A DNA stretch of 64,000 bases from an uncultured Bacteroidia bacterium (lineage in GTDB: Bacteria > Bacteroidota > Bacteroidia > Bacteroidales > UBA932): assembly GCA_902801205.1 (NCBI GenBank), contig CADCHE010000010.1, forward strand, positions 22,368-86,367, read 5' to 3'. The notes under the pieces were generated by a model, which was not told the origin of the DNA, made no database searches, and saw nothing but the letters and a program-made list of their open reading frames with translations. Shown here one piece after another: positions 1-64,000 of the stretch (within the stretch, counting starts at the first letter, position 1; the number at the start of each line of letters is the position of its first letter). Both the position numbers and the translations under genes were made by a program.

Positions 1-644
1 TCCTGCCCGAGTACGAGTCGGTCGCCTACATTGACTGCGACGTCATCGTCCGGCAGGACATCGGCAAACTCTTCGAAACGACGGACCTTGGAGACAACTA
101 CCTGGGCGCCGTCTTCGAAGCGCCGATTGAAAACCAGGCGGAGCGGTTCCGCGCCCTGGGCTGCGACCCGTCACGCTACTTCAACTCCGGCTTCCTGCTG
201 ATGAACCTGGCCGCGATGCGGAAAGACAAGGTGTCGGAGAAACTGTTGGAGGCCTGCAAAGTCGACTGGCTGGAATTCCCGGACCAGGATGCCCTCAACC
301 AGGTCTGTCAGGGAAAGGTTCTGCCACTCAGCCCGGTATACAACGGCATCCGGACGTTCTTCATTCCGGAATACAAGAAAGAATTCACCGCGCAGTACAG
401 CGATGCCCTCTGGGAACAAGTCCAGCGCGAAGCGACCATCCACTACACCGGCGGAAAGCCCTGGAACATTTTCTCCGTCCGCTTCGCCGACTGGTGGCGC
501 ACCTATGAAAGCCTGCCGGAAGAGATCCAGCAGGAATGGACGCCGCCCCGGAAAGCGGCCACACTCTGGAAACTGTACCGCATCCGCCCGGCGGGCACCC
601 TTCTTGAGGGGTTCCGACGCCTGAAACAAGTCTTGAAGCGATGA
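1..644 (+). CDS. Glycosyltransferase family 8 (5'-truncated by window edge)
   Basis: The open frame runs in from the window edge (first full codon at position 3), so the N-terminus is missing. The visible part encodes YIDCDVIVRQDI, the DxD nucleotide-sugar/metal motif of GT8 enzymes, followed about 45 residues later by YFNSGFLLMNL, a second GT8 signature, and near the end by HYTGGKPW, matching the conserved H-x-x-G-x-x-KPW block that binds the nucleotide. GT8 members transfer glucose or galactose to lipopolysaccharide or capsule. The stop overlaps the next start (ATGA at 641-644), so it is the first visible gene of the polysaccharide operon. The sugar specificity cannot be read from the sequence. 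Confidence 0.9.
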   Translation, partial: LPEYESVAYIDCDVIVRQDIGKLFETTDLGDNYLGAVFEAPIENQAERFRALGCDPSRYFNSGFLLMNLAAMRKDKVSEKLLEACKVDWLEFPDQDALNQVCQGKVLPLSPVYNGIRTFFIPEYKKEFTAQYSDALWEQVQREATIHYTGGKPWNIFSVRFADWWRTYESLPEEIQQEWTPPRKAATLWKLYRIRPAGTLLEGFRRLKQVLKR

Positions 645-1507
645 AACACGCCTTCCTCATCCTGGCTCACAACGAATTCGAGGTGCTGCGCCGCCTGGTC
701 GCCGCCCTGGACGACCCGCGGAACGACATATTTATCCACTTCGACCGGAAAGTCGTCACCCTGCCGGCGCTCGAGACGCAGCACGCTACGCTTACCGTCC
801 TGGAAGAACGGATCGATGTCCGCTGGGGCGGGCTCAGCATGCTACAGGCGGAAGTCGCCCTGTTCCGGGCGGCCTGCTCCCGGGGGCCCTACCAGTATTA
901 TCATCTGCTCTCCGGGGTCGACCTGCCCCTCAGGAGCCAGGACAGCATCCATGCTTTCTTCGACCGGAACAACGGAAAGGAATTCATCGGTTACACCCTG
1001 ACGCAGATGACGCCGGAGTACGTACGGAAAATGCAACGCCGGCACCTCTTCTACGAGCATTTCAAGAGCCGCAACTTGGTTATCAGGCTCATCCGGAGCG
1101 CCTTCATCCGCGCGCAGGAATGGCTCGGCATCTACCGGAACAAAAACATCGACTTCAAGAAGGGCTCCCAATGGGTGAGCATCACCGACGGGATGGCGCG
1201 TTATTTCCTGGCGCATGAGGGATGGATGATGAAGGTGTTCCGCGGCACATTCTGCTGCGACGAGGTGGCGATGCAGACGCTCTGCTGGATGTCACCTTAC
1301 CGGGAGCATCTCTACAACACGACGGACGACGGCACCGGCTGCTTGCGTGCTATCGGGTGGCAGGTCCATGACGGGTGGAGCCAACTGATTGATTACAATG
1401 CCGGCGACTACGAAAAGCTGGCTGCCTCCCCCGCCCTCTTTGCCCGGAAGTTCAACGGATCCGACCCTGCGTTTCTCGACCGGATTTCCTTGCTTTCACG
1501 ACGATGA
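641..1507 (+). CDS. Glycosyltransferase family 14 (core-2/I-branching type)
   Basis: The 288-residue product begins MKHAFLILAHNEFEVLRRL and continues with IFIHFDRK, RWGGLSMLQAE and YQYYHLLSGVDLPL. This is the typical order of motifs in Branch-domain (GT14) beta-1,6-N-acetylglucosaminyl- or xylosyltransferase-like proteins. Bacterial members are cytoplasmic and sit in capsule or O-antigen loci. It overlaps its upstream and downstream neighbours by four bases each, so it is translationally coupled. There is no signal peptide or membrane segment. The family is clear; the donor and acceptor are unknown. Confidence 0.88.
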   Translation: MKHAFLILAHNEFEVLRRLVAALDDPRNDIFIHFDRKVVTLPALETQHATLTVLEERIDVRWGGLSMLQAEVALFRAACSRGPYQYYHLLSGVDLPLRSQDSIHAFFDRNNGKEFIGYTLTQMTPEYVRKMQRRHLFYEHFKSRNLVIRLIRSAFIRAQEWLGIYRNKNIDFKKGSQWVSITDGMARYFLAHEGWMMKVFRGTFCCDEVAMQTLCWMSPYREHLYNTTDDGTGCLRAIGWQVHDGWSQLIDYNAGDYEKLAASPALFARKFNGSDPAFLDRISLLSRR

Positions 1508-2586
1508 CCTCCAATCCTTCCCTATTTGACAAACGCCAGTCTTCCGTCATCGAGTGGCTTCGGTTTGCCATGGCCTGCATGGTCGTGCTCTTGCATGCCG
1601 CCGGGAAAGGAGAACTCGGCCATGATACGTTTTCTTATATCAGGATTTTGCTCGCCCATGGCATCTGCCGCGTTGCCGTGCCCGTCTTTTTTATCATATC
1701 CGGATACCTTTTCTTCACAAAGTTGTCGGAATGGAACGCCTCCGTTTGGAGAAACAAGGTGAAAAAGCGCATCCATTCGCTGCTGATCCCATACATCGCC
1801 TGGAACACCCTCGCCCTTTTCATCTTCTATGCGTACGCCGTCATCCGCGCACACCGAGGAGGTGAGGTCCCGGTTTCCTTCCCGGCTTTCTTCCAGCAAC
1901 AGAAAGGGTTCATGTACCTTTGGAATACCAGCAATGGGTCTCCCATTGACTACCCGCTCTGGTTTGTCAGGGATCTCTTCCTCCTGTCACTGGGGGCTCC
2001 GATCATCCATGTTTTCCTCAAGAAACTGAAGATTCCAGGATTACTGCTGCTGGTCCTTGGTTTGTTTTCCATCAAATCTTTTCCCCAAGGAGTGTTGTTT
2101 TATGCAATCGGGGCTTATCTCCAGATGAACCGGAAAAACCTGCTGGCGGTTTTCTCGATATTTCATGTACCCTGCAGCATCGCCGCCTTGGTCTGCCTTG
2201 TTTTGCTATGCGTTTCTTTCTTTGAACAAGGATGGTGGTTCCAGATATCGCAGAAAGGTTTCATCTTATTCGGGACGCTCAGTACTTTCCATTTGGCCGA
2301 TATTCTCGTCGGAAACAAGGAAATAGAGCGAAACGCATTCCTTTCCAGATGCAGTTTCTTCATTTTCGCCGCGCATGGAATCCTGATTCTGGATGATTTT
2401 GCCTTCTATATTTGCTTACATCTGTTCAACGGCTCCAGCTTGACCGTACAAATGGCCGATTTGGTCTGCCGGACCGGTTTGACAATCCTCATCTGCCTGC
2501 TACTGTATTACTTGACAGAACGTTTCCTGCCTAAAACTACTCGATTCCTGACCGGGAATCGGTCTTCTCGTCTTTCACATGCATAA
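1504..2586 (+). CDS. Membrane acyltransferase, acyltransferase-3 family
   Basis: The 360-residue protein has about ten hydrophobic segments and begins with VIEWLRFAMACMVVLLHAAG, the first helix of acyltransferase-3 (OafA/WecH-like) proteins, including the conserved Arg and the His of the catalytic region. These integral inner-membrane enzymes O-acetylate or otherwise acylate surface sugars. Its place between glycosyltransferases and a phosphoethanolamine transferase suggests that it decorates the polysaccharide made by this locus. It overlaps the previous gene by four bases and the next by eight. Codon use is more AT-rich than in the flanking GT14 gene, a common pattern for exchanged polysaccharide genes. 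Confidence 0.85.
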   Translation: MTSNPSLFDKRQSSVIEWLRFAMACMVVLLHAAGKGELGHDTFSYIRILLAHGICRVAVPVFFIISGYLFFTKLSEWNASVWRNKVKKRIHSLLIPYIAWNTLALFIFYAYAVIRAHRGGEVPVSFPAFFQQQKGFMYLWNTSNGSPIDYPLWFVRDLFLLSLGAPIIHVFLKKLKIPGLLLLVLGLFSIKSFPQGVLFYAIGAYLQMNRKNLLAVFSIFHVPCSIAALVCLVLLCVSFFEQGWWFQISQKGFILFGTLSTFHLADILVGNKEIERNAFLSRCSFFIFAAHGILILDDFAFYICLHLFNGSSLTVQMADLVCRTGLTILICLLLYYLTERFLPKTTRFLTGNRSSRLSHA

Positions 2587-4165
2587 AGTCATCAACTTCT
2601 TTTTGGAGCCCTTCGGAAAGGAGTGGGCTTTTTTTATCGCCCTCTGGCTGTTGGCCTCCTCCGCCGACGTATATTTTTGGTCCATTCACGGGAATCCCGC
2701 TTTCGGGATATACATGGGAATACATGGATTCATTCAAGTCTACGCCATCGTTCTGCTGCTTGGACTATTCCGGAACCGGTTCCGGACCATCCTCCAATGG
2801 ATCCTCCTGGCTCTCGGCGTGCTCAACCTTTGTGCGGACACTTGCGTCCACCGGATCATGCATTTCGGCTTCACGGGAGACATGGTCGCCATTATCCTGG
2901 GATCCAATTTTTCGGAAGCCTCTGAATTCCTCCCGATGTACGTCACCCCTCAGGCCATTCTATTCATTGTTTCCGTCATTGCACTCGCATTCCTTGTCCT
3001 TTATTTCCGGAAGACGATTTCTGCGTGGATGAAGCCATGGCTGCAATGGGGCCTGGCCTTTGTACTGCTGTCTTTTATCCTCCTCGTTTCTGTCCGACAT
3101 TCACGAAACTGGGAAGGCGTTTTCCTGAATAAAATCGGTCTTTTCCTCTCCTATGATGCTCCTGTGGACCTGACAGGATACCGGACGGAACCGGAAATAG
3201 AAGTGACTGGCGAGCAGCCGGAAACGGTTGTCATGATCATCGGCGAGTCGCTTTCGAAGAGGCATTGCTCCTTGTATGGATACCCGCGTCAGACTACCCC
3301 TTTCTGGGATGCAATGGCGGCCGACTCCTCCCTCATCGTATACAATAACGTTTCGTCCGCCTATACGAATACGGTCGGCGCATTCCAAAGGCTCCTGACG
3401 ACGTACGACAACCACGCGCCGGAGGATACCGTGTGGTACAAATACACGTTTCTGGAGGATGTCATGTCGATGGCCGGATACAGGACGACGTGGATCTCCA
3501 ACCAGAGTTCCTCCGGGATATACGACAACATCGTTGCCAAGTTCGCAGCCTTGTCCGACACCGTTGAATGGGTCGGGCCCAAAGGGTTGGGAATCGGGAA
3601 AACAAACAAAGACGAGGACGTCTTCCCCTTCATCCAGACGCTTGTAGCAAGCACGACTCTTGACAAGAATTTCGTGATCATCCACTTGATGGGTTCACAT
3701 GAAGGTTTCGGTTCGCGGTATCCGGCCTCTTTTGCCCGATTCACAGAAAAAGACTATCCGGACAAACCGGAAGGACAGCGATCGACATTGGCCGAATACG
3801 ACAATTCCGTCCTCTACAGCGACTACGTCGTATCGACCATCATGCATCTGTTCGATGAAAAAGAGGCGTTGGTCCTCTTTTTCCCGGACCACTCGCTGGA
3901 CATTTACGACAGCGATCCCTCCTATGCAGGCCACGCACGGACCGGAAACGAAGTCTCGGTGCGCGCCGGTGAAGATATTCCATTCATCCTGTACCCGACT
4001 TCCCGATACAAGGAAGCATTTCCCGACAAAATGGAGAGGATAAAATCCGCATGCAGCAATGCATTCAACACAGAAGACCTGATCTATACCATCATGGACA
4101 TCTGCAACATCAAGTTTGCAGAAAATGTGTCCGTAGAAGAAAAATCGCTCCTGCAACTCAATTGA
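2579..4165 (+). CDS. Phosphoethanolamine transferase (EptA/OpgE-like sulfatase fold)
   Basis: The 528-residue protein has about five N-terminal transmembrane helices (roughly residues 15-175) followed by an alkaline-phosphatase/sulfatase-fold domain facing the periplasm. Diagnostic motifs are VVMIIGESLSKRHCSLYGY around Glu223 (metal ligand), a Thr nucleophile candidate in AYTNTVGAFQRLLT (about 263-265), HLMGSHEGF, FFPDHSLDIYD and GHARTGNE. Family members move phosphoethanolamine from phosphatidylethanolamine to lipid A, core sugars or glycans. Inside a polysaccharide locus it more likely modifies the glycan. It is four bases from the next gene. Confidence 0.88.
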   Translation: MHKVINFFLEPFGKEWAFFIALWLLASSADVYFWSIHGNPAFGIYMGIHGFIQVYAIVLLLGLFRNRFRTILQWILLALGVLNLCADTCVHRIMHFGFTGDMVAIILGSNFSEASEFLPMYVTPQAILFIVSVIALAFLVLYFRKTISAWMKPWLQWGLAFVLLSFILLVSVRHSRNWEGVFLNKIGLFLSYDAPVDLTGYRTEPEIEVTGEQPETVVMIIGESLSKRHCSLYGYPRQTTPFWDAMAADSSLIVYNNVSSAYTNTVGAFQRLLTTYDNHAPEDTVWYKYTFLEDVMSMAGYRTTWISNQSSSGIYDNIVAKFAALSDTVEWVGPKGLGIGKTNKDEDVFPFIQTLVASTTLDKNFVIIHLMGSHEGFGSRYPASFARFTEKDYPDKPEGQRSTLAEYDNSVLYSDYVVSTIMHLFDEKEALVLFFPDHSLDIYDSDPSYAGHARTGNEVSVRAGEDIPFILYPTSRYKEAFPDKMERIKSACSNAFNTEDLIYTIMDICNIKFAENVSVEEKSLLQLN

Positions 4166-4169
4166 CACG

Positions 4170-5141
4170 ATGAAAATCAGCATTATCATGCCGGTATACA
4201 ACGCGGAGAAGACAATCCGCGAGAGCCTGGACAGTATACAGGAACAGTCCTTCCGCGATTTCGATATTGTCTTCATCGATGACTGCAGCACCGATGGAAC
4301 GAGCGCGATCCTGGAGGCATTCCAAAAAGACAGCGGCATCCCGTGCAGGATTGTCCGGCAAGAGAAGAACGGAGGGGTTGCCGCAGCCAGGAACCGGGGA
4401 CTTCAAGAGGCGGCAGGAGAATTCCTGGCTTTCGTCGATGCCGACGACAAGATCGAGCCCCGGGCACTTGAGCTGGCCATCGCGGCCGTGCAGGAGGATA
4501 CGGACATCATCGGATGGGACTGGACGCTGGGATTTGAAAAGATCGGACGGCACATGCGCCAGGCGGACTACGGAACGCCTCTGGAAGCCATCAAGAACCT
4601 GACCGGCGGAACGATGCGATGGAACCTCTGGCTGTTCATGATCCGTCGTGACCTGGTAATCCGGAACGGCATCCGCTTTATCGACGGAGCCAACATGGGA
4701 GAGGATATGATGTTCGTGCTGAAAGCATTCCAGTACGCACATGGGACCGTCCAGATTCACGAACCGCTGTATCGGTACAATGCCGTAAACACGGCCTCCA
4801 TCAGTAAACAATTCGACACGATACGGAGGAAAGAGGTAGAGACGAATGTTCTCGAAGCGGAACGAAGCCTTCGCGATTCCGAATACGTAAGCCAGCTGGG
4901 GGACTCGGTCCAGTTCCTGAAATTGTATTTGAAACTTCCTCTGCTGATCAGTGATACCCGCTCGGATTACGAACTTTGGTACAATTGGTTCCCGGAGTCC
5001 AATGCATTCGCCATGAAAAACAAAGCGCTCCCGCTCCGAACCCGGCTGCTGCAAGGAATGGCAGCCAAAAGACTTTGGTGGGGCGTCAGAATGTACTATC
5101 TTTGCGTTTACAAATTCATTTACGGCATTATCTACCGGTAG
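4170..5141 (+). CDS. Glycosyltransferase family 2
   Basis: The 323-residue product begins KISIIMPVYNAEKTIRESL and contains DIVFIDDCSTDGT, GGVAAARNRGL and FLAFVDADDKIEP. These are the nucleotide-binding Asp residues and the DxD-like motif of a GT-A fold GT2 enzyme. A later NMGEDMMFVLKAF carries the ED acid pair expected of an inverting catalyst. There are no membrane helices, so it probably acts at the cytoplasmic face on a lipid-linked sugar. It lies three bases upstream of the polymerase-like gene in the same operon. Confidence 0.9.
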   Translation: MKISIIMPVYNAEKTIRESLDSIQEQSFRDFDIVFIDDCSTDGTSAILEAFQKDSGIPCRIVRQEKNGGVAAARNRGLQEAAGEFLAFVDADDKIEPRALELAIAAVQEDTDIIGWDWTLGFEKIGRHMRQADYGTPLEAIKNLTGGTMRWNLWLFMIRRDLVIRNGIRFIDGANMGEDMMFVLKAFQYAHGTVQIHEPLYRYNAVNTASISKQFDTIRRKEVETNVLEAERSLRDSEYVSQLGDSVQFLKLYLKLPLLISDTRSDYELWYNWFPESNAFAMKNKALPLRTRLLQGMAAKRLWWGVRMYYLCVYKFIYGIIYR

Positions 5142-5144
5142 GCG

Positions 5145-6413
5145 ATGAAGAAGTTGATTATTCCCACCATCCTGACCATCTTGGTCAGTTTCTATATATT
5201 CCAGGTCCAGTTCCGGTTCCTTCCGATGGGCCTGAATACCAAAATAATTATCGCCGCCATCGGTGTTTTCATATTCGGGGTACAGTGCATCCATAACCAC
5301 GAAATCCGCATGTCCCGCCGAACCCTGGTCTCCATTTTGCTTGCCGTAGCCTTTTCCATTTGGTGCCTGTTCTGCATTACCATGAACGGCACGGATGACA
5401 ACACCTATACCAACTATTGCTGGCGATCTTTCGGGACCTGGCTTGGCGGTGCCTATGCCGTTTGTTTCTTCCTTCGCCGGAGACACCAACGGATGGATTT
5501 GGAGCTCCTGACCCGGTACATGGCCATTGTCTGCATCGCACAATGCGCCATAGCCCTGCTGATCGACAATGTCCCCTTCGTGAAACGGATTGTCGACTCA
5601 CTGATTTACGGAGGGCCGGAAGAGTATCAGCCCCTTAACCGTCTGTACGGTTTTGGCGCCGCCCTGGATACAGCCGGCGTCGTATTCAGCGTTACGCTCG
5701 TACTCGTTGCGCACCAAATCGTCCAATGGCAGAAAAACCCGACGGGCAAGCGATTCCTGTCGTCCTATTTGATTGCATTCATTCTGATCACGATTGTCGG
5801 AAACATGATTGCCCGTACAACAACCGTCGGTGCGGCAATCGGATTGGGGTATATCCTTTTTTCGTATATCAGGATCCAGCGCGGAGGGTTCATCGCAGGA
5901 GAGAATATGCGTTTCTATGGAATCCTCGCCGGCCTGCTGATTGCGGCCATCGTCATCAGCGTCAGCCTGTACAATTCCAGTCCTGTCTTCAAAGAGCATC
6001 TGCGTTTCGCCTTCGAAGGTTTTTTCAACTGGGCGGAGACCGGTGATTTCAGCACGGACTCCACCGACAAACTGAATTCCGTCATGTGGATCTGGCCCGA
6101 AGACACACGGTCCTGGATCATCGGCACGGGCATTTTCGGACACTATGTCTATGCAACCGATATCGGTTACTGCCGGTTTACCTTGTACTGCGGGCTGCCG
6201 GGCTTGGCCCTCTTTTCCATCTTCTTCATTTTCAACCACCTCTCCATCCAGTCGAAATTCCGGCATTCTTCCTTTCTCTCACTCTGCCTGATCGCCATCA
6301 CCTTCATCATTTGGATAAAAGTCTCAACCGATATCTTCTTCATCGACGCACTGCTCTTCTGCCTGGACGATGATACCAACACCTTGTCACCATGCGAATC
6401 ATCTATTGCATAG
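5145..6413 (+). CDS. Polytopic membrane protein, probable O-antigen/capsule polymerase (Wzy-like)
   Basis: The 422-residue protein is hydrophobic almost throughout, with about ten to eleven predicted membrane segments and a longer polar loop near residues 285-320. Size, topology and position among glycosyltransferases, an export lipoprotein and a Wzc-like kinase suggest a Wzy polymerase or a WaaL-type O-antigen ligase. These families are too divergent to assign from motifs by eye. A basic residue pair in MIARTTTVGAAIGLGY resembles the Arg seen near the start of Wzy periplasmic loops. The gene is coupled to both neighbours, overlapping the next by 22 bases. Confidence 0.65.
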   Translation: MKKLIIPTILTILVSFYIFQVQFRFLPMGLNTKIIIAAIGVFIFGVQCIHNHEIRMSRRTLVSILLAVAFSIWCLFCITMNGTDDNTYTNYCWRSFGTWLGGAYAVCFFLRRRHQRMDLELLTRYMAIVCIAQCAIALLIDNVPFVKRIVDSLIYGGPEEYQPLNRLYGFGAALDTAGVVFSVTLVLVAHQIVQWQKNPTGKRFLSSYLIAFILITIVGNMIARTTTVGAAIGLGYILFSYIRIQRGGFIAGENMRFYGILAGLLIAAIVISVSLYNSSPVFKEHLRFAFEGFFNWAETGDFSTDSTDKLNSVMWIWPEDTRSWIIGTGIFGHYVYATDIGYCRFTLYCGLPGLALFSIFFIFNHLSIQSKFRHSSFLSLCLIAITFIIWIKVSTDIFFIDALLFCLDDDTNTLSPCESSIA

Positions 6414-7525
6414 CGGGGACGTACCGGGCTGCGGGAATGGAACGTGTCCTGGCGGATAAAACCGCCTGGCTGGCCGCCCGGGGGCACGAGATCCACATCC
6501 TGACGACGGACCAACGGGGGCTGCCCTCCGCTTTCGAAATGGATCCGTCGATCCGGTTCCGGGACCTCGGCATCAACTACGAAAAGGATAACGGACGGTC
6601 GCTCCTCTCTAAAATCCTGCGGTTCCCCGCCAAGCAGTTCCTCCATCGGCGACGGCTGAAAAAAGCGCTGATGGAGATCCGCCCCGACGTGGTGGTCTCG
6701 ATGTTCTGCAACGATGCTTCTTTTCTCCCGAAAATCAAGGACGGCAGCAAGAAAGTGCTTGAGGTCCATTTTTCACGGTTCAAGCGATTGCAATATGGTA
6801 GGAAAGGGCTCTGGGCGCTTGCTGACCGAATCCTGAGCCGGAAGGATCTCAAGGACGCCAGGGCCTTTGACAGATTCATCGTTCTGACTGAAGAAGACAA
6901 AAGGTACTGGGGGAATCTGCCGAATATGGAAGTGATCCCGAATTCCATCTCCTGGAGCATCGAACACCCCGCCCCCCTGACTGGAAAGACCGTCCTCGCT
7001 GTCGGCCGGTATTCGTACCAAAAAGCGTTCGACCGATTGATTGCTGCATGGAGGATACTTCGGGAAACATCCCCTGCCGCAGGGGAGTGGACACTCCGCC
7101 TGGTCGGCGATGGAGAATTGCGCGAAGCACTGGACCGACAGATTGCGGAAACGAGCCTGCAAGACTGCGTGCAGCTTAGGAAGGTTGAAAAAGACATGAT
7201 CTCTGTCTATCAAGAAGCATCGATCCTGGCGTTAAGTTCCCGTTACGAGGGCCTGCCGATGGTGCTGCTGGAAGCCCAGGCCAACGGACTGCCCATCGTC
7301 TCCTTCGCATGCAAATGTGGTCCACGCGACGTGGTCCGTCAAGGAGAAAACGGGATACTGGTGCCGGAAGGAGACATCGAAGGACTGGCATCAGCGCTGA
7401 AAACATTGATTGAAGATCCGGCCCTTTTGAAAAAAATGGGGCAGCAGGCTTGGAAGGATGCTGCCCTGTGGGACCGTGAAACCATTATGAGACGATGGGA
7501 GAACCTGTTCGAAAGCATATTGTAG
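6392..7525 (+). CDS. Glycosyltransferase family 4
   Basis: The 377-residue product starts MRIIYCIAGTYRAAGMERVL, with the Gly-rich N-terminal loop of GT-B enzymes. The C-terminal half has VLAVGRYSYQKAFDRLI, the LSSRYEGLPMVLLEAQANGLPIV block with the E-x7-E donor-binding motif, and GPRDVV. This is a retaining GT4 transferase acting in the cytoplasm. Its start lies inside the end of the membrane-protein gene (22-base overlap) and its end overlaps the next GT4 gene by 31 bases. The transferred sugar is unknown. Confidence 0.9.
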   Translation: MRIIYCIAGTYRAAGMERVLADKTAWLAARGHEIHILTTDQRGLPSAFEMDPSIRFRDLGINYEKDNGRSLLSKILRFPAKQFLHRRRLKKALMEIRPDVVVSMFCNDASFLPKIKDGSKKVLEVHFSRFKRLQYGRKGLWALADRILSRKDLKDARAFDRFIVLTEEDKRYWGNLPNMEVIPNSISWSIEHPAPLTGKTVLAVGRYSYQKAFDRLIAAWRILRETSPAAGEWTLRLVGDGELREALDRQIAETSLQDCVQLRKVEKDMISVYQEASILALSSRYEGLPMVLLEAQANGLPIVSFACKCGPRDVVRQGENGILVPEGDIEGLASALKTLIEDPALLKKMGQQAWKDAALWDRETIMRRWENLFESIL

Positions 7526-8610
7526 TCTCAGCCGTAAACCTGCGCAAAGGTGGGACGCTGACCATCCTGCGGGAATGCCTCCACTACCTTGGTTCCAGGC
7601 CGGACTTGGAAGTGACAGCCTTGGTGCACGACCGGCATCTCTGCGATGTCCAGGGAGTACGATATATCGAGATTCCCTGGAGCACACGCAGTTGGGGAAG
7701 ACGTCTCTGGTGTGAGTATGTGACGATGCATCGGATTTCAGCATCGATGCCGGAAGCAGACTTGTGGCTGTCGCTGCACGACACGACTCCACGGGTCCGG
7801 GCAAAACGGCAGGCGGTGTATTGCCACACCTCGTTTCCCTTCCTGAAGGTGCATGCAAGGGATTTTTTGATGAATCCCAAAATTCCGGTCTTCGCCAAAC
7901 TGACCCGGTTTGCTTACCGGATCGGCGTACGGCGGAACAAATACCTGATTGTCCAGCAAAACTGGTTCCGTGAGGGATTGAGCAGGCTGGTGCACTTCCC
8001 CGCCGACCGGATCATCATTGCTCCGCCCAACTTCAAGCCGCTCCTTTCTGCCCCGTTTTCCGGAGAGGAGCGTGGAAAGGTTCCTGTGTTTCTCTATCCG
8101 TCGACACCCGATTGTCACAAAAACTTCGAAACACTCTGCCAGGCGGCCGGTCTTTTGGAACAACGGCTGGGGACAGACCGGTTCAAAGCCGTCATTACAG
8201 TCAGCGGGAACGAGAACCGATATGCCGCTTGGCTGAAGAAAAGATGGGGACATGTGTCCTCCATCGATTTCCATGGCTTCATGTCCAGGGAGGAACTGAT
8301 TGTTGCATACAAAGAGTCGGATTGCCTTGTATTTCCGTCACGGGTCGAAACGTGGGGACTTCCGATTTCCGAATTCATGGCGACCGGGAAGCCCCTGCTG
8401 CTCGCTGATTTGCCATACGCCCATGAAACGGCAGAAGGGGCATCGCAAGTCGCCTATTTCCAGGCGGAAGACGCTTCCTCGCTTGCATCGCAGATGCTCG
8501 CGCTGGTTGAGGGAGACCTTTCTGCATTCACACCCGTTTCAGCGAAGGCGAAGAAGTTTCCCTTCGCCGAAAACTGGGACGGATTGTTCAATATCTTAAT
8601 GAAGGAATGA
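7495..8610 (+). CDS. Glycosyltransferase family 4
   Basis: The 371-residue product begins MGEPVRKHIVVSAVNLRKGG, where AVNLRKGG is the N-terminal GT-B loop. Near residues 265-310 it has FHGFMSREELIVAYKESDCL followed by VFPSRVETWGLPISEFMATG, the GT4 donor-site motif with its two Glu residues. ATG at 7495 gives the full N-terminal strand and implies a 31-base overlap with the previous gene. Its TGA (8608-8610) overlaps an ATG at 8610 that opens only an 11-codon frame today. That ATG is the relic of the original start of the next glycosyltransferase (see the direct repeat). Confidence 0.88.
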   Translation: MGEPVRKHIVVSAVNLRKGGTLTILRECLHYLGSRPDLEVTALVHDRHLCDVQGVRYIEIPWSTRSWGRRLWCEYVTMHRISASMPEADLWLSLHDTTPRVRAKRQAVYCHTSFPFLKVHARDFLMNPKIPVFAKLTRFAYRIGVRRNKYLIVQQNWFREGLSRLVHFPADRIIIAPPNFKPLLSAPFSGEERGKVPVFLYPSTPDCHKNFETLCQAAGLLEQRLGTDRFKAVITVSGNENRYAAWLKKRWGHVSSIDFHGFMSREELIVAYKESDCLVFPSRVETWGLPISEFMATGKPLLLADLPYAHETAEGASQVAYFQAEDASSLASQMLALVEGDLSAFTPVSAKAKKFPFAENWDGLFNILMKE

Positions 8611-8637
8611 TGAAAATCTTACAGCTCGGTAAGTTCT
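8610..8637 (+). repeat. Left copy of 28-bp direct repeat bounding a hipBA remnant insert
   Basis: Bases 8610-8637 are identical to 9437-9464, the first 28 bases of the downstream glycosyltransferase gene. The flanking bases differ on both sides. The left copy starts an aborted reading frame (MKILQLGKFFY then stop). Because the upstream stop and this ATG overlap as TGATG, like other junctions in the operon, this copy most likely marks the ancestral start. The intervening 799 bases are then a later insertion. Confidence 0.9.
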
Positions 8638-8647
8638 TTTATTAATA

Positions 8648-8688
8648 TTTGTATTTCTTATATATTATCCATATCTTATGGTCCATAA
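8648..8688 (+). promoter_or_regulatory. Promoter of hipB-like gene with overlapping palindromic operator
   Basis: TTTG at 8648-8651, a 20-base spacer and TATCTTAT at 8672-8679 fit the Bacteroidota -33/-7 pattern. At 8676-8688 lies TTATGG-T-CCATAA, a perfect 6-bp inverted repeat at the expected start of transcription and 24 bases before the repressor gene. By analogy with HipB autoregulation this is a likely operator for the encoded HTH protein. The surrounding 75 bases are strikingly AT-rich compared with the rest of the locus. Confidence 0.6.
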
Positions 8689-8712
8689 TATATAAAAAAT
8701 TATAATATTATT

Positions 8713-9060
8713 ATGGAAGACATCAAATGGATGTCAGACGCCCAGATCCTGCAAGGAATGGGAGACAAACTCCGTGAGTGGCGGCTGGACAGCAATCTGT
8801 CGCAGTCTGATGTCGCCATGAAAGCGGAGATATCCCTCATTACGTACATGAACATGGAGCATGGGAAAGGGTGCCGGTTGTCCCATCTGATCCGTGCGCT
8901 TCGCGTCCTCGACAAGTTGGATGCTCTAGAGTGGTTCTTGGAAGAACGGCAGATATCCCCGATTGCTTATCAAAAATTCGAGCAAGGGCTCAAAGTCCGC
9001 AGACGCGCATCGAAAAAGAGAACAGATGATCCAGACCATGACAATACTCCTGTTTGGTAA
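8713..9060 (+). CDS. XRE-family HTH protein, HipB-like antitoxin
   Basis: The 115-residue protein carries a helix-turn-helix around residues 18-65 (LREWRLDSNLSQSDVAMKAE then SLITYMNMEHGKGCRLSHLI), followed by LRVLDKLDALEWFLEE and a basic tail (RRRASKKR). This arrangement is typical of the repressor partner of Bacteroidota HipA-like kinases. The downstream hipA frame overlaps its 3' end, as in intact hipBA modules, but that gene is broken, so this is an orphan repressor. It sits in an AT-rich insert within a GC-rich polysaccharide operon and probably represses its own promoter. Confidence 0.8.
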   Translation: MEDIKWMSDAQILQGMGDKLREWRLDSNLSQSDVAMKAEISLITYMNMEHGKGCRLSHLIRALRVLDKLDALEWFLEERQISPIAYQKFEQGLKVRRRASKKRTDDPDHDNTPVW

Positions 9061-9425
9061 ACCCATCGGAGTAATCAGGCTGGAAGACGATGGCTTCTGC
9101 GCCTTCCAGTATACGCCGGAATTCTGTCGGAGTGGCCTGGAACTTGTCCCCCGCCTACGATATGGGTTTTTGCTATAATCCAAGGGGACAGTGGGCCAAC
9201 GCGCATCAGATGTCCGTCGCCGGGAAACGCGACCATATCACCCAAAACGACCTGCTGGTTTTTGCCGCAAAACAGGATATAAAAGATCCGGAAGAAGTCA
9301 TCCAGCAAGTCGAATATGGCATCTCCCGTTTTCCGGAGCACGCCGATGATTGCGGCGTTCCCAAGTCAGAAACCGATTACATCATGGCTCAAATCAATGA
9401 GCGACGGAAAGAATTGACGCATTGA
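9026..9425 (+). pseudogene. hipA-like kinase remnant with large internal deletion and frame change
   Basis: Two pieces of a HipA-type Ser/Thr kinase lie in different frames. The first (ATG 9026 or 9038, stop 9178) encodes TILLFGKPIGVIRLEDDGFC and FQYTPEF-x3-SGLELVP, the start of the HipA N-terminal domain. The second, readable from about 9133 to 9425, encodes WNLSPAYDMGFCYNP, HQMSVAGKRDHIT and QNDLLVFAAKQDI, the C-terminal end of HipA. About 250 or more central residues, with the ATP-binding and catalytic sites, are missing. The junction lies in a stretch (about 9132-9152) that fits both ends, suggesting deletion between short repeats. No active toxin can be made. Confidence 0.8.
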
Positions 9426-9436
9426 TATTTCCCTCT

Positions 9437-9464
9437 ATGAAAATCTTACAGCTCGGTAAGTTCT
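9437..9464 (+). repeat. Right copy of 28-bp direct repeat
   Basis: This is identical to 8610-8637 and forms codons 1-9 plus one base of the downstream glycosyltransferase. The insertion event therefore rebuilt an intact start for that gene, so its protein is unchanged. Its initiation is no longer coupled to the upstream stop codon. Confidence 0.9.
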
Positions 9465-10555
9465 ATCCAATCCGGGGCGGCGTGGAGAAAGTGATGTGGG
9501 ACCTCACGCGTGGCCTGGCCGCCCGGGGCGTATCCTGCGACATGCTCTGCGCGGCAGGAGACGGAGAGAAAGAAACCCGCATCATTCCGCTGGGTGAAAC
9601 GGGCCGCGTCATCGTCGTACCCGCCCTCTTCAAGGCCGCCGCCACGATGATCACCCCGCAGATGATCTCCTGGCTCCGGAAACACCGGAACGACTACGAC
9701 ATCATCCACATCCACCATCCTGACCCGATGGCCTGCCTCGCGCTGTGGCTGAGCGGCTACAAAGGGCGCGTCATCCTGCACTGGCACAGCGACATCCTCA
9801 GCCAGCGCTTCCTCCTGACCCTGTACCGCCCGCTGCAAAGCTGGCTGATCCGCCGCGCGGAGCGCATCGTCGGGACGACGCCGGTCTATGTCGCCGAATC
9901 GCCCTGGCTGCAGAGAGTGCAGGACAAGGTAACGTACGTTCCCATCGGTATCGAGCCCGTCCCTGTCGATGAAGCCGGCGCCGCCCGCATCCGGGAGAAA
10001 TACAAGGGCAAAAAACTGGTCTTCTCCCTGGGCCGGCTCGTCCCCTATAAGGGTTTTGCCTACCTGGTCGAGGCCGCCCGCTACCTGGACGACAGTTACC
10101 ACATCCTCATCGGCGGGAGCGGGCCGTTGCGCGGGGAACTGCAGGAGCGGATCGACGCCCTGGGGCTCACCGACCGCGTCACGCTGCTGGGCTACCTTGA
10201 GGACGCGGCGATCCCCGCCCTGTTCGGTGCCTGCGACGTATTCGTCCTGAGTTCGGTGATGAAGACCGAAGCCTTCGGCATCGTCCAGATCGAAGCCATG
10301 TCGGCCGGGAAACCGGTCATCGCCACGCGGATTCCCCATTCCGGCGTCTCCTGGGTGAACGAAGACGGCGTTTCCGGGGTCAATGTCGCGCCGGAAAATG
10401 CGCTGGAACTGGCAAAAGCCATTCAATTTATTTGTAATTCTTCAGAGAATTACCGAACTTTGACTGATTGTGCGCGGAAGCGTTTCATGGAGATGTTCAC
10501 TTCCGGGCGCATGATTGACGGAATCATGAAACTTTACGGATTGAGCGATGAATAA
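9437..10555 (+). CDS. Glycosyltransferase family 4
   Basis: ATG at 9437 gives a 372-residue protein starting MKILQLGKFYPIRGGVEKVM, the classical GT4 N-terminus; an in-frame TTG at 9422 adds nothing conserved. The C-terminal half has LVFSLGRLVPYKGFAYLVEA, HILIGGSGPLRGEL and VLSSVMKTEAFGIVQIEAMS, giving the GRL-x2-YKG phosphate site and the E-x7-E motif. It was originally coupled to the GT4 gene at 7495 but now follows the hipBA remnant. It may be read through from upstream or from the hipB promoter. It overlaps the export lipoprotein gene by eight bases. Confidence 0.92.
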   Translation: MKILQLGKFYPIRGGVEKVMWDLTRGLAARGVSCDMLCAAGDGEKETRIIPLGETGRVIVVPALFKAAATMITPQMISWLRKHRNDYDIIHIHHPDPMACLALWLSGYKGRVILHWHSDILSQRFLLTLYRPLQSWLIRRAERIVGTTPVYVAESPWLQRVQDKVTYVPIGIEPVPVDEAGAARIREKYKGKKLVFSLGRLVPYKGFAYLVEAARYLDDSYHILIGGSGPLRGELQERIDALGLTDRVTLLGYLEDAAIPALFGACDVFVLSSVMKTEAFGIVQIEAMSAGKPVIATRIPHSGVSWVNEDGVSGVNVAPENALELAKAIQFICNSSENYRTLTDCARKRFMEMFTSGRMIDGIMKLYGLSDE

Positions 10556-11315
10556 GATCCATCTGTTTTTGCTGGCGGCCACGGCAATCCTGTTGGCTTC
10601 CTGCGCATCTCCGCGTAAGGTGCAGTACCTGCGCGATGTCGAATACGGCGAGGTGTATCCGGCCTCGCACGCTCCGGAGCTGCGCCTGCAGCCGGAAGAC
10701 CGGCTGGCGATCCAGGTGTTCAGCAGCGAGCCCAAGCTGGCTGCGCCCTTCAACACCGTCACCGGGATTGACGAAGGCGGGAACTCCGTCTATACGGCTG
10801 CCCACTACCTCGTGGACAAGCACGGCGATATCGACTTCCCCGTGCTGGGCAAGCTGCACGTAGAGGGGAAGACAACCATCGAAGTCAACAACGAGATCAC
10901 CCGGCAGATCATCGACCTGGGGCACATCAAGGAACCCGTGGTAAAGGTCGAGTTGGAGAATTTCCATATCACTTTCCTGGGAGAGAACAACAACGGCATC
11001 CTCACCGTCAAGGGTGAGAGCCTCAACATCTTGGAAGCGGTTGCCCAGATCGGGAATCTTTCACGACAGACCCGGATCAACGACATCATGGTCATCCGCA
11101 CCGAGAACGGGCAGCGCCAGGCCTACCGGGTGAACCTGCAGACCAAAGACCTCTTCAATTCGCCGGTCTACTACCTGCAGCAGAACGACCTGATCTACAT
11201 CAAGCCGCGCGGCCTGCGCACCTCGCAGAACCTGCAGGCGATCAACAGTACCTTCTCGCCGATTATCGCCATAGCGAACGTGGTGTCCAACATCCTCATC
11301 TGGCGCAAACTCTAA
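10548..11315 (+). CDS. Polysaccharide export outer-membrane lipoprotein (Wza/BexD-like)
   Basis: The 255-residue product has a lipoprotein signal peptide with lipobox LLAS-C (Cys19), so it is predicted to be anchored in the outer membrane. It then has the Poly_export domain, with LQPEDRLAIQVFSSEPKLAA and DKHGDIDFPVLGKLHVEG. A SLBB-like segment follows (about 140-215, FLGENNNGILTVKGESLNIL), and there is a hydrophobic C-terminus. Wza-type proteins form the ring channel that exports capsule. It directly precedes its expected partner, the Wzc-like kinase, with four bases between them. Confidence 0.92.
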   Translation: MNKIHLFLLAATAILLASCASPRKVQYLRDVEYGEVYPASHAPELRLQPEDRLAIQVFSSEPKLAAPFNTVTGIDEGGNSVYTAAHYLVDKHGDIDFPVLGKLHVEGKTTIEVNNEITRQIIDLGHIKEPVVKVELENFHITFLGENNNGILTVKGESLNILEAVAQIGNLSRQTRINDIMVIRTENGQRQAYRVNLQTKDLFNSPVYYLQQNDLIYIKPRGLRTSQNLQAINSTFSPIIAIANVVSNILIWRKL

Positions 11316-11319
11316 GTCC

Positions 11320-13680
11320 ATGGCCATGACCAACACCCTGAACAACCAGAAGAAGGATCAGGTCAACCTGGTGGACCTCTTCTTCTACCTGCTGCGCTAC
11401 TGGTACATCTTCCTGCTGTGCATCCTCGTGGCGTGCGCCTACGCCTACTACCGCTACGAGAAGACGCCCTTCACCTACCGGAGCAGCGCGCAGGTCATCA
11501 TCAAGAACCCAGCGAACTCCCCGACGACGACCAACCTCGCCCGTTACAGCGAACTGATCAACCGGGTGAACCTGTCGAACGAGATGATGACCTTCCGTTC
11601 CAAGACCTTGATGGCCGAGGTCGTGAAGGTCCTCGACCTGGACGTCAGCTACACCGAGCACCAGCGGCTGCGCGATATCGAGCTCTACAACCGCACCCCG
11701 GTCAAGCTCTGGTTCTCGCGCCACGAGAACCCGCTGGAGAGCCTCTCCGTGAAGGTGACGCCCAAGGACGCCGAGACGCTCATCCTCGAAATCCCCGGCG
11801 AGAAGGCCATGCCCATCCATCCGGGCGACACCGTCACCCTGAGCGGCGTACCTGTCCTCTTCCAGCCGACGGGTTACTACTCCAATTTCCTGGGGCGGAC
11901 CGTGCATATCAACAAAATTCCCGTGGCAAATGCCGCGGCCACTTTCTCCGGGCGCCTGACCGTCACACAGACCGACAAGCAGAATGCCGTCCTCACCCTT
12001 TCTGAACAGGATTTCTCCCTGCAGCGCGCCAAGGACATCCTCGTCACCCTCGTGGACAAGTACAACGAGGCCGCCGTGCAGGAGAAGGAAGACCTCGCCC
12101 GCAACACGGCGGAGTTCATCAACGAACGGCTCGCCATCATCGAGAAGGATCTCACCGACGTGGAGATGCGCCTGGCCAACTTCAAACGGACCCAGCGCGT
12201 CGTCGACGTCAATGCCGCGGCGAACAACTACCTGAATCAGAGCAACGCCGACCAGGCGGAAATCATCCGGACCGACACGAAGATCTCCCAGGCGGAACAG
12301 ATCAAAGACTTCGTGCAGAATACCTCCTACGGGGAGATGATCCCGGTCCAGGCAAGTTTGGACAACAACGCGAGCGTAGACAAGGCCGTCGCCGAGTACA
12401 ACGCGCAGGTATTGCGCCGCCGCGCCCTGGTGGATGCCAGTAGCGAAAGCAGCCCGGCCGTCCGCGAGTTGGAGAGTTCGATGCAGGTGCTCAAGCAGAA
12501 CATCGTCAGCAACATCGACAACCTGATCGCCAGCCTGAAGATGAACAAACGGGACCTGCAGCGCCACGAAAGCGAATCGCTGGAGAAGTTCTCCGCCATG
12601 CCGACCAAGGCGTTGGAGGAAGTCTCAATCGAACGGCAGCAGAAGATCAAGGAACAGCTCTTCCTCTTCCTGCTGAACAAGCGCGAGGAGAACGCCCTGA
12701 CCCAGGCCATGGTCGAGGACAACGCACGCATGGTCGACACGGCCATCGGCTCGTCCATTCCGATCTACCCGAGCAAGCAGCGAATGCTGCTCATCGCCTT
12801 CCTGATCGGCCTGCTGGCGCCCGCCGTCGTGCTGCTGGCCCGCCTGCTGCTCGACAACAAGGCCCGCACCCGCAAGGATATCGAAGACGCCGTCTCGATG
12901 CCGTTCATCGCGGAAGTACCGCTCAAGAAAGTCAAGCGGAGCGTGCGCAAAAAGAACAAAGGCATCCATCTCGCCTATGATCCCGAATCGAAGGGCCTCT
13001 TCACGGAGTCGCTCCGCATGCTCTGCACCGACCTCGAGTTCATGAAGCCGGAAGGCGTGACCAACACCGTCCTGGCGACGACGTCCATCACCATCGGCGC
13101 CGGGAAGACCTTCCTCACCACGAACATCGCGGCCTGCCTGGCCGACGCCCGCAAGAAGGTCGTAATCGTCGACCTCGACCTGCGCAAGCGGACGATCTCC
13201 GATTCGTTCGGCCTCAAGCACAAGGTCAACGGCCTGACCCACTTCCTGCTGGACGATACCCTTTCCATCACGGACATCATCCATCCGGACGTCATGCGCG
13301 GCGTCGACCTGATTCCCGCCGGGCACATTCCGCCGAACCCGGTCGAACTGCTCGGCCGCAAGCGTTTCGACAACCTGATCGAGGGCCTGCGCAAGGAGTA
13401 CGACTATGTCCTGCTCGACTGCGTGCCGTTCAACGCCGTGGCGGACCTGATGATCATCAACCGCGTGGTGGACATGAACCTCTTCATCGTCCGCAGCGGC
13501 CAGCTTGACCGTCGCGCCCTGCCGCTCCTGGAAGAGATCAACAAGAGCAAGAAACTCACGAACCCGGGCATCATCCTCAACGGTTCGGCCGTCCGCGCCA
13601 GCTACGGTTACGGCTATGGCTACGGCTATGGTTACGGCTATGGCTACGGATACGGTTACGGATACGGAGAAAAGGAGTAA
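11320..13680 (+). CDS. Polysaccharide co-polymerase and BY-type tyrosine kinase (Wzc-like)
   Basis: The 786-residue inner-membrane protein has a Wzz chain-length domain between two helices (about 25-45 and 485-510), a long coiled periplasmic part (about 250-440) and a cytoplasmic bacterial tyrosine kinase domain. The kinase has Walker A SITIGAGKTFLTTNIA, Walker A' VVIVDLDLRKR and Walker B DYVLLDCVPF. The C-terminus is eleven consecutive Tyr-Gly pairs followed by EKE, an extreme version of the Tyr cluster that is autophosphorylated in this family. The tail is coded by a 6-bp repeat at 13603-13668. It controls chain length and export together with the Wza-like protein. Confidence 0.93.
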   Translation: MAMTNTLNNQKKDQVNLVDLFFYLLRYWYIFLLCILVACAYAYYRYEKTPFTYRSSAQVIIKNPANSPTTTNLARYSELINRVNLSNEMMTFRSKTLMAEVVKVLDLDVSYTEHQRLRDIELYNRTPVKLWFSRHENPLESLSVKVTPKDAETLILEIPGEKAMPIHPGDTVTLSGVPVLFQPTGYYSNFLGRTVHINKIPVANAAATFSGRLTVTQTDKQNAVLTLSEQDFSLQRAKDILVTLVDKYNEAAVQEKEDLARNTAEFINERLAIIEKDLTDVEMRLANFKRTQRVVDVNAAANNYLNQSNADQAEIIRTDTKISQAEQIKDFVQNTSYGEMIPVQASLDNNASVDKAVAEYNAQVLRRRALVDASSESSPAVRELESSMQVLKQNIVSNIDNLIASLKMNKRDLQRHESESLEKFSAMPTKALEEVSIERQQKIKEQLFLFLLNKREENALTQAMVEDNARMVDTAIGSSIPIYPSKQRMLLIAFLIGLLAPAVVLLARLLLDNKARTRKDIEDAVSMPFIAEVPLKKVKRSVRKKNKGIHLAYDPESKGLFTESLRMLCTDLEFMKPEGVTNTVLATTSITIGAGKTFLTTNIAACLADARKKVVIVDLDLRKRTISDSFGLKHKVNGLTHFLLDDTLSITDIIHPDVMRGVDLIPAGHIPPNPVELLGRKRFDNLIEGLRKEYDYVLLDCVPFNAVADLMIINRVVDMNLFIVRSGQLDRRALPLLEEINKSKKLTNPGIILNGSAVRASYGYGYGYGYGYGYGYGYGYGYGEKE

Positions 13681-13689
13681 GCGGAGAGC

Positions 13690-14100
13690 ATGACCATCGC
13701 AGTTGATTTCGACGGAACGATCGTCGACCACAAGTACCCTGACATCGGAAAGGAAAAACCCTTTGCGATCGATACGCTCAAGCAGCTGGCGGCCGAAGGG
13801 AACAAACTGATTCTCTGGACATCCCGCGACGGCGACCTGCTGCAGGAAGCCGTGGACTACTGCCACAAGCGCGGCCTGGATTTCTACGGGATCAACAGCA
13901 ACCGGCCCGTCGGCTCGCTCTTCGAGGGCCGCTCGCTCAGCACGTCCGTGAAGGTGGTCGCCGACGTCTACATCGACGACAAGAACCTCGGCGGCCTGCC
14001 GGACTGGGGCACCATCTACGAGATGGTGAACGGATTCCGCATGGAACGGCGGCATAAGAAACAGCACAAGAGCTTCTGGAAACGGCTTTTCGGAAAATGA
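13690..14100 (+). CDS. Small HAD-superfamily hydrolase-like protein
   Basis: The 136-residue protein begins MTIAVDFDGTIVDHKYPDIG, with the HAD nucleophile motif DxDGT. It continues with LILWTSRDGDLLQEAV (motif II Ser/Thr region) and VYIDDKNLGGLPDWG (a motif IV-like Asp pair). No cap domain is present. The basic C-terminus (MERRHKKQHKSFWKRLFGK) could bind membrane or nucleic acid. It starts nine bases after the kinase gene and overlaps the PqqD-like gene by four bases, so it is cotranscribed. Its substrate is unknown; a sugar-phosphate or small phosphorylated precursor is a guess. Confidence 0.7.
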   Translation: MTIAVDFDGTIVDHKYPDIGKEKPFAIDTLKQLAAEGNKLILWTSRDGDLLQEAVDYCHKRGLDFYGINSNRPVGSLFEGRSLSTSVKVVADVYIDDKNLGGLPDWGTIYEMVNGFRMERRHKKQHKSFWKRLFGK

Positions 14101-14357
14101 AAGTGATCGGTGAATGCACGCTCCGGGAAGTGCAGGGGAAGAAGGTCCTGCTGATTTTCGGCGGTCCCCATCCCCGCTACCTGGAGGTCAACGACTCCTT
14201 CGCCCTGTTGTGGGAGAAGGCGTCCGAAGGTGAATTCACCGCCGACGACCTCGCTTCCGTCCTGACGCGCACCTACGGAATGGCTTCTGCGCAGGCCCGC
14301 GCAGAAGCCGATGCCACGATCGCACTCTGGAAACAGCACCAGCTCCTGACAGAATGA
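14097..14357 (+). CDS. PqqD-like small protein
   Basis: The 86-residue protein has KVLLIFGGPHPRYLEVNDSF followed by ALLWEKASEGEFTADDLASV. This is the compact winged-helix pattern of PqqD-type domains, which bind precursor peptides in RiPP pathways and also occur in Bacteroidota polysaccharide loci without any RiPP enzymes. No radical SAM maturase or precursor peptide is visible nearby. It is coupled by four-base overlaps on both sides to the HAD gene and the nucleotidyltransferase gene, so the three probably act together. Confidence 0.7.
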   Translation: MKVIGECTLREVQGKKVLLIFGGPHPRYLEVNDSFALLWEKASEGEFTADDLASVLTRTYGMASAQARAEADATIALWKQHQLLTE

Positions 14358-15388
14358 CGACCTTGTTGTTCCCCGATATGATGACCCTCGTCCGGAGCGG
14401 GCTCTTTGACAGGATGCCCTCCCCGGAAGAGTTGGAGCGCATCGCCTCCCTGGAACTCGGCCAGTGGAAAGAGATCGTGACGATGGTGCGCGAACAGACG
14501 GTCAGCGGCATCGCGAGCCACGCCGTCACGCGCATCGCCGAGACGGTCCGCGTCCCCGACAGCATCCTCTTCAACCTGATGGCCGATGCGGAGCGGATCG
14601 CCGTCCGCAGCCGGCGCATCATCCGCACGGCGGAGAAAATCGACGAAGTGCTCTCGGCGCAGGGATTCCATCCCGTCGTCATGAAGGGCCCTGCCGTGGC
14701 CGCCTGGTATCCGAAACCGGAACTGCGGGTCAGCGGCGACATCGACCTGTACTTCCCGCCTGAAGAGATGGAACCGGTGCGGGACTGGATCTCGAAAGCC
14801 GGCCTGCCGACGAAAAAGGCGCCGGACGGCAGTTTCCATTTCGATACGGAAGGGACGGACGTCGACGTGCACGGGGCCTATTTCGACCTGCACTGCGATG
14901 CCTCGCTGCTGCCGGGCGTCCCTTCCCCGGAAGCCACGCTCCTAATGCTGTCCGCCCACATCCTCAAGCATGCCTGCGGCACCGGCGTCGGCCTGCGGCA
15001 GCTTTGCGACATGGCCATCGCCTACCACGCGCTGGACGGCCAGTATGAGCCGGATGCGCTGAAAGCGCTCTACCAGCGGACGAAGACCCTGAAATGGAAC
15101 CAGCTGCTCTCCGCTTTCCTCAACACGTGGCTGGAAGCGCGGGTTCCGGACTTCGCTCCGGAGCGCCCGGTATCCCCCGCTCCGCTGGAAAAGATTGTCC
15201 TGGAAGGCGGGAACTTCGGCCATTTCGCCGCACAGCGGCAGAAGGCGATGACGGGTTCCGAAGGCCGGCGGAAAGCGGACACCTTGCTGCGAATGCTGAG
15301 GCGGCTTCCCTTCTCGATGAAATATGCGCCCGGAGAGACGATCTCCAGGCTGCGAGCACTCACCAACGGAAACATGCGCCGCCGCTAA
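14354..15388 (+). CDS. Nucleotidyltransferase-family protein (NTP_transf_5-like)
   Basis: The 344-residue protein contains HPVVMKGPAVAAWYPKPELR, then VSGDIDLYF, the paired Asp motif of the polymerase-beta-type nucleotidyltransferase fold, then TDVDVHGAYFDLHC supplying a third acidic site. A helical C-terminal half includes LSAHILKHACGTGVGLRQLC. This matches the uncharacterised nucleotidyltransferase family often found after PqqD-like genes in exopolysaccharide clusters. It is the last gene of the + strand locus and is followed by a hairpin terminator. Whether it modifies a sugar, a lipid carrier or a protein is unknown. Confidence 0.75.
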   Translation: MTTLLFPDMMTLVRSGLFDRMPSPEELERIASLELGQWKEIVTMVREQTVSGIASHAVTRIAETVRVPDSILFNLMADAERIAVRSRRIIRTAEKIDEVLSAQGFHPVVMKGPAVAAWYPKPELRVSGDIDLYFPPEEMEPVRDWISKAGLPTKKAPDGSFHFDTEGTDVDVHGAYFDLHCDASLLPGVPSPEATLLMLSAHILKHACGTGVGLRQLCDMAIAYHALDGQYEPDALKALYQRTKTLKWNQLLSAFLNTWLEARVPDFAPERPVSPAPLEKIVLEGGNFGHFAAQRQKAMTGSEGRRKADTLLRMLRRLPFSMKYAPGETISRLRALTNGNMRRR

Positions 15389-15421
15389 GGCTGGCAGCGA
15401 CTCCTTCCGACGATTACGGCA

Positions 15422-15451
15422 ACGCCGGTTTTCCGCAACGGGAACCGGCGT
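15422..15451. terminator. Hairpin terminator at end of polysaccharide operon
   Basis: An inverted repeat (ACGCCGGTT with AACCGGCGT, slightly imperfect toward the loop) lies between the + strand operon and the - strand genes. It is followed on the + strand by ATTCTATTT. It probably serves both converging transcripts. Confidence 0.65.
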
Positions 15452-15454
15452 ATT

Positions 15455-15619
15455 CTATTTCTGAAGCTCCGCCTGGCCTTCGCCGGAGCCCGGCTCCTCG
15501 GAAGTGTCGGTCGCGGCTTCCTCTTCGCCGGACTTCCGTTTGTCATTGTCCTTGTCGGAGACAGGCGGACGCGGGATGATGACGACCTTGGAAGGGGACT
15601 TGGGTTCGAACTTGGACAT
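15455..15619 (-). CDS. Small acidic hypothetical protein (54 aa)
   Basis: ATG at 15619 gives a 54-residue product, MSKFEPKSPSKVVIIPRPPV followed by a charged tail rich in Lys, Asp, Glu and Ser. It starts ten bases after the membrane-anchored hypothetical gene and runs the same way, ending just before the shared terminator. A longer frame from 15688 would overlap that gene and is less likely. I do not recognise a family. The low-complexity tail and lack of structure leave some doubt that it is translated. Confidence 0.4.
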   Translation of the reverse strand: MSKFEPKSPSKVVIIPRPPVSDKDNDKRKSGEEEAATDTSEEPGSGEGQAELQK

Positions 15620-15629
15620 GTCAGTGGTA

Positions 15630-16325
15630 TTAAGGTTGAACAGTACTCTGGCGGGAAGGGCATTCCGCCCGCTTTCCCAGGAAAGCATCGATCGCGTCGA
15701 TGGCCCTGTCCAGATCGGAAACGTCCGTATACCGGTCCGGGGCGGCCTGGGCCGTCAGCCAGCGGACGGCATAGCGGCCGAAGTCCGTGCCGAGGAATCG
15801 GGGGACGGAAATGATGCCGCCGGCCGTGATCTCACCGACGTTGGCTTCATGGACGGTCCCCTCGAAATGGGCGTTCCGCTCCGCCAGGTGGCGGTTGACG
15901 TGCGCGACCACGAGATCGCACGCATCATAGGCGCGGATGATGTCCATCGACAGAGGGGTGTTCCCCATTTTCTGGAAGAGGGAGGACATTTTGAGCAGGG
16001 AGAGGGCGTCTTGGCTGAGGGACATCGAGACATCCGCGAGCAGCACGCCGCTGTGGTAGCTGACGGAGTCTTCCGGCACCTGCGCCAGGGCGTCTCCATG
16101 CTTCTGGAAGAAAAACGCCGAAGCGCGTTCCTGGTACAGGTAATCGCGGACAAGGGCGATGTCTTCGCGGTTGGAGGCCAGCTCCATCCGGACGAGTTCA
16201 AGGGCGTGCCGTACGTCCTTCCGGTCACGGGACCGGTCGATCATCCCCTGGATGGCGAACGTGATGGCGATGCCGAGGATGACGGAGAGGACATTGCCCA
16301 GGAAGCTGGATACGGATTCTTTCAT
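15630..16325 (-). CDS. Hypothetical membrane-anchored protein
   Basis: The 231-residue protein has one N-terminal membrane helix (FLGNVLSVILGIAITFAIQG) and then a mostly helical soluble part beginning DRSRDRKDVRHALELVRMEL. Similar N-termini occur in uncharacterised Bacteroidota proteins of the DUF6090 type, but I cannot confirm that match. The gene is monocistronic or followed only by the 54-aa frame. Its upstream side holds a bidirectional hairpin. No catalytic motif is evident. Confidence 0.6.
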   Translation of the reverse strand: MKESVSSFLGNVLSVILGIAITFAIQGMIDRSRDRKDVRHALELVRMELASNREDIALVRDYLYQERASAFFFQKHGDALAQVPEDSVSYHSGVLLADVSMSLSQDALSLLKMSSLFQKMGNTPLSMDIIRAYDACDLVVAHVNRHLAERNAHFEGTVHEANVGEITAGGIISVPRFLGTDFGRYAVRWLTAQAAPDRYTDVSDLDRAIDAIDAFLGKRAECPSRQSTVQP

Positions 16326-16373
16326 CGAAAAGCGCGTATTTTTCCAAAAATAGGTAATTCCTTGAAAAAGAAC

Positions 16374-16423
16374 AAGAGGGTGACCAAAAAGTCAGATTGA
16401 CTTAAGGTCATCCTCTTTTTTTT
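16374..16423. terminator. Bidirectional hairpin terminator
   Basis: AAGAGGGTGACC (16374-16385) pairs with GGTCATCCTCTT (16406-16417), with one G-T pair. A run of eight T follows on the + strand, and a T-rich run (TTGTTCTTTTTC) follows on the - strand. On the - strand it would end the transposase-like transcript before the next gene. Confidence 0.7.
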
Positions 16424-16521
16424 GTATGATGGAGTGAGGGAGGAAGGGAGTACCCTCCCAGAGGACTCCGTTCCGCTTCGCTCCACTCCCCTTTCCCAAT
16501 TTCCCTTTTCACTTTCCCCTT
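16424..16521. other. Pyrimidine-rich non-coding stretch
   Basis: This is a C/T-rich strand of about 80 bases between the terminator and the transposase-like gene. It includes the 15-mer TTCCGCTTCGCTCCA (16471-16485), which recurs at 63563-63577. No gene was seen. Confidence 0.5.
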
Positions 16522-17493
16522 TCACTTTCCCGCGGGGAAAAGGGAATCCACAACCAGCAGGTCCAATTTCAGGACCCGTCGGATCTGCTGATTCGAAGCA
16601 TGATACTTATAATGGAGTGTCCGGGCGACCGCTATTTTCTCATCAGGATCGAGCAGCGATGGCCGGTCTACCCTGTAGTCCCTTTGACTGATCATCCTGG
16701 CAACCGGGTATATTTCCTCGTCAGACAAGACAACCAGATCCCCCAGCCGGCACGCTTCCTCACTGTATGCTTCCATATTCTTTGAAAGCGCGTAGAAGTA
16801 ATGATGCGCATCACGGAACAGCGGTTCCCCAAGGTCAAAACGGATATAACTCGCCTGCTCGATCATGTCACCCCGAACGGTCAGGTTGTCCGGAAGCGAA
16901 ATCCTGCTACGGAACGACAGTTTGCGCTTTTGGCGGAAAGGTATCCTATTGAAAACCGTCCCCAGCTTTCGTTGCGCTGAATAATTGAAGTACAATGCAC
17001 CCCCGCTCCAAGGATAAGAATAGGGCGTGAACCTCCGATACGCAACAAACCCGTTTCGATGTATATACGCTATTTCGTTACGCACCATCTCCAGGCTGTC
17101 GACCGCGACAGGCTCGTCACACCGAAAGGAACCAAGGTCACAAAAACGACCGCCCGATTGTAAATGTTTCCGCAACCGGTAACGAAACAACTCGACGAAG
17201 CGAAAACAACCCGAACGCTCTCCAAGAAAAAGCGCATGGATATGGTTACTCATATGCGCATCAGTCAGCACGACAAGTCCTGCCTCCTCCGCACTGATCG
17301 CCATGTTGGAAACAGAAAAACGATAATCCCTTTCAGAAAGATTCAGCACCTCCGTCGATATCCCCGGAGTAAAGACATGCCAAACTCCCCCATATCGTTG
17401 AAGCAAAGCGTTAAAATGATCCGAACATCTTTTCTCCCGGTCAGAGAAAGAAACACCGCGCGAACTGGACGCATCTGAATAGAACTTATCCAT
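16522..17493 (-). CDS. HUH/Y1 transposase-like protein (RAYT-like)
   Basis: ATG at 17493 gives 323 residues; a TTG two codons upstream is not needed. The protein carries the HUH metal-binding motif in AHMSNHIHALFLGE (His84, Ile85, His86) and the downstream helix RNEIAYIHRNGF, whose Tyr143 fits the nucleophile of single-strand Y1 transposases. YPWSGGALYFN is also typical of REP-associated tyrosine transposase (RAYT) relatives. The C-terminal 150 residues are an extra domain of unknown role. No flanking insertion-sequence ends were seen. The 124-bp palindrome array lies 120 bases upstream. RAYTs are normally single-copy, chromosomal and linked to REP sequences, which fits. Confidence 0.8.
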   Translation of the reverse strand: MDKFYSDASSSRGVSFSDREKRCSDHFNALLQRYGGVWHVFTPGISTEVLNLSERDYRFSVSNMAISAEEAGLVVLTDAHMSNHIHALFLGERSGCFRFVELFRYRLRKHLQSGGRFCDLGSFRCDEPVAVDSLEMVRNEIAYIHRNGFVAYRRFTPYSYPWSGGALYFNYSAQRKLGTVFNRIPFRQKRKLSFRSRISLPDNLTVRGDMIEQASYIRFDLGEPLFRDAHHYFYALSKNMEAYSEEACRLGDLVVLSDEEIYPVARMISQRDYRVDRPSLLDPDEKIAVARTLHYKYHASNQQIRRVLKLDLLVVDSLFPAGK

Positions 17494-17614
17494 TACCAAT
17501 ACCTAACAACTACTATCTCACGCCACCGTGGCAATGATGATCAAAAGTGCAAATAAAAAACGGAACTGACAAATGTTTCGGTCACATTTTCTCCTCTCTC
17601 AGCAGTTGAGCGAC
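17494..17614. promoter_or_regulatory. Upstream region of transposase-like gene
   Basis: About 120 bases separate the transposase-like start from the palindrome array. They are more AT-rich than the surroundings and presumably hold the promoter. I could not find a convincing TTTG/TAnnTTTG pair. Confidence 0.4.
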
Positions 17615-18175
17615 CTCCCCGGGGTGCGCTGGACAGGGGATTCGCACCGCAGATCCGCCGACGAGTCTCCCGGAGTGCAACAGGCCGAGGTTTTGCACCT
17701 CGGACCCGCTCGAGCAATTCCACAGGCCCGCCAACGAGCTCCCCGGGGTGCGCTGGACAGGGGATTCGCACCGCTGATCCGCCGACGAGTCTCCCGGAGT
17801 GCATTAGACCGGGGATTTGCACCGCTGATCCGCCGACTGAAGTGCGCCCCGGAGTGCATCAAACCGAGGTTTTACACCTCAGGTCCGCTCGAGCAATTCC
17901 ACAGGCCCGCCAACGAGCTCCCCGGGGTGCGCTGGACAGGGGATTCGCACCGCTGATCCGCCGACGAGTCTCCCGGAGTGCAACAGGCCGAGGTTTTGCA
18001 CCTCGGACCCGCTCGAGTAATTCCACGAGCCCGCCAACGAGCTCCCCGGGGTGCGCTGGACCGGGGATTTGCACCGCTGATCCGCCGACGAGTCTCCCGG
18101 AGTGCTACAGACCGAGGTTTTGCACCTCGGACCCGCTCGAGTAATTCCATGAGCCCGCCGACAAGTCTCCCCGGA
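17615..18175 (-). repeat. Tandem array of alternating palindromic units (REP-like), 124-bp period
   Basis: Nine hairpin units lie in one orientation, with cores starting near 17621, 17672, 17745, 17796, 17851, 17924, 17975, 18048 and 18099. Spacing alternates 51 and 73 (sum 124), except for one 55-base step. Two types mostly alternate. Type A has GTGCG pairing with CGCAC. Type B has GTGCAA pairing with TTGCAC, plus a nested CCGAGG/CCTCGG stem. Stem bases co-vary between units, which argues for selection on the fold. Units share a CGYCRACGAG block. All long frames here are repeat artefacts. The array lies between the RAYT-like gene and tRNA-Arg. Confidence 0.85.
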
Positions 18176-18205
18176 GACGATAATCGGTGTTTCTATCCAA
18201 TGAAA

Positions 18206-18240
18206 GAAAAAAAACCCTCGTAGAAGGCAATCTACGAGGG
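18206..18240 (-). terminator. Rho-independent terminator of tRNA-Arg
   Basis: On the - strand the 10-bp stem CCCTCGTAGA/TCTACGAGGG (18215-18240) is followed by a run of eight T. It lies eight bases past the tRNA 3' end and separates the tRNA from the palindrome array. Confidence 0.9.
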
Positions 18241-18247
18241 GCAAATG

Positions 18248-18319
18248 TAGTCCCAATAGGAATCGAACCTATATTTAAGGTTTAGGAAACCTCCGTTCTA
18301 TCCGTTGAACTATGGGACC
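18248..18319 (-). tRNA. tRNA-Arg (anticodon CCT)
   Basis: The reverse strand folds into a full cloverleaf. It has acceptor GGTCCCA/TGGGACT, a D arm beginning GTTCAACGG, anticodon stem GAGGT/ACCTT with loop TTCCTAA (anticodon CCT), and T arm TAGGTTCGATTCCTA. The 3' CCA is not encoded. It reads AGG codons. Confidence 0.95.
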
Positions 18320-18364
18320 ATCCGGAAGGATTCCGAAAAAAAGATGAAAAGCGGGCCGGGCCGT

Positions 18365-18547
18365 TTACTCGGCGCTCTTCTCGATGATCTGACGACCCCG
18401 GTAGTAACCACATTCGGGGCAGACGTGGTGATACATCACCGTCGCGCCGCAGTTGGAGCAGGTCGCGAGGGTAGGAACCGGAGCGAAATCGTGGGTTCTT
18501 CTCTTGTCTCTTCTCTGTTTGGAGACTTTGTGTTTCGGATGTGCCAT
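18365..18547 (-). CDS. rpmF: 50S ribosomal protein L32
   Basis: The 60-residue protein begins MAHPKHKVSKQRRDKRRTHD and has a zinc-ribbon CSNCG and CPECG pair, the zinc-binding form of bL32. It is the normal length for the family. It follows the DUF177 gene by 22 bases on the same strand, the usual yceD-rpmF pair. Transcription probably starts at the TACCTTTG promoter upstream of the DUF177 gene. Confidence 0.97.
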   Translation of the reverse strand: MAHPKHKVSKQRRDKRRTHDFAPVPTLATCSNCGATVMYHHVCPECGYYRGRQIIEKSAE

Positions 18548-18569
18548 AGCAGTTTATTGTTTTATTGTT

Positions 18570-19106
18570 TTATTCTTCAACGCCTTTCTTTTTCATCAAC
18601 TCCCCCAGGGCGGCAAAGGGAGAGGAACCTTCCTCTGGCTTCTGCTCGATGCTTTCGGAATGCAGGTGCTTCACCGCGTCGGGGTTGCACTCCCCGTCCG
18701 GATGGACGCGCTGGACCGGCAACGCCAGGCAGGCGTAGTCGTAGACCGTCTGGCTGAGGTCGAAACCGGGCAGCGAAGGGTCGGCATACACCGTTTCCCG
18801 TCCGTCCGCATCCTCTTCTTCGGCCGCCTCACCGGCGCCGAACACGATCCGGAGCGCGAATGACGAAACCACGGGCAGAACCAGGTCTTCCAGGCAGCGG
18901 TCACATACGACCGTGAGGGTTCCCTCCAAGTCACCGTCGACCAGCAGTTCGCGGGCCGTCTTCTCGACCTCCCAGGACACCTTCACATCGGCGTCCAGCA
19001 CCTCTGCATTTTCGAATTGTGCAAAGAACGTCTTCCCGGCGCTGGCGTGGAAACGGGTCCTGCCCGGCGCCAATCCATTCAAGGGAACGGTAAAAACTTC
19101 TTTCAT
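18570..19106 (-). CDS. DUF177 (YceD-family) protein
   Basis: The 178-residue acidic protein contains LVDGDLEGTLTVVCDRCLED, the C-x2-C-containing core of the DUF177/YceD family, and then YDYACLALPVQRVHPDGECN. Homologues precede rpmF in many bacteria and are implicated in 23S rRNA accumulation in plants and in large-subunit biogenesis. The Bacteroidota form ends, as here, with a variable acidic tail. It is the first gene of the two-gene operon. Confidence 0.88.
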   Translation of the reverse strand: MKEVFTVPLNGLAPGRTRFHASAGKTFFAQFENAEVLDADVKVSWEVEKTARELLVDGDLEGTLTVVCDRCLEDLVLPVVSSFALRIVFGAGEAAEEEDADGRETVYADPSLPGFDLSQTVYDYACLALPVQRVHPDGECNPDAVKHLHSESIEQKPEEGSSPFAALGELMKKKGVEE

Positions 19107-19133
19107 CGGTTCTCAAAAACAGATTAAGGGATG

Positions 19134-19165
19134 CAAAGGTATAAAAAATTTTCCTTAATTGAAAC
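19134..19165 (-). promoter_or_regulatory. Promoter of DUF177-rpmF operon
   Basis: On the - strand TACCTTTG (complement of 19134-19141) matches the Bacteroidota -7 element. TTTC about 19 bases upstream is a near-match to the -33 TTTG. Transcription would start about 20 bases before the DUF177 start codon. Confidence 0.6.
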
Positions 19166-19176
19166 TTTTCAAGGGT

Positions 19177-20988
19177 TTATTCATCGTCCCCTCCACCGCC
19201 GTTGCGCTTGCGGTCCATCGGATCGAGCAAGATCTTGCGCATGCGGATGTGGTGCGGTGTCACCTCGACGAGCTCATCCTCGCGGATATACTCCAGCATT
19301 TCCTCCAGCGACATGCGGATAGCGGGCGGCAGGAGGATCTTCTCGTCCGATCCGGCGGCACGCACATTCGACAGCTTCTTGGTCTTGCAGATGTTGATGT
19401 TGAGGTCGCGGTCGCGCGTGTGCTCGCCGACCACCTCGCCGCAGTAGATTTCCTCACCGGGCTCGACGAAGAACTTGCCGCGGTCCAGCAGCTTGTTCAT
19501 CGAGTAGGCGATCGCAGTGCCTGTCTCGAGCGAAACGAGCGAGCCGTTCGTGCGGCTTTCGATCTCGCCCTTGTACGGCTGGTATTCCTTGAAACGGTGC
19601 GCCATGATGGCCTCGCCCTGCGACGCCGTCAGCAGGTTGCTGCGCAGCCCCATCAGGCCGCGGGTCGGAATGTCGAAGGTCAGCAGGGTCCGGTCGCCGC
19701 GCGGTTCCATGTGCAGGAGGGCGCCCTTGCGGCGGGTGGCCAGTTCGATGGCGGTGCCGACGAACTGCTCGGGCACTTCGATGGACAGGTCCTCGACCGG
19801 TTCGCAGCGCTGGCCGTTGATGGTCTTGTCCAGCACCTTCGGCTGGCCGACCTGGAGTTCAAAGCCCTCGCGGCGCATCTCCTCGATGAGGACGGACAGG
19901 TGCAGGATGCCGCGGCCGTAGACGATGAAGGAATCGGCGGTCAGGCCGGGCTTGACGCGCAGCGCCAGGTTCTTCTCAAGCTCTTTCTCCAGACGCTCCT
20001 TGATGTGGCGAGAGGTGACGAACTTGCCGTCCTTCCCGAAGAAAGGAGAGTTGTTGATGGAGAAGAGCATGCTCATCGTAGGCTCGTCGATGGAGATCGG
20101 AGGAAGTGCCTCCGGATGCTCGAAGTCGGAGATGGTATCGCCGATCTCGAAGCCGTCGATACCGACGACGGCGCAGATGTCGCCGCAGCGGACGGCGTCG
20201 ACGTTGGTCTTGCCCAGGCCGTCGAACACCATCAATTGCTTGATCTTGTGCCGCTCGACCACGTCATACCGCTTGCAGAGGCTCACCTGGGTTCCGGAAA
20301 CGAGCGTACCGCGCGTGACTTTACCGACGGCGATCCGGCCCACGTAGGGCGAATACTCCAGCGAGGTGATCTGCATCTGCGGGTTACCTTCGACGATCTT
20401 CGGCGCGGGAATCTCTTCCAGGATGGTGTCCAGCAGCGGGGTGATGTCCGCAGTGGGCTTCCGCCAGTCTTCCGACATCCAGCCCTGCTTCGCGCTGCCG
20501 TAGATGGTCTTGAACTCGAGCTGTTCCTCCGTCGCGTCAAGGGCGAACATCAGGTCGAACACCTCTTCCTGGACTTCTTCCGGACGGCAGTTCGGCTTGT
20601 CGACCTTGTTGATCACGACGATCGGCTTCTTCCCGAGCTGCAGGGCCTTGTGCAGCACGAAACGGGTCTGCGGCATGCAGCCCTCGAACGCGTCGACGAG
20701 CAGCAGCACGCCGTCCGCCATGTTGAGCACGCGCTCCACCTCGCCGCCGAAGTCGCTGTGGCCGGGGGTATCGATGATATTGATTTTGACGCCTTTGTAA
20801 GTAACGGAGACATTCTTGGCCAGGATGGTGATCCCACGCTCACGCTCGATGTCGTTGTTGTCGAGGATCAGTTGCCCGAGGTTCTCCGGATTGCGGACCA
20901 GGTTGGCCTGGTAGATCATCCGGTCCACCAGCGTCGTCTTGCCATGGTCGACATGCGCGATCAGCGCAATGTTTCTGATTTCCTGCAT
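19177..20988 (-). CDS. typA: Ribosome-associated GTPase TypA/BipA
   Basis: ATG at 20988 gives 603 residues, starting MQEIRNIALIAHVDHGKTTL with the G1 motif. The frame stays open upstream but has no conserved sequence there. IERERGITI, DTPGHSDFGGEVERV and VVINKVDKP give the other G motifs, followed by the EF-G-like domains and the BipA-specific C-terminal domain. TypA is a translational GTPase that binds the 70S ribosome and assists 50S assembly, especially at low temperature. It lies 58 bases downstream of thrC on the same strand and could be cotranscribed or separately started. No clear promoter was seen in the gap. Confidence 0.97.
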   Translation of the reverse strand: MQEIRNIALIAHVDHGKTTLVDRMIYQANLVRNPENLGQLILDNNDIERERGITILAKNVSVTYKGVKINIIDTPGHSDFGGEVERVLNMADGVLLLVDAFEGCMPQTRFVLHKALQLGKKPIVVINKVDKPNCRPEEVQEEVFDLMFALDATEEQLEFKTIYGSAKQGWMSEDWRKPTADITPLLDTILEEIPAPKIVEGNPQMQITSLEYSPYVGRIAVGKVTRGTLVSGTQVSLCKRYDVVERHKIKQLMVFDGLGKTNVDAVRCGDICAVVGIDGFEIGDTISDFEHPEALPPISIDEPTMSMLFSINNSPFFGKDGKFVTSRHIKERLEKELEKNLALRVKPGLTADSFIVYGRGILHLSVLIEEMRREGFELQVGQPKVLDKTINGQRCEPVEDLSIEVPEQFVGTAIELATRRKGALLHMEPRGDRTLLTFDIPTRGLMGLRSNLLTASQGEAIMAHRFKEYQPYKGEIESRTNGSLVSLETGTAIAYSMNKLLDRGKFFVEPGEEIYCGEVVGEHTRDRDLNINICKTKKLSNVRAAGSDEKILLPPAIRMSLEEMLEYIREDELVEVTPHHIRMRKILLDPMDRKRNGGGGDDE

Positions 20989-21046
20989 AAAACACTTCTG
21001 AATAAATCCGACAAATTTACGGATTTTCCGGCGAATACACAAATGG

Positions 21047-22369
21047 TCAGGCGCCGGCCCTTGAAAGCAGGTACGCCTTGAATGCGTCGAACTGCGCAGG
21101 GAGCGGCACGGACTGTTTCCGTCCGGCCATGAAGGCCTGCAGCCGTTCGGGTACAGGCACGGCATCCGCGCGGCCGAGGGCACGCGCCACGGTATCCGGG
21201 AACTTGGCGGGATGCGCCGTCTCGCAGAACAGGCCCGTCTCCCCTTCCTGCAGGCCGGCGGAGAGGGCGCGGAAGGCGCAGGCGCCGTGCGGATCGAGCA
21301 GGTACCCGTGTGCGGAGAGGCAGTCACGGATGGTGGATAGGATCTCCGGGTCGTCCGTACGGAAGCCGGAGATGTCAGCGCGGATCCGCTCCCAGTCACC
21401 TCCGTACAGGTCGAGGATGCGCGCGAAGTTGCTCGGCGCCCCCACATCCATCGCATTGGCGAGCGTCGTTACGCTCTGGCGCGGCGTATAGATGCCGGTG
21501 CGAAGGTATTCCAGGAAAACGTCGTTGCGGTTGTTCGCCGCGATGAAGCGGTGGACCGGCAGGCCGGTGCGGGCCGCGAAGAGTGCGGCGCAGAGGTTGC
21601 CGAAATTGCCGCTGGGCACACAGACGACCAGGCGGTCGGCCATCCCGCGGCGGGCCATCTGGGCATATCCCCAGAAATAGTAGAACGCCTGCGGCAGGAA
21701 GCGGGCCACATTGATGCTGTTCGCGGAAGTCAGGCACATCCGCCCGCGCAGGTCCGCATCGAGAAAGGCGGCCTTGACAAGCGCCTGGCAGTCATCGAAA
21801 CTGCCGTCGATCTCCAGCGCGGTGATGTTCTGTCCGAGGGTCGTGAACTGGCATTCCTGCACGGGGGTGACCCGTCCCTTCGGATACAGGACGAAGACCC
21901 GGCAGCCCTCCACGCCCAGGAAACCGTTCGCCACGGCGCTGCCCGTATCGCCGGACGTCGCCACGAGCACGTCCACCGTCTTTCCGCCGGAGAGGGTCCC
22001 GCCCAGGCTCCAGGCGAGCAGGCGCGCCATGAAACGCGCCCCCACGTCCTTGAAGGCCAGGGTCGGCCCGTGGAAGAGTTCGAGCGAGGCGATGCGGTCC
22101 GTCACCGGCACGGCCGGACAGTCGAACGATAACGTATCGGAAACGATGCGGTGCAGGTCCTCCGCAGGGACATCTTCCCCGAAGAAGGCTTCCGCGACCC
22201 GGGCGGCGACTTCCGTGAAAGACATCGCGGGCATCTCGCGGAAAAAGGCTTCCGGCAGGCGGGGGATCCGTTCCGGCATGTACAGGCCGCGGTCAGGGGC
22301 CAGCCCGGTGAGGACGGCCTCACGCAGGGAGACCGCCGGCGAGCGTCCTTCTGTGCTGTAGTACTTCAT
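21047..22369 (-). CDS. thrC: Threonine synthase
   Basis: The 440-residue PLP enzyme converts O-phosphohomoserine to threonine. MKYYSTEG and VSLREAVLTGLAPDRGLYMP form the family N-terminus. FHGPTLAFKDVGARF carries the PLP Lys, and VLVATSGDTGSAVANGF is the phosphate-binding loop. It starts seven bases after thrB and completes the last two steps of threonine synthesis with it. The first enzyme of the branch, ThrA, lies 37 kb away at 59423. Length is normal for the short bacterial class. Confidence 0.96.
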   Translation of the reverse strand: MKYYSTEGRSPAVSLREAVLTGLAPDRGLYMPERIPRLPEAFFREMPAMSFTEVAARVAEAFFGEDVPAEDLHRIVSDTLSFDCPAVPVTDRIASLELFHGPTLAFKDVGARFMARLLAWSLGGTLSGGKTVDVLVATSGDTGSAVANGFLGVEGCRVFVLYPKGRVTPVQECQFTTLGQNITALEIDGSFDDCQALVKAAFLDADLRGRMCLTSANSINVARFLPQAFYYFWGYAQMARRGMADRLVVCVPSGNFGNLCAALFAARTGLPVHRFIAANNRNDVFLEYLRTGIYTPRQSVTTLANAMDVGAPSNFARILDLYGGDWERIRADISGFRTDDPEILSTIRDCLSAHGYLLDPHGACAFRALSAGLQEGETGLFCETAHPAKFPDTVARALGRADAVPVPERLQAFMAGRKQSVPLPAQFDAFKAYLLSRAGA

Positions 22370-22376
22370 CGGCGTG

Positions 22377-23303
22377 TCAATAAGCGATCAGGCGGGCGCC
22401 CCGGTTCGAAACCTTGACGACATAACTGTGATAGTCGATGCCCCGCGCCGCGAAATGCTGCTCGAAGATCTCGCCGGCCTTGCGAGCCTTCTCGCGGCGG
22501 TCGGCCAGGGCGAACACCGAAGGGCCCGAACCGGCGATATTCATCGCCAGCGAACCGCTCTGGAGGACCTTCTCGCGGAGTTCGTCGAAGCCGGGAATGA
22601 AGCCTTTCCGGTAGGGTTCCGCGATGGCGTCGCGCATCGAGCGGCCCACCAGGCCGATGTTGCCCGAATACAGGCCGGCCACCAGGCCACCGACATTGCC
22701 CCACTGGGCGACGGCCGCATGCATGTCCACCTTCGGCGGCAGGATGCTGCGGGCCTCCTTGGTCGAGACAACCAGGTGTGGATGCAGGACGGCGCAGTAG
22801 AAATCACCCGGAACGGGCAGTTTGATCAGGTCGAGCGGCTCGTAGCCACGGATCAGCACGATGCCGCCCATCACGGCCGGCGCCGCATTGTCGGCGTGGT
22901 AGCCGCCGCTGGCGAGGTTCTCCCCTTCCATGGCACACAGGACGACTTCTTCTTCGGAAAGCGGAGCCCCGAAAAGTTCGTTGATACCGAAGGCTGCCGC
23001 GGCGCTGGACGCGGAACTCGAGCCGATACCGGAGCCGGGAAAGATCTTTTCTCGGATGACGACATCCACCTGCGCCCGGTTTCCGGTCAGTTCCATGAAC
23101 TTCCGGATAACGGGCGTAATGACGTTCTGTTCAGGATCTTCCGGCAGCGGAACGCCGGACCGGTTGACGATGGTGAGGCCGTCGCCGTCACGCACGGACA
23201 TCTCCAGCACATCGCCCACTTCATCCAGGGCGAGCCCCATGATATCGAAACCGCAGCCGAGGTTCGCAATCGAAGCCGGCGCGAATACATTCACTTTCTT
23301 CAT
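22377..23303 (-). CDS. thrB: Homoserine kinase
   Basis: ATG at 23303 gives 308 residues with the GHMP-kinase layout. KKVNVFAPASIANLGCGFDI is the N-terminal motif, IFPGSGIGSSSASSAAAAFG is the ATP phosphate loop, and MNIAGSGPSVFALAD is the C-terminal motif 3. It phosphorylates homoserine using ATP. The gene follows argH by 56 bases and is tightly linked to thrC, so threonine genes ride at the tail of the arginine gene run. Confidence 0.96.
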   Translation of the reverse strand: MKKVNVFAPASIANLGCGFDIMGLALDEVGDVLEMSVRDGDGLTIVNRSGVPLPEDPEQNVITPVIRKFMELTGNRAQVDVVIREKIFPGSGIGSSSASSAAAAFGINELFGAPLSEEEVVLCAMEGENLASGGYHADNAAPAVMGGIVLIRGYEPLDLIKLPVPGDFYCAVLHPHLVVSTKEARSILPPKVDMHAAVAQWGNVGGLVAGLYSGNIGLVGRSMRDAIAEPYRKGFIPGFDELREKVLQSGSLAMNIAGSGPSVFALADRREKARKAGEIFEQHFAARGIDYHSYVVKVSNRGARLIAY

Positions 23304-23359
23304 GGCGTTTTCGTTCGTTCTACGCCATAAAGATAGGAATTTTCCGGAGAAAAACGCCG

Positions 23360-24691
23360 TCAGCGGACCAGATTCTCCAACGCGGCGCTGACTTTCCCAA
23401 AACCGAAGCCGCTCAGGATGCGTTCCATCTTGGCGTGGATGCGGTCGTTGCACAGGTTGCCCAGGGAGCCTTCGTGGGTATGGTGCAGGGTGCCGTGGTA
23501 GTCGAAAGACCCGGCCCGGATCTCATCCGCGACCTGCCTGTAGGCGTCGCGGAAGGGCACGCCGGCAGCAACCCGGTGGTTCACTTCCTCCACGCTGAAA
23601 GCCAGCTTGTACTTCGGATCGTCCATCACGCCCCGGACCACCTCCATGTTGCGGACGGCGAAATCCACGATGTCCAGGCAGTCGTCCATCTCGTCGAACA
23701 GCGGGAAGAACAGTTCCTTGAGCAGCTGCATGTCGCGGAAATAACCGGACGGGAGGTTCCCCGTCAGCAGCCGGATGTCCCCGGGAACCCCCTGCAGCTT
23801 GTTGCAGTGGGCGCGGACAAGTTCGAAGACGTCGGGATTCTTCTTGTGCGGCATGATGCTGGATCCGGTCGTCAGGGCGTCGGGCAGATGGATGAAGCCG
23901 AAATTCTGGCTGGAGTACAGGCAGCCGTCCACGGCCAGGCGGCCGACGGTCTCGGCCAGGGAGGCGTAGGCGAAAGCCACGGTCCTTTCCATCCGTCCGC
24001 GCGTCATCTGGGCGTAGACAACGTTGTAATCCAGGTCGTCGAAGCCCAGCAGGCGGGTCGTCATCGTGCGGTCGAGCGGAGCGGAGGATCCGTAGCCGGC
24101 GGCGGAGCCGAGCGGATTCTGGTTCGCGACATCCCAGGCGGCTTTCAGCACCACCAGGTCGTCGCACAAACTCTCGGCGTAGGCGCCCAGCCAGAGCCCG
24201 ACGGAAGAGGGCATCGCCACCTGCAGGTGGGTATATCCCGGAATCAGCACGTCCTTGTAGCGCTCGCTCGCCGCCTGCAGGGTCTCGAAAAGCGCCTGTA
24301 CTTTCCCGACCGTCCGCTCGATCCGCGAACGGGCGAAGAGTTTCAAGTCGACGAGCACTTGGTCGTTGCGGGAACGTCCGGTATGCACCTTCTTCCCGAT
24401 GTCGCCGAGCCGCCGGGTCAGCAGCAGCTCGACCTGCGAGTGGACGTCCTCGATGCCATCCTCGATCTCGAAACGGCCTTCCGCCGCGTCGCGGTAAAGG
24501 GTTTTGAGTTCCGGCAGCAGGCGGTCCAGGTCTTCGCGGGGAAGCAGCCCGACCTGCGCGAGCATCGTGATGTGGGCGATGGTACCGAGTATGTCGAAGG
24601 GGGCGAGCTGAAGGTCCAGCTCCCGGTCCTTTCCGATGGTGAAGGCCTCGATGCGGCCGTCGATTTCAAATCCTTTGTCCCAGAGTTTCAT
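23360..24691 (-). CDS. argH: Argininosuccinate lyase
   Basis: The 443-residue member of the fumarase/aspartase superfamily catalyses the last step of arginine synthesis. VHSQVELLLTRRLGDIGKKV, HTGRSRNDQV and the flexible loop TGSSIMPHKKNPDVFELVR with the catalytic Ser are present. Its start lies nine bases after argE in the arg gene run. Length fits the family. Codon use is like its neighbours. Confidence 0.97.
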   Translation of the reverse strand: MKLWDKGFEIDGRIEAFTIGKDRELDLQLAPFDILGTIAHITMLAQVGLLPREDLDRLLPELKTLYRDAAEGRFEIEDGIEDVHSQVELLLTRRLGDIGKKVHTGRSRNDQVLVDLKLFARSRIERTVGKVQALFETLQAASERYKDVLIPGYTHLQVAMPSSVGLWLGAYAESLCDDLVVLKAAWDVANQNPLGSAAGYGSSAPLDRTMTTRLLGFDDLDYNVVYAQMTRGRMERTVAFAYASLAETVGRLAVDGCLYSSQNFGFIHLPDALTTGSSIMPHKKNPDVFELVRAHCNKLQGVPGDIRLLTGNLPSGYFRDMQLLKELFFPLFDEMDDCLDIVDFAVRNMEVVRGVMDDPKYKLAFSVEEVNHRVAAGVPFRDAYRQVADEIRAGSFDYHGTLHHTHEGSLGNLCNDRIHAKMERILSGFGFGKVSAALENLVR

Positions 24692-24700
24692 GTTCTTGCG

Positions 24701-25750
24701 TCAAATTTCAAGTCCATCGAGCAGGCGGACGTACAAGTCCGCGCCGGCGGAGATCTCCTCCAAGAAAATGTATTCGTCGGCCGTGTGCGAACGGGCGGAA
24801 TCCCCGGGGCCGATCTTGACCGTCGGGAACGGGACCAGGGCCTGGTTGCTCGTCGTCGGAGAGCCGAAGGTCTCCAGGCCGGCCGACAGCCCCCGCTGCA
24901 CGAAGGGATGCTTCAGGGGCAATGAGGAACTGCCGATGCGGGTCGAGCGCTCCTGCACCTGGCAGGGCACCGCCTCCTTGATCAGGGCCAGCAGGTCCGG
25001 ATTGGTGTATTCGCCGTTCGGACGGACATCCACCACGAAGGTGCAGCGGTCCGGTACGACATTGTGCTGGGTCCCCGCCTGGATCTGGGTGACCGTCATC
25101 TTGACCGGCCCCAGGAACGGGGAGACCTTCGGGAACTGCCAGGTACGGAACCACTGGATGATGTCCATGGCCTTGTAGAGGGCGTTGTCCCCCTCTTCGC
25201 GCGCCGCGTGCCCGCTGCGGCCGGTAACGGTACAGTCGAGCACCATCAAGCCTTTCTCGGCCACGGCCATCTGCATCCGGGTCGGCTCGCCGATGACACC
25301 GAAGTCCACGGGGCCGATTTCAGGCAGGATGGATTCGATGCCGTTTTTCCCGCTCACTTCCTCCTCGGCCGTGGCGGTGAAAACCAGCCGGTACGGCTGC
25401 GAACGCGCGGAAAGGGCCGCGTACGCCTGCAGCAGGGCCATCAAGGAACCTCCGTCGTCATTGCTGCCCAGCCCATACAGGCGGCCCGCCTCCACGGTCG
25501 GCGTGAAAGGGTCCCGCGTGTATCCGGCAGCCGGACGGACGGTGTCGATGTGGGCGTTCAGGAGCAGCGTAGGGCGGCCGTCCGGTTCGCCGGCGGCCAT
25601 CCAGAGGTTGTTCCCCTTCCGCCGGACCGGAAACCCCTGCGCCTGCAACCAGCCTTCCAGGAAGGTGCAGGCCTCCCCTTCCTCCCGGCTGAAGGAAGGA
25701 ATCCGGATCAAGGCTTCCAGCAGGGCGGTCGTATCCATGGGCTCAGTCAT
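24701..25750 (-). CDS. argE: M20-family N-acylornithine deacylase (ArgE/DapE type)
   Basis: From ATG 25750 the protein has 349 residues; ATG 25738 is an alternative four codons on. LLLNAHIDTVRPAAGYTRDP holds the zinc-binding HxD, GLGSNDDGGSLMALLQAY the bridging Asp, and TATAEEEVSGKNG the catalytic Glu pair of M20 peptidases. In this setting it should remove the acyl group (succinyl or acetyl) from the citrulline or ornithine intermediate. Because the carbamoyltransferase here has the succinylornithine-type residue, the likely substrate is N-succinylcitrulline. It overlaps argB by eight bases. Confidence 0.85.
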   Translation of the reverse strand: MTEPMDTTALLEALIRIPSFSREEGEACTFLEGWLQAQGFPVRRKGNNLWMAAGEPDGRPTLLLNAHIDTVRPAAGYTRDPFTPTVEAGRLYGLGSNDDGGSLMALLQAYAALSARSQPYRLVFTATAEEEVSGKNGIESILPEIGPVDFGVIGEPTRMQMAVAEKGLMVLDCTVTGRSGHAAREEGDNALYKAMDIIQWFRTWQFPKVSPFLGPVKMTVTQIQAGTQHNVVPDRCTFVVDVRPNGEYTNPDLLALIKEAVPCQVQERSTRIGSSSLPLKHPFVQRGLSAGLETFGSPTTSNQALVPFPTVKIGPGDSARSHTADEYIFLEEISAGADLYVRLLDGLEI

Positions 25751-26528
25751 CCGATTCGGGATTCGCCTGGACCGACGTGCCGCCGGAGAGGGCGGACGGG
25801 GACGTGATGACGACTTTCGACACACCGGCGGCGATGGCGTCGAAGGCATTCTGCAGCTTCGGGATCATTCCCTCAGAGATGACGCCGGAGCCTACCAGCG
25901 CTTCGAAATCGTTCTTCGTGATCACCGGGATGACGCTGGAAGGATCGGACATGTCGCGCAGGACGCCGGGCGTCGAAGAGCAGAACGTCAGCGTGACGTC
26001 GAAACGCGACGCCATGGCCTGGGCCACGGACGAGGCGATCGTGTCGGCATTCGTGTTCAGCATGTTGCCCTCCTTGTCGTGGGTCAACGGCGCGAGGACC
26101 GGCACGGCACCGGCCGCGATCAGATGCTCCAAAGCCTTGACATTCACGTATTTCACATCACCGACAAAGCCGAAATTGACCAGCTCGGCCGGACGTTTCA
26201 CGCTGAGGATCAGGTTCATGTCCGCTCCGGTCAGGCCGACGGCGTTGACCCCGAGCGCCTGCAGGCGGGCGACGACGTTCTTGTTCACGAGGCCGCCGTA
26301 GACCATCGTGACGACCTTCAGCATCTCGGCGCTGGTAATCCGGCGGCCGGAGATCATCTGCGTCTCGATACCCAGCCGGTCGGCCAGGGCCGTGGCGATC
26401 TTGCCGCCGCCATGCACCAGGATCTTGTTTCCCCGGATCCGCGAAAACGACATCAGGAGGGACTGCAGCGAGGATTCTTCCTCCACGACAGGCCCGCCGA
26501 CCTTGATGATATTCAGTGTCTCTTTCAT
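25743..26528 (-). CDS. argB: N-acylglutamate kinase
   Basis: ATG at 26528 overlaps the argF' stop (ATGA) and gives 261 residues. The amino-acid-kinase fold is shown by LNIIKVGGPVVEEESSLQSL, KILVHGGGKIATALADRLGI and the glutamate-binding region RRITSAEMLKVVTMVYGGLV. NTNADTIASSVAQAM and the C-terminal GSGVISEGMIPKLQNAFDA complete it. It phosphorylates N-acetyl- or N-succinyl-glutamate. The N-terminal extension involved in arginine feedback in hexameric forms is absent, so feedback may act elsewhere. Confidence 0.95.
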   Translation of the reverse strand: MKETLNIIKVGGPVVEEESSLQSLLMSFSRIRGNKILVHGGGKIATALADRLGIETQMISGRRITSAEMLKVVTMVYGGLVNKNVVARLQALGVNAVGLTGADMNLILSVKRPAELVNFGFVGDVKYVNVKALEHLIAAGAVPVLAPLTHDKEGNMLNTNADTIASSVAQAMASRFDVTLTFCSSTPGVLRDMSDPSSVIPVITKNDFEALVGSGVISEGMIPKLQNAFDAIAAGVSKVVITSPSALSGGTSVQANPESDD

Positions 26529-27472
26529 AAGCTTTCCAACATTCTTTTCATCACGACCTGGGCGGAGACGACCCGGTTGGCCGCCTCGGGGATCACGATG
26601 CTCCGGGGCGAGTCGATCACCGCGTCGGAAACGATCATGTTGCGGCGCACGGGCAGGCAGTGCATGAAGTATGCGTTGTCCGTCACGGCCATCTGGCGCG
26701 TGTCCACCGTCCAGGAGCGGTCGGTGGAAAGGATCTGCCCGTAGTGCGTATAGGAAGACCAGTTCTTGGCGTAGACGAAGTCGGCGCCTTCGAAGGCCTT
26801 CATCTGGTCGTATTCGATCCGGGCGCCGGCCGTGAACTGCGGGTCGAGTTCGTACCCTTCCGGGTGCGTGATGACCAGGTCGACGTCGGCCGCATTCATC
26901 CATTCGGCGAAGGAGTTCGGGACGGCCTGCGGCAGCGCGCGCGGATGGGGGGCCCAGGTGAGCACCACCTTCGGGCGCTTCTTCGTGCGGTACTCCTCGA
27001 TCGTGATCAGGTCCGCGAAAGCCTGGCAGGGGTGCACCGTGCCGGATTCCAGGCTGATGACCGGTTTGCCGGAATATTCGATGAACTGCCGGAGGATGGT
27101 TTCGCCATAGTCGAAACCGCGGTCTTTCAGCCCGGCGAAAGAACGGACGCCGATGAGGTCGCAGTAGCTGCCGATGACCGGAATGGCCTCACGCAGGTGC
27201 TCCGGCTTGTCGCCGTCCATCACCACGCCCATTTCTGTCTCGAGTTTCCAGCTGTCACCGTTCACGTTGAGGACGATGGCGTTCATGCCCAGGTTCAGGG
27301 CCGCCTTCTGGCTGGAAAGCCGCGTACGGAGGCTGCTGTTGAAGAAAATCAGGATGATGGTCTTGTTCTTACCGAGGTTCTGCCAGGCGAAGGGGGTTGC
27401 CTTCACCTGCGCCGCTTCAGCGAGGGCCGCATCCAGCGGGCCGATATCGCTTACATGGAGAAAACTTTTCAT
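26525..27472 (-). CDS. argF': N-succinylornithine carbamoyltransferase (ArgF'-type)
   Basis: The 315-residue protein has FFNSSLRTRLSSQKAALNLG, the carbamoyl-phosphate loop, and later WAPHPRALPQAVPNSFAEWM and HCLPVRRNMIVSD, which match the Bacteroides fragilis succinylornithine transcarbamylase pattern. DGDKPEHLREA places Pro at residue 90, the residue that marks succinyl- over acetyl-ornithine specificity in that family; acetylornithine enzymes have Glu there. It therefore makes N-succinylcitrulline rather than citrulline. It sits between argD and argB. Confidence 0.92.
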   Translation of the reverse strand: MKSFLHVSDIGPLDAALAEAAQVKATPFAWQNLGKNKTIILIFFNSSLRTRLSSQKAALNLGMNAIVLNVNGDSWKLETEMGVVMDGDKPEHLREAIPVIGSYCDLIGVRSFAGLKDRGFDYGETILRQFIEYSGKPVISLESGTVHPCQAFADLITIEEYRTKKRPKVVLTWAPHPRALPQAVPNSFAEWMNAADVDLVITHPEGYELDPQFTAGARIEYDQMKAFEGADFVYAKNWSSYTHYGQILSTDRSWTVDTRQMAVTDNAYFMHCLPVRRNMIVSDAVIDSPRSIVIPEAANRVVSAQVVMKRMLESL

Positions 27473-27483
27473 ATATCAGGAGG

Positions 27484-28605
27484 TTAGAGGCATTCTTCCA
27501 GGGCCTTGATGAAGATGTCGACGTCTTCCTTGCTGGTCGTCAGCGGGGCGAGCAGGCGGATCATGTTCTTCCCGGACACTCCCGTGAAGACATGCTTTTC
27601 AAAGAGGAGGCGCTTGCGCAGTTCGGCAATCGGTTCCGTGAACTCGATGCCGACCATCAGGCCCCGGCCGCGCACTTCGCGGATCTTGGGCGAATCCGGC
27701 AGCGAGGCGCGCAGGTAATCGCCCACCTCGGCCGCCCGGGCGACGAGGTGCTCCTTCTCGATAATGTCGCAGACCGCGATCGCCGCGCTCATGGCCAGGT
27801 AGTTGCCGCCGAACGTGGAGCCCAGCATGCCCTTGGTCGCCTCGAACATCGGCGAGATCAGCACGCCGCCGATCGGGAAGCCGTTGGCGATGCCCTTGGC
27901 CACCGTCACGATGTCCGGCTCGATGCCGGCCCACTGGTGGGCGAAGTATCTGCCCGTCCGGCCGCAGCCGCTCTGAACCTCGTCGAGGATGAGGACGACG
28001 CCGCTCTCGGCCGTCACGCGGCGGAGTTCACGCAGGAATCCGTCTTCCGGCAGCCGGATGCCACCGACACCCTGGATTCCCTCGATGATGACGCCGGCGA
28101 CATCGCCGCCCGCAATCGCGGCCTTGACGGCTTCGATGTCGTTCAGGTCGACGAAGGTGACTTTCTGGTTGGCGTTGAAGGGAGCGACGATCTTCGGATT
28201 GTCCGTCACCGCCACCGCAGCGGAAGTCCGACCGTGGAAACTACCCCTGAACGCCACGATCCGGTCTTTCCCGGTATGGAAGGAGGCCAGCTTGATGGCA
28301 TTTTCATTGGCTTCGGCCCCGGAGTTGACCAGGAAGAGGGAATAGTCCTCCAGCCCGGAGAGCTTGCCCAGCTTGTGGGCGAGGGAGATCTGCAGCGGGT
28401 TCACCACGCTGTTGGAATAAAAACCGATGGTATTCAGCTGCTTCGTGACAGCTGCCACGTAGTCGGGGTGGCAGTGGCCGACCGAAATGACGGCATGGCC
28501 GGCATAGAAATCCAGATATTCCTGGCCGTGATCGTCCCACACGCGGGTTCCCTGCCCGCGGGTCAGGGTCACATCATATAAAGAATAAACGTCGAATAAT
28601 TCCAT
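27484..28605 (-). CDS. argD: N-acylornithine aminotransferase
   Basis: The 373-residue class III PLP aminotransferase begins with DVTLTRGQGTRVWDDHGQEY. SLFLVNSGAEANENAIKLAS, GVVLILDEVQSGCGRTGRYF and TVAKGIANGFPIGGVL carry the phosphate-binding, Asp and PLP-Lys motifs of ArgD. It converts N-acylglutamate semialdehyde to N-acylornithine. It sits eleven bases from each neighbour (argC upstream, argF' downstream). Succinylated substrate is inferred from the neighbouring carbamoyltransferase. Confidence 0.95.
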   Translation of the reverse strand: MELFDVYSLYDVTLTRGQGTRVWDDHGQEYLDFYAGHAVISVGHCHPDYVAAVTKQLNTIGFYSNSVVNPLQISLAHKLGKLSGLEDYSLFLVNSGAEANENAIKLASFHTGKDRIVAFRGSFHGRTSAAVAVTDNPKIVAPFNANQKVTFVDLNDIEAVKAAIAGGDVAGVIIEGIQGVGGIRLPEDGFLRELRRVTAESGVVLILDEVQSGCGRTGRYFAHQWAGIEPDIVTVAKGIANGFPIGGVLISPMFEATKGMLGSTFGGNYLAMSAAIAVCDIIEKEHLVARAAEVGDYLRASLPDSPKIREVRGRGLMVGIEFTEPIAELRKRLLFEKHVFTGVSGKNMIRLLAPLTTSKEDVDIFIKALEECL

Positions 28606-28616
28606 GATCGATGGGT

Positions 28617-29597
28617 TTAAAAACGGCTCCCTTTCAGGTGGAGGCCGGTGTCCTCGGGCAGTCCGAAGACGAGGTTCATATTCTGTACGGCCTGGCCGGA
28701 CGCACCCTTGACCAGGTTGTCGATAACACTGACAATGTGAAGTTTATGGCCGTATTTCCGGACGCCGAGCAGGCACTTGTTGGTATTGACGGCCATCTTC
28801 ATGTCGGGATAGGCGTCGAGGACGTGGACGAACGGCGCCGTGCGGTAATAGTCGCGGTACAGCGCTTCGGCCTCCTCGCCGGACAGGGTGGTGTCCAGGT
28901 AGGCCGACACGAGGATGCCGCGCGCGAAATCGCCGCGGACGGGCACGAAGGAGATCTCGCCCCCGAAATGCGGCGCCAGGGTGCGGAGGGTCTCCCCCAC
29001 CTCGCCCAGGTGCTGGTGCGTGAAAGGCTTGTAGACGGAGAGGTTGTCGCTCCGCCAGCTGAAATGGGTCGTCTCGGAAGGGGCCTGTCCGGCACCCGTA
29101 GATCCGGTGATGCCGGTCACATGCACTTCAGGCAGCAGGTCGGCCGCGGCCATCGGCAGCAGCGCCAGCTGGATCGCCGTGGCGAAGCAGCCGGGATTGG
29201 CGATGTGCCGGGCGGTCCGGATCCGGTCACGGAAGGCTTCCGGAAGACCGTACACGAAGCCTTCGGCGTCGGCGGCCAGGCGGAAGTCCTGGCTCAGGTC
29301 GATGACGGCGCCCGCGTACCCTTCAGGAAGGGCGTGCACGAAGGCCTTGGAGCGTCCGTGCCCCGAGCAGAGGAAGACGACATCCGCCTCCTGCACGGGC
29401 GCATCGGCGCTGAAACACAGGTCCGTCTCCCCCACCAGGTCGGCATGGGCGGACCAGACCGGCGCACCGGCGTGGCTCGCGCTCTGCGCGAACACGACGC
29501 GGGCGGCGGGATGGTTCAGCAGGATACGGAGGAGTTCTCCGGCCGTGTATCCGGCGGCGCCGACGATGCCGACGCGTATCTGTTCAGCCGCACCCAT
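28617..29597 (-). CDS. argC: N-acylglutamyl-phosphate reductase
   Basis: ATG at 29597 gives 326 residues; upstream in-frame sequence lies inside argG and is not conserved. RVGIVGAAGYTAGELLRILL is the NADP-binding loop and HIANPGCFATAIQLALLPMA holds the catalytic Cys. FVPVRGDFARGILVSAYL and the C-terminal NLVKGASGQAVQNMNLVFG are typical of ArgC. It reduces the acyl phosphate made by ArgB. One base separates it from argG. Confidence 0.96.
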   Translation of the reverse strand: MGAAEQIRVGIVGAAGYTAGELLRILLNHPAARVVFAQSASHAGAPVWSAHADLVGETDLCFSADAPVQEADVVFLCSGHGRSKAFVHALPEGYAGAVIDLSQDFRLAADAEGFVYGLPEAFRDRIRTARHIANPGCFATAIQLALLPMAAADLLPEVHVTGITGSTGAGQAPSETTHFSWRSDNLSVYKPFTHQHLGEVGETLRTLAPHFGGEISFVPVRGDFARGILVSAYLDTTLSGEEAEALYRDYYRTAPFVHVLDAYPDMKMAVNTNKCLLGVRKYGHKLHIVSVIDNLVKGASGQAVQNMNLVFGLPEDTGLHLKGSRF

Positions 29598-29598
29598 C

Positions 29599-31347
29599 TT
29601 ACAACTCCTTTTCGAGCGCTTCGCCCTCGTCCTTGTGGGTGGCATAATAGGCCTTCAGCGGGATGGAGGTGAGCTTGATGAAGCCCTTCGCATCTTCGGC
29701 CGTCCAGCCCTTCTGGGTCTCTCCGTATTCTCCGAACTTGTTCTTTACCAAGTCGTTCGGCGAGTCGACTCCAACGGTCTGGAAACCGTAGGGACGCAGT
29801 TCCATCGTCACCTTTCCGGACACGTTGCGCTGGCTGCTGGTCAGCATCGCCTCGATGTCACGCATCACCGGCTCCAGGTACTGGCTCTCGTGCAGGAACA
29901 TGCCGTACCAATTGGCCACCTGGTCCTTCCAGTACTGCTGCCACTTGCTGAGGGTGAACTTCTCCAGGAACTTGTGCGCGGCGATGATGAGCATCGGCGC
30001 AGCGGCCTCGAAGCCCACGCGGCCCTTGATGCCGATGATGGTGTCGCCGACGTGCATGTCGCGGCCGATGCCGTAGGGCGCGGCGATGGACTCCACTTTC
30101 TGGATCGCCTGCACCCGGTCGGCGCACTTGCGGCCGTTCACGCCGACCAGCTCGCCCTCCTTGAATTCGAGGACGATCTTCTCGGTACCGGTCTTCGTCA
30201 CCTGCTTGAGATAGGCCTCTTCGGGAAGTCCCTGCTTGGAGTCGAGGATTTCGCCGCCGCAGATGGACGTACCCCAGAGACCTACATTATAAGAGTACTT
30301 GAGTTTCTTGAAATCGGCCTTGAAGCCATGCTCGTTGAGGTAGTCTACCTCGTACTGGCGGGTCAGGCCCATGTCGCGGGTCAGGGTGATGATTTCGATG
30401 TCCGGCGCCATCACCTGGAAGGTCATGTCGAAACGGACCTGGTCGTTCCCTGCCCCGGTGGAGCCGTGCGCGATGGCGTCGGCGCCGATGGACTTGGCGT
30501 ACCGGGCGATGGCCATCGCCTGGAAGATGCGCTCGGAGGAGACGGAAATGGGGTAGGTCCCGTTCCTGAGCACATTGCCGAACACCATGTATTTCAGGCT
30601 CTTGTCGTAGTACTCCTTGGTCACGTCGAGGGTCACGTAGCCCTTGGCGCCCAACTCGTAGGCCCGGGCTTCGTTCTCCTTGAGCTGGGACTTGCTGAAG
30701 CCGCCGGTGTTGGCGCAGGCGGCATAGACCTCGTACCCGCGTTCCTTGGTCAGGTACATGATGGTGAAAGAGGTATCCAGTCCGCCGCTGTAGGCGACGA
30801 CCACCTTCTTCTTGTTGGGATTGTAGAGCATGCCCGTGCAGAGACAGCGGGTGAAGTTGTTGCGGCGGAGCACGTCGTAGTTGACGCAGCTCTCGCAGCC
30901 CTTCCAGAACACGGGATCGGTAGTGAGCTCGGAGAAAGTCACCGGAACGTAACCCAACTCGGTGTTGATCTTCATCACGGGCAGGCCGGTCGTCAAGCCG
31001 AACAGCTTGGCGTGGGGAAACCGCTGCCGCGAAAGGTCGAACGCCTTTTTCTTGATCCGTTTGGCCAGGTTGTGTCCGCGGAACTTTTCCTTGACGATGA
31101 GTCCGGAATTGGCCACGAATTCCTCGTGGCTCCAGGACTCGATGTAGCAGAAACCGGCGAATTCAGTTCCCTTGAGCGCAATGATCGCCTTCCCTTCTTT
31201 CATTTTCTGCGCGATATATTCGGGCTTGCGCTTTGCAATGCCGGTTCCGCGGACTTTGGCCGCGTCTTCGATGGTCTTGAGGATCTCGTCCACGTATCCC
31301 AGGTGCTTCTCCGAAGCCACCTCTACCGTAAAGTCATTCTTTGTCAT
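29599..31347 (-). CDS. argG: Fusion: GNAT N-acyltransferase - argininosuccinate synthase
   Basis: The 582-residue protein joins two enzymes. Residues 1-150 are a GNAT domain with the acyl-CoA loop KFRGHNLAKRI (89-99). Residues 151-173 form a Cys cluster, C-x2-C then C-x-C (151, 154, 168, 170), that could hold a metal. From about 181 the argininosuccinate synthase begins, with PP-loop AYSGGLDTS (185-193), GSTGAGNDQVRFDMTFQVM and IKGRVGFEAAAPMLIIAAHK. In Bacteroides a separate GNAT gene next to argG has been proposed as the missing N-acylglutamate synthase. Here step one and the penultimate step of arginine synthesis would share one chain. No argA or argJ is present in the window. Confidence 0.93.
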   Translation of the reverse strand: MTKNDFTVEVASEKHLGYVDEILKTIEDAAKVRGTGIAKRKPEYIAQKMKEGKAIIALKGTEFAGFCYIESWSHEEFVANSGLIVKEKFRGHNLAKRIKKKAFDLSRQRFPHAKLFGLTTGLPVMKINTELGYVPVTFSELTTDPVFWKGCESCVNYDVLRRNNFTRCLCTGMLYNPNKKKVVVAYSGGLDTSFTIMYLTKERGYEVYAACANTGGFSKSQLKENEARAYELGAKGYVTLDVTKEYYDKSLKYMVFGNVLRNGTYPISVSSERIFQAMAIARYAKSIGADAIAHGSTGAGNDQVRFDMTFQVMAPDIEIITLTRDMGLTRQYEVDYLNEHGFKADFKKLKYSYNVGLWGTSICGGEILDSKQGLPEEAYLKQVTKTGTEKIVLEFKEGELVGVNGRKCADRVQAIQKVESIAAPYGIGRDMHVGDTIIGIKGRVGFEAAAPMLIIAAHKFLEKFTLSKWQQYWKDQVANWYGMFLHESQYLEPVMRDIEAMLTSSQRNVSGKVTMELRPYGFQTVGVDSPNDLVKNKFGEYGETQKGWTAEDAKGFIKLTSIPLKAYYATHKDEGEALEKEL

Positions 31348-31363
31348 TGTTTTATGTTCGTTT

Positions 31364-31843
31364 TCAATTGATTCTTTTATTTATAATGCCGTGGAGCAGG
31401 GCGTCCAGGGCGCCGGTGACTTCCGCATGGGTAGATCCTTCGCGCAGCACCAGCAAGACAGTGTCGTCACCGGCCAGTGACCCGAGGACCTGTTTCGGCC
31501 GCTGCGCGTCGATGATGGCGGCGATCATGTTCGCATGCCCCGGCAGCGTGGAGATGACGGCCAGCTGGCCGGAGAACTCCAGCCGCTCGATGCTGTCGAC
31601 CAGGATGTCCGTACCGTGACGCGGGACACTGGATGCACTGCCGGGTGCCGGAAGCCGGTAATAGTAACCCACATCATCATGGACCTTGGTAATCCGGAGC
31701 TCACGGATATCACGGGAAAGCGTTGCCTGCGCCACGTCGAAACCATGCTGCGCAAGCAGGGCGGACAACTCTTCCTGGTTGGCCACCTTCTGCTCGGCGA
31801 TGATTTTCCGAATCTGCCGCTGGCGTTCCAATTTTCCTCTCAT
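31364..31843 (-). CDS. argR: Arginine repressor
   Basis: ATG at 31843 gives 159 residues, the usual ArgR size. Residues 1-70 form a winged helix (RQIRKIIAEQKVANQEELSA, TLSRDIRELRITKV). The C-terminal trimerisation and arginine-binding domain ends with GSLAGDDTVLLVLREGSTH, which has the Asp pair that binds arginine. It is the first gene of the arg run, 16 bases before argG, so the regulator controls its own operon. The operator should lie in the 86-bp gap shared with guaA. Confidence 0.95.
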   Translation of the reverse strand: MRGKLERQRQIRKIIAEQKVANQEELSALLAQHGFDVAQATLSRDIRELRITKVHDDVGYYYRLPAPGSASSVPRHGTDILVDSIERLEFSGQLAVISTLPGHANMIAAIIDAQRPKQVLGSLAGDDTVLLVLREGSTHAEVTGALDALLHGIINKRIN

Positions 31844-31929
31844 AATGAAAAGATATTCAATAACCGCCCCAAATATATGCATAATTTTCCGATATATATT
31901 CAAATTTTTGTATTATTTTTGCATCCGTT
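31844..31929. promoter_or_regulatory. Divergent argR-guaA promoter region
   Basis: This is an 86-bp AT-rich gap between divergent genes. On the - strand TATATTTG (complement of 31870-31877) fits a -7 element for argR. On the + strand TATTTTTG just before guaA fits another. Two copies of ATATTCAA (31853-31860 and 31896-31903) resemble ArgR half-sites (TGAAT), but this is suggestive only. Confidence 0.5.
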
Positions 31930-33513
31930 ATGACAGAAAAGATCATTATCCTCGATTTCGGCTCGCAAGTGACCCAGCTCATCGGGCGTCGGCTGCGTGA
32001 ACTCGGCGTCTTCTGCGAAATCCATCCTTTCAACAAAATCCCCGTCCTGGACGCTTCCGTCAAGGGTGTCATCCTGTCCGGAAGTCCCTGCTCGGTACGT
32101 GACAAAAACGCCCCGCAGGTCGACCTGACCGGCATCAAGGGACATCTTCCGCTGCTCGGCATCTGCTACGGAGCGCAATACCTGGCGCACTGCTTCGGCG
32201 GCGAGGTGAACGGTTCCCTCTCCCGCGAATACGGACGCGCCATGCTGGAAGTCCGCCAGCCGGATTCCCCGCTCCTGCGCGGTGTAAGCCTGCGTTCGCA
32301 GGTCTGGATGTCACACGGGGACACCATCGCCGCCCTGCCGGCGGGTGCGGAAGTCATCGCCTCCACGGCCGACGTGGAGAACGCTGCCTACTGTTTCAGG
32401 GGAGAAGACACCTACGCGGTACAGTTCCATCCGGAGGTTTTCCACACGACGGAAGGCGCGAAGATGCTCGGCAATTTCGCGCTGGGGATCTGCGGCTGCA
32501 AGGGCGACTGGACGAGCGCGGCATTCATCGAGACGACGGTCGCGGCGCTCAGGGAGCAGATCGGGGACGAGAAGGTCATCCTCGGACTGAGCGGCGGGGT
32601 GGATTCCACCGTCGCTGCCGTCCTGCTGCACAAAGCCGTCGGTGCGAACCTCACCTGTATCTTCGTCAACAACGGACTGCTGCGCAAGAATGAATATGAA
32701 GACGTGCTGGCCTCCTACAAGGACATGCAGTTGAACGTGATCGGCGCGGACGCGGAGGAGGAGTTCCTGTCCGCCCTCGCCGGAGCCGAGGAACCGGAGG
32801 CGAAGCGGAAGATCATCGGTGCCAAGTTCATCGAGGTGTTCGAGCGGTATGCACGCACCATCGAAAACGCCCGCTGGCTGGCCCAGGGGACGATTTATCC
32901 GGACGTCATCGAGTCGGCCGGCATCGAGGGCATCGCGTCGAAGATCAAATCGCACCACAACGTGGGCGGCCTGCCGGAGAAGATGAACCTGAAGATCGTG
33001 GAGCCGCTGCACATGCTGTTCAAGGACGAGGTGCGCCGTGTGGGACGTGCGCTCGGCATCAAGGAGGAGCTCATCGGGCGGCATCCTTTCCCGGGGCCTT
33101 CGCTGGCGATCCGTATCCTCGGCGAGGTCACGCGGGAGAAACTGCGGGTGCTGCGTGAGGCGGACGACATCTATATCCGCGGCTTGCGCGCCTACGACTG
33201 TACGGCCCTGCACCTGCCGTCGGCCTCCGATCCGCGGGTCGAGGCGAAGAACCTCTACGATGCGATCTGGCAGGCGGGCGTGATCCTGCTGCCGGTCCGC
33301 AGCGTGGGCGTGATGGGGGACGAGCGGACGTACGAACATCCGGTGGCGTTGCGGGCGGTGGTTTCCACCGACGCGATGACGGCCGACTGGTTCCATTTCC
33401 CGTACGATTTCCTTGCGGATGTCAGCAACGAGATCATCAACAAGGTGGCCGGCGTGAACCGCGTCGTTTACGACATTTCGTCGAAACCACCGGCAACCAT
33501 CGAATGGGAGTAA
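31930..33513 (+). CDS. guaA: GMP synthase (glutamine-hydrolysing)
   Basis: The 527-residue enzyme converts XMP to GMP. Its class I amidotransferase domain has Cys79 in [17 protein letters not shown] and the His in [11 protein letters not shown]. The synthetase domain has PP-loop [20 protein letters not shown], and the C-terminus carries the dimerisation and XMP-binding part. The last codons (GAA TGG GAG TAA) form the left arm and loop of a perfect long inverted repeat. It diverges from argR and converges on hisIE. Confidence 0.97.
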
Positions 33514-33533
33514 CTCCCATTCGATGGTTGCCG
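33491..33533 (+). repeat. Perfect 20-bp inverted repeat with the guaA stop codon as its loop
   Basis: Positions 33491-33510 are the exact reverse complement of 33514-33533, and the three-base loop is the guaA TAA. The left arm is coding sequence. The structure would form a very stable hairpin at the mRNA end, but no T-run follows, so it is not a standard terminator. It could stabilise the 3' end. Confidence 0.9.
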
Positions 33534-33716
33534 CCGCAAATTCCTACCCCTCAGTCACTTCGTGACAGCTCCCGAGGGAGCGCCGCCCCCTTCCCGTTCC
33601 CCCTCGCCGGGGGAAGGCTGTCGCTGCGCTCCGAATGGGAGTAACCCATTCGATGGTTGCCGCCGCAAATTCCTACCCCTCAGTCACTTCGTGACAGCTC
33701 CCGAGGGGAGCGCCGC
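33501..33716. repeat. Duplicated 85-bp intergenic segment with palindromic spacer
   Basis: 33501-33586 is repeated at 33632-33716 with a two-base deletion near the start. Both copies carry GAATGGGAGTAA (the guaA end), the hairpin GTCACTTCGTGAC and CTCCCGAGGGAG-like palindromes. The 45-base spacer holds a third hairpin (CCCCC/GGGGG and CCTTCC/GGAAGG). Together they fill the gap between guaA and hisIE; no gene was seen. It resembles mobile REP-like intergenic repeats. Confidence 0.8.
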
Positions 33717-33732
33717 ACCGGGGCCGATGGGA

Positions 33733-34341
33733 TCAGCGGTGACGCTTCCGGAGCTCCTGCTCCATGTCGGCGATGCCCAGCCCCTGGCTTTCCAGCAGCA
33801 CAAGCAGGTGGTAAACCAGGTCGGAAGCCTCATACAAGAGCCGCTCCTTGTCACCCTTGACCGCCTCGATCACCGTTTCCACAGCCTCCTCGCCTACTTT
33901 CTGCGCCATCCGCGGCACACCGGCATTGAACAGCGACGTCGTGTACGACTTCTCGGGCATCTCCTTGTGCCGGCCTTTGATGACCGTTTCCAGGTAACGG
34001 ATGAACCCGGTCGACTCAGGTACAGCGTCTCCCCAGCAGGTCATCGTGCCAGTATGGCAGGCCGGGCCGTCCGGGACGGCGCGCACCAGGAGGGTATCCG
34101 CGTCGCAGTCGGCGTCGACCGAGACCAGATGCAGGTAGTTCCCACTGGTCTCTCCCTTGGTCCACAGCTCGTTACGTGAGCGGCTGAAGAAAGTGACCAG
34201 GCCGGTCTGAAGGGTTTTTTCCAAGGCCTCGGCATTCATGTAGCCGAGCATCAGCACCTGGAGGGTGCGGTCGTCCTGGACGATGGCGGGCACCAGCCCG
34301 CCGGCGTTTTTCGAAAAATCGATGTTCTGGATGTCTATCAT
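33733..34341 (-). CDS. hisI: Bifunctional phosphoribosyl-AMP cyclohydrolase / phosphoribosyl-ATP pyrophosphatase
   Basis: The 202-residue fusion covers steps 2 and 3 of histidine synthesis. HisI (about 1-105) has RSRNELWTKGETSGNYLHLV and VDADCDADTLLV, the zinc and substrate motifs. HisE (about 110-202) has GVPRMAQKVGEEAVETVIEA, the acidic helix of the pyrophosphatase. It is the last gene of the his operon, 14 bases after hisF, and converges on guaA across the repeat region. Confidence 0.96.
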   Translation of the reverse strand: MIDIQNIDFSKNAGGLVPAIVQDDRTLQVLMLGYMNAEALEKTLQTGLVTFFSRSRNELWTKGETSGNYLHLVSVDADCDADTLLVRAVPDGPACHTGTMTCWGDAVPESTGFIRYLETVIKGRHKEMPEKSYTTSLFNAGVPRMAQKVGEEAVETVIEAVKGDKERLLYEASDLVYHLLVLLESQGLGIADMEQELRKRHR

Positions 34342-34355
34342 GGCATTCTTTCTTT

Positions 34356-35117
34356 TTATAATCTGACTGCAATGCCCGCCTCGCGCAGCGACTGCTTGAG
34401 GGCGGGAATGGATATTTCTCCGAAGTGGAAGATGCTGGCGGCCAGCGCGGCATCCGCCTTGCCCGCTGAAAGCACCTCCACGATGTGTCCGATGCTGCCG
34501 GCCCCGCCGGAGGCGATCACCGGGATGGACAGCCGCTCCGACAGGGCGGCGTACTCCGCTACGGCATACCCGTTCCGGGTGCCGTCGTGGTTCATCGACG
34601 TGAAGAGGATCTCGCCCGCACCGCGTTCCTGCACCTCACGGGCCCAGGAAAACAACTCGCGGTCGGTCGGCGTCTTCCCGCCGTGGGTCGTCACGCGCCA
34701 GAAACCGTCTTCCGGCACGAAACGGGCATCGATCGCGGCCACGACGAACTGGGAGCCATAGGCCGCGGCGATCTCCGAAATGAGTTCCGGCCGCAGGACG
34801 GCGGCCGTGTTGACCGTGATCTTGTCAGCGCCGGCATCGAGCAGCCGAGCCGCATCCGCCAGCGAAGAAATGCCCCCGCCGACAGTGAACGGGATGTCGA
34901 TGCGCTCGGAAATGCGGCGGACGAGGCCGGTGAAGGTGGAACGCCCTTCCCGTGAGGCGCTGATGTCCAGGTACACCAGTTCGTCGGCTCCCTGCGCCCC
35001 GTACCAGGCCCCCATCTCCACAGGATCCCCCACTTCACGGAGTCCTTCGAAGTTGATACCTTTGACGACGGCGCCGTCCTTGACGTCCAGGCAGGGGATG
35101 ATCCGTTTGGCTAGCAT
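34356..35117 (-). CDS. hisF: Imidazole glycerol phosphate synthase, cyclase subunit
   Basis: The 253-residue TIM barrel begins [20 protein letters not shown] with catalytic Asp11. The repeated phosphate-binding halves include [20 protein letters not shown] and [19 protein letters not shown], the HisF pattern. It works with HisH to form IGP and AICAR. It overlaps hisA by seven bases, consistent with the usual hisHAF coupling. Confidence 0.97.
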
Positions 35118-35842
35118 GTACCGTCCCCTCCCCGGAACACCTTTTTCAGGTCGATGCGTCCTTCATACAAGGCCTTTCCGACAACCGCCGCACGCAAGCC
35201 GGCAGCGGCGCAGGCCTCCAGGTCCGCCAGGCCGGCAACCCCTCCGCTGACGATGATGTCCACGTCCGGGAAGGCGTCCTGCAAGCGCCGGTAGAAGGCC
35301 GTGTCAACCCCCTGCAACGTGCCATCGCGCGCGATTTCCGTGACGATGGCCTGGCGGACGCGCCCACCGAAGCGGTTCAGGACATCTTCCGCCGTCAGCG
35401 AGGAAGTATCGAGCCAGCCCCGGGTCGCGACGCAGCCGTCGCGCAAGTCCAGGCCCAGGATGATCCGCTCGCCGTACCGGTCGAGCCAGCGGGAGAAGGT
35501 GTCGGGATCCGTCACGGCGATGCTGCCGCAGATGGCGAATGACGCACCGGCTTCCAGGACGGCCTCCAGGGAGGCTTCCGACTTGATGCCGCCGCCGAAT
35601 TCAACGGCCAGGCAGGTTTCGCGCACGATGCGGCGCAGGACCTCGACATTCACGGGCGCGGCCGCCTTCGCCCCGTCCAGGTCGACCAGATGGAGCCGGC
35701 GGGCGCCTGCCGCCTGGAAGGCGGTCGCCGCCACGAGGGGATCTTCCTCGTACACTTTCGACCGGGCATAGTCCCCCTGGGTCAGGCGGACACATTTGCC
35801 GCTGATGAGGTCGATGGCGGGGATGACGTTCAACGTATTCAT
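35111..35842 (-). CDS. hisA: ProFAR isomerase
   Basis: The 243-residue half-barrel pair homologous to HisF starts [20 protein letters not shown] with catalytic Asp11. [20 protein letters not shown] and [20 protein letters not shown] give the two phosphate-binding sites. It isomerises ProFAR to PRFAR. It overlaps hisH by four and hisF by seven bases. No second active-site specialisation toward tryptophan (PriA) is evident from the motifs. Confidence 0.96.
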
Positions 35843-36444
35843 AATGAAAGGAAGTTTTTCAGGATGACGGCACCGGCCGGTCCGCTTTTCTCCGGGTGGA
35901 ACTGCGTACCGAAGAAATGCCCGCGCTGCAGGGCGGCGCTGAACCGGCAGCCGGCATACTCCGTGACGGCGACGGTTTCATCCGGGGCATATTCCGGATA
36001 ATAAGAGTGCACGTAATAAACATAGGTCCCGTCCGGAATGCCGCGGAAAAGCGGGCCGGAGAGATTCTCGACGGCATTCCAGCCCATGTGCGGGATCTTT
36101 GCGCCGGCATCGGCCGGGAAACGGCGGACCCGCGGGGAGAAGACCCCCAGGCAGTCGGTTCCCCCCTCCTCGCTGGAACGGCAGAGGAGCTGCACGCCGA
36201 TGCAGATGCCCAGCACGGGCACGTCAAGCGAACGGACGATGCCGGAAAGGGTTTCGCCGCCGGGAAGCGGACGGTTCAGCCGGGCCATTGCCGAAGAAGC
36301 CTCCCCGACACCGGGCAGGATCACATGGCTGGCCGCGCGCAGGTGCGCCGGATCGGCCGTCACTTCGAACGCCGCCCCGAGGCGCTTGAGCGCATTTTCC
36401 ACCGAGAGGATGTTCCCGGCTTCATAGTCTACGATCGCAATCAT
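35839..36444 (-). CDS. hisH: Imidazole glycerol phosphate synthase, glutamine amidotransferase subunit
   Basis: The 201-residue class I amidotransferase begins MIAIVDYEAGNILSVENALK. The catalytic triad is visible as Cys81 in VPVLGICIGVQLL and His183/Glu185 in GTQFHPEKSG. It feeds ammonia to HisF. It overlaps hisCB by four bases and hisA by four, so the subunits are made together. Confidence 0.97.
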   Translation of the reverse strand: MIAIVDYEAGNILSVENALKRLGAAFEVTADPAHLRAASHVILPGVGEASSAMARLNRPLPGGETLSGIVRSLDVPVLGICIGVQLLCRSSEEGGTDCLGVFSPRVRRFPADAGAKIPHMGWNAVENLSGPLFRGIPDGTYVYYVHSYYPEYAPDETVAVTEYAGCRFSAALQRGHFFGTQFHPEKSGPAGAVILKNFLSL

Positions 36445-38090
36445 AGCACGCCTTTGCTGGAAGGGAGGTCATAAGGGAACGGACTGCGCGCCACCGCCAT
36501 CCTGAGCGCCCGGGCGAAAGCCTTGAAAATGGCCTCGGCCTTGTGATGGGCGTTGTCGCCGCGCGCTTCCACGTGCAGGTTGCATTTTGCGCCGGTGCAG
36601 ACGGACTGGAAGAAATGCGAAAACATTTCCGTCGGGATGCCGCCGACCTGTTCGCGGTCGAAACGGACCTGCCAGCGGAAGTCGATGCGGCCGCCGAAAT
36701 CCAGGAGGACCAGGGCGTCGCAGTCATCCATCGGCAAGGCGAACCCGTAGCGGCCGATGCCGCGCTTGTCGCCCAAGGCGGCGGCGACGGCCTCTCCCAG
36801 GGCGATACCGACATCCTCCATGGTGTGATGCTCGTCGACCTGCAGGTCCCCTTGCGCGGACACCCGCAGGGAGACACCGCCATGGTGGGGAATCTGCTCG
36901 AGCATGTGGTCCAGGAAAGGCAGTCCGGTTGCAATCTCGCAAACACCGGATCGCTCGAGATCGAGATCGACCAGGATGGCCGTCTCACGCGTGGTACGGC
37001 GGACAACCGCGTGCCGGTCGCCCAGCAGGGCGACGTCGGCTGCGCCGCGGTGGACGGGGACGCCCATCACTTCCAGCAGGCGGTCGTTCTCCGAAGGCGT
37101 GCCCACGGAGATGCGCAGGCAGCCCTCGCAACCCTTAACCCGGGTGCGGTTGCGCACGATGACGCCCGCATCGAGCAGGCGCCGGTACAATCCGTCGGCA
37201 TCGTCCACGCGGACCAGCAGGAAGTTGGCCTCGCTCGGATAGATTTCCCGGACGAAGGGGCTCGCGGACAGCGATTTCTGCAGCCGGATGCGCTGGGCGG
37301 TCACTTCCGCCACATGGTGGTCGAGCACGGCGGGATCCAGACGCGTCAGCGCCATCCGCTGGGCGAGGATATTGATGTTGTACGGATACTTCACCCGGGA
37401 GAACAGGGCGATGACGGCCGGCGCCGCCATGGCCAGGCCGATCCGCAGACCGGCCATGCCCCAGGCTTTGGACAGGGTCTGGAGGATGACCAGACGGGGA
37501 TACCGGTCCAGCAGCGGAAGGAGCGAAGGCGTGGAAGCGAAATCAATGTAGGCCTCGTCGACGACCAGGATGCCCGGGAAGGACTCCAGCAGGCGCTCGA
37601 TCTGTTCCTGCGGGAAAACATTCCCGGAAGGATTGTTCGGGGAGCAGAGGAAGAGCAGTTTCGTTTTCGCATCGCAGGCCGCCAGGAGGGCCGCCTCGTC
37701 CAGCGAGAAATCGGCACGGAGCGGAACGGGACGGAAGGCGATGTCGTTCATCGCAGCGGCGACGCCGTACATCCCGTAACTGGGAGCGATGGAAACGGCA
37801 TTGTCCTCCCCCGGATTGCAGAAGACGCGGTACAGCAGGTCGATGGCTTCGTCGCTGCCGTTCCCCAGGAACAGGCGGTCGGCGGAAATGCCTTTCAGCG
37901 CGGCGACCTTCTCTTTCAAGACCTTCTGGCGGGGATCCGGATAGCGGTTGATGCCATTTTCGTACGGGCTCTCGTTTGCATCCAGGAAGACTTCCGGCTG
38001 GTTGTCGCCGCACTCGTCACGCGCCGTTGAATACGGATCGAGGGCGAGGATGCACGGACGTACGAGGGAAAGGGCTTCTTCAGGGTTCAT
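36441..38090 (-). CDS. hisCB: Fusion: histidinol-phosphate aminotransferase - imidazoleglycerol-phosphate dehydratase
   Basis: The 549-residue chain combines HisC (about 1-344) with IGP dehydratase (about 360-549). HisC has FLDANESPYENGINRYPDP, VVDEAYIDF (Asp178) and PLP Lys208 in TLSKAWGMAGLRIGLA. The dehydratase has DEHHTMEDVGIALGEAV and DNAHHKAEAIFKAF, the metal-binding His/Glu motifs. In most Bacteroidetes HisB is instead fused to an N-terminal HAD histidinol-phosphatase, which is missing here. The fused steps (6 and 7) are consecutive. No stop or frameshift lies near the junction. The phosphatase must come from another locus. Confidence 0.94.
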   Translation of the reverse strand: MNPEEALSLVRPCILALDPYSTARDECGDNQPEVFLDANESPYENGINRYPDPRQKVLKEKVAALKGISADRLFLGNGSDEAIDLLYRVFCNPGEDNAVSIAPSYGMYGVAAAMNDIAFRPVPLRADFSLDEAALLAACDAKTKLLFLCSPNNPSGNVFPQEQIERLLESFPGILVVDEAYIDFASTPSLLPLLDRYPRLVILQTLSKAWGMAGLRIGLAMAAPAVIALFSRVKYPYNINILAQRMALTRLDPAVLDHHVAEVTAQRIRLQKSLSASPFVREIYPSEANFLLVRVDDADGLYRRLLDAGVIVRNRTRVKGCEGCLRISVGTPSENDRLLEVMGVPVHRGAADVALLGDRHAVVRRTTRETAILVDLDLERSGVCEIATGLPFLDHMLEQIPHHGGVSLRVSAQGDLQVDEHHTMEDVGIALGEAVAAALGDKRGIGRYGFALPMDDCDALVLLDFGGRIDFRWQVRFDREQVGGIPTEMFSHFFQSVCTGAKCNLHVEARGDNAHHKAEAIFKAFARALRMAVARSPFPYDLPSSKGVL

Positions 38091-38126
38091 ATGTTCTGTT
38101 TGTTCGTTTCGTTCTGAAAGATTCGT

Positions 38127-39443
38127 TCATTTTCCTTCCGGGGCGGTTTCCGACTGCCCGAGACGGACGGAGACGGCGGCGGCGTGCGCATCCAGGCCTT
38201 CGGCAAGCGCCATCGCACGGATGGTTTCGCCCAGGCCCTGCAGGCCTTCCCGGGTCAGTTCCTGAAAGGTCATCTTCCGCTGGAAGGCATCAAGGCCCAA
38301 GCCGCTGCACGAACGCGCCCACCCGCCCGTCGGCAGGGTGTGGTTCGTCCCGGAAGCATAGTCGCCGGCGCTTTCAGGCGACCAAGGACCGACAAAGACA
38401 CTGCCGGCCGCGGTGATCCGGTCCGCGATGTCCCAGGGATCCGCCATCGAAACGATCAGGTGCTCGGGAGCATATTCATTCGCAAAATCGACCACGGCGT
38501 CGCGGTCCGGGAGCACGACGAGGCGGCTGCGGGAAAGCGACCGCAGGATGTTCTCGCGGCGTGAAAGCCCCTCCACCTGCGCAGCGACCGCCTCCGCGAC
38601 GGCATCGGCGACACCTTCCTCCGTACAGACCAGGACAGACTGGCTGTCCGGTCCGTGCTCCGCCTGCGAGAGGAAATCGGCGGCGACGAATGCGGGATCC
38701 GCCGTCGCGTCCGCCAGCACCATCACTTCGGAAGGGCCGGCCGGCATGTCGATCGATACTTCCGACAGGCCGAGCAACTGCTTGGCCTTGGTGACATAGC
38801 GGTTGCCGGGGCCGAAGATTTTGTCACGGCGCGGGATCGATGCCGTTCCGTACGCCATGGCGGCGACGGCCTGCGCCCCGCCGACCTTGTAGATGTCGGT
38901 CACGCCACAAAGCGCCGCCGTGAAGACGACGGCCGGATGGACGCGTCCGTCCGGTCCGGGCGGCGAGCACAGCAGGATATCCTCACAGCCGGCCACCCGG
39001 GCCGGGACCGCCAGCATCAGGACTGTGGAGAACAGCGGGGCACGGCCGCCGGGGACGTACAGGCCGACCCGCCGGATCGGCACCGCCTTCTGCCAGCAGA
39101 CGACCCCCGGGGCGGTTTCCACCCGCACAGGCGCAGAGCGCTGCGCTTCGTGGAAGCGGCGGATGTTGTCCCAGGCCTTTCGGATGGCGTCCTGCAGCGC
39201 CGCCGGGACCAGCGCCTGCGCTTCCCGGATCTCCTCCGGCGTGACTTTCAGTCCCTGGGGAAGGAAGACCTTGTCGAAACGCTCCGCGAAGGCCAGCAAG
39301 GCCTCGTCGCCACGGGTCCGGACGGCGTTCAGGATATCCCGGACCCCCTGCTCGACCTGCGCGTCGTCCGAGGCGCCGCGACTGCAGAGTGCGGGCCATT
39401 GCGACCGGTCGGGGCAGACCTGTTTTTCCATGTTCAGCGTCAT
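38127..39443 (-). CDS. hisD: Histidinol dehydrogenase
   Basis: The 438-residue zinc enzyme performs the last two oxidations to histidine. GRAPLFSTVLMLAVPARVAG, DMPAGPSEVMVLADATADPA, FLSQAEHGPDSQSVLV and the GTNHTLPTGGWAR loop are family hallmarks with the zinc and catalytic His/Glu residues. Start is ATG 39443; ATG 39431 is possible and would remove four residues. It follows hisG by 13 bases. Confidence 0.97.
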   Translation of the reverse strand: MTLNMEKQVCPDRSQWPALCSRGASDDAQVEQGVRDILNAVRTRGDEALLAFAERFDKVFLPQGLKVTPEEIREAQALVPAALQDAIRKAWDNIRRFHEAQRSAPVRVETAPGVVCWQKAVPIRRVGLYVPGGRAPLFSTVLMLAVPARVAGCEDILLCSPPGPDGRVHPAVVFTAALCGVTDIYKVGGAQAVAAMAYGTASIPRRDKIFGPGNRYVTKAKQLLGLSEVSIDMPAGPSEVMVLADATADPAFVAADFLSQAEHGPDSQSVLVCTEEGVADAVAEAVAAQVEGLSRRENILRSLSRSRLVVLPDRDAVVDFANEYAPEHLIVSMADPWDIADRITAAGSVFVGPWSPESAGDYASGTNHTLPTGGWARSCSGLGLDAFQRKMTFQELTREGLQGLGETIRAMALAEGLDAHAAAVSVRLGQSETAPEGK

Positions 39444-39456
39444 GAATAAAAATTCA

Positions 39457-40308
39457 TTAAAGGATCATCTTTTCGACCGACAGCACCAGGATGCCTTCCG
39501 CGCCGATCGCCTTGAGCTGCTCGATCTTTTCCCAGAGGAGCGAAGCATCGACAACGGAATGCAACGAGTACCAGCCCGACTGGGCCAGCGGCAGCACCGT
39601 AGGGCTCCGCATCGCAGGGACGATCCGGATGGCCTCGTCCAGGGCGTCCGCAGGAATATTCATCAGCAGGTACTTCTTGTCGCGGCTGTCTTTGACAGCG
39701 TTGAACCGGGAGAGGATCTGCTGCAAGATCCGGCGTTTCTCTTCCGAAAGAGAGCGTCCGGCAACGACGACCGCCTCGGAGGCGACCACCCGTTCGACCT
39801 CCACAAGGCCGTTGCTCACCAGCGTGCCGCCCGAAGAGACGATGTCGAAGATGGCGTCGCCCATGCCGACGGCCGGGGCGATTTCGACCGATCCGGAAAT
39901 CGTCATGATCTGAGCGTGGATCCCCTTCTCCGCCAGGAAACGGCCGAGGATGTTCGGGTACGAGGTGGCGATCCGCTTTCCCTCGAACCAGGAGAGGCCG
40001 GGATAGTCCACCGCCTTGGGCAGCGCCAGGGAGATACGGCAGCCGCCGAACCCCAGGCGGTCGACGACGTCGATTTCCCCGCCCCGTTCCAGTACTTCAT
40101 TGTAACCGACGATACCGATGTCGGCCACGCCCATCGAAACGGCTTGCGGAATGTCGTCGTCCCGCAGGAAGAGGATCTCGGCGGGGAAACTGGACGACCG
40201 GGAAAGGAACTTCCGCTTGCTGTCGTCTACATCGATGCCCGCCTCTGAAAGCAATGCGAGGCTCTGCTCGCTCAGGCGACCTTTCGCCTGGATGGCAATT
40301 CTTAACAT
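39457..40308 (-). CDS. hisG: ATP phosphoribosyltransferase, long form
   Basis: ATG at 40308 gives 283 residues; the longer frame from 40368 starts inside the leader hairpin and is not conserved. LRIAIQAKGRLSEQSLALLS is the HisG N-terminus and EIAPAVGMGDAIFDIVSSGG with TLVSNGL is the PRPP-binding loop. The C-terminal ACT-like domain (about 210-283) marks the long, histidine-inhibited hexameric form. It is the committed step and the first structural gene of the his operon. Confidence 0.96.
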   Translation of the reverse strand: MLRIAIQAKGRLSEQSLALLSEAGIDVDDSKRKFLSRSSSFPAEILFLRDDDIPQAVSMGVADIGIVGYNEVLERGGEIDVVDRLGFGGCRISLALPKAVDYPGLSWFEGKRIATSYPNILGRFLAEKGIHAQIMTISGSVEIAPAVGMGDAIFDIVSSGGTLVSNGLVEVERVVASEAVVVAGRSLSEEKRRILQQILSRFNAVKDSRDKKYLLMNIPADALDEAIRIVPAMRSPTVLPLAQSGWYSLHSVVDASLLWEKIEQLKAIGAEGILVLSVEKMIL

Positions 40309-40342
40309 ATTCTTGACCTTGTTCGTTTCACATACATAAGGA

Positions 40343-40375
40343 GAAAGGCCTGCACCAACGAGGGGCAAGCCTTTC
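40343..40375 (-). promoter_or_regulatory. Leader hairpin upstream of hisG (putative attenuator stem)
   Basis: On the - strand GAAAGGCTTGC pairs with GCAGGCCTTTC (11 bp, one G-U) around an 11-base loop. It lies 37 bases after the leader peptide stop and 34 bases before the hisG start. The sequence after it is pyrimidine-rich rather than a clean T-run. It could act as an attenuator terminator or as a translation-control element. Confidence 0.6.
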
Positions 40376-40412
40376 GAAATATCTGTCTTACAAGCGGATA
40401 TCCACGAATAAC

Positions 40413-40463
40413 TTACCTCTCGGGGGAGGGGTGGTGATGATGGATATGCGCGTTGAAAACCAT
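40413..40463 (-). CDS. hisL: His operon leader peptide
   Basis: The 16-residue frame encodes MVFNAHIHHHHPSPER, with five His in six consecutive codons (CAT ATC CAT CAT CAC CAC surrounds one Ile). It starts about 15 bases after the predicted transcription start and precedes a stable hairpin and hisG. This is the classical layout for histidine-starvation-sensing attenuation, as in enterobacteria. The chance of this composition in this exact place is small. It is too short for routine gene finding. Confidence 0.8.
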   Translation of the reverse strand: MVFNAHIHHHHPSPER

Positions 40464-40484
40464 GTTTCTTCCTTGTGTTCTTGA

Positions 40485-40515
40485 CAAAGATCGCAATTAT
40501 ATTTGAATATCCAAA
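40485..40515 (-). promoter_or_regulatory. Promoter of his operon
   Basis: On the - strand TTTG (complement of 40512-40515), a 19-base spacer and GATCTTTG (complement of 40485-40492) fit the Bacteroidota -33/-7 pattern. Inverted ATCGCAA/TTGCGAT and TTGAATAT/ATATTCAA pairs overlap it and could be operator sites, though this is unproven. Confidence 0.7.
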
Positions 40516-40539
40516 AAAACTTGCGATAAATATTCAAAA

Positions 40540-41925
40540 TTACTGAATGAACCCGGCGAAATAACCGGCGAAGAACACATTCGTGATCAGGTACCCGATG
40601 ACCGTGGACACGATGACCGAGATGAGGCCCGGCATCATGAAACTGTGGTTCAGCAGGTACTTGCCGATAACCGTCGTACCGGAGCGGTCGAAATTGACCG
40701 TCGCGATATCAGAAGGATAGTTCGGGATGAAAAAGTAACCGTAGACGCTCGGGAGGACGCCAAGGAGCACCGGCCCGGCGATACCGAGCTGGTAGGCCAG
40801 CGGGAGCATCGCCACGACGACGGCGCCCTGCGAATTGATCAGCACGGAAACGAGAAAGAACACGAAGGCGATCGACCAGGGATACGAGGTCACCAGATCG
40901 GCCAGCATGACTTTCATCTCGTCCAGGTAATTGCCGAAATAGGTATCGGCCAGCCAGGCGATGCCGTAGATGGCGACGACGGCCACCATGCCCGACTGCC
41001 AGACGGCGCCGGCGACAGCTTTCTTGGGCTGCGCCTTGCAGAACATGATGTTGATGGCGGCAGCCGTCAGCATGATGATCTGGATGATGATGTTCATCTT
41101 CGGCAGATTGATGGCTGAGGCCAGGGTGACGCTCTCCCCTCCCCTCGTCACATGGATCATCTGGCAGAAAGCGAAGCCGACGATCACGAGCAACGACGCG
41201 AGGAACACGAACACGGAGGCGCGGGCTTCCTTGGTGATCTCCTTGTCGAGGGTCGTTGCGGAAGATCCGTACATGTACTTGTACATTTCCGGATCGGACT
41301 TGCGGAGCAGGAAATCAGGATCCTTGTCCAGGTCCTTTCCGCGGCGGTAGGACGCGGCGGAGGCGCAGAGGATGCCGATGACGCAGGCCGGGAGCGTGAC
41401 CATCAGCACCTGCGGGATGGAAACCATGTACCCGTTGGCGTTCGAGATGGTGACGAAGGCGACGACCGCAGCGGCGATCGGCGAGCAGGTGATGCCCACC
41501 TGGGACGCGATGGAGGCAACGCCGCAGGGCCGCTCGGGGCGGATGTCCTTCTTGAGGGCGATGTCGCAGATGATCGGCATGATTGTGTAGACCACATGGC
41601 CCGTACCCACCAGCACCGTCAGGAAGAAGGTCACCAGGGGACCGAGGAACGTGATGTGATCGGGGTGTTTGCGGAGCATGCGTTCGGCGATCTGGATCAT
41701 CCAGTCCATACCGCCGGAGGCCTGGAGGGTGCCGGCGCATGTAACGGCGGCAATGATGATATAGATGACATCGGTGGGCGGCGTGCCGGGCTTGAGTCCG
41801 AATCCGAAGACGAGGATGGCCAGTCCGATACCGGATATCGCGCCGAGGGCGAGGCTGCCGTAACGCGAGCCCACATAAAGCGCTGCCAGGACGATGAGCA
41901 GCTGAACGATCATCAGGAAAGTCAT
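40540..41925 (-). CDS. dcuB: Anaerobic C4-dicarboxylate transporter (DcuA/DcuB family)
   Basis: The 461-residue protein has about ten to eleven membrane helices and the Dcu signatures GTGHVVYTIMPIICDIALKK and ERPCGVASIASQVGITCSPI, then NSQGAVVVAMLPLAYQLGI and FFIPNYPSDIATVNFDRSGTT. Dcu carriers exchange fumarate, malate or aspartate for succinate during anaerobic growth, which fits a succinate-producing fermenter. It precedes the his operon on the same strand but has its own upstream gap. DcuA versus DcuB cannot be separated here. Confidence 0.9.
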   Translation of the reverse strand: MTFLMIVQLLIVLAALYVGSRYGSLALGAISGIGLAILVFGFGLKPGTPPTDVIYIIIAAVTCAGTLQASGGMDWMIQIAERMLRKHPDHITFLGPLVTFFLTVLVGTGHVVYTIMPIICDIALKKDIRPERPCGVASIASQVGITCSPIAAAVVAFVTISNANGYMVSIPQVLMVTLPACVIGILCASAASYRRGKDLDKDPDFLLRKSDPEMYKYMYGSSATTLDKEITKEARASVFVFLASLLVIVGFAFCQMIHVTRGGESVTLASAINLPKMNIIIQIIMLTAAAINIMFCKAQPKKAVAGAVWQSGMVAVVAIYGIAWLADTYFGNYLDEMKVMLADLVTSYPWSIAFVFFLVSVLINSQGAVVVAMLPLAYQLGIAGPVLLGVLPSVYGYFFIPNYPSDIATVNFDRSGTTVIGKYLLNHSFMMPGLISVIVSTVIGYLITNVFFAGYFAGFIQ

Positions 41926-42060
41926 ATCGGTCTATGTTTTAGTGATTGACTACGCAAGATACTGAAAAAAAAGCTGATCCGCAATTCCGTCCCACAAAAA
42001 AAGGGGTACAGGCCGCTTGATCCGGTGCCGGGGCGCGTTCCGGCGGCCTGGAGGCTTTCA

Positions 42061-42138
42061 TCCCGCCCTCCTTGGAAATCCCAACTTGCACTTCGTGCAT
42101 CCCTGTCCGGGCGAATGGGATTTCCAAGGAGGACGGGA
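42061..42138. repeat. 23-bp near-perfect inverted repeat with internal hairpin
   Basis: 42061-42083 pairs with 42116-42138 with one mismatch. Inside is a 5-bp hairpin TGCAC-TTC-GTGCA (42087-42099). The element lies between the transporter gene and the tRNA-Leu terminator. It resembles the GTCACTTCGTGAC hairpins at 33560 and 33690 in form. It could be a REP-like mobile repeat. Confidence 0.75.
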
Positions 42139-42140
42139 CA

Positions 42141-42182
42141 ACAAAAAAGAGAAACGGTCTCGGAGTTTTTCCGAGACCGTTT
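42141..42182 (-). terminator. Rho-independent terminator of tRNA-Leu
   Basis: On the - strand the 12-bp stem AAACGGTCTCGG/CCGAGACCGTTT (42152-42182) is followed by CTCTTTTTTGT. It lies five bases past the tRNA. Confidence 0.9.
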
Positions 42183-42186
42183 CCTG

Positions 42187-42269
42187 TGCGCGGGATGAGA
42201 GTCGAACTCACACGTCGCAATTGACACTAGCTCCTGAAACTAGCGCGTCTACCATTTCGCCACCCGCGC
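42187..42269 (-). tRNA. tRNA-Leu (anticodon CAG)
   Basis: The reverse strand gives a class II cloverleaf. It has acceptor GCGCGGG/CCCGCGC, a D arm from GCGAAATGGTAGACGC, anticodon stem CTAGT/GCTAG with loop TTCAGGA (anticodon CAG), a long variable arm (TGTCAATTGCGACG) and a T arm around GAGTTCGACTCTC. The 3' CCA is not encoded. Confidence 0.95.
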
Positions 42270-42281
42270 TTGAATGGATTG

Positions 42282-42313
42282 CAAAGGTAAGCATTGTCTG
42301 AATAATTTGCAAA
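42282..42313 (-). promoter_or_regulatory. Promoter of tRNA-Leu
   Basis: On the - strand TTTG (complement of 42310-42313), a 20-base spacer and TACCTTTG (complement of 42282-42289) match the Bacteroidota consensus exactly. The -7 element lies 12 bases upstream of the mature tRNA. Confidence 0.85.
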
Positions 42314-42341
42314 CTTTTTCTCGCGGATAGCGGCAGTTTTT

Positions 42342-43928
42342 TTATTTCTTTCCGTATTTCGAAAAGGCGGAAGCAATCTGCGACTTCTTTGCCGGGCAGG
42401 TTTCCTGCAAGCTTTTGCAGAAGGCGGAGGCATCCTGCACATCCTGCCCGAGCGCAGCACAGATCTGGGCGCGGGTAACACCCGCCTTCTCCACTTCCGT
42501 CAGGATCTGCGGACGGAACCAGTGGGACTCACCGGCATGATGTTCTTTCCCGTAACGGTCTTTGTACAAGGCGTTTTCCAGATAATAAGCCCACATCTCC
42601 GCCACCTCGCAGAGTCCGGCATTCTCGCCGTTTCCGGTTCCGTACGGGGAAGTCGTGGCAAAATACGAGAAGAGGACATACCGGGCGAAACGGTTCCAGT
42701 AGGCGGCCCCTGCTTTCTGGAAGTGCGACGCATGCGCCATCTCGTGCACCGTATCGAAATACAGGCCGGCATAGTCGCCGATCTTCCCCTTGCAGCCGAT
42801 CGTGATGTCCGGCGAGAAGAAGGCCAACACCAGCCGGGTAACGCCCAAATACTTGGAAGCCAAGTCCGTATCGACCATGGCGCCATGGTGGAGCATCAGT
42901 GCACAGGAAGGATTCATGAAGTTGAGGGTCCAGAAACGGAGATTGGACACGGGTACCGCAATGCCGCTTTCCCGGCACATCATGTAATAGTCGTAGGCGG
43001 CGTTGTTGACGACGCACCGTCGCCAGAGCGTACCGTCGGAGGACGCGTCGACGGTCACGTCCAACCCTTGCGCGGGTCCTTTCCCGAGCGACGATGAGGA
43101 AGCCTGGACGAGCAGGAGGTTCAGCCCGATCTTGAAACCGAGGGTGTTCTTGAACTTGAGATGATAATGCGGCTTCGCGGAGAATTTCGCGGACAAGGAG
43201 TAGTTCCCTTTCGCGTCGGTATAGGCCGACGATGTCTTGAGCAGCGTATTCGCCGTCACCTTCACGCCGGATACACCGACCGTCTTGCGCCCGGACGTGC
43301 CGGTGTCGACAATCGTGATCCGGCCTTCCGGACGCGTTTTCGAGGCCCGTGTCCCGGATTCGAGCAGGTCCCCGTTGCCGGTCATCTCAAAGGCGGCGCG
43401 CTCGACGGCGTCCCAGTCCGCCTCACCGGCCGCACGCGTCAAGGATGCACTGCCCGGGAAGCAACACTTGCCCAGGACCTCATAGGGAATACCTTCCGGG
43501 AACGCGAAGCCGACCGGAACGACGGCATACTGCCAGGTGATCCGGTCTTCCGGCAGGGACGGGTCATGGTACCAGTCGCCGTCCGAGAGGATTTCATAAT
43601 CCAGCGGATAGTCGAACAGGTCGATGTCCGTTTCCTCCAGGCGCGCCAGGTCTTCGGGACCGGCGGGCAGGAAGCGGACGTACAGGTCGGTCGGTTCGAC
43701 ACGGATACCGGAACGGGTCGGATAGACCGCTTCATAGGCACGCCGGACATTCTCTACGAGATAGGGACTGTCCAAGTGCTTTCCAAGCGTAACTTGACGG
43801 AGGGTGGCGGCACCTTCCGTGCGGACGGAGGAAGCGCGCCACGGCGCAGGGGCGACCGGCGAGCCGGTCTCTTTGTTGCACGACGCGAGAACGAGCAGCG
43901 GCAACAACCATTTGAAGAACCTTTTCAT
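42342..43928 (-). CDS. Secreted lipoprotein with HExxH metallopeptidase-like domain
   Basis: ATG at 43928 gives 528 residues; a TTG two codons upstream is less likely. The N-terminus MKRFFKWLLPLLVLASC has a lipobox (LLVLAS-C, Cys17). A carboxypeptidase-regulatory-like beta-sandwich follows (VSGVKVTAN and SAYTDAKGNYSL, about 225-255). Farther on is VHEMAHASHF, a zinc-type HExxH motif, followed about 40 residues later by LCEVAEMWAYYLEN, where a Glu could be the third ligand as in gluzincins. I do not recognise a named family. It is divergent from a secreted phosphatase and ends before tRNA-Leu. Confidence 0.75.
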   Translation of the reverse strand: MKRFFKWLLPLLVLASCNKETGSPVAPAPWRASSVRTEGAATLRQVTLGKHLDSPYLVENVRRAYEAVYPTRSGIRVEPTDLYVRFLPAGPEDLARLEETDIDLFDYPLDYEILSDGDWYHDPSLPEDRITWQYAVVPVGFAFPEGIPYEVLGKCCFPGSASLTRAAGEADWDAVERAAFEMTGNGDLLESGTRASKTRPEGRITIVDTGTSGRKTVGVSGVKVTANTLLKTSSAYTDAKGNYSLSAKFSAKPHYHLKFKNTLGFKIGLNLLLVQASSSSLGKGPAQGLDVTVDASSDGTLWRRCVVNNAAYDYYMMCRESGIAVPVSNLRFWTLNFMNPSCALMLHHGAMVDTDLASKYLGVTRLVLAFFSPDITIGCKGKIGDYAGLYFDTVHEMAHASHFQKAGAAYWNRFARYVLFSYFATTSPYGTGNGENAGLCEVAEMWAYYLENALYKDRYGKEHHAGESHWFRPQILTEVEKAGVTRAQICAALGQDVQDASAFCKSLQETCPAKKSQIASAFSKYGKK

Positions 43929-43956
43929 AGTCAAAGTGTTTTTTATCGTTACTCCG

Positions 43957-43964
43957 CAAAGTTA
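43957..43964 (-). promoter_or_regulatory. -7 element of the lipoprotein gene promoter
   Basis: On the - strand TAACTTTG matches TAnnTTTG, 29 bases before the lipoprotein start. A weak TTTC about 18 bases upstream is the best -33 candidate. Confidence 0.55.
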
Positions 43965-44020
43965 GAGGAGGTTATCCGTAGGTTGAAATGTTCAACGGAT
44001 AAAATCAAAAAAGAGCCGCC

Positions 44021-44052
44021 TTTGTGATTTATGGGTGGTTTTCGTATCTTAG
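44021..44052 (+). promoter_or_regulatory. Promoter of the histidine phosphatase gene
   Basis: TTTG at 44021-44024, a 20-base spacer and TATCTTAG at 44045-44052 closely fit the Bacteroidota promoter. The -7 element is 21 bases upstream of the start codon. Confidence 0.7.
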
Positions 44053-44073
44053 CGAAAAGAAAAAAGATCAAGA

Positions 44074-45423
44074 ATGAACTGTTCCACCACCTTCAGGATC
44101 CGCAAGGCTGCCGTCCTGGCAGCCCTCTTCCTCGCCGCCACCATGGCACTCCATGGACAGACATACCAGGAGAAACTCCGGGAAAACCGGGAGCGAGCCT
44201 CCGCCGAATACCATTATTATGAAGCCGTCGCCGAGCCTGTCTCCCCTGCTCCGAAAGGGTACAAGCCCTTTTACATCAGCCACTACGGCAGGCACGGATC
44301 ACGCTACCTCACCAGCGGCAGCTACTTCGCCAAAGCCCGCGCCGGCCTGGATACCGCCGCAGGGAAAGGCCTGCTGACCGAAGAGGGGAAGCTGGTGTTA
44401 CGGCAACTGGACACCCTGATGGAAGAGCACGAGGGCATGTACGGGATGCTTACCCGCAGGGGAGCGGAAGAGCACCGGGGCATCGCACGGCGGATGGAAG
44501 CGCGTTTCCCGCGTGTCTTCTCCGGGAAAGAAGGCCGCAACCAAGTCGAATGCGTCTCCAGCTACTGGCCGCGCTGCCTGGTCAGCATGGCCAATTGCAC
44601 GGAAGGGCTGCAGGAGAAGACGGAAGGACTGGCTTTCACCTTCATCACCGGACCGAAATACCTGGACTATATCAGCATGGACCTGGACACCAAGGAACTG
44701 AGCAAACGTTCGAAAGCCTTCGAGCGCCGGATCGCCCACTTCCTACCGTCCCCCGACCGGCTCTATGCGGCTCTGTTCACGGACCCTGAGGCGGCCAGGA
44801 CGCTGATCGGAGATACGGATGCCTTCGTCAAGTCGCTTTTCGATGCGGCGACGATCAGTCCGAACACCGAAGCGCACCCGGACCTGTTCGCCCACTTCAC
44901 CGACGACGAACTGGCCGGACTCTGGATCCGGAAAAACAACCGGATGTATTACCGCTACGGCATCTCGGCGGAGGAAGGCGACTTCGTCCGGGCGATCGCC
45001 AAACCGTTGATCCACGATATCATAGAGAAAGCCGACGCAGCCCTCCAAGACGGCAGTGAAAGGGCTGCGGACCTGCGGTTCGGCCACGACGTGGGCCTGC
45101 TGCCGCTGGTCGGGACGATCGGCATTGAAGGCATGCAGGAGCATTTCCCGTCCGAAAACGTGCACACCCACTGGTTTGCTTTCGACATGGTGCCGATGGC
45201 CTCCAACCTGCAGATGGTCTTCTTCCGCAACAAGCGTGGGCACGTCCTCGTCCAGCTCCTGTACAACGAGCGCGAGACTTCGATCCCCGCCCTGCCGGCC
45301 GCAACCGGGAATTTTTACGACTGGAACGTCCTGCGCGCGTATCTGAAAGCCCTGGAAACAGCGATCCCCGACGACAACATCGTCAGGGATACCGAAAAAA
45401 AGCAGCGCTCAGGGGTCGCCTGA
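44074..45423 (+). CDS. Secreted histidine phosphatase, MINPP/phytase-like (branch 2)
   Basis: The 449-residue protein has a signal peptide (hydrophobic 12-26, cleavage probably near Ala25-Gln29). SHYGRHGSRYLTSGSYF holds the RHGxRY phosphate motif (Arg73-His74), and FGHDVGLLPLVGTIG the His338-Asp339 proton donor. Together these define branch-2 histidine acid phosphatases. Bacteroidota members resemble multiple inositol polyphosphate phosphatase and release phosphate from phytate in the periplasm or in vesicles. Its own promoter lies just upstream. Three bases separate its stop from that of deoC. Confidence 0.88.
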   Translation: MNCSTTFRIRKAAVLAALFLAATMALHGQTYQEKLRENRERASAEYHYYEAVAEPVSPAPKGYKPFYISHYGRHGSRYLTSGSYFAKARAGLDTAAGKGLLTEEGKLVLRQLDTLMEEHEGMYGMLTRRGAEEHRGIARRMEARFPRVFSGKEGRNQVECVSSYWPRCLVSMANCTEGLQEKTEGLAFTFITGPKYLDYISMDLDTKELSKRSKAFERRIAHFLPSPDRLYAALFTDPEAARTLIGDTDAFVKSLFDAATISPNTEAHPDLFAHFTDDELAGLWIRKNNRMYYRYGISAEEGDFVRAIAKPLIHDIIEKADAALQDGSERAADLRFGHDVGLLPLVGTIGIEGMQEHFPSENVHTHWFAFDMVPMASNLQMVFFRNKRGHVLVQLLYNERETSIPALPAATGNFYDWNVLRAYLKALETAIPDDNIVRDTEKKQRSGVA

Positions 45424-45426
45424 CCG

Positions 45427-46320
45427 CTAGAAATACGTCACGGTCTTCTGCTCGATCGCAGACATGAGCGCATTCGCAAGCCGGCTCACGCCGAAGCGGA
45501 ACAAGTCTTTGCAGAGCCATTCCTCACCGAGCACCGTCTTCACGATCGAATAATAGCAGACGGCGTCTTTCGCCGTGGAAATACCACCGGCGGCCTTGAA
45601 TCCCACCTTGCGGCCGGTCCGCTGCTCGAAGAGGCGGATGCACTCGCACATGACATAGGCCGCCACGGGGGTCGCGTTGACGCTCACCTTTCCCGTCGAG
45701 GTCTTGATGAAATCGGCTCCCTCTTCCATGGCCAGGAAGGCTGCAGCCGCGATCCGCTCATGACTCACAAGCAGGCCGGTCTCGAGGATGACCTTGAAGA
45801 CGACCTTGCGTCCGCATGCCGCTGCAGCGGCATCCACTGCGGCACGCATCGTGCGGATTTCCGTGCGGGCGGTTTCCTCGTCACCGTCCAGGAAAGCCCC
45901 CAGGTCGAGGACGATGTCGATCTCATCGGCGCCACCCTGCACGGCCAGTTCGCATTCGCGCGCCTTCACCTCGAGGAAACTCTGCGAGGAGGGGAAGCAG
46001 CCGGCCACCGTCGTGACATGCACGCCGGGCACCTGCAACGCATCCCGCACGACGGACGCGAAGTTGGGATACACGCAGATCGAAGCCGGAAGCGGGTAAG
46101 ACGGATAATCCTTCGCAAAGGCGTTGACCTTCGAAACCAGCTTGCGGACGGACGAGGGCGTGTCCTGCGTCTGCAGCGTCGTGATGTCCATCAGGGAGAG
46201 GCAGCGCGTCAGCACGTCGGCGGACGTAACATCGTCGATGCCGGCGGCAATCATCTCAAGGCGCTTTCCGATCTGCTCCTCGTCGGGCGTATAGCCATAC
46301 TTTTCCAGTAATTCCAACAT
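45427..46320 (-). CDS. deoC: Deoxyribose-phosphate aldolase
   Basis: The 297-residue class I aldolase splits deoxyribose-5-phosphate to glyceraldehyde-3-phosphate and acetaldehyde. GGADEIDIVLDLGAFLDGDE, VVFKVILETGLL and ADFIKTSTGKVSVNATPVA give the catalytic Asp and the two Lys, including the Schiff-base Lys in KTSTGK. The N-terminal 45 residues extend beyond the short form. It follows the radical SAM gene by 14 bases. Confidence 0.95.
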   Translation of the reverse strand: MLELLEKYGYTPDEEQIGKRLEMIAAGIDDVTSADVLTRCLSLMDITTLQTQDTPSSVRKLVSKVNAFAKDYPSYPLPASICVYPNFASVVRDALQVPGVHVTTVAGCFPSSQSFLEVKARECELAVQGGADEIDIVLDLGAFLDGDEETARTEIRTMRAAVDAAAAACGRKVVFKVILETGLLVSHERIAAAAFLAMEEGADFIKTSTGKVSVNATPVAAYVMCECIRLFEQRTGRKVGFKAAGGISTAKDAVCYYSIVKTVLGEEWLCKDLFRFGVSRLANALMSAIEQKTVTYF

Positions 46321-46334
46321 ATTTTTATGATTTA

Positions 46335-47090
46335 TCAGTCGTTGATCTGTATATCGAATCCTTCTTCCAGGAGCGGACGCACCAGGGTGCGCATCTGTTC
46401 GGCGGTAAACGCTTCCAGTCCCTGCGCAGGCGCCTCGCGGGCCAGCGTATAAACCATCACCTTGCGGGGATGCAGGTCGCGGACCACGTCCATCCAGGGC
46501 AGGAGGACCTCCGGCGCAGAAGAATCGAAGCCCGGTCCCCGCAGGAACATGGTCTGAAGGATGAAATCCCCTTCGAAGCGGCGCATTCCGGCGACGACGT
46601 CTGCAACGCGGTAACGTCCCTGCGGCCTGTTGACCACCCGGACGGAGGCGTCGTCCGCCGCGTCGAGTTTCAGGATCGGGTTGTCTACCTTGCGCAGGGC
46701 GGCGAAGACGGCCGGATCGTCCAGCCGCGTGGCATTGCTCAGGACGGAGACCTTCGCCTCCGGATAGAGCCGGTCGCGCAGCGAAAGCGTGATGTCGACA
46801 ATCGAGGGGAAGGCCGGATTGAGCGTCGGTTCGCCGTCACCGGAGAAGGTGATGGAGTCGATCCGCTCCCCTCCCTCTCGGCATGCACGCAGCTTGGCTT
46901 CCAGGGCAATGCGCAGTTCTTCCGCAGTGGGAATCCGCGTATCCCCGCGCCCGTCTTTGTTCCACCCGCATTCACAGTAGATGCAGTCGAAATTGCAGAG
47001 CTTTCCTTTCTCCGGGAGCAGGTTGATGCCCAGGGAAGATCCCAGCCGCCGAGAATGGATGGGGCCGAATACCAGTGTCTCGCGCATCAT
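46335..47090 (-). CDS. Radical SAM protein
   Basis: The 251-residue protein has CNFDCIYCECGW (C-x3-C-x2-C, the iron-sulfur cluster site) after FGPIHSRRLGSSLGINLLP. DSITFSGDGEPTLNPAFPSI follows, with the GGE-like SAM-binding strand. This N-terminus (SRRLGSSLGINLLP-x3-K) is seen in short uncharacterised radical SAM enzymes of many anaerobes. It overlaps the amidohydrolase gene by four bases. The substrate is unknown. Confidence 0.88.
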   Translation of the reverse strand: MMRETLVFGPIHSRRLGSSLGINLLPEKGKLCNFDCIYCECGWNKDGRGDTRIPTAEELRIALEAKLRACREGGERIDSITFSGDGEPTLNPAFPSIVDITLSLRDRLYPEAKVSVLSNATRLDDPAVFAALRKVDNPILKLDAADDASVRVVNRPQGRYRVADVVAGMRRFEGDFILQTMFLRGPGFDSSAPEVLLPWMDVVRDLHPRKVMVYTLAREAPAQGLEAFTAEQMRTLVRPLLEEGFDIQIND

Positions 47091-48274
47091 ATCACCCGCT
47101 CGGAATAACTTTCGTCCGTCAGGCGCCCGGAAGCGTCCATTCCGCCGATCCGGACAATGCCGGGACGTTTGCCAGGAGCCAGGGAGCCGAATACGGTATC
47201 TTTCTTCAGGAATCGCGCGCCGTTCAGGCAGGCCCAGTGCAGGAGTTCGTCCAGTTCCAACACGGGGAAATGCTGCTGCAGGCAGCGCAGTTCCGCGACG
47301 ATGTCAAGGTCGTCGTTGCTGGACAGGGAGTCCGTTCCGACGGTAAGGGTCAGCCCGTTCGCACGCATCAGGGGAACCGGCGGCAGGGCGTCGTGGATAT
47401 ACAGGTTGGACAGCGGACAGAGGGCGATGAACGGATGCAGGAGCGCCTCCTTCAGGGCGTCGATTCCGTCCTGCTCCAGGCAGACTTCATGGACGAGCAG
47501 GACGTTCTCCTCCACGGGGAAGGGATGTACGGACTGCAGGCGGTCCAGGAAGTACCGGAGGGAAGATGCGCCCGTCACGGGAGGGACGCTCATCCCGGCC
47601 GCACGGCGGTTCTCCCACATCGGGCCCGAGCCCGACCGGAGCATTTCCTCTTCCTGGGGCGTCTCCTCGCTATGGTAGGAAAGAAACCCCGAGCGGAGTC
47701 CCTCCGCCGAGGCCGCGGAAAGGAGTTCCGGGCTCATCGTGTAGCAGGCATGCGGTGTCGGAGCGGCGTCCAGCCCGAAGGACCAGGCCTCGCACTCGAG
47801 GGAACGGACGGAAGCGATTACGTCCGCGCAATCCTCCGGTTCCGTGCCGAAAACTTCAAGGAAGGTACGCGTATACATCGGGGATGCCTGCTTGACGGCG
47901 AAAGAATCCGGTCCGTTGCTGATGTCCGCCATCGCGGTGACGCCACGGTGCCACATCACGTCCATCCAGTGCCGGATGGATGCGATCCGCTCCTCCCGGG
48001 AGCAGGTGTCGCGCAAGGCGTTGATCTGGTCGATGAAGCCGGCCATGCCCGTTCCGCGGCGGAAAAGGCCACGCATGTAGGACAGTTCAGCATGGCAGTG
48101 CGTATTCACAAAGCCGGGTACGACCGCCCCGTCGAAGAAACAAGGCTCCGCAGCGATGTCGGGGCTCGTTCCGACAGCCGTCACCGTCCCGTCGGGGCGG
48201 TATTCCACGAATCCGTTCCGGATGGGCGCATGCCCGTCAAGGGGATAGACGTATGTCGCAGCGATCCGGTTCAT
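47087..48274 (-). CDS. Amidohydrolase-family metal-dependent deaminase/hydrolase
   Basis: ATG at 48274 (one base after the previous stop) gives 395 residues; a start at 48304 would overlap. FVNTHCHAELSYMRGLF supplies the HxH metal ligands. GFLSYHSEETPQEEEML and LLVHEVCL give further His ligands, and LTVGTDSLSSNDDLDIVAEL gives the Asp of the chlorohydrolase/cytosine-deaminase-like branch. Relatives deaminate nucleosides or aminofutalosine; no menaquinone genes are nearby to support the latter. It is coupled to the radical SAM gene. Confidence 0.85.
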   Translation of the reverse strand: MNRIAATYVYPLDGHAPIRNGFVEYRPDGTVTAVGTSPDIAAEPCFFDGAVVPGFVNTHCHAELSYMRGLFRRGTGMAGFIDQINALRDTCSREERIASIRHWMDVMWHRGVTAMADISNGPDSFAVKQASPMYTRTFLEVFGTEPEDCADVIASVRSLECEAWSFGLDAAPTPHACYTMSPELLSAASAEGLRSGFLSYHSEETPQEEEMLRSGSGPMWENRRAAGMSVPPVTGASSLRYFLDRLQSVHPFPVEENVLLVHEVCLEQDGIDALKEALLHPFIALCPLSNLYIHDALPPVPLMRANGLTLTVGTDSLSSNDDLDIVAELRCLQQHFPVLELDELLHWACLNGARFLKKDTVFGSLAPGKRPGIVRIGGMDASGRLTDESYSERVI

Positions 48275-48275
48275 C

Positions 48276-48911
48276 TCAAAAACGCTCCAGTTCCTGTTTT
48301 TCATCCAACGTCAGAGACAACGGGACGGTATCCGCCGGGGCTTCTTCCTCTTCCGTGGGCGGATCCAGGCGCTCCGGCCCCCGGTATCGGACGGCAGGTG
48401 CGACGGCGCACGGGAAACGGAATCCCTCTTCTGAAACGGCGAAAGTCATGGTGTCCGCCCGGTAGGCATCGGACAGGAACTCAGTCAGGTAATGCATGTG
48501 TGCGGGCCGGTAGGCGGAAAGGACCTGCGCGATGGAATCCATGTGCTGGCGCCATTTCCGGTCCCGTTCCAGTTCGGCCGAAAGCGCCATCTGCTCCTTC
48601 TTCAGGTCCTTGCCCACGTCACCTATCAGTGTGCCGAAACGGCGCGGATCGCCCAGGTAGTGCGATACCGAGTTCTGGTAATCCGCCAGGGTGTAACCGT
48701 ACTTGGAGAAGATCGCCTCGTAAAAGAGGCTCGTATCCGCTTTCTGGTAAAGGGAAGGCTGCGATTCCAGCCACTGGTCGGCAAGCAGCATGTCCTTGTA
48801 GATCAGGCGCATCTTCGACACGGGAATCACTTTCTCCCCGGATTTTCCGCAGGAGAAAAGCAACGCCGCAGCCAAGACCGCCAGCAGGAGGATATGCCGT
48901 CCGCGCTCCAT
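48276..48911 (-). CDS. DUF4296-domain lipoprotein
   Basis: The 211-residue protein begins with a lipoprotein signal (LLLAVLAAALLFSC, Cys21). The DUF4296 core follows, VIPVSKMRLIYKDMLLADQW and FYEAIFSKYGYTLADYQNSV, and the Pro/Glu-rich tail is probably disordered. This Bacteroidota-specific family often lies beside pheT or the amidohydrolase seen here. Its role is unknown. It follows pheT by six bases. Confidence 0.85.
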   Translation of the reverse strand: MERGRHILLLAVLAAALLFSCGKSGEKVIPVSKMRLIYKDMLLADQWLESQPSLYQKADTSLFYEAIFSKYGYTLADYQNSVSHYLGDPRRFGTLIGDVGKDLKKEQMALSAELERDRKWRQHMDSIAQVLSAYRPAHMHYLTEFLSDAYRADTMTFAVSEEGFRFPCAVAPAVRYRGPERLDPPTEEEEAPADTVPLSLTLDEKQELERF

Positions 48912-48917
48912 GTCCCT

Positions 48918-51359
48918 TTATCGCAAAGCGGCGCCGAACAGGTGCTCGAACGTGGAAAGCAACTTGCCCATCAGGCGTTCCACGTCGGCGTCGGTCAAGG
49001 TCTTCTCGCGGTCCTGCAGCACGAAACTGAGGGCGTACTGCTTCTTGCCGGCAGGGATCTTGTCGCCGCGGTAGACATCGAACAGGGACACCTGCTTGAG
49101 CATCTTCTTCGCGACACGGAAAGCGCTGCGATGCAGGTCGGCATAGGTCACCCCTTCGTCCAGGAGGAGGGCCAGGTCGCGGCGGACTTCCGGGAACCTG
49201 GGCAGTTCCTGGAAGACGACCTTGTCGCGGCGGACCAGTTCAAACAGCGTTTTCCAGTTGATTTCAGCGGCGAACACCGGCATCTTCACGTCGAAACGGG
49301 CCGCCAGGCGGCGGGAGACGGTACCGATGACGGCGAGCGGCGCATGGCTGCCCGGCAGGGAATAGCACAGGCCTTCGCTGAAAAGGTCGTTCGGTACAGG
49401 TGTCGTCTCCAGCTGGTAGATGTCGGCCCCGAAACGACGGAGCAGCAGGTCCAGATACCCCTTGAGCGTGAAGAAACTGCTCTTCCCGGGCTGGACGTTC
49501 CACGATTTCTCCGGCGTACCGGCGATGAAAAGGGCGAAGCAAGGATGCTCCTCATAGCCTTCCAGGGTCGTTCCGTCCTTCTCGGGCAGGCGGCTGTAGA
49601 CGGAGCCGTACTCGAAGAGGCGCATGGCACCGGCCTGCCGGTTGGCGTTGTAGGCGATTACCTCCAGTCCGCCGAACAGGAGCGTCTGGCGCATCACGTT
49701 CAGGTCGGAGCTGAGGGGGTTGACGATCGACACGCACTTCTCCTCAGGATAGGTCACCAGCCCCTTGCAGTAGGCGGAACGGGTCAGGGAGTTGTTCATC
49801 ATCTCCACGAAGCCGTTGGCGGCGAGGAAGTTGGAGATTCCGTTGCGGACCGCCTCCGGCTCGGGTGCCGGCGTGGCGTTCACGGACATCTTCATATGCG
49901 CGGGCAACGGGATGTTGTTGTATCCGTAGATGCGCAGGATCTCTTCGACGACATCGCACTCGCGGGTAACGTCGACCATATAGGAAGGGGCTTCGACGAG
50001 GGCGCCGCCGGGACGCTTCTCGATGAAGTTGTATGTCAGGGCCTCGAGGGTCTTTTCGATCACGTCATGACCGATCTTCTTGCCGATGAAGCGCTCGATC
50101 CGGTCGTAATCCAGTTCGATCCGCCTGCGCTCGTACAACGCCGGGCAGAAGGACGGCACGGGACCTTCGATCGTTCCGCCGGCGGTCTCGACGATCAGCA
50201 GGGCGGCACGCCGGGCGGCGTAGTCGGTCACCAGCGGATCGGCACCGCGCTCGAAGCGGAAAGAGGCATCGGTCTGCAGGGTATGGCGCTTGGAAGTCTT
50301 CCGGATGGAACCCGGGTCGAAATAGGCGCTCTCGATAAAGACGTCGGTGGTTGCCTCCGTGACGCCCGAGACGCTGCCGCCGAAGACGCCGGCGATGCAC
50401 ATCGGGCCTTCCGCGTCGGCGATGACGATGTCTTCCGCAGACAGCGAACGGTCCGTACCGTCCAGCGTGACGATATGCTCCCCTTCCGCGGCACGGCGCA
50501 CGATGACCTTTCCGCCGCGGATCTGGCCCGCGTCGAAGGTATGCAACGGCTGGCCCAGTTCGAAGAGCACGAAGTTGGACACGTCGACGACGTTGTTGAT
50601 CGGTTTGAGGCCGATGGACATCAGTTTCTTCTGGAGCCATTCGGGGGAAGGTCCGACCTTGACCCCGCGGACCGTGACGCCGATGTAGCGGGGCGCGGCA
50701 GAAGCATCCAGCACCTCGAGCGGAACCGGATTGCCGGCAGTGGTGGAAAAGGCCGATACGTCGGGAAGGTGGAAGGATCCCGGCACGTCGTGGACCTGCA
50801 TCCAGGCATAGAGGTCGCGCGCCACACCGATGTGGGACGCAGCGTCGATCCGGTTGGCGGTGATTTCGTATTCGATGACGGCCTCCGTCTTCAGGTGGAG
50901 GTATTCTTTCGCGGGCGTGCCGACAACCGCGTCTTCGGGCAGCACCATGATACCGGCATGGTCGGTACCGATGCCGAGCTCATCCTGCGCGCAGATCATG
51001 CCGAAGGACTCAACGCCGCGGATCTTGGACTTCTTGATCTTGAAATCGCCCGGAAGGACCGTTCCGATGCGGGCGAAAAGGACTTTCTGTCCGGCAGAGA
51101 CATTGGGAGCGCCGCAGACGACCGTCAGGGGCTCTCCGGTGCCGTCATCGACGGTGGTGATGTGGAGATGGTCCGAATCCGGGTGCGGCTCGCAGGTCAG
51201 CACCTGCGCGACGACGACGCCGGCCAGCCCGCCGGGAATCTCTTCCTGTTCGGCGACGCTGTCCACCTCGATACCGATGTCCGTCATCGCGTCGGCCACC
51301 TGCGTCGGCGTGAGTGACGAATCCAGATAATCCTTCAACCAGCTGTAAGAGAGTTTCAT
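48918..51359 (-). CDS. pheT: Phenylalanyl-tRNA synthetase beta subunit
   Basis: The 813-residue subunit begins MKLSYSWLKDYLDSSLTPTQ. An OB-fold tRNA-binding insert follows (VVAQVLTCEPHPDSDHLHIT, about 45-150). Next come the B3/4 editing domain (about 210-390) and the B5 domain. The C-terminal ferredoxin-like anticodon-binding domain ends YALSFVLQDREKTLTDADVE. It pairs with PheS, which is not in the window. It lies 14 bases after ftsY. Confidence 0.97.
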   Translation of the reverse strand: MKLSYSWLKDYLDSSLTPTQVADAMTDIGIEVDSVAEQEEIPGGLAGVVVAQVLTCEPHPDSDHLHITTVDDGTGEPLTVVCGAPNVSAGQKVLFARIGTVLPGDFKIKKSKIRGVESFGMICAQDELGIGTDHAGIMVLPEDAVVGTPAKEYLHLKTEAVIEYEITANRIDAASHIGVARDLYAWMQVHDVPGSFHLPDVSAFSTTAGNPVPLEVLDASAAPRYIGVTVRGVKVGPSPEWLQKKLMSIGLKPINNVVDVSNFVLFELGQPLHTFDAGQIRGGKVIVRRAAEGEHIVTLDGTDRSLSAEDIVIADAEGPMCIAGVFGGSVSGVTEATTDVFIESAYFDPGSIRKTSKRHTLQTDASFRFERGADPLVTDYAARRAALLIVETAGGTIEGPVPSFCPALYERRRIELDYDRIERFIGKKIGHDVIEKTLEALTYNFIEKRPGGALVEAPSYMVDVTRECDVVEEILRIYGYNNIPLPAHMKMSVNATPAPEPEAVRNGISNFLAANGFVEMMNNSLTRSAYCKGLVTYPEEKCVSIVNPLSSDLNVMRQTLLFGGLEVIAYNANRQAGAMRLFEYGSVYSRLPEKDGTTLEGYEEHPCFALFIAGTPEKSWNVQPGKSSFFTLKGYLDLLLRRFGADIYQLETTPVPNDLFSEGLCYSLPGSHAPLAVIGTVSRRLAARFDVKMPVFAAEINWKTLFELVRRDKVVFQELPRFPEVRRDLALLLDEGVTYADLHRSAFRVAKKMLKQVSLFDVYRGDKIPAGKKQYALSFVLQDREKTLTDADVERLMGKLLSTFEHLFGAALR

Positions 51360-51373
51360 ATTATAGTATCTGT

Positions 51374-52306
51374 TTATGATTCAATATCTTCCTTCGAAAA
51401 GAGGGCATCCACGAACGCCCGCTTGTCGAAGCGCTTGAGGTCATCGATCCCCTCACCGACGCCGACGAACTTGACCGGGACCTTCAACTGGTCCACGATG
51501 CCGATCACGACGCCGCCCTTGGCGGAGCCGTCGAGTTTCGTCAAGGTCAGCGATGTGATGTCCGTTGCGCGGGAGAACTCCTGCGCCTGCCGGAACGCGT
51601 TCTGCCCGGTGGAGGCGTCGAGGACAAGCATCACCTCATGCGGTGCGTCGGGAATCACCTTGCGCATGACGTTGCGGATCTTCGTAAGCTCGTTCATCAG
51701 ATCGACCCGGTTGTGCAGCCGGCCGGCCGTATCGATGAGCACGACATCAGCCGACTTGGCCACGGCGGAGCGCACGGTGTCGTACGCCACGGAAGCCGGA
51801 TCGGCTCCCATCCCCTGCCGGACCATGTCCACTCCCGCCCGGTCGGCCCAGACCTGGAGCTGGTCGACGGCTGCGGCCCGGAACGTGTCCGCCGCGCCGA
51901 TCATCACCTTCTTTCCCTGGGCTTTCAGGGAAAAGGCCAGCTTGCCGATGGTCGTCGTCTTGCCGACGCCGTTCACGCCCACGACCATCACGACATAGGG
52001 CTTGCGGGAGAAGTCGAAGGCGGGCGCATCCGCAGAGGAGCCGTCGACGTCCATCAAGGCAGCGATCTCCTCCCGGAGCATCTCGAGCAGCTCGTCGAAG
52101 GACATGTATTTGTCGCGGCCCACGCGTTCCTCGAGCGCGTCGATGATCTTCAGCGTCGTGTCCACGCCCATGTCGGATGCGACGAGCGCCTCCTCGATGG
52201 CGTCCAGCACATCATCCTCCACGCGGGTCTTGCCGACGACCGCCCTGGAAAGTCTCTGGAAGAAACCCTCCTTGGTCTTCTTGATGCCTTTGTCGAACAG
52301 TCCCAT
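51374..52306 (-). CDS. ftsY: Signal recognition particle receptor FtsY
   Basis: The 310-residue SRP GTPase has a short N domain, G1 VVGVNGVGKTTTIGKLAFSL, DTFRAAAVDQLQVW, the DTAGRLHN motif and TKLDGSAKGGVV. The long acidic N-terminal A domain found in enterobacteria is missing, as is usual in Bacteroidota. It targets membrane proteins together with Ffh and 4.5S RNA. It has its own promoter after the upstream terminator. Confidence 0.97.
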   Translation of the reverse strand: MGLFDKGIKKTKEGFFQRLSRAVVGKTRVEDDVLDAIEEALVASDMGVDTTLKIIDALEERVGRDKYMSFDELLEMLREEIAALMDVDGSSADAPAFDFSRKPYVVMVVGVNGVGKTTTIGKLAFSLKAQGKKVMIGAADTFRAAAVDQLQVWADRAGVDMVRQGMGADPASVAYDTVRSAVAKSADVVLIDTAGRLHNRVDLMNELTKIRNVMRKVIPDAPHEVMLVLDASTGQNAFRQAQEFSRATDITSLTLTKLDGSAKGGVVIGIVDQLKVPVKFVGVGEGIDDLKRFDKRAFVDALFSKEDIES

Positions 52307-52327
52307 TGCCGTTTTTTCTAAATCCTA

Positions 52328-52335
52328 CAAATATA
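52328..52335 (-). promoter_or_regulatory. -7 element upstream of ftsY
   Basis: On the - strand TATATTTG matches TAnnTTTG, 22 bases before the ftsY start. The upstream T-rich stretch is shared with the terminator tail, so no clean -33 can be assigned. Confidence 0.5.
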
Positions 52336-52350
52336 CAAAATAAATAACAA

Positions 52351-52385
52351 AAAGGAGACCGTCCGATGCGGGGACGGTCTCCTTT
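52351..52385 (-). terminator. Rho-independent terminator after ribosomal-protein group
   Basis: The 14-bp perfect stem AAAGGAGACCGTCC/GGACGGTCTCCTTT (52351-52364 with 52372-52385) is followed on the - strand by TTGTTATTTATTTTG. It separates the DUF4295 gene from ftsY. Confidence 0.9.
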
Positions 52386-52408
52386 TCGAAAGATTGTCCG
52401 AAGACAGC

Positions 52409-52570
52409 TTATTTTTTGTTCTGGAAGTACTCCTTCGCCTTGGCCTCTTCGACCAACTGCTCCGTGAAGACATAGGCGCCGGTCTTGGGCGACTTGTCCA
52501 TGCGGATGCATTTCACCATGCTCTTGGCACCGGCCTTGGCGGCGAATGTAGCAACTGCTTTCTTTGCCAT
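52409..52570 (-). CDS. DUF4295-family small basic protein
   Basis: This 53-residue frame encodes MAKKAVATFAAKAGAKSMVK and ends EYFQNKK. It matches the DUF4295 family, which in Bacteroidota regularly follows rpmG and is thought to be ribosome-associated. It lies 12 bases after rpmG and is the last gene before the terminator. Confidence 0.9.
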   Translation of the reverse strand: MAKKAVATFAAKAGAKSMVKCIRMDKSPKTGAYVFTEQLVEEAKAKEYFQNKK

Positions 52571-52582
52571 AGTCTACTCTCC

Positions 52583-52771
52583 TTATTTGATTTCACGATG
52601 AACGGTCACCTTGTGCAGATAAGGATTGTATTTCTTACGCTCCAGACGCTCAGGGGTGTTCTTCTTGTTCTTGGTCGTAATGTAACGGGAAATGCCCGGG
52701 ACACCGCTCTCTTTCTGCTCGGTGCATTCGAGGATCACCTGGATCCTGTTGCCTTTCGTTTTCTTTGCCAT
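52583..52771 (-). CDS. rpmG: 50S ribosomal protein L33
   Basis: The 62-residue protein begins [20 protein letters not shown] and continues with [20 protein letters not shown]. It has only one Cys, so it is the zinc-free form of bL33. It lies 12 bases after rpmB in the conserved rpmB-rpmG-DUF4295 order. Confidence 0.97.
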
Positions 52772-52783
52772 AGCTTCCTGTGA

Positions 52784-53026
52784 TTAGACGAGTCCGACAA
52801 AACCTTTTTCCTGGGCTTCCTTCAGGGCCGCGTCGATGCCTTTCTTCTCGATCGTACGCATTCCCTTGGTGGAAACCTTCAACGTGATGTACCTCTGCTC
52901 CGCCTCGGACCAGAACTTCTTGGTCTTGAGATTGAGGCCGAACTCGCGCTTGGTACGAAGCTTCGAGTGGGCGACGTTGTAGCCGACCATTCTCTTCCGT
53001 CCGGTGATTTGACAAACTTTTGCCAT
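52784..53026 (-). CDS. rpmB: 50S ribosomal protein L28
   Basis: The 80-residue protein begins MAKVCQITGRKRMVGYNVAH, the bL28 N-terminus, and has KFWSEAEQRYITLKVSTKGM. Length is typical. It heads the group and lies 79 bases after lepB. An AAATTTG stretch in that gap may be a -7 element. Confidence 0.97.
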   Translation of the reverse strand: MAKVCQITGRKRMVGYNVAHSKLRTKREFGLNLKTKKFWSEAEQRYITLKVSTKGMRTIEKKGIDAALKEAQEKGFVGLV

Positions 53027-53105
53027 GATATTCTACTTTTTTATTGATTCAAAATTAATTGCGGGGGTGCAAATTTCGTTTTTTATTTTCAGATTTGCAA
53101 GAAAT

Positions 53106-54452
53106 CTAGACAATTTTGAAGAATCTGCGCCACCGTATGTTTTCCGGGAACTTGCGGTTCCGGTCGGTGGAGAGCCAGACCAGCGCCGGCCTGCCGACGA
53201 TCCGGTCTTCCGGTACGAACCCCCAATAACGGGAATCGAGGGAATTGTGCCGGTTGTCTCCCATCATGAAGTAATAGTCTTGTCCGAATGTGTATTCCGT
53301 CACCTCGGTACCGTCGATGCGGATGGTCCCGTCCGCGCCGGTCTGCAGGTCATGTCCCTCATAGGCGGTGATAATCCGCGCATAGAGCGGCAGGTTGTGC
53401 AGGTCGAGGGGCACCGTAGCGCCCTTGGCAGGGATCCACAGGGGGCCGAAGTCGTCCCGCGTCCAGTGATACTCCTCCGTGAACGGGAAGATGCTCAGGT
53501 AGGAATCGGGATAGTCCGGCGGATAGGCGTCCAGGTTCGGTTCCACGGATGCGACGATGGAAAAGGCTTTCACTTTCTCCAGCATCGCTTCCGTCAGGGG
53601 CATGGCGGGATAGCCGGGAAGGTGCTCGTCGAAAAAGAGCTCCTCCATGTTCAGCCCGATCCGGGAAAGTTCCCGCGGGTTGATCCGTCCGCCGGTCGTC
53701 GTGACCTTGTAGGTCAGCTGCACGCCGGGCCATACCTCCTGCTGCTGCCCGTCGATCCAGACCAGTCCGTCGATGACGCGGAGCGTGTCGCCGGGAAGGG
53801 CGACGCAGCGCTTGACGTAGTGGTCCGTCTTGTCGGCGGGGCGGACAATGACGCCGCCTCCGGCCTTGATGGTGTTCTCGCGGCCGGCATTGCGCACCCA
53901 GGCGTAATAGTCGTCGGCCGGATAGCGGCGCAGTACCGTGTCACCGTTCGGGAAGTTGAACACCACGGGATCGCCGCGGCGCACGGACCGGAACCCTTTC
54001 AGGCGGCGGTAGTCGTTCTGGATGCGGGTCGAATAGGACTCGCGCCCGAAAATGACGTTGTGCGTGAAGGGGATGGTCAGGGGCGTCTGCGGAATCTTGG
54101 GTCCGTAGGTCAGCTTGCTGACGAAGAGGTGGTCGCCGGTGTACAGCGTGCTTTCCATCGAGGAGGACGGAATCTTGAAAGCCTGAAGGAAGAAAATATT
54201 GATGAACGTCACGACGACGACGGCAAAGATGATGGCGTCAAGCCAGTCCAGCCATACGTTGCGCTTCTCCCCTTCCTTGTACTCCTTCTTCCAGAACAGC
54301 CAGTTCACCTTGCGGGTGATGTGGTAGTCGAAGATCGGGACAAGGCCGAGCAGCCACCAATAGTTTCCGAGCCAGATGACCCACAGCACATAGAGGAGGG
54401 ACCAGAAGCCCCACCGGAACCATTTGCTGCGGTATATCTCCTTCAAGCTCAC
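53106..54452 (-). CDS. lepB: Signal peptidase I
   Basis: The 448-residue inner-membrane protease has N-terminal membrane segments (about 15-48 and 68-90). Catalytic Ser98 is in FKIPSSSMESTLYTGDH, Lys is in VKRCVALPGDTLRV, and the C-terminal box is MMGDNRHNSLDSRYWGFVPE. A large insert of about 170 residues between boxes is typical for the long Bacteroidales form. The start is GTG at 54452, ten bases after rplT. It cleaves signal peptides at the periplasmic face. Confidence 0.94.
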   Translation of the reverse strand: MSLKEIYRSKWFRWGFWSLLYVLWVIWLGNYWWLLGLVPIFDYHITRKVNWLFWKKEYKEGEKRNVWLDWLDAIIFAVVVVTFINIFFLQAFKIPSSSMESTLYTGDHLFVSKLTYGPKIPQTPLTIPFTHNVIFGRESYSTRIQNDYRRLKGFRSVRRGDPVVFNFPNGDTVLRRYPADDYYAWVRNAGRENTIKAGGGVIVRPADKTDHYVKRCVALPGDTLRVIDGLVWIDGQQQEVWPGVQLTYKVTTTGGRINPRELSRIGLNMEELFFDEHLPGYPAMPLTEAMLEKVKAFSIVASVEPNLDAYPPDYPDSYLSIFPFTEEYHWTRDDFGPLWIPAKGATVPLDLHNLPLYARIITAYEGHDLQTGADGTIRIDGTEVTEYTFGQDYYFMMGDNRHNSLDSRYWGFVPEDRIVGRPALVWLSTDRNRKFPENIRWRRFFKIV

Positions 54453-54461
54453 AGGACAATG

Positions 54462-54806
54462 CTATTTAACGGAATTGACAATCGCTTCGAACGCCTGCGG
54501 GTTGTTCATGGCCAGGTCGGCGAGCACCTTGCGGTTCAGGCCGATGTTCTGCTTGGCGATGCGGCCCATGAACTGGGAGTAGGACAGCCCGTACTGACGG
54601 GCAGCGGCGTTGATACGCTGGATCCAGAGGGCACGGAAGGAACGCTTCTTGGCCTTGCGGTCACGGTAAGCGTAGGTGAGACCTTTCTCGTACGTGTTCT
54701 TGGCAACGGTCCAGACATTCTTTCTGGACAGGAAATTTCCGCGGGTTCTCTTGAGAATCTTCTTGCGGCGGGCCCTGGAGGCCACAGAATTGACTGATCT
54801 TGGCAT
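54462..54806 (-). CDS. rplT: 50S ribosomal protein L20
   Basis: The 114-residue protein begins [20 protein letters not shown] and continues with [20 protein letters not shown], the bL20 pattern. It lies in the conserved infC-rpmI-rplT order. L20 is needed early in 50S assembly and often represses its own operon. No clear leader structure was identified here. Confidence 0.97.
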
Positions 54807-54885
54807 AAATCGATCGTTTTATGGAGGCAGTGACCGCCCTTACAGCGATGCTTTACAACTGCGTTCCAAGTTGAACATGAAATAA

Positions 54886-55080
54886 TTACAGGACCAAAAG
54901 CTCTTTTACTCTCTTCAGGTCATCCTTGTCGAGGATGGCGAAGTGATCAAGATTCCTTTTCTGCTTCTTGGTCTTCTTGGTGAGGATGTGGCTGTGATAA
55001 GCATGCTTCCTCTTGATTTTTCCCGACCCGGTAAGCGTGAACCGCTTTTTGGCACCGGAATTGGTTTTAAGCTTTGCCAT
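54886..55080 (-). CDS. rpmI: 50S ribosomal protein L35
   Basis: The 64-residue basic protein has [20 protein letters not shown] and [20 protein letters not shown], standard bL35 features. It lies 49 bases after infC and 79 bases before rplT. Confidence 0.97.
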
Positions 55081-55129
55081 TGTTTTAATAATTAAACTGT
55101 TAATATTGTTTCTCCGCCTTCACTGCGGA

Positions 55130-55759
55130 TCACTTTTTCTTGATGGGCGCGAGCATCATCGTCATGCGCTTGCCTTCCAGCGTCGGCATGTTCTCCGCAC
55201 GGCCGTACTCTTCCAGTTCGACGGCGAAACGGAGCAGCTGCTTCTCGCCCTGGTCGGCGAACACGATGGAACGGCCGCGGAAGAAGATGGACGCCTTCAC
55301 CTTGGACCCCTCCTCCAGGAACTCGCGCGCATGCTTGAGTTTGAACTGGAAGTCGTGCTCGTCGGTGTTCGGGCCGAAACGGATCTCCTTGATGACGATC
55401 TTCGACGCGTTCTGCTTCATCTCCTTGGCCTTCTTCCGCTGCTGGTACAGATACTTCTGGTAGTCCAGGATCTTGCAGACGGGCGGATCGGCCTTCGCGG
55501 TGATTTCAACAAGGTCGAGCCCCAGTTCCTCGGCTTTCGCCTTCGCCTGGGAGAGGGAGTAGATGCCCGGCTGCTCGATATTGTCGCCGACGAGCCGGAC
55601 CTGAGGAGCCATGATCTCCTCGTTGATATTCAGTTCATCCTCCCCCTTCTGGCGGGTAAAGGGATGTTGCCCGCGGGCTCCCGCAGGCCGGGTGCCACCG
55701 GGCTTCGGTCCGGTGAACGGTCTGGAACCTCCGTAATGAGATTTCGGCTTGTAAGGCAT
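55130..55759 (-). CDS. infC: Translation initiation factor IF-3
   Basis: The 209-residue protein has an extended N-terminus rich in Gly, Pro and Lys. IF-3N follows (LNINEEIMAPQVRLVGDNIE and LVEITAKADPPVCKILDYQK), then IF-3C (KEIRFGPNTDEHDFQFKLKH through MTMMLAPIKKK). It starts with ATG, not the rare ATT of enterobacteria, so discrimination-based autoregulation is unlikely. It follows thrS by 47 bases. Confidence 0.97.
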   Translation of the reverse strand: MPYKPKSHYGGSRPFTGPKPGGTRPAGARGQHPFTRQKGEDELNINEEIMAPQVRLVGDNIEQPGIYSLSQAKAKAEELGLDLVEITAKADPPVCKILDYQKYLYQQRKKAKEMKQNASKIVIKEIRFGPNTDEHDFQFKLKHAREFLEEGSKVKASIFFRGRSIVFADQGEKQLLRFAVELEEYGRAENMPTLEGKRMTMMLAPIKKK

Positions 55760-55806
55760 CCTGTTTCTGTAACCTTGTTAATAAATCAACTCATATGCGG
55801 ACAAGC

Positions 55807-57765
55807 CTACGCCAGTTCCGCGGCCGTTTCGGCCTTGAACCAGCGGACGAACTCGTCCAATTTCATCGTACCGGCATCGGTACCTTCCCGCCGGACCGAA
55901 ACGGTGCCCTCTGCGACTTCTTTCTCGCCGACAATCGCAAGCACGGGTACGCGCAGGAGGGAAATCTCCCGGATCCGCTTGCCGAGGGTTTCGTTCCTGT
56001 CATCAACGGAGGCACGAATATCGGAATTATTCAGCAAATCACAAACTTTTTTTGCGAAATCTGCATATTTCTCGCTGATTGGAAGCACTTTGACCTGATC
56101 CGGGGCGAGCCAGAGCGGGAAGTGTCCGCCCGTGTGTTCGAGCAGCACGGCCGTGAACCGCTCGATCGATCCGAACGGCGCGCGGTGGATCATGATGGGG
56201 CGCTTCTTGCTGCCGTCCGCATCCGTATACTCCAGCTGGAAACGTTCAGGAAGGTTGTAGTCGACCTGGATGGTGCCGAGCTGCCACTTGCGGCCGATCG
56301 CGTCCTTCACCATGAAGTCGAGCTTCGGGCCGTAGAATGCCGCTTCACCGTACTCGACGACGGTCTGGAGCCCCTTCTCCGCAGCCGCCTCGATGATGGC
56401 GCTCTCCGCCTTCTCCCAATTCTCGTCGGAACCGATGTACTTCTCGCGGTTGTTCGGGTCGCGCAGGGAGACCTGGGCGGTGTACTTGTCGAACTTGAAG
56501 ACCTTGAACACGTAGAGGATCAGGTCGATGACCTTCTCGAACTCTTCCTTCACCTGTTCGGGAGTCACGAACATGTGCGCATCGTCCTGGGTGAAGGAGC
56601 GGACGCGGGTCAGGCCGTGCAGCTCGCCGCTCTGCTCGTAGCGGTAGACGGTGCCGAACTCCGCCAGGCGCAGCGGCAGGTCGCGGTACGACCGGGGGCT
56701 GGAGCGGAAGATCTCGCAGTGGTGCGGGCAGTTCATCGGCTTGAGCAGGTATTCCTCGCCTTCCTGCGGGGTGTGGATCGGCTGGAACGAATCCTTGCCA
56801 TACTTGGCGTAGTGGCCGGAGGTCACGTAAAGGTCCTTGCTGCCGATATGCGGGGTAACCACCTGCAGATAACCGTATTCCGCCTGCTTCTTGCGAAGGA
56901 AGGTTTCGAGCTGGTAGCGCATCACGCTGCCGCGGGGCAGCCAGAGCGGCAGGCCCATGCCCACGCGCGGGGAGAACATGAACAGCTGCATCTCCTTGCC
57001 GAGCTTGCGGTGGTCGCGTTTCTTGGCCTCCTCCAGGACGACCAGGTACTCGTCGAGCATCGACTTCTTGGGGAAGGTGATGCCGTAGATACGCGTCAGC
57101 TGCTGGCGTTTCTCGTCACCGCGCCAGTAGGCGCCGGCGATGGCCGTGAGCTTGACCGCCTTGATCACGGACGTGTTGCGCAGGTGCGGGCCGCGGCACA
57201 GGTCGGTGAAGTGGCCGTTGGTATAATAGGTGATGGAGCCGTCTTCAAGCTCTCCGATCAGTTCGCATTTGTAAGGGTCGCCTTTCTCCTGGAAATGTTT
57301 CAGGGCCTCCGCCTTGGGCACGTCGATGCGGACGAAAGCCTGCTTTTCGCGGGCCAGTTCCAGCATCCGCTTCTCGATCCGGGCGAAATCCGCGTCGGAA
57401 ATCGTCTGGCCGCCCAGGTCGACGTCATAGTAGAATCCGTTCTCGATGGCGGGGCCGATACCGAACTTCACGCCGGGGAACAGATCCTCGAGCGCCTCGG
57501 CCATCAGGTGGGACGAGGAATGCCAGAAGACGCGCTTGCCCTCTTCGTCCTCCCATTTGAGCAGGACGATCGACGCATCCTCCAGGATGGGACGGTCCAG
57601 GTCGTAGGTGACACCGCGGCCGACCGTCGTGTCGCCGGCGGGCTTCACCGCGATGGCAAGAACCTCTTCCGCAAGTCTGGGACTGATGCTGCTGGCGATC
57701 TCGTATCCGGTCACGCCGCTTTCAAAGGGTCTGACGCTTCCGTCAGGAAAAGTAATGTTGATCAT
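55807..57765 (-). CDS. thrS: Threonyl-tRNA synthetase
   Basis: ATG at 57765 gives 652 residues. The N-terminal TGS domain begins [17 protein letters not shown]. The editing domain has [20 protein letters not shown] and the His/Asp/Cys region near [15 protein letters not shown]. The class II core has [20 protein letters not shown] and the C-terminal part is the anticodon-binding domain. It heads the thrS-infC-rpmI-rplT operon. Confidence 0.97.
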
Positions 57766-57789
57766 ACGTCTTATTGTTAAGCCAGAATG

Positions 57790-57817
57790 CAAAGGTACAA
57801 ATTTATTTGTATATTTG
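57790..57817. promoter_or_regulatory. Divergent -7 elements for thrS (-) and DUF4199 gene (+)
   Basis: On the - strand TACCTTTG (complement of 57790-57797) lies 24 bases before thrS. On the + strand TATATTTG (57810-57817) lies 29 bases before the DUF4199 gene. Both match TAnnTTTG, and no good -33 TTTG is present for either. Confidence 0.6.
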
Positions 57818-57846
57818 TGAGGTTAATCCATTGAGACGACTACTTT

Positions 57847-58416
57847 ATGATGAAGAACGACCTTTCTTCCGGATCCCTTTGGAACAAAGCCGGCCAGGCC
57901 GGGCTCGTGCTCGGTGCCGCCACCATCGCCTTCACCTTCGTGGGCGGACTGTGTGGAGGCGTTTCCGGCTTCGGGGGCAGGCTGCTGTCCACCCTGGTCA
58001 CCCTGGCCAAGCTCGCCGCGTGTGTCTGGATCCTCCGCCGATTCCTGCTGAAACTCAAGGAAGATTTCCCGGATGCCGGCTACAAGGCCCTGCACGGCTA
58101 CGGCATGCGGACCACCCTTTGCTCGTCGCTGCTGGTCGCAGCCTATGCGCTCGTGCCCTTCCTGATCGACGGGGACGAGACCGCACGGCTGGCCCGCGCT
58201 TCCGCGGAAGAAGCGTTCTCGCAGTTCGGCATGGCGCTGGACGCCAACACGCAGGCTGCCCTGGAGACCACGCTGAACAACCTGCCCGTGATCTCCTTCT
58301 TCTCGATGTTCCTCTACTGTCTGCTCTGGGGCTGGGTACTGACTTCCGCCTTCTCCCGCCAGATCTGCCCTCCCGACCCGTTCGCCGGGCCGGACGGCGA
58401 CAACCTTCCGAACTGA
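57847..58416 (+). CDS. DUF4199-family membrane protein
   Basis: The 189-residue protein has four hydrophobic segments (about 18-38, 45-66, 90-108 and 147-168) and the DUF4199 layout common in Bacteroidota. It lies seven bases upstream of a polyprenyl-phosphate glycosyltransferase, a conserved pairing that suggests a role with that enzyme in the membrane. The function is unknown. A start at the second ATG (57850) is equally possible. Confidence 0.82.
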   Translation: MMKNDLSSGSLWNKAGQAGLVLGAATIAFTFVGGLCGGVSGFGGRLLSTLVTLAKLAACVWILRRFLLKLKEDFPDAGYKALHGYGMRTTLCSSLLVAAYALVPFLIDGDETARLARASAEEAFSQFGMALDANTQAALETTLNNLPVISFFSMFLYCLLWGWVLTSAFSRQICPPDPFAGPDGDNLPN

Positions 58417-58423
58417 ACCCGCC

Positions 58424-59386
58424 ATGGCTGAAACCAAAGACCTGTCCATCATCATCCCGCTCCTGAACGAAGCGGAATCCCTGCCCGAACTGCTAGCCTG
58501 GATCCGGAGCGTCGTGGAACGGGAAGGCTATGCGTATGAAGTCATCTTCGTCGACGACGGCAGCACGGACGCTTCCTGGGAGACCATCCGCTCCCTGGCG
58601 GACGGGGACGATCGGATCCGCGGCATCTCTTTCCGCCGGAACTACGGCAAGTCCGCCGCCCTGTACCACGGCTTCGCCGCCGCACAGGGGAACGTCGTCG
58701 TCACCATGGACGCGGACCTGCAGGACTCTCCCGAGGAGATCCCCCAGATGTACAAGATGATTACCGAAGAGGGCTGGGACGTCGTCTCCGGATGGAAACA
58801 GCACCGGCAGGACAACAGGCTGACGAAGAACCTGCCTTCCAAGCTGTACAACGCCGCGGCACGCCGCATCACCGGCATCCGCCTGCACGACATGAACTGC
58901 GGCCTGAAGGCCTATCGGAAGGAAGTCGTCAAGAACATCGAGGTGTACGGCGAGATGCACCGCTACATCCCCTACCTGGCCAAGAACGCGGGCTTCGGCA
59001 AGATCACCGAGAAACCCGTCCACCACCAGAAACGCAAGTACGGGCAGAGCAAATTCGGCCTGGAGCGCTTCGTCAACGGCTTCCTCGACCTGCTCTCCCT
59101 GTGGTTCCTCTCCACATTCGGGAAGAAGCCGATGCATTTTTTCGGCTTCACCGGCATCCTGATGTTCCTCGCCGGATTCGTCATGACGGTCTGGATCATC
59201 GCCGCCAAACTGATCCACCAGAGCCACGGCGCCGCCTACCGGGCGGTGACGGACCAGCCGCTCTTCTACCTCGCGCTGGTCGCCCTGGTGCTGGGCGTCC
59301 TCCTTTTCCTCGCCGGATTCCTCGGCGAAATGATCGCCCGGTCCTCTGCGGACCGGAACCGGTACAACATCAAGGAGACCCTCTGA
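58424..59386 (+). CDS. Polyprenyl-phosphate glycosyltransferase (GT2, GtrB/DPM-like)
   Basis: The 320-residue protein begins with LSIIIPLLNEAESLPELLAW. VIFVDDGSTDASW, GISFRRNYGKSAALYHGF and VVTMDADLQDSPEEIPQM carry the GT2 Asp motifs. It ends with two membrane helices (about 238-262 and 278-304), as in GtrB-type enzymes that load a sugar onto undecaprenyl phosphate. The product would feed lipid or glycan modification. It is paired with the DUF4199 gene. Confidence 0.92.
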   Translation: MAETKDLSIIIPLLNEAESLPELLAWIRSVVEREGYAYEVIFVDDGSTDASWETIRSLADGDDRIRGISFRRNYGKSAALYHGFAAAQGNVVVTMDADLQDSPEEIPQMYKMITEEGWDVVSGWKQHRQDNRLTKNLPSKLYNAAARRITGIRLHDMNCGLKAYRKEVVKNIEVYGEMHRYIPYLAKNAGFGKITEKPVHHQKRKYGQSKFGLERFVNGFLDLLSLWFLSTFGKKPMHFFGFTGILMFLAGFVMTVWIIAAKLIHQSHGAAYRAVTDQPLFYLALVALVLGVLLFLAGFLGEMIARSSADRNRYNIKETL

Positions 59387-59422
59387 GTAACGGACTGAAA
59401 ACGAATTTAACAACCTGATAAC

Positions 59423-61867
59423 ATGAAAGTCTTGAAGTTCGGAGGCACCTCGGTGGGAGCCCCGGAAACATTGAACACCCTCCGCGAGATCGCCCTCGCC
59501 CAGGAGCAGCCGGCCATCATCGTCGTCTCCGCCCTGAGCGGCGTTACGGACCAGCTGATCCGTGCCGCGCAGCTCGCCTCCGAAGGCGATCCCGCCTTCC
59601 GCGACCTGTTGCAGCAGATCCGCCGACGCCACCTGGAGATCCCCGCGCAGATCATTTCGGACCCGGCTGTCCTCGACCGGCTGAACGCCGGCACGGAGGA
59701 CCTCCTCTCGCGGCTCGAGCACATCTGCGAGGGCCTTTGCATGCTGCAGGTCCTGCCGGAGAAGACCCGGTTGGAAATCGAGAGTTTCGGCGAACGGCTT
59801 TCGGCCCGGATCGTCGCCGCGTCCATCCCCGGAGGCACCGTCTACGATTCGCTGCACTTCATCAAGACCGTCCGCCACGGGCTCATCCATTCCGTCGACC
59901 AGGTGCGGACGGAGGCCCTCATCCGCGAGGCCTTCCGCGACTACGGCCCCGGCGACGGGATCGCCGTCGTCCCGGGTTTCATTTCCTCCGATGCACAGAC
60001 GGGACAGATCAGCAACCTCGGCCGCGGTGGGTCGGACTACACCGCCAGCCTCATCGCAGCAGCCCTGGATGCGGAAATCCTGGAAATCTGGACGGATGTC
60101 GACGGCTTCATGACCGCAGACCCGAAGAAGATCAAGACCTCCTATGTCATTGACGAGATGACGTACGAGGAGGCAACCGAACTGTGCAATTTCGGCGCGA
60201 AGGTGATCTACTCCCCGGCGATGTACCCCGTCCATGCGAAGAACATTCCGATCCTGATCAAGAATACGTTCAACCCGTCCGCCAGCGGTACCGTCATCCA
60301 TGGAAGCTGCCAGAAAGGGACGACGGCCATCAAGGGCATCTCTTCCATCGATGACATCAGCATCATCACGCTGGGCGGCACCTCGATGGCCGGCATCGTC
60401 GGCGTCGACAGCCTCATCTTCTCCGTGCTGGCACGCGAGAACATCAGCGCTTTCCTCGTCAGCCAGTCCGCATCGGAGACCAACATCTCCATCGGCATCC
60501 GGCGCTGCGACGCCCCGGTCGCCAAAGAAGCGCTCGGGAAGGCCTTCGAACATGAGATTTCCACCGGCGCACTCTCGCCGGTCAGCGTCAAGGATGACCT
60601 GGCCGCCGTCGCGGTCATCGGCGAGAACATGCGGGGGAACCCTGGTGTCGCCGGCAAGCTCTTCGGGATCCTGGGCCGCAACGGCATCAGCATCATCGCC
60701 CTGGCGCAGGGTGCATCCGAGAGCAACATCTCGCTCATCATCGAGCAGAAACACCTGGCCAAGGCGCTGAATGTCATCCACGACGGCTTCCTGCTGTCCG
60801 AATACCAGGAGATCAACCTCTTCCTCTGCGGCACCGGCACGGTGGGCGGCCAGCTTATCGAACAGCTCCGCCTGCAGCGCGACAAACTCCGTGAGGAGCG
60901 CAACCTGAAGATCAACATCGTCGGCATCGCCCGCAGCAAGACCGCCATCTTCGACCGGGCCGGCATCGACCTGGCGTCCTGGAAGGAACGCATGGCGCAG
61001 GAGGGCGAAAGCGTCACGCCCGCCCGCATCAAGGAGCGGGTCATCGCGATGAACATCTTCAATGCCGTCTTCGTGGACTGCACGGCCTCGGCGGACATCG
61101 CCGCCCTGTACGGCGACTTCTTCGAGCACGGGATCTCGGTGGTGGCTGCCAACAAGATCGCCGCTTCGTCCGACTACGGGAACTACCTGGCCCTCAAGCA
61201 GACGTCCCGCAAGCGCGGCGTGAAGTTCCTCTTCGAGACGAATGTCGGAGCCGGGCTTCCTATCATCAAGACAATCAATGACTTGCGAGACAGCGGAGAC
61301 CGGATCATCAAAATGGAAGCGGTCCTGAGCGGCACGCTCAACTTCATTTTCAACACCATCTCGGAAGACATTCCCTTCAGCCAGACCGTACGGATGGCTA
61401 TGGAACAGGGATTCTCGGAGCCCGATCCGCGGATCGACCTTTCCGGGAAAGATGTCATCCGGAAGCTGGTGATCCTCGCCCGCGAGGCGGGATATGTAGC
61501 CAACCAGGAAGACGTGGACGCCGACCTTTTCATCCCCCGGGAATTCTTCGACTGCTCCCTGGAGGAGTTCTGGAAGAAGCTGCCCACGCTGGATGCGGAT
61601 TTCGAAGAACGCCGGAAACGGATGGAAGCGGAGGGCATGCGCTGGCGGTTCGTTGCCAAGATGGAGGAAGGCCGGCTGAGCGTCTCGCTCCGGGAAATCC
61701 CCCAGCAGCACTCCTTCTACGTGCTTGACGGCTCCAACAACATCATCCTGCTGACGACGGAGCGGTACAACAAGCATCCGATGCTGATCCAGGGCTACGG
61801 CGCCGGCGCAGGCGTTACCGCAGCCGGAGTCTTCGCCGACATCATGACCATCGCCGGCGTCCGATGA
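59423..61867 (+). CDS. thrA: Bifunctional aspartate kinase / homoserine dehydrogenase
   Basis: The 814-residue fusion has the aspartokinase domain first (MKVLKFGGTSVGAPETLNTL, FGERLSARIVAASIPGG, TDVDGFMTADPKKIK). Two ACT-type regulatory segments follow (about 310-460, including GIVGVDSLIFSVLARENISA). The homoserine dehydrogenase comes last (LFLCGTGTVGGQLIEQL, AANKIAASSDYGNYLALKQT, VLSGTLNFIFNTISEDIPFS). It commits aspartate to threonine and methionine, normally with feedback by threonine. thrB and thrC lie 37 kb away, so no single thrABC operon exists here. Confidence 0.96.
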   Translation: MKVLKFGGTSVGAPETLNTLREIALAQEQPAIIVVSALSGVTDQLIRAAQLASEGDPAFRDLLQQIRRRHLEIPAQIISDPAVLDRLNAGTEDLLSRLEHICEGLCMLQVLPEKTRLEIESFGERLSARIVAASIPGGTVYDSLHFIKTVRHGLIHSVDQVRTEALIREAFRDYGPGDGIAVVPGFISSDAQTGQISNLGRGGSDYTASLIAAALDAEILEIWTDVDGFMTADPKKIKTSYVIDEMTYEEATELCNFGAKVIYSPAMYPVHAKNIPILIKNTFNPSASGTVIHGSCQKGTTAIKGISSIDDISIITLGGTSMAGIVGVDSLIFSVLARENISAFLVSQSASETNISIGIRRCDAPVAKEALGKAFEHEISTGALSPVSVKDDLAAVAVIGENMRGNPGVAGKLFGILGRNGISIIALAQGASESNISLIIEQKHLAKALNVIHDGFLLSEYQEINLFLCGTGTVGGQLIEQLRLQRDKLREERNLKINIVGIARSKTAIFDRAGIDLASWKERMAQEGESVTPARIKERVIAMNIFNAVFVDCTASADIAALYGDFFEHGISVVAANKIAASSDYGNYLALKQTSRKRGVKFLFETNVGAGLPIIKTINDLRDSGDRIIKMEAVLSGTLNFIFNTISEDIPFSQTVRMAMEQGFSEPDPRIDLSGKDVIRKLVILAREAGYVANQEDVDADLFIPREFFDCSLEEFWKKLPTLDADFEERRKRMEAEGMRWRFVAKMEEGRLSVSLREIPQQHSFYVLDGSNNIILLTTERYNKHPMLIQGYGAGAGVTAAGVFADIMTIAGVR

Positions 61868-62520
61868 GCGGGGCCCTACTTCCCTTCCCCGTCCCGGCGG
61901 GCATCCGCCCGGAACTCTACCGGTATGTCAGTGAGGAGATCATTCCCCGCTATGCCGCCTTCGATGCCGCACACCGGGAAGGGCACGCCTGCCAGGTCAT
62001 CCGGGAGGCGCTTCACCTGGCGGAATCTTATCCGGAAGCCGACCCGGAAATCGTCTTCACGGCGGCCGCCTTCCACGATACCGGGCTGAGCGAAGGACGG
62101 GAGCACCACCACAATGTCTCCGCCCGGATCATCCGGGAAGATCCGCGGCTGTCTGAATGGTTCTCCCCGCAGCAGATCGAATGCATCGCCCAGGCGGCGG
62201 AAGACCACCGGGCCTCTTCCAAGACGCCGCCCAGGAGCTTGTACGGCATGCTGATCGCCGAAGCGGACCGGACCATCGACCCGGAAGACATCCTGCTGCG
62301 CACCCTCCGGTTCAGCCTCGACCACTACCCTGAACTGGACAAGGAGGGCCATTGGAACCGCTGCCGGCAACATCTGGACGAGAAATACGGCGACGGTGGC
62401 TACTTGAAGCTTTGGATTCCGGGTTCACAAAACGCGGAACGCCTGGAGGCGCTCCGCGTCATCATCCGGGACCGTGCCCTGCTCCGCCGCCATTTCGAAC
62501 GGCTCTGGGCGTCCCGCTGA
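61864..62520 (+). CDS. HD-domain phosphohydrolase-like protein
   Basis: The 218-residue protein has HREGHACQVIREALHLAES, then TAAAFHDTGLSEGREHHHNV with the HD pair, and AQAAEDHRASSKTPPRSLYG with further His/Asp ligands. This is the metal-binding order of small HD-domain hydrolases acting on nucleotides or phosphorylated signals. It overlaps the thrA stop (ATGA). Its last codons and stop lie in the first copy of a 47-bp tandem duplication. The substrate is unknown. Confidence 0.83.
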   Translation: MSGALLPFPVPAGIRPELYRYVSEEIIPRYAAFDAAHREGHACQVIREALHLAESYPEADPEIVFTAAAFHDTGLSEGREHHHNVSARIIREDPRLSEWFSPQQIECIAQAAEDHRASSKTPPRSLYGMLIAEADRTIDPEDILLRTLRFSLDHYPELDKEGHWNRCRQHLDEKYGDGGYLKLWIPGSQNAERLEALRVIIRDRALLRRHFERLWASR

Positions 62521-62576
62521 TCAGTTGAATCCGCCGCCATTTCGAACGGCTCTGGGCGTCCCGCTGATCAGTTGAA
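62483..62576. repeat. Perfect 47-bp tandem duplication at convergent gene ends
   Basis: 62483-62529 and 62530-62576 are identical. Each copy carries the TGATCA where the HD-gene stop and the opposite-strand esterase stop abut. The HD gene uses the first copy and the esterase the second, so the duplication inserted 47 bases between them without altering either protein. Confidence 0.95.
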
Positions 62577-63422
62577 ATTGCGGGATGCGAACGGCAGGGC
62601 CCAACGGAGGGCCAGGTGCCAGTACTCCCAGTTATGGACGCCATTGCGGACACGCAGTTCGCTCTTTACCCGTTTGCTGCGCATCTTCTGGTGAAAGGCC
62701 ACGTTGATGTCGAGCAGGAAATCATCATCCCCGCAATCAATGAACCACCGGACACCGCGCAGCGCGTCCAGCACCGTGTCATCGGCTTCGTCGAGGAAAG
62801 CCAGCGCAGAATGCCGGTGAACGGCCTCGCAGACATAGAAGAGGCAGTCCTTTTCGGATCTTCCGCCGGCATCCGGGCTTTGTTCATCCAGCCAGGCGCT
62901 CATCGCATAGCAACTGGAGAAGAGGTCCGGATGACGCTGGGCATAGACAACGCTGCCGCCTCCGCCCATCGACAGGCCCATGACGGCGCGGTGTGCTTTG
63001 TCTCCGACGATCCGGTATTTTGATTCGACGGCTGGCAGGAATTCTTGGAAGAAGAAGTCTTCGTAATGCCAACCGGGCATGTTGAAATAGCCGTTCCAGG
63101 TCTTCCGCGTGTCGGGCCCTCCGGCATTGGGCATGACGATAACCATCTCACAGGCCTCTCCGGTGCCGATCAGTTCATCGACAACGGTCTGCATATTGCC
63201 CTTCCGGGACCATGCGGTATAGTCATCGCTGAGGCCATGCAGGAGATAGACGACGGGGTATTCCTTCCCTGATCCGGCAAATCCGTCCGGTAGGTAGACG
63301 TTGTATTTGACTTGCGCGCCGAGGATGTCGCTCCGCAGGCTGTCCGTGACGATACTGCCGGCGCGGGAGGGCAGGGCCGGAAGCAGCAGGGCGAGGCCGA
63401 GAAACAATAAGGCTTTTTTCAT
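62568..63422 (-). CDS. Secreted alpha/beta-hydrolase esterase (esterase D/CE1-like)
   Basis: The 284-residue protein has a signal peptide (MKKALLFLGLALLLPALPSRA, cleavage near Ala21). YPVVYLLHGLSDDYTAWSRK is the oxyanion strand and VMGLSMGGGGSVVYAQRHPD carries the nucleophile Ser. FIDCGDDDFLLDINVAFHQK has the Asp and NGVHNWEYWHL the His. This matches Bacteroidota esterases related to feruloyl or acetyl-xylan esterases and tributyrin hydrolases. Polysaccharide deacylation is a reasonable guess. Confidence 0.88.
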   Translation of the reverse strand: MKKALLFLGLALLLPALPSRAGSIVTDSLRSDILGAQVKYNVYLPDGFAGSGKEYPVVYLLHGLSDDYTAWSRKGNMQTVVDELIGTGEACEMVIVMPNAGGPDTRKTWNGYFNMPGWHYEDFFFQEFLPAVESKYRIVGDKAHRAVMGLSMGGGGSVVYAQRHPDLFSSCYAMSAWLDEQSPDAGGRSEKDCLFYVCEAVHRHSALAFLDEADDTVLDALRGVRWFIDCGDDDFLLDINVAFHQKMRSKRVKSELRVRNGVHNWEYWHLALRWALPFASRNFN

Positions 63423-63663
63423 GGCATTACGATTTTCCGCAATTTAGTCAATAAAAGACAATAACGGAAGGATTCTGCTCAGAAGAGCCGCAGGATTTTC
63501 AGGATTCTTTCTGTGCCAGGGCGCCCGAGAAGACCTGCTCCCGGGCGTTTGCACAGCAAACCTTCCGCTTCGCTCCATCCCTCCCACGCCTGTCGGCGCG
63601 GGGCCCTCCCGCTCACGAGGCCGCGGGCGGCCACGGGTTTGCCTGTGCATCCCGCCCGGGGCA
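63423..63663. other. Non-coding spacer between esterase gene and rRNA-operon tail
   Basis: About 240 bases hold no supported gene. The first part is AT-rich and probably contains the esterase promoter. The rest is GC-rich with short palindromes and the 15-mer TTCCGCTTCGCTCCA (63563-63577), shared with 16471-16485. Confidence 0.5.
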
Positions 63664-63937
63664 GAGAGAGTAGGCAGCGGATACAAACAAAAGGTCCGGG
63701 CCTTCGATGTGAAGGTCCGGAACTCGAAGAACGGCACGGGGCCCCCGCTGGGGCAAAATCCCCAAATAGAGAGTAGGCAGCGGATACAAACAAAAGGTCC
63801 GGGCCTTCGATGTGAAGGTCCGGACCTCGAAGAACGGCACGGGGCCCCCACTGGGGCAAATAGCCCAATAAGAGAGTAGGCAGCGGATAAAAACAAAAGG
63901 CCCGGGCCTTCGATGTGAAGGTCCGGACCTCGAAGAA
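63664..63937 (-). repeat. Three tandem 103-bp repeats, each with a terminator hairpin, behind the 5S rRNA
   Basis: Units start near 63664, 63767 and 63870 (exact 103-bp period; the last is cut by the 5S end). Each carries, on the - strand, a hairpin of about 12 bp ending in a T-rich tail (near 63693-63721, 63796-63824 and 63899-63929). Each also carries GCTGCCTACTCTC, the exact reverse complement of the 5S rRNA 3' region. Frames across this block are artefacts. Confidence 0.85.
63888..63929 (-). terminator. First terminator downstream of 5S rRNA
   Basis: On the - strand GGTCCGGACCTT pairs with AAGGCCCGGGCC (two G-U pairs possible) around a 7-base loop. TTTTGTTTTTAT follows. It lies about ten bases past the 5S end. 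Confidence 0.85.
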
Positions 63938-64000
63938 CGGCAGCTGCCTACTCTCCCACCTGGTGGGGCAGTACCATCGGCGATGGCGGGCTTAACTTCT
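63938..64000 (-). rRNA. rrf: 5S ribosomal RNA, 3' part (cut by window edge)
   Basis: The - strand reads AGAAGTTAAGCCCGCCATCG, then CCGATGGTACTGCCCC, then GGTGGGAGAGTAGGCAGC. This is the conserved 3' half of Bacteroidota 5S rRNA. The 5' half, with 23S and 16S presumably upstream on this strand, lies beyond the window. Confidence 0.95.

Follow-up and report, generated by a model that had tools for sequence, protein, structure and literature searches.

The window, a stretch of 64,000 nt analysed at its full length, comes from an uncultured gut Bacteroidia bacterium (assembly GCA_902801205.1, contig CADCHE010000010.1, positions 22,368 to 86,367 of the forward strand). Its reverse strand carries at 16522-17493 an intact open reading frame of 323 aa for an HUH/Y1 transposase-like protein with a RAYT fold and a C-terminal helical part. 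These coordinates apply to a start at ATG; with an in-frame TTG start the frame would extend to 17499. The frame with His84-Ile-His86 and Tyr143 described in the initial annotation was borne out. The codons of the HUH motif are located at 17236-17244 and that of the presumed catalytic tyrosine, in a YxxRN motif, at 17065-17067, both on the reverse strand, and two alignments, one of 39 and one of 60 homologues, showed no variation at His84, His86, Tyr143 and Asn147. With respect to the class 2 Y---NP motif, Y and N are invariant in the 39-row alignment and the P position is mostly G or A, with P itself in some rows, e.g. L073, L075, L076, L078 and L079.

The fold of the window protein was found to be nearest to that of E. 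coli RAYT (the TnpAREP fold). The secondary structure of the protein model places C-terminal helices at residues 283-320 (16534-16647, reverse strand), which by eye appear to be HTH-like. The window protein gave no match to the curated family models PF01797 and NF047646, and members of its family gave weak matches (17/39 and 14/39, respectively, with E up to 0.1).

The window gene adjoins a DUF177 gene. Six other genomes (L298-L303) have a sister Y1 gene at this place, conserved, in the opposite orientation and without 51-nt arrays; the DUF177-side Y1 genes may reflect either an insertion site common to both or domestication. The same genome as the window encodes a second family member (G000:C2 L002:1372-2370), 26% identical over the match, at which a 73-bp tandem repeat is found downstream (2531-2857), with a weaker copy upstream, in place of the 51-bp phase. 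A third Y1 gene (L295, G000:C8:100782-101138) is a weak match and falls outside the family, together with long Y1 genes from G044 and G266.

A tandem hairpin array is located upstream of the gene at 17611-18175, with a TRF score of 594, far beyond chance. It neighbours a tRNA-Arg(CCT) gene (18247-18319, reverse strand; ARAGORN and Rfam tRNA) that is outside the element. Nine 25-nt hairpin cores start at 17624, 17675, 17748, 17799, 17854, 17927, 17978, 18051 and 18102, and are spaced by 51, 73, 51, 55, 73, 51, 73 and 51. The nine units, their common orientation and the 51+73 rhythm described previously were all recovered; one single unit is irregular, and the rhythm arises from doublets in tandem. 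In the most plausible reading, the array consists of four doublets, each of two hairpins 51 bp apart, and one single unit: A + B at 17624-17699, A + A-like at 17748-17823, a single B-type hairpin at 17854-17878, A + B at 17927-18002 and A-like + B-like at 18051-18126.

Co-variation of the stems had also been noted; within the window array it is weaker than described, and it is the family as a whole that supports paired stems. When folded as single-stranded DNA, the nine units gave z values of -1.72 to +1.27 relative to dinucleotide shuffles, and the doublet gave +0.03. The B units favour a different stem, and the unit at 18051 has a G/T mismatch within the stem. Because the units fold no better than shuffles, the window copy may be worn. 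The array is one-sided, the downstream side of the gene having a single stem-like match, 599 nt away and inside the neighbouring gene. The description of the array as private was nearly correct, but searches of the same genome found one more doublet, at C12:108721, where a single-mismatch copy is accompanied at 52 bp by another hairpin that is worn. Elsewhere in the window, 62483-62576 is a perfect 47-bp tandem duplication, and 63665-63942, at the contig end, is a 103-bp tandem repeat (2.7 copies) within which an inverted repeat was recognised by eye.

Family distribution and the 51-nt spacing

Of 200 genomes from the genus, 165 had homologues of the window protein, and single genomes reach at least 11 matches. 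Across the order, a search with profile A1 gave some match in 94/247 genomes. Among the matches listed, those above 180 bits came solely from two genomes of this genus, and the best outside it scored 47.5 bits, the matches there being mostly to the HUH core of 190-240 aa proteins. Those relatives that have names are MAGs of Bacteroidales, for the most part recovered from the guts of ruminants and other animals. Submitters named two of them Candidatus Cryptobacteroides and single ones Rikenellaceae or Bacteroidaceae; given these mixed names, the genus name is presumptive and the limit of the family is inexact. No family member was found in the viral contigs searched. The loci analysed are a fetched subset of the homologue matches, of which 147 had a gene of at least 280 aa (L029 and others were shorter and were left out) and 118 non-redundant ones were kept, 69 of them with full flanks.

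At least three like hairpins with 49-53 nt spacing were found within 800 bp of the gene in 54 of the 69 full-flank loci, leaving 15 without such an array. The same criterion identified 1/69 at a distal 1600-2400 bp and 0/69 in shuffled sequence. When the spacing condition was omitted, at least three like hairpins were present in 58/69 proximal, 9 distal and 0 shuffled regions. Self-similarity was also analysed at lags of 40-80 in the 118 loci with a threshold of 0.57. It was detected in 52/109 upstream and 42/108 downstream flanks, and 87 of these 94 proximal matches had a lag of 50-52. The controls gave 3/86 and 4/84 in distal flanks, 0/118 in genes and 0/217 in shuffles.

The centre-to-centre spacing was 51.11 nt with a standard deviation of 1.00 (246 neighbour pairs, 92 loci). 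Neighbour pairs were accepted at 40-62 nt, so the narrow peak at 51 was not imposed. Hairpin length varies (sd 3.7 per locus, locus means 23-39 nt) and is offset by the length of the linker (r = -0.99). The hairpin nature of the units was checked on 77 TRF units with a period of 49-53, picked regardless of pairing; their median folding z was -1.67, with 56 below -1 and 9 above 0.

In other Y1 groups, the array criterion identified 0/16, 0/7, 0/9, 0/7 and 1/18 loci. At least three like hairpins were found in 9/16 HTH-type Y1 rows and 13/18 order-level RAYT rows, some at a steady 47-48 or 83. Hairpin repeats, perhaps phased, therefore extend more widely than the family, and the 51-nt step is the family's own. 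Phasing as such may not be peculiar to the family, since other RAYT-type groups have regular steps. Two RAYT-type genes of other groups, L251 (G202) and L276 (G489), have four and six like hairpins, mostly in 47-48 nt steps, possibly a different ruler.

Stem specificity, gene-free copies and an empty site

The stem defined upstream of a gene recurred downstream of the same gene in 26/33 loci; in the flanks of other genes less than 60% identical it was found at a mean of 2.1%. An identical stem 7-mer was shared by 55% of pairs with at least 75% protein identity, 29% of those at 60-75% and about 2% of those below 40% (91 loci). The correlation of stem with protein identity is modest (r = 0.18), yet none of 1000 permutations gave a value as high. 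No stem was shared in any of 22 within-genome pairs. The loops read in the order A-rich, GC, T-rich. A GT[AG]G foot was found at 8/460 hairpins, and at 23/460 on the other strand, against a background of 211/7602 (2.8%). In L068 and L185 the loops of the upstream and downstream arrays are oppositely oriented. The genes L126, L039 and L040, of one orthologous group, have stems that vary from gene to gene, and the two flanks of L126 do not match each other either, as though specificity for the stem were shifting.

Copies of the stems were also found away from the genes. The L068 stem had 38 matches in its genome, G081, compared with 0-7 in nine others. Of the 38, 10 are beside the gene, 7 are scattered and 21 make up five gene-free arrays with a 51-bp step, two of which have gaps of two or three steps. 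In G141, another stem had 17 matches, compared with 0-6 in seven other genomes; nine of the 17 are beside the gene, a gene-free array with a 52-bp step accounts for four, and four are scattered. A gene-free 51-bp array in G081 (G081:C9 L293:2987-3231) is in frame within an ORF of 1108 aa that is oxidoreductase-like by eye, where it reads as 17-residue repeats with no stop.

The L049 stem (TTGTTCC/GGAACAA) had 16, 34, 21, 14, 17 and 16 matches in the six genomes with the gene, and none in five of the six without the gene at that site, the exception being G099 with 9. The expectation that units also occur elsewhere, and in genomes that carry the gene, is thus in agreement with these data: the window genome has one worn orphan doublet, and relatives with the gene have many gene-free doublets or arrays. 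For G121, G085 and G168, where the match sets are full, 26 gene-free places were found, of which 21 had two or three hairpins with a 51-52 bp step. Of 22 fetched doublets, 19 had a spacing of exactly 51, and these aligned as direct repeats; A-richness served to choose the orientation, which is certain only where both loops are asymmetric. Conservation over these 19 doublets was 1.52 bits in the hairpins, 0.76 in the linker and 0.22-0.26 outside, and it stops at the hairpin edges. No family gene was found in 29 fetched orphan stretches of 1.2-6.3 kb, and the same search found the gene in 4/4 controls.

The array-gene-array element of L049 is 1412 bp long and is preceded by a gene that, from its end, we take to be thyA. 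In both G099 and G167 the flanks of this element are present without it. Its flanks of 40 and 88 nt align to a 119-nt intergenic stretch of G099 with a score of 53, the maximum of 200 shuffles being 16. In G167 the two genes adjoin with almost no spacer, so the junction is not visible there. The empty site, one element in two genomes of which one is clean, could reflect either insertion or loss. The flanks align well past the arrays in 9 of 14 close pairs, indicating that the elements mostly stay put.

Relation to known systems and competing explanations

The family resembles RAYT/TnpAREP systems (E. coli rayT, PDB 4ER8; Pseudomonas REPINs, PMC3116915) in the fold of its Y1 HUH protein, in palindromes that flank the gene and in gene-free palindrome doublets that are dispersed; tandem REP arrays also occur in those systems according to the text available for them. 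It differs from them in its protein of about 320 aa, its many genes per genome and its whole-element empty site, and its hairpins lack a GT[AG]G foot, unlike REPs. Furthermore, REPIN doublets are inverted repeats in the published text available, whereas those of this family are direct with a fixed 51-52 nt. The layout of a RAYT/REP system proposed in the initial annotation is therefore upheld in amended form, with direct doublets, no GT[AG]G foot and an array that is not wholly private. The term BIME in its strict sense does not apply, as the doublets are direct and not inverted. A distinct Bacteroidota branch had also been suggested, and this holds: the fold is nearest to E. coli RAYT, and in a quick tree the 61 family rows form one branch (94), outside the nine IS200 rows, which form another (97).

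Other described groups share some of these features. TnpAY1 subclass 2.6, in the accessible part of its description (PMC6006769), comprises Bacteroidetes proteins of median 179 aa with a YIH[QN]NP motif and 'atypical secondary structures'. It is similar in its host phylum, in hairpins without GT[AG]G and in having copies elsewhere in the genome, but the family is set apart from that published description by its length of about 320 aa and its YxxRN motif; a spacing rule or direct doublets were not found in that part of the description. The TIRYT proteins of subclass 2.1, with a C-terminal HTH (PMC6006769, PMC3733652), share the C-terminal helical part, and according to the portions available some members have flanking repeats that make up small families. 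However, they have terminal inverted repeats, many with a GGGGWSAS consensus, and PMC6006769 found no REP-like hairpins for them. Among fetched HTH-type Y1 genes, 0/16 rows (14 distinct) had a 49-53 array, and one had four hairpins at 47-48. IS200/IS605 elements (IS608, ISDra2) have in common with the family the HUH/Y1 fold and hairpins at the element ends. A search of the open-access literature found no published report of this family, most subscription papers being outside its scope.

Since the gene is accompanied, in most of the relatives studied, by a hairpin sequence of its own at intervals of about 51 bases, and pairs of these hairpins are dispersed in the genomes inspected, the system appears to belong to the known RAYT/REP repeat-spreading systems as a branch not yet described. 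The gene family is probably a RAYT-like system, on a distinct branch, that spreads stem-specific hairpin doublets about 51 nt apart. The Y1 protein would recognise, in single-stranded DNA, hairpins with a stem specific to that gene copy, and would do so in pairs, about 51 nt from centre to centre. The direct doublet, two hairpins and a linker of about 85 bp in all, would be mobilised in trans, as RAYTs are thought to do with REPINs. Head-to-tail amplification of doublets next to the gene, and of some at other places, would produce 51-bp arrays or, as in the window, doublet arrays with the 51+73-bp rhythm, and the whole array-gene-array element would occasionally move or be lost. The analysis itself demonstrates the gene family, its fold, the 51-nt ruler, the specificity of the stems, their dispersal and co-occurrence with the gene, and one empty site; binding, the dimer geometry, cleavage and transfer of single-stranded DNA and the mechanism of amplification are what we infer here. 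The window copy itself counts against this explanation, as it is poor, with a one-sided array, shuffle-like folding and one worn doublet elsewhere. Further points against it are the missing GT[AG]G foot, the tendency of elements to keep their place, the restriction of the empty site to one whole element that may have been lost, the 15 loci without such an array and the regular steps seen in other RAYT-type groups.

The possibility was considered that the arrays serve a domesticated regulator derived from a Y1 protein, either as autoregulatory sites or as transcript hairpins, with mobility long gone and the dispersed copies being bystanders or extra regulated sites. The first hairpin is a median of 16 nt after the stop codon and the last upstream hairpin a median of 131 nt before the start, which would suit regulation, as would the persistence of most elements in place. 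However, the gene-free doublets are sharp-edged and in unrelated surroundings, none of the 29 orphan stretches has a family gene, and the residues H84, H86 and Y143 are invariant, so that this explanation appears unlikely. Still less probable is an ordinary insertion sequence of the IS200/IS605 type with multiplied hairpin ends and transposition of the whole element. Hairpins with 49-53 spacing on both sides of the gene in 79/116 loci and the whole-element empty site would be expected from it, but the IS200 rows are a separate branch, and the motif is YxxRN and not the Y---Q of IS200 (PMC6006769, in the part accessible). In addition, the fetched loci include no near-identical copies, protein identity in 25 within-genome pairs reaching at most 68%, and gene-free places outnumber the L049 gene in G121, G085 and G168.

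Slippage of replication at the palindromes next to the gene, which would make the arrays passive minisatellites with no role for the protein, would account for tandem arrays that are unequal in length and differ between orthologues. This is very improbable: the 51-nt spacing is kept across unrelated sequences by compensating linkers, both sides of a gene share the same stem, TTGTTCC doublets are almost confined to genomes with the gene, and 51-bp hairpin arrays are not as frequent in distal flanks.

With regard to the preferred explanation, that of a RAYT-like system spreading hairpin doublets, a bolder version is conceivable, although we lean slightly against it. The family may be a RAYT clade that is still mobile, whose ends are phased hairpin pairs and whose transposase measures 51 nt; direct doublets would be its non-autonomous elements, each copy would have its own stem 'address', and orthogonal REP-type systems would exist side by side in one genome. 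In the text available of PMC8266576, tnpAREP genes are mostly single copy and without evidence of mobility, and how REPs spread has not been elucidated. The family provides dozens of related protein-hairpin pairs for which stem, loop and spacing are known, together with a strict rule for the spacing and an empty site for one whole element. These are material with which to test recognition, by stem or loop and of one hairpin or two, and the movement of the gene together with its repeats.
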